Source: Prevotella sp.
GTDB taxonomy: Bacteria; Bacteroidota; Bacteroidia; Bacteroidales; Bacteroidaceae
Length of the DNA stretch: 34,189 nt
Assembly: GCA_017508965.1 (NCBI GenBank)
Contig: JAFWQT010000134.1
Span: 1-34,189 of the forward strand
Reading direction: 5' to 3'
Shown here: piece by piece, positions 1 to 34,189 of the stretch
How the letters are laid out: each line of letters opens with the position of its first letter
Numbering within the stretch: the first letter of the stretch is position 1
The notes under the pieces: generated by a model
The model's input: the letters and a program-made list of their open reading frames with translations, nothing else
Told to the model about the DNA's origin: nothing
Database searches by the model: none
Program-made: the position numbers and the translations under genes

Positions 1-620
1 CCTACCCTCAGTTTGAAATCCTCGCGGGGATATTCCGACTCACGCATGGCTTCTCCCAAAAACATGGCATAGGATGGCGTACAGCAAAGCACACTTGAGC
101 CGAAATCATGCATCAATGTTATCTGTTTCTGCGTGTTACCAGAAGACATGGGAATGACACTGGCACCAATATTAGTAGCGCCATCATGGGCACCGAGACC
201 ACCAGTAAAGAGGCCGTAGCCATAAGACACCTGGAAGATATCATCCTTCGTAGCACCATAGGCAGTAAAGGCTCGTGAGATGCTCTCCGTCCACATGGCA
301 ATGTCTTTACGGGTGTGAAGCACAACTACCGGTTTACCTGTAGTACCAGAAGACGCATGAATTCTTACTATCTGACTCATCGGCACTGCAGCCAGACCAA
401 ACGGATAATTGTCCCGCAGATCGAGCTTGTTGGTAAAAGGCAACTTCTTGATATCATCGATATCTTTAATGTCACCTGGTTCAAGACCCATCTCCTGAAA
501 CTTCATCCGATAGAAAGGAGAATTGTGATAAACGTAGTCGGCCATTTTCCGAATACGTATACTCTGGATTTCGCGAAGCTGCTCGCGATCCATACATTCA
601 ATGTTCTGATTCCAAATCAT
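1..620 (-). CDS. paaK: Phenylacetate-CoA ligase family protein, N-terminal part (cut by window edge)
   Basis: This is the first 206 residues of an AMP-forming aryl-CoA ligase of the PaaK type, which activates phenylacetate or related aryl acids to the CoA thioester in the cytoplasm. The start ATG at 620 gives MIWNQNIECMDREQLREIQ, and the family motifs follow: an N-terminal YxxSPFYR-like stretch, then the adenylate-binding loop HASSGTTGKPVVV, then CTPSYAMFLGEA. The C-terminal adenylation subdomain lies beyond base 1. In gut Bacteroidota such ligases often sit next to indolepyruvate ferredoxin oxidoreductase genes, but that neighbour is not visible here. A good -7 box (TACCTTTG) lies about 38 bases upstream of the ATG. 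The family is clear; the exact acid substrate is not. Confidence 0.9.
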   Translation of the reverse strand, partial: MIWNQNIECMDREQLREIQSIRIRKMADYVYHNSPFYRMKFQEMGLEPGDIKDIDDIKKLPFTNKLDLRDNYPFGLAAVPMSQIVRIHASSGTTGKPVVVLHTRKDIAMWTESISRAFTAYGATKDDIFQVSYGYGLFTGGLGAHDGATNIGASVIPMSSGNTQKQITLMHDFGSSVLCCTPSYAMFLGEAMRESEYPREDFKLRV

Positions 621-657
621 AAATTACACTTTTGCTTAAGATGGTTTGAACTGGCAG

Positions 658-665
658 CAAAGGTA
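658..665 (-). promoter_or_regulatory. Probable paaK promoter, -7 box
   Basis: Read on the minus strand this is TACCTTTG, a full match to the Bacteroidota -7 consensus TAnnTTTG. A TTTG at 689-692 is 23 bases further upstream, longer than the usual 19-20, so the -33 element is uncertain. The box starts right after the T-tract of the ompA-side terminator. Confidence 0.45.
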
Positions 666-666
666 C

Positions 667-704
667 AAAAAAAATCTGCATTTCATTACAAAATGCAGAT
701 TTTT
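667..704 (-). terminator. Rho-independent terminator downstream of the OmpA-family gene
   Basis: On the minus strand a 14-bp perfect stem (arms at 691-704 and 670-683) encloses a 7-base loop and ends in a run of eight T. It lies 35 bases past the stop of the OmpA-family gene, in the right orientation to end its transcript. Confidence 0.8.
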
Positions 705-738
705 ATTTAAGAAATCTTCCTTATCGGAAATATTCGAC

Positions 739-1896
739 TTATTCCTTAACCTGTACAGTTGCACGACGGTTGTAAGAGATCGGAGACAGAATGTCTACAC
801 CACCCATAGCTTCCTGAGAAATCTTGCTCTCAGCAACACCCATCTTAACGAGCTCATCAGCAACGCGCTTTGCACGCTTCTCAGAGAGAACCTGGTTGTG
901 AGCGGGGCTACCGGTTGCGCTGTCAGCATAACCTGTAACAAGAAGGTTGTTGTTGTTCTCGATAGCATACTTAGCAAGAGCCTGTACGTTCACGAGGTCC
1001 TTCAGCTCAGCAATCTCAGTCTTGTCGAGGTTGAAGAATACAGAAACAGGAGTTGTGATGAATTCCTTAACAGACTGGGGAACCTCAGCCTTGGGCTGGT
1101 TAGCCAGCATGTTCTTCAGACGATCGTTCTCTGCGTTAGCGTCAGCGAGCTGAGCCTTAAGAGCATCGATCTGGCTCTGAGAGAGGGCCTTGATAGCATC
1201 CACATCGGGAACCTTGTTCCAAGTTGCCTTACCCAGATTCAGGGTCAGACCAACTTCAGCTGCAAACCAGCGATCGTGGTTAGGATTCTCATGACCACCA
1301 CCAATACCGCCGTTATCCCATACACGACCCTCAAAGTCGTCACCACTGAGATTGTAGCTGAGATCAAGATTGACTGCAACGCGCTTAGAAATGCGGAAAG
1401 TATTCAAGATACCAGCGCTACCAACAAGCTCATAAGTGTTATAAGAGCAGTTACGGGCAACACCAACACCAGCGTAAGGAATAAAGTTCCAAACACGGCT
1501 CTCGTTGTAACCGCAAAGAAGGTTGCTCAGATTAAGCAGAGCCTGCTCCTGAAGATTCCAATACTTAATCTTGTTCTTGTCTGCATCTTCAGAAATTACA
1601 CTCTTACCATCCATAGCATTGAATTTCGTGCGAAGACCGATGCCAGGAGTGAACCACTTACCGATAGCAACAGAGAAACCAAGACCACGACGGAAATCCT
1701 TCAGAGGACTTTTAGCAAATCCCGCGTCCTTCTCTTCGTTTGAGTAGAAAGCACTGTAAGCAAAGTTTGCCTGAACAAACCAGTTGCTCCAGAATGAATT
1801 AGTGGCAACACTGTACTTAAGCGTGGGCTCTTCATCCTGGGCCATGCTTGTCAGTGAAACGCTGGCCAAAGCCAGAACGATTAAAAACTTTTTCAT
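739..1896 (-). CDS. OmpA-family outer membrane protein
   Basis: A 385-residue outer-membrane protein. Residues 1-20 form a signal peptide (MKKFLIVLALASVSLTSMAQ). Residues of roughly 25-225 are rich in alternating aromatic and polar residues with W/Y/F strand ends, as in a beta barrel. A short coiled coil follows around 240-265 (SQIDALKAQLADANAENDRL). The C-terminal 110 residues are an OmpA/peptidoglycan-binding domain, with GYADSATG, then LSEKRAKRVADEL, then NRRATVQV; the Asp and Arg that contact diaminopimelate in the family appear conserved. The likely role is tethering the outer membrane to the cell wall. It is monocistronic: terminator at 667-704, own leader of about 60 bases. Confidence in family is high; a specific orthologue name is not claimed. 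Confidence 0.93.
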   Translation of the reverse strand: MKKFLIVLALASVSLTSMAQDEEPTLKYSVATNSFWSNWFVQANFAYSAFYSNEEKDAGFAKSPLKDFRRGLGFSVAIGKWFTPGIGLRTKFNAMDGKSVISEDADKNKIKYWNLQEQALLNLSNLLCGYNESRVWNFIPYAGVGVARNCSYNTYELVGSAGILNTFRISKRVAVNLDLSYNLSGDDFEGRVWDNGGIGGGHENPNHDRWFAAEVGLTLNLGKATWNKVPDVDAIKALSQSQIDALKAQLADANAENDRLKNMLANQPKAEVPQSVKEFITTPVSVFFNLDKTEIAELKDLVNVQALAKYAIENNNNLLVTGYADSATGSPAHNQVLSEKRAKRVADELVKMGVAESKISQEAMGGVDILSPISYNRRATVQVKE

Positions 1897-1962
1897 AACC
1901 TTTTAAAATTTATAAATCAATAATTAATTATCTTAATTCGTACAAAGTTCGAAATTTCGGCA

Positions 1963-1970
1963 CAAAGATA
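1963..1970 (-). promoter_or_regulatory. Probable promoter of the OmpA-family gene, -7 box
   Basis: The minus strand reads TATCTTTG, matching TAnnTTTG, about 66 bases before the start codon. No convincing TTTG was seen 19-20 bases further upstream, where the sequence is an A/T-rich tract. The rest of the 1897-2060 gap shows only A/T-rich runs and no terminator-like hairpin for mutL. Confidence 0.4.
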
Positions 1971-2060
1971 GTAATATTTTTTTAATTGCGCCTAATTTTT
2001 CACAAGAAAATATCCAAAAAAATAAAAAAAACTTAATTTACATCATGAATATGTCCATTT

Positions 2061-3887
2061 TTAACCCATTAAAGCATCAATTTCCTGTTGTTTGAGAATA
2101 CAAATAACTATTTTCCCATCGGGAGTGTAATTAACATTCGAACACGTGAAGAGTGTATTCACCAGGTTTTCCATTGCCTCATTAGTAAGAACCTGTCCAT
2201 AAGGTATCGCGGCATTTCGTGCCAAACACATAGCCAGCGGTCCATAAACATCGCCACTGACAGATGATTTCTTCTCGGCAGCTGCAGAGACAATATCGTG
2301 GAAAACCGCCGTCATATTTGTCCTCTCCAAATCTGCGGGAATGCCATTCACGGCAATGCTGCCTCCCCCCAAGTCGGAAACATCAAAACCCATATGCTCC
2401 AATTCGGGCATTATCTCATCAAGCAGAACGGATTCTGACGGAGAAAGCTGCACTACCTCAGGAAAAAGCAGTTTCTGAGAACGCCCTCCCCTTTGCTCCA
2501 TTTGCCGCAGATAGTCCTCATATAATATACGTACGTGCGCGCGATGCTGGTCAATGATCATCAGACCCGACTTCACAGCGGTCATTATATATTTTCCTTT
2601 GTACTGATAATGCACCGGTGACTTTTCAGCGATAATAGACGGTTCCTCGTTTTTTCCCGCAGAAAACTCTTCCTCAAATAGCGGTGTTTCCTGCGACGCC
2701 TGTCGGATTCCCGAATACAATTGTTCCCAATTGTCGGGCACAGATGGCGCTTGTTGACGAGGTTTCCCTGTATTCGAACGGAAAGGATTATATTGCGGAT
2801 CATAATCCACAACAGGAGGATGAACACCATCTGTCATGGGATTAAAGACAGGAATGTCGGGTTTCCCCTGTGTATCGAACTCGATGGAAGGGACACCATT
2901 GAACTTCCCTATGGCTTCTTTTACCGCTGCAATCAGAATCTGCCAAATGGTCTGTTCGTCTTCAAACTTTATCTCCGTCTTTGTTGGATGGATATTCACA
3001 TCTATATTCTGCGGAGCGACTTCAAAATAGATAAAATATGGAACCTGCTCTCCTACAGGAACAAGCCGCTCAAAGGCATTCTGCACTGCCTTATGAAAAT
3101 AAGCATGCTTCATGTAGCGTCCGTTCACGAAAAAGAACTGATGTGCGCCCTTCTTCTTGGCAGACTCGGGTTTACCTACGAAACCGCTGATTTTGCACAC
3201 GGTAGTATCAACTTCTACAGGCAAGATGTCCTGATTGAAGCGCTTACCAAACACATCGACAATCCGCTGGCGAAGATTGCCCGCACGCAGATTGAACACC
3301 TCTACCCCATTGCTGTGCAGCGTGAAATGAATCTGAGGATAAACCAGCACAATACGCTCAAATGCCTGAAGTATATTGTTCAGTTCAGTAGAATTCGATT
3401 TCAGGAATTTTCTTCGGGCAGGTACATTAAAAAAAAGATTCTCGACCGAGAAGTTACTGCCGACAGGACAAGAAACTGGTGATTGAGAAACCACCTTACC
3501 ACCTGAGAGATGAAGTTCTGTACCGATATCGTCGTCTGCCATTCTTGTTCTCAACTCCACCTGAGCCACCGCAGCTATACTTGCCAAGGCTTCCCCTCTG
3601 AATCCCATCGTGTGAAGATCAAAAAGGTCGTCGGCCTTGCGAATCTTCGAAGTGGCATGTCGCTCAAAAGAAAGACGAGCATCGGTTTCCGACATGCCCT
3701 TGCCGTTATCAATCACCTGAATAGATGTCCGGCCTGCGTCTACCACTACCACGTTGATGGTGTCGGCTCCGGCATCCACAGCATTCTCCACCAGTTCCTT
3801 GATGACACTGGCAGGACGCTGTATCACCTCACCAGCAGCTATCTGGTTGGCAACACTATCGGGCAAGACCTGTATGATATCACTCAT
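2061..3887 (-). CDS. mutL: DNA mismatch repair protein MutL
   Basis: A 608-residue mismatch-repair matchmaker that couples MutS to downstream strand incision. I start it at the ATG at 3887 because [20 protein letters not shown] is the canonical MutL N-terminus; the open frame upstream is non-homologous. The GHKL ATPase motifs are intact: [11 protein letters not shown] at 31-41, DNGKGM at 60-65, GFRGEAL at 95-101. A long variable linker follows (about 330-425), then the dimerisation domain. The metal-binding endonuclease motif seen in many MutH-less bacteria, DQHAxxER, is degenerate here: residues 446-457 read [12 protein letters not shown], with Val in place of the Glu, and the later Cys/His motifs are also absent. 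It is the last gene of the guaB operon, 28 bases after the OstA-like gene. Confidence 0.96.
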
Positions 3888-3915
3888 GCAATCTACTATT
3901 CTGGGATTTAAATGA

Positions 3916-5715
3916 CTAATTCTGAGGTAAAGAAGGATTCTCCGTCTGAGGAGAGGATTCCTCTGCCGGAGGTAAAGGACCCTCTGTTGGCGCTGAAGGA
4001 GTATCTGTTGAAGGTGACGAAGGCTCTTCCGACTGTACCGCAGGAGGCGTGCCCATCTCATCTCCCGCAAGCGTCTGCAAAGGCGGACGACGTCTTGTCT
4101 CCCTCAGTTCCGTTCCGCTTTTCTTCTCTCTCCATTCGAAGATGTCATTCTTGTCCAACGGGCGGATATAATCAAACCAGGCAAAATTGGGCAGGTATAA
4201 TTTCGAGGGAGGAATCTGCGTCATCGGATAAGTCGTACCCTTAGCCTTGTTTGTCCATATCTTCTGCAACTTACGCTGCTCTATATACATTTTCATTGTA
4301 TCCGTTTCCAGATAGTTAAGCCCATGGAAAGTGGAATCCTTCTCATCAATCGGATAATAAATAGTCTGTACACTTCCCACGGCATCACTACGACTAATCT
4401 CACCTTTCACGAAAAAGGCAAGCATATACTTGGAAGAGACCTGGTTGTAATGGTTTTCGTTATCAACTTTCTCGATAGAAGAAGCCTGCCCGAGAACATG
4501 AGCCTCGTGGATGGTGGAGTCTTTCATAAACACCTCAATCTTCTCGCCAAGCAACTGTCGGTTGGCGTTCCACGTAATCGGGTCCTTATACATCGTCAGA
4601 ACCGAGTCTTTTGTGTTATAGACCAAAGAGTCACAAACAGCCTGAACATCTTTTCTATAAGCCCTCACCTTATGGAAGCAGTGCATTTCTCGCCATACAG
4701 AGTCGGTGTTAAGGTTGTACGAGAACATTTTAAGCGTATCGCCATGCAACCAAAGCGTGTCTTTCTGCGAATAATCCACCAACACGGCATTCTTTGTGGC
4801 ATGGGCATAGCCTTTCTCCTCATCGTACCAGAAATAGTCGCAATGCAGTTCGTTTTTGTTACTCTTGTCGTTGTATATCACATTACCGAAACCTTCTGCT
4901 GTTCCTTTCTTCTCATCACGGAAGAGGCTGTCGCCTATCATCTCCTTTTCTCCATCCACCAGAGTGCTCCGCCCGAACAATCTCGTACGGTCCCTTCTCG
5001 AATCGAAATATCCTTCGTTAGTGTTCACAACACTCTTCCCCGAAGTTATCGTAGAAGGTCCCACCACATGCGCTTCTTTCGTCACGACATCGTAATAAAG
5101 CGTATCTGTCACGAGCAGGAACTTCTTGTTTTTCAGGTTTACATTGTAGTTGAATTTCGCTTCCTTCAACTCTGTGTCATACTCTCCCCAGTCGCTGGTC
5201 AGCACATTTTCCTTGTCCACCATTTTACCGCCTTCAAAGAAATAGCCCAAATTGTAAAGACGGTCATAGTCGAGCGAGTCGGTGTACAGCACTGTACCCC
5301 GGTGTTTCAGGACCACATTACGGCGGGCGCGGGCCATCTGCTCGTTGCCGTCATAGAAAGCATATTCACTATTCAGCGTCAAGGTATCTCCCTGACGCAT
5401 CTTTACGTGACCGAAAGCCTCAAACGAATTGCTGGCTTCGAAGAAATAGGCGCTGTCACAAGTAAGATGGGCACCTTTGTGGCGGAAAGACACATGTCCG
5501 TTAAGTATCTGAGCATCAGGCTTTCTGCCAAAACGGTCGTACGACAACCGGTCGGCATGCTCCAGATAAACCCTTTCATCCACCTTCTTGCGAGGCAGTT
5601 TCTTACGCGCTGCCTGCATGCCCAGTGTCAGACCAAAGGTCAAGAGGCACAGAATCAGCATGAAAGCCTTCCTATGCCCCCTCAATAATTGTGTCTTATT
5701 CCCCTTATCGGTCAT
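3916..5715 (-). CDS. OstA/LptA-like outer-membrane biogenesis protein
   Basis: A 599-residue protein of the OstA-like (LptA/LptD N-terminal) beta-jellyroll family, which in Gram-negative bacteria forms the periplasmic path for lipopolysaccharide. A hydrophobic segment at about 16-36 ([20 protein letters not shown]) is a signal or membrane anchor. From residue 50 there are many short beta repeats of the form 'A.L.YD...L.G.V...GA.LTCD.A.Y', typical of the fold. The last 45 residues or so are a Pro/Ser/Glu/Thr-rich low-complexity tail. Its ATG overlaps the stop of the SurA-like gene by 4 bases, so the two are translationally coupled. Neighbouring periplasmic foldases and mutL share the transcript. 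Family call is firm; whether it replaces LptA or has another partner is inferred. Confidence 0.87.
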
Positions 5716-7148
5716 TTAATCCAACCTTCGTATTCAAATTTACAATCCTTATAACGGTCGTTTACCCTCACATAAATGGTCTTTAACTTCTCCTTCACCC
5801 AGTCTTTCAAGTAGGCTTCCCTGCGGTTTCTCAAAACCACCTCCTTCAAGGCCTGAAAGTCTTCGGTGATAGTGGCACGATGGCCTTCCACCCTACTCTT
5901 CAGCATGACGATGGCGCAAACGGTCTTTCCTTTTGAATTGGTCATCTGGAACGCTTCCGACACCTGACCTACTTTCAGCGTATCCACCACACGGGCTATC
6001 TCCGTTGGAAGGTCCTGCATGCGGAACTTACTGGTGCGTCCCGCCTCAGAGGTATTGGCCATCAGACCTTTACTGCTTCGTGTGTCTTTATCATCAGAAA
6101 TAAAAGTGGCAGCCTCATCAAAGGAGAATTTCCCTGCCCGGATATCATTGCCAATGCTGTCAAGACGAAGCTGTGCTTTTGTGATAGCCTCCGATGACAC
6201 TTTCGGCTTCAACAAGATATGACGACACTTAATTTTATCGCCGCGTTTGTCGATAAGCTGGATGATATGGAAACCGAATTCTGTCTCCACAATCTTAGAG
6301 ATCTTCTTCGGGTCGGTGAGGTTAAAAGCAACGTTGGCAAAGGCGGGGTCCAGCATACCACGGCCGGAATAGTCCAGTTCACCGCCCTGACGCGCTGAAC
6401 CGGGGTCTTCAGAATAGAGTCGGGCCAGCGTTGCAAAGGTCGTCTCACCTCTATTCACACGGTCGGTATATTCACGAAGCACATCCTTCACGCGGTTTAT
6501 CTCCTCCTGTTCCACACGAGGTGTCTGCGTTACGATCTGGACTTCAACTACCGTCGGCACAAAAGGAATACTGTCTTCGGGAACATTCATAAAGAAAGTC
6601 CTCACATCAGCCGGACTCACCTTAATGCCCTCAACAAGTTTCTCCTGCATCTTCTGGATAAGCTGACGGTCGCGGAAATCATCATGCATCGATGCACGCA
6701 TCTGTGTGATAGACTGCTTACGGTATTCCTCAAGTTTTTCCTTTGAGCCGCCCACCATCTGCAGCCAGTAGTTAATCTGCTGGTCCACACTCTGATTGAC
6801 CTCACTCTCAGTCACTTCAATAGAGTCAATGGCAGCCTGATGAAGATAAAGTTTCTGCAAAGCTATCTGTTCAGGAATAGCGCAGTCGGGATCACCCGGG
6901 AAACGGACGCCCTCAGCCTCTGCCTGCAGGCGCATCACTTCGACATCACTTTTCAGAATAGCCTCATCGCCCACTACCCATATCACTTCATCCACCACAC
7001 TGGCTTCATGAAGAGGCTGGTCAGTCTTGGCCACTGAGTCTTTATCCTGGCTGCTGTCCTGCGCCAGATGCTGTACACCACTCCTGGCATTCAGCCCCAA
7101 CGCCAGCACAAGCGCGCCTGCCACTGTCAGTATTACCTTATTTCTCAT
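5712..7148 (-). CDS. SurA-like periplasmic peptidyl-prolyl isomerase
   Basis: A 478-residue periplasmic chaperone/foldase for outer-membrane proteins. Residues 1-22 are a signal peptide (MRNKVILTVAGALVLALGLN). A SurA N-terminal helical domain covers about 50-180 (VVDEVIWVVGDEAILKSDVE is the typical opening). Two parvulin-type rotamase domains follow. The first, about 190-290, contains FATLARLYSEDPGSARQGG and the terminal FGFHIIQLIDKRGD. The second, about 293-400, begins KCRHILLKP and ends with a weaker repeat. It overlaps the OstA-like gene by 4 bases and lies 20 bases after the other parvulin gene, so both foldases and the OstA-like protein are co-expressed. Length and layout match SurA; the symbol is left blank because two paralogues sit side by side. 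Confidence 0.9.
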   Translation of the reverse strand: MRNKVILTVAGALVLALGLNARSGVQHLAQDSSQDKDSVAKTDQPLHEASVVDEVIWVVGDEAILKSDVEVMRLQAEAEGVRFPGDPDCAIPEQIALQKLYLHQAAIDSIEVTESEVNQSVDQQINYWLQMVGGSKEKLEEYRKQSITQMRASMHDDFRDRQLIQKMQEKLVEGIKVSPADVRTFFMNVPEDSIPFVPTVVEVQIVTQTPRVEQEEINRVKDVLREYTDRVNRGETTFATLARLYSEDPGSARQGGELDYSGRGMLDPAFANVAFNLTDPKKISKIVETEFGFHIIQLIDKRGDKIKCRHILLKPKVSSEAITKAQLRLDSIGNDIRAGKFSFDEAATFISDDKDTRSSKGLMANTSEAGRTSKFRMQDLPTEIARVVDTLKVGQVSEAFQMTNSKGKTVCAIVMLKSRVEGHRATITEDFQALKEVVLRNRREAYLKDWVKEKLKTIYVRVNDRYKDCKFEYEGWIK

Positions 7149-7168
7149 ATCAACAAATCACAATCCGA

Positions 7169-8587
7169 TTAGTGCTTATTCACTGTCTTCAAGACGTCTT
7201 GGTTTACCTTGAAGGAATATTTTCTGCGAAGGTCAGCAACCCAAGCTTTCTCCAACTCTTCCTGATAGTCTGCAACCACCAGGCCTTTCACGTCTTCGTA
7301 TTCTTCTGGACCTTTCTTCAGCAGTTTTCCATATACAGCATCAATGGGATAATCCTTCACGGCAGTAACGGTAGTGTCCTTTTTGAACACCATCTTGTCA
7401 ATGAAGGCATTGTCACCCTTCTTGAAGATGCCCTTCTCCACGCGAATACGGATAATAGAGTCGTTGTTAAACGTATGGCGCAGTTTATCAGCCCACTTGT
7501 TGAACGCAAGCCCCTTCACGCTTTTCTTCACAGCCTTCACGTCTTTCTTGTCCTTCACGTGATAGACCATTCCCTTATAGCGGGGCTCGTCCCATTTGTA
7601 CTTCTTGCTGTTCTTTTTAAAATAGTTAGCCAGACCAGCCTCGTCCTTGGCTGCCTTATCCCATACCATACGGTTAGAGATTTCATAAAGCAGCAGACCG
7701 TCATGGTATTCGCGTACCAAGTTGTCAAGGTCGGTATCTTTTTCCTGCAACTCTGCTGAGCGTTCGTCCAGCAGTTCGTCGCGCGAGATATTGCGCTGCT
7801 TGGCGATAGAATCAACCGCAGCATTTGCCAAATAGTCACGGGCATTCCGGGACTCCAGGAATCTAAAGATATCAGCACGGAGCGAATCGTATGGTTCCAG
7901 TTGTTTGCGGTCTTTCATCAGAATGATATGCCATCCGGCAGGACTCTGCACGGGTTTCGACATTTCGCCAATCTGTAAAGCATAGGCAGCATCCTCGAAC
8001 TCCTTGAGCGTCTGGTTAGGACCTATCCATGGCAACACACCACCATTTTGGGCTGAACCCGGGTCTTGAGAAACTTTCTTGGCCAACTCAGCGAAATCAG
8101 CACCCTGCTTCAAAGCATTATAGATAGAGTCGATGCGCTGTTTTCCGGCCTTCTGCTCAGCATCCGTAGCCTTCTGATTCAACATCACAAGGATATGCGC
8201 TGGCATTATCAGTCCGCGCGGTCCGATGGACTCCTTCGTACTGGCGTAGACCTTCTGAGCTTCTCTTTCCATGTCGGCATCGCTTACGAACGATGGTACA
8301 ATCTGCTGGTCGCGATACGTACGGAACTCTTTCTGGTAAGAACTCATCGTATCCAGTTTTGCATCCAGGGCAGCCTTTACCTTCAGCTTGTAATTAATGA
8401 AAAGATCGACATACTCTTCCACCGTCTTCTTGTCAATCACGCCCTCGGCATTGTTCTTATTATAAGAATATTCGAATTCAGAACGAGCCACAGGTTGCCC
8501 GGCGATTGTCATGATTACGGGATCATCGGTCTGTGCAAAAGCCATGCTCCCGCTAAGGAGCATGGTGATAATCAACAAGTATTTCAT
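7169..8587 (-). CDS. Parvulin-type peptidyl-prolyl cis-trans isomerase, periplasmic
   Basis: A 472-residue secreted isomerase. I use the ATG at 8587, which places the signal peptide MKYLLIITMLLSGSMAFAQ at the very N-terminus; an in-frame ATG 15 bases upstream would add only RIFH. After a SurA-N-like helical region, one clear parvulin domain spans about 128-225, with MPAHILVML, then FAELAKKVSQDPGSAQNGG, then AGWHIILMKDRK. The remaining 240 residues are helical and Lys-rich with a faint second isomerase-like segment. It lies between guaB and the SurA-like gene, with gaps of 43 and 20 bases, and presumably works with SurA on outer-membrane client proteins. Confidence 0.88.
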   Translation of the reverse strand: MKYLLIITMLLSGSMAFAQTDDPVIMTIAGQPVARSEFEYSYNKNNAEGVIDKKTVEEYVDLFINYKLKVKAALDAKLDTMSSYQKEFRTYRDQQIVPSFVSDADMEREAQKVYASTKESIGPRGLIMPAHILVMLNQKATDAEQKAGKQRIDSIYNALKQGADFAELAKKVSQDPGSAQNGGVLPWIGPNQTLKEFEDAAYALQIGEMSKPVQSPAGWHIILMKDRKQLEPYDSLRADIFRFLESRNARDYLANAAVDSIAKQRNISRDELLDERSAELQEKDTDLDNLVREYHDGLLLYEISNRMVWDKAAKDEAGLANYFKKNSKKYKWDEPRYKGMVYHVKDKKDVKAVKKSVKGLAFNKWADKLRHTFNNDSIIRIRVEKGIFKKGDNAFIDKMVFKKDTTVTAVKDYPIDAVYGKLLKKGPEEYEDVKGLVVADYQEELEKAWVADLRRKYSFKVNQDVLKTVNKH

Positions 8588-8630
8588 ATGAAAAATTCTC
8601 ATCTTTATTGTCCTGTCAACGTTTTATCTG

Positions 8631-10115
<1,485 letters not shown>

Positions 10116-10137
10116 CTACTTAAAAATTTATTGCGTG

Positions 10138-10169
10138 CAAAGATACGCAATTTTCGGCACATGAGCAAA
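10138..10169 (-). promoter_or_regulatory. Promoter of the guaB - PPIase - surA - ostA-like - mutL operon
   Basis: On the minus strand TTTG (10166-10169) is followed after 20 bases by TATCTTTG (10138-10145), a near-consensus Bacteroidota sigma-ABfr promoter. It lies 26 bases before the guaB ATG. No other promoter of this quality was seen between the five genes. Confidence 0.6.
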
Positions 10170-10224
10170 CCTTTCACATTTTTATGTATCCGATTAATTC
10201 TATTTAACGCGACGCAGTCACTAA

Positions 10225-11517
10225 TCAGGACATGGGGGAAGCCTCGAAGCCAATGTTTCCCACGGCTTCCACAAGCAAAGCGGCATCATGCCGACCGGTG
10301 ACATAGGCAATGCCTTTCGCAAGGTCCACCTCCACCGTTTCCACGCCGGGAACGCTGCCGATAGCTTTTTCAACGTTTGCCTTGCAATGGTTACAGGCCA
10401 TGCCGTCGACCTTGTATTGGCATACAGATTGTTCTGCGTGGTCTTTTGTCAATTTGCGGGAATCATGCCAGCGGGAGAAAAAGGCGTTTATAAGCAACCC
10501 GACAAACAAAACAATCCAAAGCCATTGCCAGAAACCTACACAATGACCGCAATGCACATCCGACATCATCGTCATGCTGCCCATCTGAAACAAATGCTGC
10601 GGAAGGAGATAGTCGATGCAAAGGCCGAAACCGATGGCTCCTGTGATAATGGCAAGCAGATAGAGCTTCAGCGTGCGCTTGCCGAACACCTTGCCGATGA
10701 CCAGCATAGACGCGGAGTTCACCGCCGGGCCGGCCATCAGCAAAACCAGGGCAGCGCCGGGGGTGAGTCCCTTCGCCATCAGCGAGACGGCAATGGGAAT
10801 GCTTCCCGTGGCACAAACATACATGGGAACGGCAACCGCCAGAACGATGACCATATTCAACAGTTTATATTCGTGGAGAGCCGCCAGCCACTCGTTAGGC
10901 ACTGCCACCGTGATCAAGGCGGCAATCAGCAAGCCAATGACAAGCCATTTCCCCACGTCCTGAAGCATTTCCACAAAAGCATAGTGCATGCCGTTCCTGA
11001 ATTTCTCGAAGAAGGTTTCCCCAATGGGTTCCTCCGTCTCGCAATCATCAGAGCAATCCTGCTCATGACTGCGCGATGCCTCAGCCGAAACGGCCTCATC
11101 CTCACGAGCATAACGATTGACGAGCCATCCTCCGAACATTGCCGTAAACAAGGCGGCTATGGGACGGACAATGGCAAAGGGAAGTCCCATCAGCGAATAA
11201 GTCGCAGTGATGGAATCCACACCTGTCTGAGGGGTCGCAATGAGGAAACTGGTACAGGCTCCGTGGGAAGCCCCCTCCCGGCGAAGTCCCACGCTTGTGG
11301 GAATCACGCCACACGAACACAACGGCAACGGTATACCTAAGGCCGCTGCCTTCACCACGCTCTTCATATTGCGCGGGGCGAGGTGCCGCCGATAGACACC
11401 TTTCGGGACAAAAGCCCGTAGCAGACCGGCGAAAAAGAAGCCCAACAACAAATAGGGCGCCATCTCTGCCAGCATCAAGAGCAGCGCGTTACCGTAATGC
11501 TCAATATAGTTCCACAT
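10225..11517 (-). CDS. Metal-efflux permease (SO_0444/ArsP-like DUF318 family) with C-terminal HMA domain
   Basis: A 430-residue inner-membrane protein. Eight or so hydrophobic segments in two halves, at about 8-30, 55-140 and 185-320, are broken by a charged, Cys-containing cytoplasmic loop near 140-170 (QDCSDDCETEE). The family signature LPLCSCGVIPTS is at about 60-71. A Met/His/Cys-rich loop (MGSMTMMSDVHCGHC) lies near 315-330. The final 68 residues are a heavy-metal-associated domain with the metal site GMACNHCKANV. This layout matches permeases tied to copper/zinc or arsenic efflux; the metal is not decided by sequence alone. It starts 9 bases after the recQ stop and probably shares its transcript. 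Confidence 0.85.
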   Translation of the reverse strand: MWNYIEHYGNALLLMLAEMAPYLLLGFFFAGLLRAFVPKGVYRRHLAPRNMKSVVKAAALGIPLPLCSCGVIPTSVGLRREGASHGACTSFLIATPQTGVDSITATYSLMGLPFAIVRPIAALFTAMFGGWLVNRYAREDEAVSAEASRSHEQDCSDDCETEEPIGETFFEKFRNGMHYAFVEMLQDVGKWLVIGLLIAALITVAVPNEWLAALHEYKLLNMVIVLAVAVPMYVCATGSIPIAVSLMAKGLTPGAALVLLMAGPAVNSASMLVIGKVFGKRTLKLYLLAIITGAIGFGLCIDYLLPQHLFQMGSMTMMSDVHCGHCVGFWQWLWIVLFVGLLINAFFSRWHDSRKLTKDHAEQSVCQYKVDGMACNHCKANVEKAIGSVPGVETVEVDLAKGIAYVTGRHDAALLVEAVGNIGFEASPMS

Positions 11518-11526
11518 ATTTTAAAA

Positions 11527-13710
11527 TCAGTTAGCTACTTCCGAGAGGAATTTAATACGCACCAGTCGCACCTCTTCCTCCGAATATTCGTCGCCAAGTT
11601 CTTCCATGGCAGTGTCAAGATCGTCGGTCTCGCTTTCGCTGAAGTATTCATAGATGTCGTCCACATGGTCGTCATCCATCACCTCCTCCAGGAAATAGTC
11701 GATGTTCAGTTTTGTCCCGCTATAGACGATAGCCTCCACCTCGTCGAGCAGTTCCTCGAAGTCGATGCCCTGAGCAATGGCAATATCGTCAAGGGCACGC
11801 TGGTTGTCGATGTCATGGATAATCTTCACCTTCACGGCCGAGCGCTTGGCCACCGTCCTGACACGCAGGTCCTCCGGACGCTCTATCTCATTCTCCTGAC
11901 AATGACGCTTGATGAGTTCCACAAATTCCTTGCCGAACTTGCGGGCCTTGCCGGCTCCCACGCCCTGAACCTGCTGAAGTTCCTCAAGCGAAATCGGGTA
12001 AACCGTGGCCATCTGTTCTAGCGAACTCTCTTGGAACACAGCATACGCGGGGATGCCACGCTGCTTGGCGACCTTCTTCCGCAAATCCTTCAACATGGCA
12101 AACAGCTCGGGGTCGAGTGCACCACCCTGCCCCTCGGTCACCTCGTCATCCTCATCGCTGAACTCATTGTCGAGCACAATCATAAACGAATGCGGCGACT
12201 TCATGAACTTCTTTCCGGCAGCCGTCAGTTTCAGCAAGCCGTAATTCTCTACGTCTTTCTTCAGATAGCCGGCAATCAAGGCCTGGCGGATAACAGGATT
12301 CCATATCTTCGGGTCCATGTCTTCACCCGAACCGAATTCTTCCAACTGGTCGTGCTTATGATCCACTATGTCGTCGGTAGCACGCCCGCTCACGAAATCT
12401 ATCACATAGTCCGTACGGAAGTCTTCTTTGATTTTCTGAATGGCATTAAGCACGATGACCAAAGCATCCTCGGCCTCTTGCTTCGACTTCGGATGCAGAC
12501 AGTTGTCACAATTGCCGCAATTATCCTTCAGGTATTCTTCACCGAAATAATGGAGCAGCATCTTGCGACGGCAGACCGACGACTCGGCATAGGCGGCAGT
12601 CTCGGCAAGCAGCTGCCGACCGATATCCTGCTCAGCCACGGGCTTACCTTCCATAAACTTCTCCAGCTTCTTCAGATCCTTATAGCGGTAGAAAGCTATA
12701 CATTTTCCTTCGCCGCCGTCACGGCCAGCTCGGCCTGTCTCCTGATAATAGCCTTCCAGACTCTTGGGGATATCATAGTGGATGACAAAACGGACGTCAG
12801 GTTTGTCGATACCCATGCCAAAAGCAATGGTAGCCACGATGACATCGATATCTTCCTGCAGGAAATCGTCCTGGGTCTGACTCCGGGTAGCCGAATCAAG
12901 ACCGGCATGATAAGGTGCCGCCTTGATGTTGTTGGCACAAAGAACGGCAGCCAGTTCCTCCACCTTCTTGCGCGAGAGACAGTAAATGATGCCACTCTTA
13001 CCCGGATGCTGGCGGATAAACTTCACTATCTGCACGTTGGTGGCGTCATCGCTACTGGGTTTCTGCCTCACTTCATAGTAGAGGTTAGGCCGGTTAAATG
13101 AACTCTTAAACTCCTTTGCATCCACGATGCCCAGACTCTTCTTGATGTCCGTACGCACCTTATCGGTTGCCGTAGCCGTCAGGGCAATCAGCGGAGCCTT
13201 GCCTATCTCATCCACCTTGTCACGGATTTTGCGATATTCCGGACGGAAGTCATGTCCCCATTCCGAAATACAATGAGCCTCGTCGATGGCATAGAAACTG
13301 ATCTTTACCGCTTTCAGGAAGTCCACATACTCGTCCTTGGTAAGCGATTCCGGAGCAACATAAAGCAACTTCGTCTTGCCCGCAAGGATATCACTCTTCA
13401 CCAGGTCGATGGCAGCCTTGTTGAGCGAAGAGTTCAGATAGTGGGCAATACCTTCCTCCTCGCTCATGCCATTGATGACATCCACCTGATTTTTCATCAA
13501 GGCGATAAGCGGGGAGATGACGATGGCCGTGCCCTCCATGATCAGGGAGGGCAACTGGTAGCATAGGCTTTTGCCTCCTCCTGTTGGCATCAGTACGAAG
13601 GTGTCATTACCAGCGAGGACATTGCGGATGATGGCCTCTTGGTCTCCCTTGAAGGTGTCGAAGCCGAAGTATTGCTTCAGTTTGGCGGTAAGGTCAATTT
13701 CCGGGGTCAT
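11527..13710 (-). CDS. recQ: ATP-dependent DNA helicase RecQ
   Basis: A 727-residue superfamily 2, 3'-5' DNA helicase for recombination and fork repair. Helicase motifs run in order: Walker A PTGGGKSLCYQ at 42-52, DEAHCISEWGHDFRPEY from 143, the aromatic-rich loop included, then motif VI QETGRAGRDG. The RQC zinc site is present as a Cys after SSV followed by CGNCDNC. A winged-helix segment, an HRDC domain (about 530-600, GIPAYAVFQESSLEQMA and QGVGAGKARKFG) and an acidic tail ending in a helical wing-like region complete the protein. The length matches Bacteroidota RecQ rather than the 610-residue E. coli form. It lies 79 bases after clpX, with a hairpin in the gap, and directly ahead of the metal permease. 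Confidence 0.96.
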   Translation of the reverse strand: MTPEIDLTAKLKQYFGFDTFKGDQEAIIRNVLAGNDTFVLMPTGGGKSLCYQLPSLIMEGTAIVISPLIALMKNQVDVINGMSEEEGIAHYLNSSLNKAAIDLVKSDILAGKTKLLYVAPESLTKDEYVDFLKAVKISFYAIDEAHCISEWGHDFRPEYRKIRDKVDEIGKAPLIALTATATDKVRTDIKKSLGIVDAKEFKSSFNRPNLYYEVRQKPSSDDATNVQIVKFIRQHPGKSGIIYCLSRKKVEELAAVLCANNIKAAPYHAGLDSATRSQTQDDFLQEDIDVIVATIAFGMGIDKPDVRFVIHYDIPKSLEGYYQETGRAGRDGGEGKCIAFYRYKDLKKLEKFMEGKPVAEQDIGRQLLAETAAYAESSVCRRKMLLHYFGEEYLKDNCGNCDNCLHPKSKQEAEDALVIVLNAIQKIKEDFRTDYVIDFVSGRATDDIVDHKHDQLEEFGSGEDMDPKIWNPVIRQALIAGYLKKDVENYGLLKLTAAGKKFMKSPHSFMIVLDNEFSDEDDEVTEGQGGALDPELFAMLKDLRKKVAKQRGIPAYAVFQESSLEQMATVYPISLEELQQVQGVGAGKARKFGKEFVELIKRHCQENEIERPEDLRVRTVAKRSAVKVKIIHDIDNQRALDDIAIAQGIDFEELLDEVEAIVYSGTKLNIDYFLEEVMDDDHVDDIYEYFSESETDDLDTAMEELGDEYSEEEVRLVRIKFLSEVAN

Positions 13711-13740
13711 TAATTATTCTTTATTTTAGATTCGATCTGG

Positions 13741-13777
13741 GAGCATGTCAATCAGAATCGTTCCTGATGCCATGCTC
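13741..13777. other. Imperfect hairpin in the clpX-recQ gap
   Basis: GAGCATG (13741-13747) pairs with CATGCTC (13771-13777), and inside it ATCAG (13751-13755) pairs with CTGAT (13764-13768). No T-run follows on either strand, so it is not a standard terminator. It may be an RNA-processing or stability element between clpX and recQ. Confidence 0.45.
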
Positions 13778-13789
13778 ATTATCTTTAAC

Positions 13790-15022
13790 TCATGCACTTT
13801 CCAGTTTCTGCAAATGGGCTTTCTCCAATTGCTGTTTTGCATAGTCGAGAGTTACATCAAAAGTCTTTACACGTTTTGACGGATATTCAAACATGGCATC
13901 CAGCATCACGCTCTCCACGATTGAGCGAAGCCCACGCGCTCCAAGTTTGTATTCCATAGCCTGACTGACAATGTAGTCGAGCGTCTCTTCGGGGAAGGTC
14001 AGCTTAATGCCGTCCATCTCAAACAGCTTTGTATACTGCTTAACGATGGAATTCTTGGGATCGACGAGTATCCGGCGAAGTGCCTCGCGGTCGAGCGGAT
14101 TCAAATAGGTCAGCACCGGCAGACGGCCAATGATTTCGGGAATAAGCCCAAACGATTTCAAGTCTTGTGGCAGGATATACTGCATCAAGTCTTCTTTGTC
14201 AATTTTTCTGACATTCTGAACCGAATTATATCCCACCACATGCGTGTTCAGGCGCTGGGCAATCTTACGCTCAATGCCATCGAAAGCACCACCGCAAATG
14301 AACAAGATATTCTTTGTATCGACATGAATATAGTCCTGGTCAGGATGCTTACGGCCTCCCTTTGGCGGAACGTTCACCACTGAACCTTCCAGCAACTTCA
14401 ACAGACTCTGCTGCACGCCCTCGCCCGACACATCGCGCGTGATGCTCGGATTGTCGCTCTTGCGGGCTATCTTGTCAATCTCGTCAATAAACACAATACC
14501 TCTTTCGGCTGCAGCCTGGTCATAGTCGGCCACCTGAAGCAGGCGCGAAAGAATGCTTTCCACATCCTCGCCTACATATCCCGCTTCGGTGAACACCGTG
14601 GCGTCCACGATGGTAAAAGGCACGTCGAGCAACTTGGCAATGGTACGGGCCAGCAAGGTCTTACCAGTTCCCGTAGAACCTACCATGATGATATTGCTTT
14701 TCTCAATCTCCACGCCCTCGTTGTTCACGGGCTGCTGCAGTCGCTTGTAATGGTTGTAAACGGCTACGGCGAGGTTGCGCTTGGCCTGGTCCTGACCAAT
14801 CACATAGTCATCGAGATATTTCTTTATTTCCTTCGGCTTGGGCACTTTCTTGAGTTGGAAAGGCTTACTGCCTTTCCCCTCATTACCAAGCAAACCTGTG
14901 GAAAGCACTATCTCGTGTGCCTGCTCCGCACAACTCTCGCAAATGAAACCATTCAGCCCCGTGATGAGCAGTTTGACCTCATTTTCCGTCCTACCACAAA
15001 AACTACAAACTTTCTTTGCCAC
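13790..15022 (-). CDS. clpX: ATP-dependent Clp protease ATP-binding subunit ClpX
   Basis: A 410-residue AAA+ unfoldase that feeds tagged proteins to ClpP. The N-terminal zinc-binding domain has Cys6, Cys9, Cys28 and Cys31. Walker A GSTGTGKT is at 115-122, the pore loop GYVGED at about 148-153, Walker B VFIDE at 177-181, and sensor/arginine-finger region [15 protein letters not shown] further on. The C-terminal small domain has the canonical [13 protein letters not shown]. Where E. coli has the IGF loop that docks into ClpP, this sequence has VVGYNS, so the hydrophobic tripeptide is VGY. It starts 35 bases after the clpP stop, so the two are surely one operon. Confidence 0.98.
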
Positions 15023-15057
15023 CTTATTATATATTAAGAGAACAAAACTCTTTAATT

Positions 15058-15723
15058 CTACTTCTTTTTCACTAACACTGCGTCAATCATGCCATACTCC
15101 TTGGCTTCCTCGGCGGTCATCCAGTAGTTACGGTCACTGTCTTGCCATACTTTCTCGTAAGGCGTGTGAGAGTGCTCACTGATAATGGTGTAGAGTTCCT
15201 TCTTGAACTTCTGAATTTCCTTCACCTCAATCTCCATGTCAGAAGCCTGACCCTGCACGCCGCCAAGAGGCTGATGAATCATCACGCGACTGTGAGTAAG
15301 TGCCGAACGCTTGCCTTCCTGACCTGCAACCAACAATACAGCAGCCATCGAAGCGGCCATGCCCGTACAAATCGTTGCCACGTCGCTGGAGATGAACTGC
15401 ATGGTGTCGTAAATGCCCAACCCGGCCGTGACGCTTCCACCAGGCGAGTTAATATAAATAGAGATGTCTTTACCGGGGTCTACCGAGTCCAGATAGAGAA
15501 GCTGGGCCTGTAAGGTGTTGGCGGTATAGTCGTCAATCTGCGTGCCAAGAAAGATGATACGGTCCATCATCAGACGCGAGAACACGTCCATCTGCGTCAC
15601 GTTGAGCTGCCTTTCCTCAAGAATATAGGGATTCAGATATTGCGACTGAACTTTCATCACATCGTCGAGCGCCATTGCGCTAAGCCCCAAATGCTTGGTT
15701 GCGTATTTTCTAAAATCATTCAT
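15058..15723 (-). CDS. clpP: ATP-dependent Clp protease proteolytic subunit ClpP
   Basis: A 221-residue serine protease that assembles as a double heptamer with ClpX. I choose the ATG at 15723, giving [13 protein letters not shown], because a purine-rich GTGAGGT lies about 8 bases upstream and the length then fits the family; a longer frame begins 42 bases earlier. The catalytic triad reads Ser125 in GMAASMA, His150 in SRVMIHQP and Asp195 in WQDSDRNYW. The oxyanion loop [11 protein letters not shown] at about 91-101 is intact. It lies between tig and clpX in the common bacterial order tig-clpP-clpX. Confidence 0.97.
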
Positions 15724-15780
15724 AATATTTACCTCACTTTTTAATAGTTCGTTTTCTCTTTTCACATATTAATATTCACG

Positions 15781-15837
15781 AAAAAAAGGTTATCCGCCTT
15801 TTTCCTTATACAAAGATAAGAAAAAAAACGGATAACC
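15781..15837 (-). terminator. Terminator after tig, overlapping a possible clpP -7 box
   Basis: On the minus strand GGTTATCCG (15829-15837) pairs with CGGATAACC (15788-15796), the stem continues partly through T-rich and A-rich arms, and seven T follow at 15781-15787. This is a good intrinsic terminator 36 bases past the tig stop. Confidence 0.65.
15811..15818 (-). promoter_or_regulatory. Possible clpP promoter, -7 box in the loop of the tig terminator
   Basis: The minus strand reads TATCTTTG, matching TAnnTTTG, in the apical part of the hairpin at 15788-15837. No TTTG is present at the expected -33 distance, so the call is tentative. Confidence 0.3.
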
Positions 15838-15872
15838 CCTTAGGTTGGAGTGTTTTTTTTTCAAAAAAAATG

Positions 15873-17231
15873 TTATTTCTCCTCCATCATCTTATTAAAC
15901 TCGTCCAGAGTCACCTCTTTCGGGTTCAGTTTTACCACACCTTTCATCACTTCGGTGAGCTTGCGGTCGATGGAACGGTCAACCAAATTGTCCACATACT
16001 CCTTCTTCTTGAGCATGTCGTTGGCGTAGTTCTCCAAGTACTCATCGGGCACGTTGTTCATGCCATACTGAGCGAACTGGGCGCGGGCGGCTTCCTTGGC
16101 TACCTCCTTAATGTCGGCATCTTCCACCTTAATATTATTATCGCGCACGAGCTGCTCCTTGATGAGGTGCCATGTCAGTTCTTTCACGCTCAGGTCGTAA
16201 TTCTTCTCCACAAACTCCTCGCCCTTGTCTTTGTTGTTCTGCAGCATGATGCGCTTCAGCAAGGCATCGGGATAAGTCAGCTTTCCGACTTTCTTCTCGC
16301 AGTGGGCACGAAGGTCGAAAATGAATCTGAAGTCGCTGTCGACAGCAAACTGTGCCTTCATTCCCTCAGCAATTCTTTCGCGGAACTCTTTCTCGTCCTT
16401 AACGACGGCCTTACCGAACACCTGGTCGAACAGATCCTGATTCACGTCAGCCTTAACATAACGGCTGATTTCGGTAATCTGGAAGCTGAAATCGGCAGTG
16501 ATGTTCTCAGCCTCTTCGCGGCTGATCTTCAGCAGCGAACTGATTTCGCCATTGTTCTCGGGATATGCCTTCTTGGGATTGAAGGTGATGATGTCGCCCA
16601 GCTTGCAGCCCTCGAAGAGCTTCTTCTGGTCGTCAACCTTAATATAGTTAGGCAGCATGATGGCAGCCTCAACGGTGATTCCGCCTTCCTTGGTGTTACC
16701 GTCGGCATCGAGTTCGCGCAGGTCACCCTTCAGCATGTCGTTGTCCTCGTATTTCTCCACCTTGTCATAGTGGCCACTGCGGCTGGCATACATCTCCACC
16801 TGCTGGTCAATCAGCTTGTCGTCGACCTTGATGGTATAATAGTCAACCTTGTCGTGACCGTTCAACTTGATTTCGAATTCGGGAGCCACGGCAATGTCGA
16901 AGACAAATGTGTAGGGAGCGTCCTTTTCCACATCCACGGGCTGCTGCTTCTCAGATGGCAGGGGGTCGCCCAGCATCTGTATCTTGTTCTCCTGGACATA
17001 CTTGTAGATTTCCTGACCTACCAGTTTGTTAATCTCGTCCACTTTCACGCTGGTACCCACCTGACGGCGAATCATGCCCATGGGCACCTGTCCGGGACGG
17101 AATCCAGGAATATTAGCCTTCTTACGATAATTCTTCAGTGTTTTCTCAACATTCTCCTTGAAGTCTGCTTCCTCAACGGTGATGGTCATCAGGCCGTTCA
17201 CCTTGTCGGGATTCTCGAATGTAACTTTCAT
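15873..17231 (-). CDS. tig: Trigger factor (ribosome-associated chaperone)
   Basis: A 452-residue chaperone that binds nascent chains at the ribosome exit tunnel. The ribosome-binding loop is present as PGFRPGQVPMGMIRRQVG (about 44-61). The middle FKBP-like domain (about 150-265) is degenerate and probably lacks strong isomerase activity. The long helical C-terminal arms follow, Lys/Glu-rich. The family identity is clear from the N-terminal domain, length and place ahead of clpP-clpX. It has its own promoter region, with a perfect palindrome at 17335-17348. Confidence 0.95.
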   Translation of the reverse strand: MKVTFENPDKVNGLMTITVEEADFKENVEKTLKNYRKKANIPGFRPGQVPMGMIRRQVGTSVKVDEINKLVGQEIYKYVQENKIQMLGDPLPSEKQQPVDVEKDAPYTFVFDIAVAPEFEIKLNGHDKVDYYTIKVDDKLIDQQVEMYASRSGHYDKVEKYEDNDMLKGDLRELDADGNTKEGGITVEAAIMLPNYIKVDDQKKLFEGCKLGDIITFNPKKAYPENNGEISSLLKISREEAENITADFSFQITEISRYVKADVNQDLFDQVFGKAVVKDEKEFRERIAEGMKAQFAVDSDFRFIFDLRAHCEKKVGKLTYPDALLKRIMLQNNKDKGEEFVEKNYDLSVKELTWHLIKEQLVRDNNIKVEDADIKEVAKEAARAQFAQYGMNNVPDEYLENYANDMLKKKEYVDNLVDRSIDRKLTEVMKGVVKLNPKEVTLDEFNKMMEEK

Positions 17232-17308
17232 CTTGTTGTCTAAAAAATATTAATTGATAAATTCTGCTTTCAGTTTACGAATCTGTCGACGATTCGCTAA
17301 CGGGGATG

Positions 17309-17348
17309 CAAAGGTAGCAAGATTTTTGCTAATTACATTATATAATGT
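17309..17348 (-). promoter_or_regulatory. tig promoter with a 14-bp palindrome in the -33 region
   Basis: The minus strand has TACCTTTG (17309-17316), a full -7 match, about 78 bases before the tig ATG. Where the -33 box should be there is no TTTG; instead, starting 18 bases further upstream, lies the perfect palindrome ACATTATATAATGT (17335-17348), a possible binding site for a dimeric regulator. Confidence 0.45.
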
Positions 17349-17393
17349 GGAAAAATTTGTTTTTTTAACCTAAAGCGGCGCTCGTCCGCCAGC

Positions 17394-18239
17394 CTATTCC
17401 TGCTCCTGGGCTTCCTGTTGCTCCTTCATTCGCTTTTCCTCGTCGATGAGCTGGAAGTCTTTCTTGCGCAACTCGAAATTACGACCCAGGTATTTCTCTT
17501 TCACGATAGGATTCTCGGCCAGTTCCTCGGGAGTTCCCTTGAAGAGGATGCGTCCTTCGAAGAGCAGATAGGCGCGGTCGGTGATGGAAAGCGTCTCATG
17601 AACGTTATGGTCGGTGATGAGGATGCCGATGTTTCGATACTTCAGCTGCCACACGATATGCTGAATGTCTTCCACGGCAATGGGGTCCACGCCGGCAAAC
17701 GGTTCATCGAGCATAATGAACTTCGGGTCGATGGCAAGACAGCGGGCAATCTCCGTACGACGGCGCTCACCACCCGACAGACGGTCGCCAAGGTTCTTGC
17801 GCACCTTCTCCAGGCGCAGTTCGCGAATCAGGCTTTCCAACTTCTGCAGCTGGTACTCGCGGGGGCGTTTCGTCATTTCCAATACGGCCATAATATTGTC
17901 TTCCACGCTGAGTTTGCGGAACACTGAAGCCTCTTGCGGGAGATAACCCACACCGGCACGGGCACGCTTGTAAACGGGATAGGAAGTGATTTCCTGGTCA
18001 TCGAGGTAAATATGACCGGCATTGGGAATGATGAGTCCCGTCGTCATATAGAACGAGGTTGTCTTACCGGCACCATTGGGGCCGAGCAGACCCACAATCT
18101 CGCCCTGCCTGACATTGATGCTGACATCATTCACCACGGTTCGCTTACCGTATCGCTTGACCAGTCCTTCCGTGCGCAGCGTCATACTGCCCTCGGTCTT
18201 CGTAAATTTTTCGCTTTCGTTCAACAATGCGTCTTCCAT
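17394..18239 (-). CDS. lptB: LPS export ABC transporter ATP-binding protein LptB
   Basis: A 281-residue ATPase that powers lipopolysaccharide extraction with LptFG. The core starts at [22 protein letters not shown]; Walker A is GPNGAGKTT, the Q-loop [12 protein letters not shown], the signature [15 protein letters not shown], Walker [16 protein letters not shown] and the H-loop TDHNVHETL. The C-terminus carries a Lys/Glu/Gln-rich extension of about 25 residues. I choose ATG 18239 over a GTG 6 bases upstream and over ATG 18185, because the 65-bp promoter module in front of it is placed exactly as in front of der, 19 bases from -7 box to ATG in both. It is divergent from mlaEF. Confidence 0.94.
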
Positions 18240-18245
18240 TTTCAC

Positions 18246-18310
18246 TTATTTTGGTTGCAAAGGTAGTGCAAATGAGTGGAAAAACAAAATTTATTTTGAT
18301 TTTTCCCGAA
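18246..18310 (-). repeat. 65-bp promoter module, copy 1 (lptB)
   Basis: This segment matches 21788-21852 upstream of der at 57 of 65 positions. It carries the lptB promoter and a hairpin (18278-18306): GGAAAAAC plus AAAA, loop TTTA, then TTTTG, one bulged A and TTTTTCC. Confidence 0.8.
18258..18288 (-). promoter_or_regulatory. lptB promoter
   Basis: On the minus strand TTTG (18285-18288), 19 bases, then TACCTTTG (18258-18265): a full consensus Bacteroidota promoter. The predicted transcript start leaves a leader of only about 13 bases before ATG 18239. Confidence 0.7.
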
Positions 18311-18415
18311 TGCAGCCTACCTTCATGACTTTCAAAGGCATAAAGGTAGTGCAAAATTTCGATTAAGCGAAAAGAAAGTAAATGTATTTGCTTTCTTGAG
18401 CGAAAGAAATTTATC

Positions 18416-18447
18416 CAAATGAGTGGAAAAACAAAATTTATTTTGAT
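18416..18447. repeat. Exact 32-bp repeat of part of the promoter module, copy 2
   Basis: These 32 bases are identical to 18269-18300 and have the same orientation, 147 bases apart. The flank towards mlaE has diverged, so the outer hairpin arm is lost. The TTTTG at its right end acts as the apparent -33 box of mlaE. Confidence 0.85.
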
Positions 18448-18472
18448 ATATCCAAATAATTAAGTATTTTTG
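18442..18472 (+). promoter_or_regulatory. mlaE-mlaF promoter, predicting a leaderless or near-leaderless mRNA
   Basis: TTTG (18442-18445), 19 bases, then TATTTTTG (18465-18472), a full consensus match. The -7 box ends 5 bases before the ATG at 18478, so the first transcribed base should fall at or next to the start codon. Confidence 0.65.
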
Positions 18473-18477
18473 CACAC

Positions 18478-19224
18478 ATGATTATCTACAAGTATCTCAC
18501 ATCGCTGGGCAGCTACATCATCCTGATGGGGCGCACATTCTCGAAACCCGAACGGTTCAGAATGTTCTGGAAGCAATATATCAAGGAGATGGCCCAACTG
18601 GGTGTCGATTCCATCGGCATCGTTCTGCTCATCTCATTCTTCATCGGTGCGGTTATCTGCATCCAAATGAAACTCAACATCCAAAGTCCGTGGATGCCAC
18701 GCTGGGTATCCGGATACACCACCCGCGAAATCATGCTGCTCGAGTTCTCCAGCAGTATCATGTGTTTGATTCTTGCCGGAAAAGTGGGGTCAAACATTGC
18801 CTCCGAGCTTGGAACCATGCGCGTCACCCAGCAGATTGATGCGCTCGACATCATGGGCGTCAACTCAGCGTCGTATCTGATACTGCCAAAAATAACGGGA
18901 CTCATCACAATGATGCCCTTCCTGGTTATCTTCTCGTCTGCCCTGGGCATCCTGGGTGCCTATGCCACAGCTTACATCGGACACGTGCTTTCGCCCGACG
19001 ACCTGACGCTCGGACTGCAACACGCATTCAACTCGTGGTTCGTATGGATGAGTATCATCAAGAGTCTGTTCTTTGCCTTCATCATAGCCAGCGTGTCGTC
19101 GTATTTCGGCTATACCGTAGAAGGCGGCTCGGTGGAAGTGGGCAAGGCCTCAACCACAGCCGTGGTGAACTCTTCTGTCCTTATTCTCTGTTCCGACGTA
19201 TTCTTAACACAACTGCTGTCATGA
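18478..19224 (+). CDS. mlaE: MlaE-type ABC transporter permease
   Basis: A 248-residue inner-membrane permease of the MlaE/YrbE family, which moves phospholipids between the membranes to keep outer-membrane asymmetry. Five hydrophobic segments are visible, near 42-62, 90-115, 135-165 and 190-245, with the family core GKVGSNIASELGTMRVTQQIDAL at about 100-125 (AELGTMRVTEQIDAL in relatives) and the C-terminal SSYFGYTVEGGSVEVGKAST. Its stop overlaps the mlaF start as ATGA. The usual substrate-binding MCE protein (MlaD) is not next to it. The promoter predicts almost no 5' leader. Confidence 0.92.
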   Translation: MIIYKYLTSLGSYIILMGRTFSKPERFRMFWKQYIKEMAQLGVDSIGIVLLISFFIGAVICIQMKLNIQSPWMPRWVSGYTTREIMLLEFSSSIMCLILAGKVGSNIASELGTMRVTQQIDALDIMGVNSASYLILPKITGLITMMPFLVIFSSALGILGAYATAYIGHVLSPDDLTLGLQHAFNSWFVWMSIIKSLFFAFIIASVSSYFGYTVEGGSVEVGKASTTAVVNSSVLILCSDVFLTQLLS

Positions 19225-19994
19225 TCGAAATCAAACACCTCTATAAAAGTTTCGAGGACAAAGAAGTCCTGCACGACATCAACGCTGAGTTCGAAAACGG
19301 AAAGACCAATCTGATTATCGGCCAGAGCGGAAGCGGTAAGACGGTGCTGATGAAGAATATTGTGGGATTGCTGGACCCCACGAAGGGCGAGATTCTCTAC
19401 GACGGACGCGACTTCGTGACCATGAGCAAGAACGAGAAAGTGATGCTGCGCCGCGAGATGGGCATGATTTTCCAGAGTGCCGCGCTGTTCGACTCCATTT
19501 CGGTACTGGAGAACGTGATGTTCCCGCTCGACATGTTTTCGCCGATGAACTACCGCGAAAGGGTAAGGCGCGCCCAGGACTGTCTCGACCGAGTGAACCT
19601 CATCGAAGCCCAGAACAAGTTCCCAGGCGAGATTTCAGGCGGCATGCAGAAGCGCGTGGCTATTGCGCGTGCCATTGCGCTCAACCCGAAATATCTGTTC
19701 TGCGACGAGCCGAACAGCGGACTCGACCCCAAGACGTCGCTGGTTATCGACGACCTGCTGCACTCCATCACCGTGGAATACAACACCACCACCATCATCA
19801 ACACCCACGACATGAACTCTGTGATGGGCATTGGCGAGAATATTATCTTCATCTACAAGGGAACGGCTGCATGGACCGGTAACAAGAACCAGATTATGAC
19901 CTCCACCAACCAGAAGCTCAACGACTTCATTTTCGCTTCCGACCTGTTCAAGAAAGTGAAGGAAGAGGAAATGAAAGACAAAAAGGAAAGATAG
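19221..19994 (+). CDS. mlaF: MlaF-type ABC transporter ATP-binding protein
   Basis: A 257-residue ATPase partner of MlaE. The real start is the ATG at 19221, overlapping the mlaE stop by 4 bases; the longer open frame upstream is only mlaE read in another frame. Walker A is GQSGSGKTVL, the signature is ISGGMQKRVAIARA (the GGM variant of this subfamily), Walker B is YLFCDEPNSGLDP, and the H-loop is NTHDMNS. The C-terminus is Lys/Glu-rich. No MCE or MlaB/MlaC gene follows; a convergent gene ends only 8 bases later. Confidence 0.93.
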   Translation: MIEIKHLYKSFEDKEVLHDINAEFENGKTNLIIGQSGSGKTVLMKNIVGLLDPTKGEILYDGRDFVTMSKNEKVMLRREMGMIFQSAALFDSISVLENVMFPLDMFSPMNYRERVRRAQDCLDRVNLIEAQNKFPGEISGGMQKRVAIARAIALNPKYLFCDEPNSGLDPKTSLVIDDLLHSITVEYNTTTIINTHDMNSVMGIGENIIFIYKGTAAWTGNKNQIMTSTNQKLNDFIFASDLFKKVKEEEMKDKKER

Positions 19995-20002
19995 GGATTT
20001 GC

Positions 20003-20422
20003 CTACTTCATCAGCCATTTTCCGTCGCGCTTGACCATCGGCACGACCACCTCCTCAACAGTACTGTCGCCGTAGCAGAACATCAGGAACGCCTGAGCTG
20101 CCGTGCCGGCAGAGTCGTTCACGCAGTTCACCACCTCTACCCTCTTGATGCCCTGATGCTCCTCCTGTTGTTGTCCCATGAACATCTTGGCATTGGCCAC
20201 CAGCTGAAGGCGATAGCTGTCGGGGATTCTCTCCGGCATATTCATTCCATCTACAAAGCGGTCGGGCTTTCCGCCAAGCAGCTGGTCGTAGTAGCCTTTA
20301 GCCGCGTTGGCCGCCGCGAAGTCTGCCTTTTTGGCCTGCGAGCACGACAACACGAGGGTCAGCACCCCCAGGGGGAGGACCCGCATGATTGTCTTGTAAA
20401 CCCACTTGACAGAAAACCTCAT
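20003..20422 (-). CDS. Small lipoprotein, DUF4878-like
   Basis: A protein of about 139 residues. A Lys/Arg-containing N-terminus and hydrophobic stretch lead to a lipobox LVLSC near residue 27, so it is probably a lipoprotein of the inner or outer membrane. The rest is a small alpha+beta domain: helix ANAAKGYYDQLLGGKPDRFVDGM, then strands VEVVNCVND, AQAFLMFCYGDSTVEEVVVPMVKRDGKWLMK. The end 'V.M.K.DGKWLM' is typical of the DUF4878/NTF2-like lipoproteins common in Bacteroidota. ATG 20422 is preferred over a TTG two codons upstream; ATG 20386 would also keep the lipobox. It follows der by 45 bases. Its function is unknown. Confidence 0.75.
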   Translation of the reverse strand: MRFSVKWVYKTIMRVLPLGVLTLVLSCSQAKKADFAAANAAKGYYDQLLGGKPDRFVDGMNMPERIPDSYRLQLVANAKMFMGQQQEEHQGIKRVEVVNCVNDSAGTAAQAFLMFCYGDSTVEEVVVPMVKRDGKWLMK

Positions 20423-20467
20423 TTCCAATTGATTGAATATCAGCGCCGAAAGACCGGTCGTCTGGAA

Positions 20468-21781
20468 TTATTTTTGACGGATGAACACATTTATCGGCGA
20501 CCCCGTCAGCGTCCAGTTCTCACGGATCTGATTCTCCAGGAAGCGCTTGTAGGGTTCCTTGACATACTGCGGAAGGTTTGCGTAGAACACGAAAGTAGGA
20601 ATCTTCGTGTCGGGTACCTGCGAGATATACTTTATCTTGATATACTTGCCCTTGATCGATGGCGGCGGCGTCATCTCAATGATGGGCAGCAGCACCTCGT
20701 TCAACTTCGACGTTCCAATCTTGATCTTACGGTTCAGATACACCTGCTTGGCCGTCTCGAGCACGCGGAAAATGCGCTGTTTGGTCAGTGCCGAGGCAAA
20801 GATGATGGGGAAATCCTTGAAGGGGGCGAAATGTTCGCGGATGGTATCCTCAAAATAGGTGATGGCCTTCTGACTCTTGTCTTCCGCCAGATCCCATTTG
20901 TTCACCACAACCACCAACGATTTCTGGTTTTTCTGAATCAGCTGGAAGATGTTCATATCCTGCGACTCAATGCCACGGGTGGCGTCGAGCATCAGGATGC
21001 ACACGTCGCTGTTCTCGATGGCGCGGATGCTTCGCATCACAGAATAGAATTCCAGGTCCTCGCTCACCTTGTTCTTGCGACGGATTCCGGCCGTATCGAC
21101 CAGGTAGAAATCGAATCCGAACTTGTCGAAACGGGTATAGATAGAATCGCGCGTGGTGCCGGCAATATCGGTCACGATATGACGGTCTTCACCGATGAAA
21201 GCGTTGATTATTGAACTTTTTCCCACATTCGGACGGCCCACCACGGCAAAGCGCGGTATGCCCTCCTCAATCACCTCGCGGCTCTTCTCAGGCAGTTTCT
21301 CCAGCACGAGGTCGAGCAGCTCGCCGGTTCCCGAACCCGTGGCAGCGCTTACGCAGACGGGATCGCCGAGGCCCAGCCTGTAGAATTCGCCCGAAACATA
21401 GATGCCCTCGTTGTTGTCCACCTTGTTCACCACAAGGATAACGGGCAGTTTCGTGCGGCGAAGAATCTTGGCCACATCGCTATCCCAGTCGGTCAGTCCG
21501 TTCTGGGCATCAACCAAGAACAGCAACAGGTCGGCCTCTTCGGTGGCCACCATCACCTGCTTGCGGATTTCCTCCTCAAAAATATCGTCAGAATTAACCA
21601 CCCAGCCGCCGGTATCCACCACCGAGAACTCACGGCCGCACCAGTCGCAATGTCCGTACTGGCGGTCGCGCGTAGTGCCAGCCTCATCGCTGACGATGGC
21701 CTGACGGGTCTTGGTCAGGCGGTTGAATAAAGTCGACTTTCCCACATTGGGACGTCCCACAATGGCTACTAAATTTCCCAT
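20468..21781 (-). CDS. der: Ribosome biogenesis GTPase Der (EngA)
   Basis: A 437-residue double GTPase needed for 50S assembly. Domain 1 has GRPNVGKST at 9-17, TTRD, DTGG and NKVD; domain 2 has GRPNVGKSS at 182-190, TTRD, DTAG and NKWD. The C-terminal KH-like domain begins near 350 and ends INVFIRQK. A CxxC pair, CDWC at 45-48, lies in the switch region of domain 1 where relatives usually have no paired Cys. It carries its own promoter, in the duplicated 65-bp module, although it also follows the era cluster. Confidence 0.97.
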
Positions 21782-21787
21782 AATCAG

Positions 21788-21852
21788 TTATTTTGGTGAC
21801 AAAGTTAGTGTAAATGAGTGGAAAAACCAAATTATTTTGGATTTTTCCCGAA
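21788..21852 (-). repeat. 65-bp promoter module, copy 3 (der)
   Basis: It matches 18246-18310 at 57 of 65 positions with no gap. Its hairpin has GGAAAAACC plus AAA, loop TTAT, then TTTGG, a bulged A and TTTTTCC. Relative to the lptB copy one A-T stem pair is replaced by C-G. Confidence 0.8.
21800..21831 (-). promoter_or_regulatory. der promoter
   Basis: On the minus strand TTTGG (21827-21831) is followed after 19-20 bases by TAACTTTG (21800-21807), matching TAnnTTTG. The -7 box is 19 bases from the der ATG, exactly as for lptB. Confidence 0.65.
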
Positions 21853-21867
21853 GAGAACTACTCTCTT

Positions 21868-22320
21868 TCAGAACCTGAGCAACCCCACGAGTTGCTCGAG
21901 ATAACGGCGGTCGGTATCGTCGAAAGTGCCGAGTTCACGGCTGTCGATATCGAGCACGGCCCATACTTTTCCAGAAGCATCACGGACTGGAACGACGATT
22001 TCTGAACGGCTTTCCGAACTGCAGGCAATATGTCCGGGGAACTGTTCCACATCGGGAACCACGATGGTCTCTCCCCTATCCCAGGCCGTTCCGCAGACGC
22101 CACGCCCACGAGCAATGTGCATACAAGCCACTGTTCCCTGGAAAGGACCCAGTCGGAGTTCGTTGCCACTTACCACATAGAAGCCCGTCCAGAAGAATCC
22201 CATGGCATAATGAAGTGCCGCGGCCACGTTGGCCATCACGCTCACGCGGTCGTCTTCGCCTTCAATGAGGGCCGCCACCTGCGGCAACAGTTCCTCGTAT
22301 TTCTTTTCCTTGCCGTTCAT
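21868..22320 (-). CDS. msrC: Free methionine-(R)-sulfoxide reductase (GAF domain)
   Basis: A 150-residue single-GAF-domain enzyme that reduces free Met-R-sulfoxide, protecting the cytoplasm from oxidation. The three catalytic Cys of the family are present at 66, 76 and 100, in VACMHIARGRGVCGTAW and HIACSSESRSEIVVPV; the spacing (10 and 24 residues) equals that of E. coli fRMsr. The C-terminal AVLDIDSRELGTFDDTDRRYLE is also typical. It sits between a secreted protein of unknown function and der in the same direction, with 34 bases before it. Confidence 0.93.
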   Translation of the reverse strand: MNGKEKKYEELLPQVAALIEGEDDRVSVMANVAAALHYAMGFFWTGFYVVSGNELRLGPFQGTVACMHIARGRGVCGTAWDRGETIVVPDVEQFPGHIACSSESRSEIVVPVRDASGKVWAVLDIDSRELGTFDDTDRRYLEQLVGLLRF

Positions 22321-22354
22321 CGGGATATCCTTTTCAGCCTTTAATCAGTTTATT

Positions 22355-23215
22355 CTATTTCTCCATCAGCTCGAAGCGGAACTTCTTGCCCTTCGAATTG
22401 GTGAAGGTTCCTTCGTATCCCCCGCCACGACACTCATACTGGCCATCGAACGTGCCGGTATGGTTCCCGTTGGCTGTATATTCTTTCAGCACGACATGCA
22501 TCGAGCCCTTGGCATTAATGGCCTCGTTGCTCACCAACTTCAGTGTGAACACCGAGTTGGGACGGTCGTTATAATAATAGCGCCCCACTTCTTCGCCTGC
22601 CGTAAACACGCTGGCGTCCATGAAGAAGGTGATGGCATAGGGACCGATGTGACCATCAAACTGCGGCAGCGATTTCCCTTCTCCTGCTTCCTCTTCGGCC
22701 ATCTCCCGTCCTATATTACGCTGTTCCAGCTGCAGCCACACGCTGGCTGCCGCCTCTCCGCCCATGCCGTCGACCTGCGTGATATACATCCGTCCGGCCT
22801 TGCTCTTCACAGTAAAGTAAAGCGTCTGCGTATCGCGCAGCCACGTGTCACCCCAATAGAACACGGTCTGTTCCTTCACTATGCGGCCGTCGTCGGCAAC
22901 CTCGGGAGCCTTCGACCTGGCCGACGGCTTGATCATATCACTGTCATCGGTGGCCGACAGCAACCACGAGGCATACTTATGTTCGCTTGAAGAGGCTGAA
23001 TCGGCTAGGCATTTGAGCACTGCCGGAGCCAGATACTGCTCCAGCACCGCATCGTCCCACCGGCCGGTTTCCATCGACATGCATGAATAGAACTTCTCCA
23101 CGAAAGCCACGGCCTTGGCTCCGCTCACTGGCTGCCAGTCGTCGTGCACGGCGGCCACGCTTATCTGCTGGAATCCAGCAAGCATGAAAAGGAAAAGGAC
23201 GATTCTTCTTACCAT
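22355..23215 (-). CDS. Secreted protein of unknown function
   Basis: A 286-residue protein I cannot name. ATG 23215 is chosen because it begins a clean signal peptide (MVRRIVLFLFMLAGFQQISVAA) and avoids overlap with era; an upstream in-frame ATG at 23242 would overlap era by 20 bases. Residues about 30-160 are a helical plus beta domain (AVAFVEKFYSCMSM..., VFYWGDTWLRDTQTLYFTV, GRMYITQVDGMGG) that resembles the DUF3828-like periplasmic domains in general shape. Residues 190-286 are a beta-rich repeat domain (GRYYYNDRPNSVFTLKLVSN, HTGTFDGQYECRGGGYEGTF) seen at the ends of many Bacteroidota secreted proteins. It lies between era and msrC, with 7 and 34 bases of spacing. Confidence 0.7.
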   Translation of the reverse strand: MVRRIVLFLFMLAGFQQISVAAVHDDWQPVSGAKAVAFVEKFYSCMSMETGRWDDAVLEQYLAPAVLKCLADSASSSEHKYASWLLSATDDSDMIKPSARSKAPEVADDGRIVKEQTVFYWGDTWLRDTQTLYFTVKSKAGRMYITQVDGMGGEAAASVWLQLEQRNIGREMAEEEAGEGKSLPQFDGHIGPYAITFFMDASVFTAGEEVGRYYYNDRPNSVFTLKLVSNEAINAKGSMHVVLKEYTANGNHTGTFDGQYECRGGGYEGTFTNSKGKKFRFELMEK

Positions 23216-23222
23216 CTTCGCG

Positions 23223-24194
23223 TTATTCGGGATTATAGCCAAAATTGTTGAGTTCCTTTTGCGACGAACGCCAGTCCTTGTCCACCTTCACGTAGGTCTC
23301 CAGGAAGATGCGCTTGTCGAAGAAACGCTCCAGTGCCTTCCGGCTCTCCATGCCCACCTTCTTCAGCGCCACGCCCTGATGACCGATGATGATTCCCTTC
23401 TGCGAGTCGCGCTCCACATAGATGATGGCACGGATGTTGATGCTCTTCTCCGTCTCCTTGAAACTCTCCACCACCACTTCCACGGAATAAGGGATTTCCT
23501 TGTCGTAGTAGAGCAAAATCTTCTCGCGGATAATCTCAGAAACGAAGAAACGGGCCGGCTTGTCGGTCAGCTGTTCTTTGTCAAAGTAGGCCGGACTCTC
23601 GGGCAGCAGCTCCTTGATGCGCTTCAGCAGCATGTCCACGCCGAACTTATTCTTTGCCGAAATGGGCAGAATCTCGGCATTGGGGAGCAACGTGTGCCAC
23701 TTCTCAACAATCGTGTTCAGCAACTGTTGGGTGTTGGGTGCTGGGTGTTGGGTGTTGGATGCTGGGTGTTGGGTGTTGGCTGATTGCTTTCCACCATCAC
23801 CTAACACCGAACACCTATCACCCAAACTATCAATCTTATTGATCAGCAAAATGACGGGAATCGTCATCTTCTGCACCTTCTCCAGGAAATCCATGTTCTT
23901 CTCGGGATTCTCAACCACGTCGGTCACGTAGAGCAGCACATCGGCATCGGCCAGCGCACTCTCAGAAAATGCCAGCATCGACTCCTGCAGCTTGTAGTTG
24001 GGTTTCAGCACGCCGGGCGTGTCGGAAAACACAATCTGCATGTCGTCGGTGTTCACAATGCCCATGATACGATGGCGGGTGGTCTGTGCCTTGAAGGTGG
24101 CAATAGAGATGCGCTCGCCCACCAGCTGGTTCATGAGCGTCGACTTTCCCACATTGGGATTACCCACAATATTTACGAATCCTGCCTTATGCAT
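23223..24194 (-). CDS. era: GTPase Era with an in-frame repeat insertion
   Basis: A 323-residue GTPase that binds 16S rRNA during 30S assembly. G1 GNPNVGKST is at 11-19, G3 DTPG at 58-61, G4 NKID at 119-122, G5 SAK at 179-181, and the C-terminal KH domain carries GHQGVALKKVG. Typical Era is about 295 residues. The excess lies at about 124-156, straight after G4, where a low-complexity stretch (ANTQHPASNTQHPAPNTQ within it) is encoded by G-rich tandem and inverted repeats at 23724-23822. Outside the insert the protein is complete and normal, so it is probably functional. Clustered with fabH, L32 and DUF177 upstream. Confidence 0.96.
   Translation of the reverse strand: MHKAGFVNIVGNPNVGKSTLMNQLVGERISIATFKAQTTRHRIMGIVNTDDMQIVFSDTPGVLKPNYKLQESMLAFSESALADADVLLYVTDVVENPEKNMDFLEKVQKMTIPVILLINKIDSLGDRCSVLGDGGKQSANTQHPASNTQHPAPNTQQLLNTIVEKWHTLLPNAEILPISAKNKFGVDMLLKRIKELLPESPAYFDKEQLTDKPARFFVSEIIREKILLYYDKEIPYSVEVVVESFKETEKSINIRAIIYVERDSQKGIIIGHQGVALKKVGMESRKALERFFDKRIFLETYVKVDKDWRSSQKELNNFGYNPE
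23724..23826. repeat. G-rich tandem/inverted repeat inside era
   Basis: The plus strand has six GGG runs between 23729 and 23773, most separated by TGTT or TGCT, then a C-rich stretch (23791-23825) that is an imperfect reverse complement of it. The whole unit is a multiple of three in effect and leaves era open. Confidence 0.85.
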
Positions 24195-24212
24195 GTTCTT
24201 TGAATGTTAAAA

Positions 24213-24279
24213 AGCAGATTACGCAGACCACACAGATTTTCGTGAATCCTAATCGTCTGTGCAATCTGCGTAATCTGCT
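24213..24279. repeat. Nested palindromic intergenic repeat
   Basis: AGCAGATTACGCAGA (24213-24227) and TCTGCGTAATCTGCT (24265-24279) are perfect 15-bp inverted arms; inside them CACAGA (24231-24236) pairs with TCTGTG (24256-24261). It fills the fabH-era gap. The words 'cagattacgcag' and 'cacagatt' are typical of dispersed palindromes in Bacteroidota. No T-run follows, so it is not a plain terminator. Confidence 0.75.
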
Positions 24280-24288
24280 ATACAGTAA

Positions 24289-25290
24289 TTACTTTCCGTC
24301 GTAAGCCCACTTCAGGTACGATGCTCCGTGAACGAAGCCTGCACCGAAAGCGGTCAGAATCAGATTGTCACCCTTGCGGAGCTGATTTTCATACTCCCAG
24401 AGAGCCAGCGGGATGGTGGCTGCCGAAGTGTTTCCGAAGTGCTCGATGTTGAGCATCACCTTGTCCATGCTCAGCTCAAGCCGCTTGGCAACGGCTTCGA
24501 TGATACGGATGTTGGCCTGATGGGGAACAACGAAGCGGATATTGGAACTGTCCAGACCGTTACGCTCGGCAATGAGCGCGCAGTCGTCGCTCATCTTCGT
24601 CACGGCATAGCGGAACACCGTGCGTCCCTCCTGATAGAGGTAATGCAGACGATGGTCCACCGTGAAATGGTTCGGAGGACAAACCGAGCCGCCCGCCTTC
24701 ATGTGAAGGAACGGAAGTCCCTTGCCGTCGGTACGCAGGTAACTGTCAAGCACGCCGATATTCTCTTCCTCGGTAGCTTCCAGCAGCACGGCTGCGGCGC
24801 CGTCACCGAAGAGGGGACACGTCTGGCGGTCCTGATAGTCAACTATCGACGACATCTTGTCGGCACCAATCACGATGATTTTCTTGTATCGTCCGCTCTG
24901 AATCAATCCCGTAGCAACCTCAAGCGTGTAGAGAAATCCACAGCAGGCTGCCCAGAAATCGAACGCGAACGCATTCTTCAAGCCAACCTTTCCCACCACG
25001 ATAGAGGCCGTGCTGGGAAACTTATAGTCTGCCGTAGAGGTCGCTACAATCAGTGCATCAATACTGTCTGGATCGACTCCGGTCTTTTGGATGAGCTGTT
25101 TGGCAGCCTTGCGCGCCATATAGCTCGTGCCAAGACCTTCCTCATTCAGAATTCGGCGCTCTTTGATGCCGACACGCGACATAATCCACTCGTCGTTGGT
25201 TTCAACCATCCTCGACAGTTCATCATTATTCAGAACATAGTCGGGGACATAGCCTCCAACCCCCGTGATTATTGCGTTAATCCTGCTCAT
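24289..25290 (-). CDS. fabH: Beta-ketoacyl-ACP synthase III
   Basis: A 333-residue cytoplasmic enzyme that condenses acetyl-CoA with malonyl-ACP to start fatty-acid synthesis. The triad is Cys116 in [10 protein letters not shown], His257 in VPHQANIR and Asn287 in HFGNTSAAT; the His-Asn spacing of 30 matches E. coli FabH. The N-terminus [20 protein letters not shown] and [17 protein letters not shown] are signature stretches. Its start overlaps the rpmF stop by one base (TAATG), so it is translationally coupled to L32, as in the widespread DUF177-rpmF-fabH group. plsX is missing from the usual order. Confidence 0.97.
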
Positions 25291-25478
25291 TATTCAGCAG
25301 CTTCGTCCATTACGATAGCAATCTTACCACGATAGTAGCCGCAAGTGGGGCATACGGTGTGGTAAATGTGGTATGCACCACAGTTGGGGCATACTGCCAG
25401 CGTGGGAGCTACTGCCTTGTCGTGAGTTCTACGCTTAAGTGTACGAGTCTTTGACTGTCTTCTTTTAGGATGTGCCAT
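25290..25478 (-). CDS. rpmF: 50S ribosomal protein L32
   Basis: A 62-residue basic ribosomal protein. [20 protein letters not shown] is the canonical start, and a zinc ribbon has CPNC and CPTC separated by 9 residues. The C-terminal tail ends in Asp-Glu-Ala-Ala-Glu. It sits 48 bases after DUF177 and overlaps fabH by one base. Confidence 0.98.
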
Positions 25479-25526
25479 AATTCTATTAAATTATTTAATT
25501 GTTACGTTTTTACTGTTTTTACCTTT

Positions 25527-26057
25527 TTACTCTTTTACTTTTTTTAATTTTCTAAGAGCCTCCCAGCGTGGGTCAATCACCTCAGCGCCTTCCTCATCAC
25601 TGCTTCGGGCAGCCGAATGCTCTTCCAGAGCTTCTATCATAGCAGCGTTACACATGCCAGGTTCGTGAACGTGCCTGATGGGAATGGCCAGGGCTATGAA
25701 CTCGTAGATGAACCATGCGACGTCGAGTATTCCCTCGTTCTCGTCGATAGTCACCAGGTCATCATCCTCACTATACTCAGCTCCCAGCTTCACTGCCAGA
25801 CGATTGTCGGTCTCTATGGGCTGCGACATTTCGTCAAGACAGCGGTCACAGGGAATGATTACTGTGCCCTCGGTATGAAACAAGAGTTCAAAAAAGCCGC
25901 TCTGCTTGCGTATAGCCAGCGACACATGCACACGACCCTTGCTTATCTCAGGACCGTCTACAGCCCTGAAGTAAGCATCGTCAAGGTCGAATTCCAAGAC
26001 TTTCGCGTCTTCTTTCAGACCTTTCAAATCTATCTTTAAGGACTCTAAACTACACAT
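25527..26057 (-). CDS. DUF177 (YceD-like) protein
   Basis: A 176-residue protein of the DUF177 family, linked by position and by work on plants and bacteria to 23S rRNA or large-subunit maturation. The family marker CDRCL is at about 90-95 in GTVIIPCDRCLDEMSQPIE, followed by DVAWFIYEFIALAIPIRHVH and a conserved C-terminal DPRWEALRKLK. A further Cys in HEPGMCN belongs to the same pattern. It is the first gene of the cluster DUF177-rpmF-fabH-era, with a consensus promoter 44 bases ahead. Confidence 0.92.
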   Translation of the reverse strand: MCSLESLKIDLKGLKEDAKVLEFDLDDAYFRAVDGPEISKGRVHVSLAIRKQSGFFELLFHTEGTVIIPCDRCLDEMSQPIETDNRLAVKLGAEYSEDDDLVTIDENEGILDVAWFIYEFIALAIPIRHVHEPGMCNAAMIEALEEHSAARSSDEEGAEVIDPRWEALRKLKKVKE

Positions 26058-26100
26058 AATCTATCCGTGTGAAGACGTGACTTGTCCACACTTTGGGGTG

Positions 26101-26131
26101 CAAAGGTACAAAGAAGTGAGCAAAAAACAAA
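26101..26131 (-). promoter_or_regulatory. Promoter of the DUF177-rpmF-fabH-era cluster
   Basis: On the minus strand TTTG (26128-26131), 19 bases, then TACCTTTG (26101-26108): consensus at both boxes and at the spacing. Confidence 0.65.
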
Positions 26132-26260
26132 GAATTTTCCAAAGAAATTAAACCACGACTTCTTTTTTCAGCATTGAAAATCAGCATTTTCGCACACTAT
26201 GCCCCGCCGTGTGCAAAAATCCCGAATAAAACGCAATCCGTCCACTACCGCATCTGAAGT

Positions 26261-26370
26261 CCCCTCCCATCGTAGGGGAGGGGCAAGGGGTAGGGTCAGT
26301 ATTTAGAAAACGAGGCTGATAACTAACATTACACTCCCCACCCCTACCCTCTCCCCTTCAGGGGCGAGGA
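26261..26370. repeat. Gene-less G/C-rich inverted-repeat element
   Basis: Left arm: hairpin CCCCTCCC (26261-26268) with GGGAGGGG (26276-26283), then AAGGGGTAGGG. About 35 bases of plain sequence follow. Right arm: ACCCCTACCC, then a hairpin CTCTCCCC (26349-26356), TTCA, GGGGCGAG (26361-26368). The arms are imperfect inverted copies. The 8-bp stem equals the stem inside the inverted repeats around the DUF559 gene. Confidence 0.7.
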
Positions 26371-26456
26371 GTTAGTTACCCTTTGAGGGTTAACTGCTTT
26401 ATCATTGCCTAAAAAATGGCTATTGGCAGCATCAAAATCAAATAAAGTCCAGAAGA

Positions 26457-26525
26457 AAAGTAATTTAGTCTAAATTGCAAAGTAATTTAGTCTAATTTAC
26501 TGAGCAATTTAGACTAAATTACTTT
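26457..26525. repeat. A-B-A' repeat upstream of the XRE-cupin gene
   Basis: A 22-bp unit (26457-26478) is followed at once by a direct copy of its first 17 bases (26479-26495) and then, at 26504-26525, by its exact 22-bp reverse complement. The core word is TAATTTAGTCTAAATT. It can form a 22-bp stem or serve as three protein sites. Confidence 0.85.
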
Positions 26526-26632
26526 GCATGTAATAATTAACTCCCACAGACCGATTTTGGGCAAATTGTAATGTAAAGAGGCAAATAATTTATCAATTAT
26601 CAATTGGGAATCATCTTTTTTCGAGATTTTGA

Positions 26633-26662
26633 TTGGTTATTCCGTTTTTTTTCTTAATTTTG
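26633..26662 (+). promoter_or_regulatory. Probable promoter of the XRE-cupin gene
   Basis: TTGG (26633-26636), 18 bases, then TAATTTTG (26655-26662), a full TAnnTTTG match, 29 bases before the ATG at 26691. TTTG at 26628-26631 is an alternative -33 at 23 bases. Confidence 0.5.
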
Positions 26663-26690
26663 CGCCTCGACACAATCATAATATTAAAAT

Positions 26691-27275
26691 ATGTCAAATA
26701 ACAATTCATCCGTAGGATCAAAAATCAAGGCAATCAGAGAATCAAAGAATCTCTCTATTGAAGAAATTTCAGAAAGCAGCGGCCTTTCCAAAGAACAGAT
26801 TATCTCTATTGAGGAAGGACAGAACCTGCCATCGCTGGGTCCGCTCATCAAGATCGCACGCGCATTGGGCGTAAGGCTGGGCACCTTCATGGACGACAAC
26901 GACGCGCTGGGGCCCGTTGTGTGCCGTGCCGCCGACCGTGAGCGCGCCAGCAGCATCAGTTTCTCGAACGGAGCCACCGATGCCCGCAAGCACATGGAGT
27001 ATCACCCGTTGGCACAGCAGAAGGCCGGCCGCCACATGGAGCCGTTCGTCATCGACATCAATCCCGAAGAGAGTCCCGATTTCCAGCTCTCGGCCCACGA
27101 GGGTGAGGAATTCATCTACGTGATGCAGGGCGAGGTGGAGATTGTGTATGGCAAGGAGAAATATACGCTGAAAGAGGGCGACTCCATCTTCTACGACTCT
27201 ATCGTGAAGCACCACGTGCACGGTGCTCCAGGAAAGTCGGCCAAGATTCTCGCAGTGGTCTATATTCCATTCTAA
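26691..27275 (+). CDS. XRE-family transcriptional regulator with C-terminal cupin domain
   Basis: A 194-residue regulator. Residues 10-66 are a Cro/C1-type helix-turn-helix (KIKAIRESKNLSIEEISESSGLSKEQIISIEEG). Residues 115-190 are a cupin_2 sensor barrel with HEGEEFIYVMQGEVEIVYG, KEGDSIFYDSIVKHHV and the closing ILAVVYIPF. This design is used by repressors that sense small acids or sugars. Codons are GC-rich, as in the ligase gene that follows the DUF559 cassette; the regulator and ligase probably formed one operon before the cassette came between them. Its likely target is its own upstream region with the A-B-A' repeat; this is inference. Confidence 0.92.
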   Translation: MSNNNSSVGSKIKAIRESKNLSIEEISESSGLSKEQIISIEEGQNLPSLGPLIKIARALGVRLGTFMDDNDALGPVVCRAADRERASSISFSNGATDARKHMEYHPLAQQKAGRHMEPFVIDINPEESPDFQLSAHEGEEFIYVMQGEVEIVYGKEKYTLKEGDSIFYDSIVKHHVHGAPGKSAKILAVVYIPF

Positions 27276-27279
27276 AAAA

Positions 27280-27320
27280 GAGACTCTCCCCCTGCCCCTC
27301 CCTGGAGGGAGGGGAGTAGA
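27280..27320 (+). repeat. Left inverted repeat of the DUF559 cassette
   Basis: Begins GAGACTCTCCCCC, continues with a hairpin CCCCTCCC-TGGA-GGGAGGGG and ends GAGTAGA. It pairs with 27722-27763. Confidence 0.9.
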
Positions 27321-27330
27321 TACTTTTGTT

Positions 27331-27699
27331 ATGAGCTACAAGACGGCCTCGCCTGACAGATATGGACTGCTCAAAGGGTATGCCCGTGAGAACAGAAAGA
27401 ACGCGACCTTGGCAGAATCTGTTCTATGGGAACACTTGAGGAAGAATTCTTTTGGGCAAAAGTTTCTGCGTCAGCATATCATAGGCGATTATATAGTTGA
27501 CTTTGTTTCGCAACTTGGCGATCTTGTAATTGAGGTTGACGGTGGTTACCATTCTGAACCTAGACAACAGGCCGATGATGAACTCAGAGAGAAAGAACTT
27601 GAAAAAATGGGATATCATGTGATTCGCTTCACAAATGAAGATGTTCTTAATAATATTAATAATGTAATTGACCAAATAGAAAGTTATTTCAATGGATGA
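27331..27699 (+). CDS. DUF559 (Vsr/PD-(D/E)XK nuclease-like) protein
   Basis: A 122-residue protein of the DUF559 family, related in fold to very-short-patch-repair endonucleases. I start at ATG 27331, 10 bases inside the left repeat; an upstream in-frame ATG would be inside the cupin gene. It opens with the family helix ([20 protein letters not shown], Glu29), then [16 protein letters not shown] (Asp57), then [12 protein letters not shown] (Glu68, Asp70), giving the E/D...ExD arrangement of a metal-dependent nuclease site. The end, [24 protein letters not shown], matches the family. Codons are clearly more A/T-rich than those of both neighbours, so it is probably a recent arrival. Activity is inferred, not shown. 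Confidence 0.9.
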
Positions 27700-27721
27700 G
27701 AAATATATAAATAACCAGTCC

Positions 27722-27763
27722 TCTACTCCCCTCCCTCACAGGGAGGGGGCGGGGGAGAGTCTC
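27722..27763 (-). repeat. Right inverted repeat of the DUF559 cassette
   Basis: Reverse complement of the left repeat except for two substitutions and one extra T. It reads TCTACTCCCC at the inner end and GAGAGTCTC at the outer end, 9 bases before ATG 27773 of the ligase. Confidence 0.9.
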
Positions 27764-27772
27764 CGTTATGAC

Positions 27773-29479
27773 ATGGCGGGGCGTCCGCTGCCTGACAGGA
27801 CATATCCTGCCGAGACGGGTTCGGAAGGCTATACGCTACATGAGCGTACGCTCGGCCAGTGGCTGGAATACTGGGCCGAGACGACGCCCGACAAGGAGTA
27901 TATCGTGTACAGCGACCGCGACCTGCGCTTCACATGGTCGAAGTTCAACGAGCGCGTGGACAACCTGGCCAAGGGCCTGATTGCCATCGGCGTGAAGCGA
28001 GGCTCGAACGTGGGCATCTGGGCAACGAACGTGCCCGACTGGCTCACCTTCCTTTATGCCACGGCAAAGATCGGCGCCGTGCTGGTGACGGTGAACACCA
28101 ACTACAAGCAGAACGAGCTGGAGTTTCTGTGCAAGGACTCCGACATGGAAGTGCTCTGCATCACCGACGGCACCTGGGACTGTAACTATGTGGACATGAC
28201 CTACACCATGCTGCCCGAACTGAAGACCTGCGAGCGCGGCCATCTGAACAGCGAGCGCTTCCCCTATCTGAAGAGCGTGGTCTACATTGGCATGGAAAAG
28301 TATCGCGGCATGTACAATACCGCCGAACTGCTGCTGCTGGGACAGAACATCGAGGACGAGACGCTTCTGGAGATGAAGAGCAAGGTGACCTGCCACGATG
28401 TATGCAACATGCAGTACACCAGCGGTACCACAGGATTCCCGAAGGGCGTGATGCTGACACACTACGGCATTGCCAACGACGGCTATTTCACGGGCGAGAA
28501 CATGGGATTCACGCAAGACGACAAGCTCTGCGTCTGTGTTCCCTTGTTCCACTGCTTCGGCGTAGTGCTGGCCACGATGAACTGTCTGACGCACGGCTGC
28601 ACCGAGGTGATGGTCGAGAAGTTCGACCCGCTGGTGGTGCTGGCCTCCATCCATAAAGAAAGGTGTACGGCGGTATATGGTGTGCCCACCATGTTCATTG
28701 CTGAGCTGAACCATCCCATGTTCTCTATGTTCGACCTGACCTGTCTGCGCACAGGCATCATGGCGGGCAGCCTCTGTCCGGTGGAACTGATGAAGCAGGT
28801 GTCGGAGAAGATGTATATGACTATCACGAGCGTTTACGGACTGACGGAGTCGTCGCCCGGCATGACGCAGACTTGCCTGAACGATACATTCGAGCAGCGC
28901 TGCACGACGGTTGGCCGCGACTTCCCCTTTGTAGACGTGAAAGTGCTCGACCCCGAGACCGGCGAGGAATGTCCCGTAGGCGTGCAGGGCGAGATGTGCT
29001 GCAAGGGCTTCAACGTGATGAAGGGCTACTATAAGAATCCAGAAGCCACGGCGGAGGTCATCGACAAGAACGGCTATCTGCACTCGGGCGACCTGGGCGT
29101 AAAGGACGAACAGGGATTCTATAAGATTACAGGCCGCATCAAAGACATGATTATCCGCGGCGGCGAGAACATCTATCCGCGCGAAATCGAGGAGTTCCTC
29201 TACCACATGCCCGGCATACGCGACGTACAGGTGGCTGCCGTGCCGTCGAAGAAGTATGGCGAGGCCGTGGGGGCCTTCATCATCCTCGAAGAGGGGGCCA
29301 AGATGACTGCCGAGGACGTGCAGCTGTTCTGCCGCGGGAAGATAGCCCGCTACAAGATTCCGAAATACGTATTCTTCATCGACCAGTTCCCGCTGACGGG
29401 TTCTGGCAAAATCCAGAAGTTCAAGCTGAAGGAAATGAGCCTGAAACTCTGCGAGGAACAAGGTATCGAGGTTATTTGA
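27773..29479 (+). CDS. AMP-forming acyl-CoA synthetase (acyl/fatty-acid-CoA ligase)
   Basis: A protein of about 568 residues in the adenylate-forming family; it activates a carboxylic acid with ATP and joins it to CoA in the cytoplasm. Motifs in order: [20 protein letters not shown] (P-loop), [44 protein letters not shown] (hinge and core), and [13 protein letters not shown] with the catalytic Lys. The frame is open from ATG 27692, but that start lies inside the DUF559 gene and translates the inverted repeat; ATG 27773 starts just beyond it and gives [16 protein letters not shown]. The chain length preference is not clear. It pairs with the XRE-cupin regulator and ends at a strong terminator. 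Confidence 0.9.
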
Positions 29480-29490
29480 CAGGATAAAAG

Positions 29491-29534
29491 AAAAAGAAGC
29501 GCGGCTGAAGTTTGTTTCAGCCGCGCTTCTTTTT
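29491..29534. terminator. Bidirectional intrinsic terminator
   Basis: A perfect 19-bp stem (29491-29509 with 29516-29534), loop GTTTGT, with A-run before and T-run after. It serves both the ligase gene (plus) and the M56/TonB-domain gene (minus), which converge here. Confidence 0.92.
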
Positions 29535-29556
29535 ATAATCATTCATCGAGAGAGAG

Positions 29557-31437
29557 TTATTTTTTCATGGTGATTTCTATCGCTCCCTGCTTGCCATTGG
29601 CTGCATTGCCGTAAATAGCCTTCACCTTGGCCTTGTCCTTGATGACAGTTATCGACTGAATCTTCTCTGGGGAAAAATACTTGTCGATTTCGCTTTCCGG
29701 TACTTCCTTCCCGTCAACGACAAGTAGCAGGTTCTTCACTTTCAGCGCCAGGTCTTTCTCAATTGTTTCCTTGACAGCTTTGTTATTGACCGTGTTGTCG
29801 GTATTGACATTGTCGTCTTTCGCCTTGTTGGTTTCGCCTCCGGTCAGCTTAAAAGATATGGGAACGGTGTATTTCACGCGCACGGGCTTCCCGTTTTGTC
29901 GGCCTGGTGTCCAGTTGGGCATGGCATTCACTATCCTGAGGGCTTCGGCATCCAGCGCGGGCGACACCGACTTGACGATATGAGCGTCTGTGATGCTGCC
30001 GTCTTTCTCCACTACGAACTGTGCAATCACACGGCCTTCCTGCTTGGCATCGAAAGCCTCTTTCGGGTATTTCATGTTCTTATAGAAGAAATCCATCATG
30101 GCTGGCATGCCGCCAGGATAGACGGGCATCTCTTCAACCACGTCGAAAGCATCGCTGCCCGGGCTCTTCGACGAGGATGGACCGTCATAGGCAATGACGA
30201 AATGCAGGTTTGAGGCATTCTGCTCGGTCACCTGCAGGCTTCCAATCTCGCAGTCTATCATAAACACATCAATCCACGAACCTACAGGAACATTGTCGAT
30301 ATGGAATTTGCCATCGACATCGGTCACTGCGCCGATTTTCGTTCCGCGAACAGTTACGGCAACGCCGACAATCGGATTCCCGTCTTCCTTCTGCACGACG
30401 ACGCCCTTCACGCTGACAGTCTTAGCTTGTTCATCCGCAACCTCCTGTTTCTCAGCAGTCTGCTGTTCAGCAGCAGTCTCGACGCCCGCCACATCTGCCT
30501 TTGCCTTTTCCACTACGGCCTGGCTCTCGGTTTCCACCTGCTCGGCCACGCGCTCCACATCAGGGTTGGCAAAGGCCACCACGGCCAATGCCGCCATGGG
30601 CAGGGCAACAAGCACTTTCGCCTTCTGCCATGGACTTGATTTCTTTGTTGTCATCATTGTGATTCTCTTTTTTAATGATTGGTGATTAAGATTGTTTGCC
30701 ATGGAGAACAGGCGTTCGCCCACGGACTTTCTTATAAGCAGCAACTGGTACTGCTTGGCGTCGACTCCTCTGTTTATGACGGCCTCGTCGGCCTCGAACT
30801 CGTGCACATTCTGCAATTCGCGCTTCAATAGCCAGGCAGCGGGATTCCACCACTGGAAGATGATGAGCAGATTGCAGACGGCCACGTCCCACGAATGCCC
30901 CAGACGGATATGGGCCAGCTCGTGCGTCAGTATCTCACGGGGATTTTCCCGGAAGTCCTTCTCTGAGAGCACCACATGGCGAAACCATGAGAAGGGGGCA
31001 ATCTCGTTTTTCATCACGACCACCCGAACGCCGTGCTGCGACACTCCGGCCTGTTCTGCCGTGAGCGGTGTTCCACGGCGAATCAGCCTGTACAGTCTGA
31101 CTACCGAGACCACCTCGCGCAGGAAAAACACTGCTATACCTATTATATATATAATAAAGAGCAACTGAATGGCCGAAAGACCCTCCTGCGTGTCATCGTT
31201 CACAACCTCTGCCGAAGCGATGATCGACTCCAGCGAAATCATGCCCTCGGCAATAGCTGTGGGCTCGGCGGTGGTAACTTTCAGCCACGGCAGCAATATT
31301 GAGACCACCATTACCAGCAGCAAGACCCACCGGTTGAACGTGTGGAAAGTATCCTTGCTCAGCAGCAGCTTAAACACCAGATAGAAGGCTATCAGGCAGA
31401 AGGCCACCTTCAGACTATAGATAAAAAACAGTCCCAT
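29557..31437 (-). CDS. M56 (BlaR1-like) membrane metalloprotease fused to TonB-type domains
   Basis: A 626-residue membrane protein. Transmembrane segments at about 3-25, 36-52 and 88-108 surround a BlaR1/MecR1-type M56 domain with zinc motif HELAH at 172-176 and downstream Glu in HEFEADEAV near 212-220. A fourth segment is near 269-291. An Ala/Glu-rich stretch follows, then a carboxypeptidase-regulatory-like beta domain at about 340-420 (VKGVVVQKEDGNPIVGVAV), a TonB C-terminal domain at about 430-535 (YPKEAFDAKQEGRVIAQFVVEKDG), and a short TonB-receptor-plug-like end (IQSITVIKDKAKVKAIYG). It follows the BlaI-type gene by 23 bases. Probably it cleaves that repressor on an envelope signal; the ligand is unknown. 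Confidence 0.87.
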   Translation of the reverse strand: MGLFFIYSLKVAFCLIAFYLVFKLLLSKDTFHTFNRWVLLLVMVVSILLPWLKVTTAEPTAIAEGMISLESIIASAEVVNDDTQEGLSAIQLLFIIYIIGIAVFFLREVVSVVRLYRLIRRGTPLTAEQAGVSQHGVRVVVMKNEIAPFSWFRHVVLSEKDFRENPREILTHELAHIRLGHSWDVAVCNLLIIFQWWNPAAWLLKRELQNVHEFEADEAVINRGVDAKQYQLLLIRKSVGERLFSMANNLNHQSLKKRITMMTTKKSSPWQKAKVLVALPMAALAVVAFANPDVERVAEQVETESQAVVEKAKADVAGVETAAEQQTAEKQEVADEQAKTVSVKGVVVQKEDGNPIVGVAVTVRGTKIGAVTDVDGKFHIDNVPVGSWIDVFMIDCEIGSLQVTEQNASNLHFVIAYDGPSSSKSPGSDAFDVVEEMPVYPGGMPAMMDFFYKNMKYPKEAFDAKQEGRVIAQFVVEKDGSITDAHIVKSVSPALDAEALRIVNAMPNWTPGRQNGKPVRVKYTVPISFKLTGGETNKAKDDNVNTDNTVNNKAVKETIEKDLALKVKNLLLVVDGKEVPESEIDKYFSPEKIQSITVIKDKAKVKAIYGNAANGKQGAIEITMKK

Positions 31438-31460
31438 ATCTGTCGTGAATGATTTTAAGG

Positions 31461-31820
31461 TTATTGATTCTCAACCATTTTGATGAGTTCCTTCAGCTCG
31501 TCGAGCGAAATCTTCTCATCTTTTACCAGTGTGTTGACCACGCCGAGATAGTCTTTGTCGAAGAACTTGTCCACCACGTCCTTCAGCGAATTCTTGCGAT
31601 AGCCGTCCTTCGTCACTTTGGCGAAATAGCGGAAATTGCGGGGCGAGAGTGCCTTGTGTGCCACAAACCCTTTCTCCTCGAGTATTTTCACCAGCGTGCT
31701 GAGCGTGTTCACATGCGGCCTGGGTTCTTCGTAGAGTGCATGCAACTCGCTGATTTTCATTTCACCATTCTGCCAAAAATGGTTCATGATTTCTTCTTCT
31801 TTTGTTGTCAGGGATTTCAT
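31461..31820 (-). CDS. BlaI/MecI/CopY-family transcriptional repressor
   Basis: A 119-residue winged-helix repressor. I use ATG 31820, giving MKSLTTKEEEIMNHFWQNGEMKISELHALY, the family opening; the longer frame adds 11 non-conserved residues. The recognition helix region is PRPHVNTLSTLVKILEEKGFVAHK, and the C-terminal dimerisation helices end with LDELKELIKMVENQ. It lies directly ahead of its M56 partner as in blaI-blaR1 pairs. Three matching near-palindromes upstream, one over its own -7 box, suggest autorepression. Confidence 0.93.
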   Translation of the reverse strand: MKSLTTKEEEIMNHFWQNGEMKISELHALYEEPRPHVNTLSTLVKILEEKGFVAHKALSPRNFRYFAKVTKDGYRKNSLKDVVDKFFDKDYLGVVNTLVKDEKISLDELKELIKMVENQ

Positions 31821-31850
31821 ATTATTTTGCCTTTCGTTTGATTTCTGAAG

Positions 31851-31858
31851 CAAAATAA
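31851..31858 (-). promoter_or_regulatory. Possible promoter -7 box of the blaI-type operon
   Basis: The minus strand reads TTATTTTG, one base off TAnnTTTG, about 30 bases before ATG 31820. It overlaps the operator-like site at 31857-31873. No clear -33 box was found. Confidence 0.35.
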
Positions 31859-31873
31859 CTAAAACATTTCGTT
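31857..31873. promoter_or_regulatory. Operator-like near-palindrome, site 1
   Basis: AACTAAAACATTTCGTT: 17 bases, palindromic at 6 of 8 pairs. Its reverse complement shares AACGAA at one end and TTAGTT at the other with sites 2 and 3. Confidence 0.55.
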
Positions 31874-31916
31874 ATCTTCCCTTGCTTTTCCGTTAACGAA
31901 ACTTAAACGGTGTTGT

Positions 31917-31972
31917 TTTTAACGAATATAATTAGTTATCCGAACAATTTTAACGAATATAATTAGTTATCC
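31917..31972. promoter_or_regulatory. Direct 25-bp repeat holding operator-like sites 2 and 3
   Basis: The 25 bases at 31917-31941 recur exactly at 31948-31972, period 31. Each holds AACGAATATAATTAGTT (31921-31937 and 31952-31968), a near-palindrome like site 1. They lie between the histidine kinase stop and the blaI-type promoter. Confidence 0.65.
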
Positions 31973-31975
31973 TGT

Positions 31976-33133
31976 CTATTTCGGAAGTTCTATACGGAAG
32001 GTGGTACCCTTCCCCACCTCGCTGCTTTTCACGTAGATATGTCCTTTGTGATATTCCTCAACAATGCGCTTAGCCAGCGAAAGGCCCAGTCCCCAGCCAC
32101 GTTTCTTGGTGGTGAAACCGGGTTTGAAAACATTGCCCACATCTTTTTTACGGATGCCTTTGCCCGTGTCGCTGACCTCTATGGCCACCTTGTCGCCTTC
32201 GTCCTGCATGAAAAGGGTGATGCGCCCCGAGCCTTCCATGGCATCCACGGCATTCTTGCAGAGATTCTCGATGACCCACTCGAAGAGCGAGGCATTGATT
32301 TTCACGATGATGTCCTGCGGCGGGAACACCTTTTCCATCTTCACATTCTGCGAGGTGCGGTGGTCCATATAGTCGATGACATGGTTCATCACTTCCGTAA
32401 GACTCGAAGGAACCGGCTGCGGCAGCGAACCTATCTTTGAGAAACGGTCGGCTATCAGCTGCAGCCGCTTCACGTCCTTATCCATTTCGGGTATCAGTTC
32501 ATCGTCAGGATAAGTCTCTTTCAGAATTTCCGTCCATGCCATCAGACTCGAAATCGGCGTGCCCAACTGGTGGGCGGTCTCTTTGGAAAGTCCCACCCAG
32601 ACCTTGTTCTGCTCAGCGCGCTTCGAAGTGAGCAAGGCAAAAATGGCCACCACAACAAATATCATCACAACGCCCAGCTGAACGATGGGATACACGTTGA
32701 GCCGCTTGATCATGACCGACTCATCATAGCATACGTCGATATAGTCTTTCTTATCCTCCAGGAAAATACGGATATAACGCCCCGAAGCGAGCATTTCCTG
32801 GGCGCGCGCCGTGGCCATTTTCAAACTGTCCTCATAGGTCTTCCCTTCCAGTTTGATATTCCTGAAAGTCTGTACGTTACCCTGATTGTCGGTTACCACG
32901 ACGGGAATGGTGTGGTTTTCATCAATCACTTTCAGCACAAGATTCAGGTCGGTATTCTCGTCGGCAAGATTCAGCGAGCGCATGGCCTCGGCCCAGACGC
33001 CCATCTTCGCACGTTCCTCCATGGCAAGGTCCTTCACCAGATAGTGGCTAACCACGAGGCTGGCCACAGCAATCACGATGGCGGAAACCACCAACAGAAT
33101 CTTAACGTTGCGAATCTGGTCTGTCCAATGCAT
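31976..33133 (-). CDS. Sensor histidine kinase
   Basis: A 385-residue membrane kinase. A first membrane segment is at 11-30 and a second at 150-168, with a periplasmic sensor of about 120 residues between them (contains ENHTIPVVVTDNQGNVQTF). The HisKA-type region has the phospho-acceptor His188 in GLSKETAHQLGTPISSL. The ATPase domain has N-box ENLCKNAVDAMEG, G1 DTGKGI, F-box VFKPGFTTK, and G2 GWGLGLSLAKRIVEEYHKG. No response regulator lies next to it, so it is an orphan in this window. It lies upstream of the blaI-type gene with the operator repeats between them. Confidence 0.92.
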   Translation of the reverse strand: MHWTDQIRNVKILLVVSAIVIAVASLVVSHYLVKDLAMEERAKMGVWAEAMRSLNLADENTDLNLVLKVIDENHTIPVVVTDNQGNVQTFRNIKLEGKTYEDSLKMATARAQEMLASGRYIRIFLEDKKDYIDVCYDESVMIKRLNVYPIVQLGVVMIFVVVAIFALLTSKRAEQNKVWVGLSKETAHQLGTPISSLMAWTEILKETYPDDELIPEMDKDVKRLQLIADRFSKIGSLPQPVPSSLTEVMNHVIDYMDHRTSQNVKMEKVFPPQDIIVKINASLFEWVIENLCKNAVDAMEGSGRITLFMQDEGDKVAIEVSDTGKGIRKKDVGNVFKPGFTTKKRGWGLGLSLAKRIVEEYHKGHIYVKSSEVGKGTTFRIELPK

Positions 33134-33223
33134 ATTCTATAAACGCATCTTCAGGTCTGATATTGCCTATTGTTCCATTGTTTTTCTATGTCACGCAGGC
33201 ACTTACCCGCTATAACGCCAAAA

Positions 33224-33258
33224 CATCCTCCCCCTTGACTGCATCAAGAAGAAGGATG
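33224..33258 (-). terminator. Possible terminator after the barrel gene
   Basis: On the minus strand CATCCT (33253-33258) pairs with AGGATG (33224-33229), with an inner CTTGA/TCAAG pair, and only a few T follow. It lies 28 bases after the barrel gene stop. Weak. Confidence 0.35.
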
Positions 33259-33285
33259 TATTGGATATACGATGTCGCTGTTCAA

Positions 33286-33888
33286 TCAGAAGTTCACACC
33301 GAAGTTCAGGAACAGAGCATTGTTGTGGCCAGTAATGGCGTCGGAATCCCAGATATTGGTAATACCGAACTGATAACCAAGCTCAAGATACAGCTTGTTG
33401 TACTCAGCACCGCAACCCAGTTTGAAACCCATGTTGTTGCGATAGACGCGGTTAATGCCTTTTTCCTCCAATGAAATATTCTTCACTTTCTGATCGGCGC
33501 TCACTGCGTATGCAAAATAAGGTCCGATAAAGGGCAGCAGAGCAATCTCATCGGTTGCCTTGAAACCATATTTCACAACGAGGGGGATTTCAAGGTTGTT
33601 ATGTGTAACTTCATAATCACCGTCCTTTGCACCACGCTGTGTGTAATAAAGACCTGACTCAAGGAACACGGGGGAAGATGTTGACAAACGAAGGCCAACA
33701 ACACCACCCAAAGTCAGACCAACCTTTGTTCCTACCGATAAGTCGCCCGAGATAGAAGCCAACGTTCCACCAAAACGGACACCATAGTAAACATTCTCCT
33801 TGTCGAGATCAAAGCCACCACTGCTGTACTGGCCAAAGCTCGATACAGAACAGAAAAGCGCAATAATTGCTACTAAAAATTTCTTCAT
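33286..33888 (-). CDS. Small outer-membrane beta-barrel protein (PorT/OmpW-like)
   Basis: A 200-residue protein with signal peptide MKKFLVAIIALFCSVSSFGQ. About eight amphipathic strands are visible, for example VYYGVRFGGTLAS, VGLTLGGVVGLRLST, VFLESGLYYTQRGAK, LEIPLVVKYGFK, MGFKLGCGAEYNKLYLELGYQFG, and the chain ends NALFLNFGVNF with a terminal Phe, as barrel proteins do. The 'LEIPL..KY' strand is typical of the outer-membrane beta-barrel (PorT-like) family of Bacteroidota. It stands alone between the kinase gene and the rRNA operon and has its own promoter. The specific function is unknown. Confidence 0.87.
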   Translation of the reverse strand: MKKFLVAIIALFCSVSSFGQYSSGGFDLDKENVYYGVRFGGTLASISGDLSVGTKVGLTLGGVVGLRLSTSSPVFLESGLYYTQRGAKDGDYEVTHNNLEIPLVVKYGFKATDEIALLPFIGPYFAYAVSADQKVKNISLEEKGINRVYRNNMGFKLGCGAEYNKLYLELGYQFGITNIWDSDAITGHNNALFLNFGVNF

Positions 33889-33985
33889 ACTCTTTACTGT
33901 TTAATGATTAATTACCTAATTTCAAATCTGCATAATCAGGGAATAACCCCTATTAAATTTCCCAGCTAAGACTGGTTAGTGAGTG

Positions 33986-34016
33986 CAAAGTAACACTTTT
34001 TTTTGCAATAATCAAA
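33986..34016 (-). promoter_or_regulatory. Promoter of the outer-membrane barrel gene
   Basis: On the minus strand TTTG (34013-34016), 19 bases, then TTACTTTG (33986-33993), one mismatch to TAnnTTTG. The leader would be about 95 bases long. Confidence 0.55.
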
Positions 34017-34048
34017 ACTATTTGCAAAAAAACTTACAGCAATAAACG

Positions 34049-34084
34049 AAAAAGCCCCAAGTTCCAAAGGAATCTGGGGCTTTT
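34049..34084 (-). terminator. rRNA operon terminator
   Basis: On the minus strand AAGCCCCAGATTCC, loop TTT, GGAACTTGGGGCTT pairs almost fully, and a T-run follows. It lies about 11 bases past the 5S end and closes the rRNA operon. Confidence 0.88.
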
Positions 34085-34095
34085 GTTTAAAAAAG

Positions 34096-34189
34096 AAGGC
34101 AGCTACCTACTCTCCCGCATTGCATTGCAGTACCATCGGCGATGGCGGGCTTAACTTCTCTGTTCGGGATGGGAAGAGGTGGGACCCCG
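34096..34189 (-). rRNA. rrf: 5S ribosomal RNA, 3' part (cut by window edge)
   Basis: The minus strand reads through the highly conserved 5S core: CCCATCCCGAACAGAGAAGT, TTAAGCCCGCCATCGCCGATGGTACTG, then GGGAGAGTAGGTAGCTGCC. The first 20 or so bases of the gene lie beyond the window. The exact 3' end is approximate. Confidence 0.93.

Follow-up and report, generated by a model that had tools for sequence, protein, structure and literature searches.

A DUF559 nuclease gene flanked by inverted arms forms a cassette of 484 bp (27280-27763) between an XRE-cupin gene and an acyl-CoA ligase gene in a 34,189-nt stretch of Prevotella sp. DNA, hereafter called the window, and this cassette is almost certainly a mobile unit. 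It is likely to represent an autonomous, homing-like element of about 0.5 kb, made of a DUF559 (Vsr-like) nuclease gene between palindrome-bearing inverted ends. We consider it quite likely that DUF559 is the mobiliser, and slightly favour a break-and-copy process over classical transposition. A minimal mobile unit consisting of one nuclease and palindromic ends had been put forward in a first-pass annotation of this DNA; it is supported here by empty junctions, by the association of the repeats with DUF559 genes and by transfer of the cassette as a unit.

Results

A single DUF559 gene lies between matching inverted arms

The two arms of the window cassette (Table 1) aligned over 42 columns with 39 identities, 2 mismatches and 1 gap. 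The flank score was 67, and the best score among 2000 dinucleotide shuffles was 30 (0/2000 as good), confirming that the terminal inverted repeats are near-perfect. As first described, one DUF559 gene takes up nearly all of the space between them (Pfam E = 1.8e-32); no other gene was found between the arms. The start of the cassette 4 nt past the cupin stop codon (27275) was also correct, and so was the reported A/T-richness of its codons as compared to both neighbours: GC content was 0.40 in the DUF559 gene versus 0.53 and 0.57 in the neighbours, and 0.37 versus 0.68 and 0.80 at third codon positions.

Other parts of the initial description required adjustment. The right end had been placed 9 nt before the likely ligase ATG; an in-frame ATG is indeed found at 27773, but it may not be the start now used. 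Each repeat had been said to be able to fold by itself. Single arms can fold as DNA (-9.0 and -10.4 kcal/mol), but the z-scores were modest (-0.71 and -2.00). Since single-strand folding of the arms was not outstanding, folding energy was dropped as evidence, and the argument from the window is the arm-arm match together with its recurrence. The absence of a transposase holds in that there is no second gene between the arms and no Y1 match, Y1 being the sole transposase family searched.

Table 1 Position of the cassette, its parts and the neighbouring features in the window
Feature	Coordinates	Strand	Remarks
Left inverted arm with its own palindrome (CCCCTCCCTGGAGGGAGGGG)	27280..27320	+	41 nt
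Inner sequence AGTAGATACTTTTG	27315..27328	+	Adjoins the left palindrome
DUF559 nuclease gene (Vsr-like, PD-(D/E)XK-type), 122 aa	27331..27699	+	Pfam E = 1.8e-32; conserved columns; PDB relatives
Candidate supplied start codon ATG	27692..27694	+	Overlaps the DUF559 end; ligase frame through the right arm; use inferred
Right inverted arm, 42 nt	27722..27763	-	Read through in the ligase frame
Upstream host gene, XRE-cupin	26691..27275	+	Ends 4 nt ahead of the left arm
Downstream host gene, AMP-binding (acyl-CoA ligase type)	27692..29479	+	Open frame extended through the right arm
Solitary palindrome CCCCTCCCATCGTAGGGGAGGGG	26261..26283		Same general type, outside the cassette

Two other repetitive features were noticed in the window. 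A/T-rich inverted repeats (TAATTTAGTCTAAATT type), unlike the G-rich palindromes, lie upstream of the cupin gene (26460-26530). An Era-like GTPase with a KH domain (23223-24194, minus strand; Pfam MMR_HSR1 and KH_2) contains a repetitive in-frame stretch, NTQHPASNTQHPAPNTQ, between its domains.

Relatives carry empty sites

The cassette and its repeats were absent from 12/12 congeneric loci with adjacent cupin and ligase genes, indicating that the cassette is an insertion. The gaps between matched parts in these junctions measured 19-112 nt (four of them include the first ligase codons) and contained neither G-rich repeats nor a nuclease gene. Relatives with the junction and without the cassette, which the first-pass annotation had named as a check, were therefore found, and the repeats were missing from them as well. 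Judged by the sequences, the window insertion just behind the cupin stop is one that altered the first ligase codons. The empty junction of L050 holds a different, A/T-rich palindrome (CGTTATCACGTGATAACG); the cupin-ligase junction thus attracts other repeats too.

Similar comparisons were made at other sites. At the yicC|gmk junction, a long repeat-bearing insert was present in 4/27 complete relatives and missing in 23/27; three more were incomplete. The leucyl-tRNA synthetase (LeuRS) gene that carries DUF559 in L147 was uninterrupted at that site in 5/6 aligned relatives (6 aligned out of 14 loci fetched) and contained a short remnant-like insert in the sixth. This insert, in the LeuRS of L301 (G023), encodes the arm-like peptide APLSSPEGD and occupies the place of the L147 DUF559, possibly as a remnant left by loss of the nuclease. 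No target-site duplication was found in L206 versus L203, the one clean case. A different arrangement was seen in L089 (G232) compared to L290 (G350), where a 285-bp direct duplication (97% identical) of a host gene lies on either side of the DUF559-cassette insert. This host gene is uninterrupted in G350, and part of the insert looks like the end of the gene that precedes the L084 cassette. This duplication suggests a repair-type insertion.

Inverted arms recur around DUF559 genes

A DUF559 match was found in 170/296 sampled Bacteroidota genomes, and five DUF559 genes were found in the genome of the window (71% complete). Each of the five is enclosed by a pair of inverted, palindrome-bearing repeats that has its own sequence. 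Among the DUF559 loci of this genome and its relatives, 22/27 had a flank score of at least 31. Mismatched left-right arm pairs reached 31 in 21/162 cases (maximum 57) because unrelated loci share G-rich palindromes. As this control was blurred, random segments of the same loci were used instead. With these controls, 62/76 further Bacteroidota loci scored at least 30 versus 3/400 random segments (76/80 loci were kept, four being dropped for having less than 250 bp on one side). A broader Bacteroidota sample, for which there was no matched control, had arms of this score at 19/29 loci. In other phyla, represented by records of a plasmid collection (21 of 48 matching records), such arms were found at 12/21 loci versus 9/240 control segments, the latter drawn from 12 longer loci only. 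By group, these were 4/4 Deinococcus, 5/9 alphaproteobacterial, 3/6 cyanobacterial and 0/2 gammaproteobacterial loci. Against these controls, DUF559 genes and inverted repeats were associated across many loci. Duplicate loci (L156, L172 and L194) were removed from the in-frame, orientation, start-codon, tree, protein-arm, residue and stop-distance counts.

The 14/76 Bacteroidota loci scoring below 30, some of which resemble eroded repeats by eye, were counted against the element reading, as were the 9/21 loci below 30 outside Bacteroidota, including both gammaproteobacterial ones. The arms are reversed, with the palindrome outside and the G-rich tail inside, in L004 and L005 (this genome) and in L039; the reversed arms of L004 and L005 were also counted against the element. 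The DUF559 proteins of these three loci share one weakly supported part of the tree, and arm orientation may follow nuclease lineage. On the Sphingomonas plasmids L112 and L281, the transhydrogenase and sufB-sufC gene series are interrupted by DUF559 cassettes. A possible ribosome-binding site before the next ATG is GGGGAGGAATAAG, the end of the L112 right arm.

Cassettes move as units and reach new sites

Two Prevotella-type genomes (L175 and L180) carry cassettes of about 470 bp at the same argG|argC junction that differ by one base. Identity drops to 85% and 78-81% in the flanks, with the transition at the arms on both sides. With a near-identical cassette in diverged flanks, we conclude that the cassette moved as a unit. 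Within argC, L180 has a stretch 60 nt longer than in L175; this stretch reads as a palindrome doublet without DUF559, and its extra length is a multiple of three. The cassette was also more alike than the flanks in L036/L173, L186/L187 and L134/L151, and slightly so in L157/L160. At least five same-site pairs (L116/L117, L135/L146, L024/L118, L137/L154 and L138/L161) had a cassette no more alike than its flanks; plain descent would give this picture, and these pairs were counted against the element. Site groups were named partly by eye. For ten host proteins checked, a family match at E 1e-20 or better was obtained in nine, several of these falling short of the curated cut-off.

The cassettes nearest to that of the window by protein (L166, L139, L149, L192 and L189) have similar arms, with weak tree support. 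For those with an identified downstream gene, this gene differs from the ligase of the window: a LolD/MacB-like ATPase in L166 and fmt in L189. Taken together with the same-site pairs, these related cassettes elsewhere indicate that cassettes both persist at sites and reach new ones. Between cassettes at different sites, arm similarity went together with similarity of the DUF559 proteins (2420 pairs from 71 loci with an arm score of at least 40 and arms up to 75 nt; rho 0.22, 4/2000 permutations). Such coupling would be expected if protein and arm work together, and is the sole support for an action of the protein on the palindrome.

Palindromes are dispersed and form nuclease-less doublets

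The palindrome CCCTCCC-N(0-10)-GGGAGGG has 188 sites in this genome and 0 for the backwards control; a narrower pattern gave 9 matches per strand in this genome and 0 in four others. A 306-kb sample of the genome, with contigs partly chosen for holding hits, contained 45 palindromes. Six pairs at most 150 nt apart were oriented tail-outward, the geometry of the cassette, and had no DUF559 between them; no reverse pairs were found at such distances. DUF559 lies within each of the two tail-outward pairs spaced at 150-700 nt and within the only tail-inward pair (542 nt, L004); four further pairs at 150-700 nt had other or unclear orientations. The possibility raised by the first-pass annotation that the repeats flank unrelated genes equally often does not therefore hold in this sample. 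Furthermore, the inner sequence AGTAGATACTTTTG of the window cassette recurs on contig C153 (L258), where it adjoins the palindrome of a doublet that has no DUF559.

Across 36 congeners, palindrome count tracked DUF559 count (Spearman 0.62, p 5e-5, a value that ignores phylogeny and genome completeness) and did not increase with the count of Y1 transposases (rho -0.18, p 0.30, phylogeny not corrected). In the comparison of median palindrome counts, G007, G017 and G020, which gave weak partial DUF559 hits, were classed as lacking DUF559. Several congeners have palindromes and no DUF559 match (e.g. 13 palindromes in G032 and 24 in G027), and G030 has five DUF559 matches but only two palindromes; both observations were counted against the element. 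A search for Y1 (RAYT-type) transposases gave no match in this genome (71% complete, 188 palindromes) or in G019 (217 palindromes). Given this result and the correlation of -0.18, RAYT was rejected as the mobiliser.

Cassettes often offer a candidate start codon to the downstream gene

Between genes, cassettes have the orientation of the downstream gene in 65/69 cases and of the upstream gene in 60/75 (neighbours within 250 bp). The left arm begins at most 12 nt from the upstream stop codon in 49/60, with a median of 0. In 67 stand-alone cassettes whose downstream frame was clear, we looked for ATG codons near the DUF559 stop or beyond it, but ahead of the arm. Such an ATG continued through the right arm in the frame of the downstream gene in 41/67, compared to 3 and 1 for the other two frames. 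Frames open through the arm numbered 54, 41 and 37 of 67, so the excess cannot be put down to an open arm alone. The window follows the same pattern, its ligase frame being open from the ATG that overlaps the DUF559 end (27692) through the right arm. In relatives, an ATG lies about 7-9 codons further upstream than the window ATG at 27773. The supplied ATG is quite probably the one used by the host gene.

Nuclease-less doublets showed a similar behaviour. At the argG|argC junction of this genome (L206), a doublet insert is bordered by GAGAT and GATTAGG. Compared to four tight relatives, the junction has 128 additional nt, and a candidate start is added to argC, MDNIKQKVSTPLHHREGLGGG... Four of the eight doublets checked carry such a start (L206, L258, L259 and L261), and three have neither a start nor an in-frame position. 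A second L261 doublet is in frame inside the same gene. This gene (L261, 11803-12388), RNA methyltransferase-like by eye, thus holds two nuclease-less doublets, one at the start and one in frame in the interior.

DUF559 is found in frame inside conserved genes

Among 133 loci, at least 60 open codons were found on both sides of DUF559 in 31, downstream only in 9 and upstream only in 11. Pfam analysis of 30 such ORFs (L037 and L172 among them being the same locus) identified a host family in 27 and DUF559 alone in 3. Host families included leucyl- and valyl-tRNA synthetases, GH31, FGAM synthase, UvrA, an ABC-F type ATPase, helicase, guanylate kinase, aconitase, GcpE, YgbB and others. One host ORF, judged by its domains, we take to be an isoleucyl-tRNA synthetase. 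Pfam hits in the 30 ORFs consisted of DUF559, host domains and, in some, the related MTES_1575 model; no protein-splicing domain was among them. The nuclease presumably stays within the host protein. Both the in-frame insertions and the supplied start codon are additions to what the first-pass annotation had described.

A cyanobacterial methyltransferase ORF contains a DUF559 (L276), and on the cyanobacterial plasmids L276 and L278 the domain occurs within or next to BREX-type genes (brxC, PglX). DUF559 was also found inside ORFs resembling HsdR by eye (L085, L087, L091 and L100). A taste of the cassettes for defence genes is possible.

The nuclease domain is conserved and resembles a mobile-intron protein

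A profile built from 27 DUF559 proteins matched PDB 3hrl, an endonuclease-like protein (E = 2e-31), and 3r3p, a mobile-intron protein (E = 7.9e-8) that we take to be I-Bth0305I. Residues E29, D57, E68 and D83 were conserved in 133/133 sequences and H74 in 132/133; all five were intact in 51/51 fused copies. These residues may correspond to the EDxHD motif, although the 3r3p alignment differs from DUF559 at some of the five columns. The dN/dS ratio was 0.05-0.44 in 7/11 pairs and not computable in the other four; by this measure, the nuclease is under purifying selection. The conserved residues and the low dN/dS make an active nuclease likely, even in fusions to host proteins. YcjD is presumably a DUF559 relative. 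A 2005 paper lists YcjD as a known PD-(D/E)XK member (PMC1189080). In Caulobacter methyltransferase mutants, DNA damage has been connected with the DUF559 protein VsrA, for which a role in VSP repair was proposed (PMC12907096). One DUF559 gene has already been placed in the EDxHD homing family (PMC9403480).

Discussion

Three other explanations of these data were weighed. DUF559 could be a classical free-standing EDxHD homing endonuclease gene that cleaves a site in a conserved gene and is copied by repair, the palindromes being bystanders. Homology to the mobile-intron protein 3r3p, the reuse of the same sites (e.g. argG|argC, gmk and LeuRS) and the same-site pairs with excess cassette similarity are in agreement with this. 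Bystander palindromes, however, do not account for the matching arms at most loci and an arm sequence that follows the protein, for nuclease-less doublets with similar ends and inner sequence, or for related cassettes at different sites, and we regard this explanation as unlikely. Nuclease-less doublets at unrelated sites, which strict homing would not predict, were also counted against the homing-like element that we prefer. Alternatively, DUF559 could be cargo, with the palindromes mobilised by another enzyme or by repeat recombination. As such a model would have it, there are more palindromes than DUF559 genes, and some congeners have palindromes but no DUF559 match. Against this stand the lack of a Y1 match in this genome or G019 and of a positive correlation (for Y1, the sole family searched), the fact that no other gene was seen between tail-outward pairs on the sampled contigs, and the strong selection on the conserved residues, all of which make a role as mere cargo improbable.

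The third explanation is an immobile DNA-repair or defence nuclease that lies between hairpin terminators by chance. The arms can fold, some cyanobacterial copies adjoin BREX-type genes, and Caulobacter VsrA is a proposed VSP-repair enzyme (PMC12907096). Immobility is at odds with the empty sites and with the transfer as a unit in L175/L180, and in-frame insertion in enzymes, the existence of doublets and frames open through the arms into host proteins argue against it as well; we find this explanation scarcely credible. For the autonomous homing-like element that we prefer, the following mechanism can be envisaged. The nuclease would recognise a hairpin or cruciform of its own arms and make breaks. 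Repair of these breaks would copy the cassette, in most cases to the same site in another allele, as in homing, and sometimes to a new site. Doublets would spread in trans or arise via internal deletion. A host gene could come to depend on the start codon or reading frame of the cassette, and deletion of the element would therefore tend to damage a useful gene. Insertions that are in frame or supply a start would survive because the host gene still works, and would then be hard to lose.

Several known systems share features with the DUF559 cassette. EDxHD homing endonucleases such as I-Bth0305I (3r3p, by our identification; E = 7.9e-8) have a homologous Vsr-like nuclease domain and also settle in conserved genes, but the cassette differs from them in its palindromic inverted ends, dispersed nuclease-less copies and proposed start-codon capture. 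The EDxHD type has been described as a long multi-domain protein with a target of nearly 60 bp (PMC3943268), whereas the window protein has 122 aa and only the Pfam nuclease domain. REP/REPIN sequences with RAYT (TnpA-REP) resemble the cassette in their many-copy short palindromes, inverted doublets and an enzyme gene between its own repeats (PMC3733652). Palindromes that partly occur as doublets and flank the enzyme were likewise found here (188 sites; 6 tail-outward doublets in 306 kb). The enzyme of the cassette is nevertheless a Vsr-like nuclease and not a Y1/HUH transposase, none of which was found in this genome, and DUF559 cassettes, unlike RAYT/REP, insert in frame and at start codons. 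The same paper mentions that CGTC-type REPs have no dedicated transposase (PMC3733652).

Rickettsia palindromic elements are palindromic units found in frame in unrelated genes (PMC10969869). The nuclease-less L261 doublet and the in-frame cassettes have the same habit, compared here by description only; unlike these elements, the full-length DUF559 form has a nuclease gene and its ends also offer candidate start codons. Inteins with homing endonuclease domains similarly carry a nuclease in the reading frame of conserved genes, often ones with housekeeping roles, but no splicing domain was present in the Pfam hits of 30 DUF559 ORFs. Vsr repair nucleases and VsrA belong to a related nuclease family (PMC12907096, PMC1189080). 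They differ from the window gene, which is part of a mobile unit and for which no repair context was seen. Among papers mentioning DUF559 in a full-text search, titles and abstract openings contained nothing on repeats around DUF559. The literature covered on nucleases, repeats and mobility, mostly non-subscription papers, held no description of such an element, and the claim of novelty is bounded accordingly. The combination of a Vsr-like nuclease, palindromic dispersed ends and start-codon or in-frame insertion matches none of the families whose defining features were compared here. On present evidence, the DUF559 cassette combines the behaviour of a homing gene with that of a REP system, without belonging fully to either.

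DUF559 is a common domain of unknown function, and on balance we lean towards regarding DUF559 cassettes as a widespread class of element that occurs in four or more phyla, relies on a single Vsr-like nuclease to spread its own palindromic ends, accounts for many G-rich palindromes for which no transposase is known and persists by start-codon capture. They would represent REP-type mobility without HUH enzymes and a splicing-free counterpart of inteins. For annotation, N-termini such as TPLPHREG... and inserts within LeuRS or enzymes of the IleRS type can be mobile-element sequence. If DUF559 is a homing-like motor, it would explain a class of palindromic repeats, provide a non-HUH enzyme for REP-type mobility and reveal selfish DNA that lives inside housekeeping proteins without splicing.
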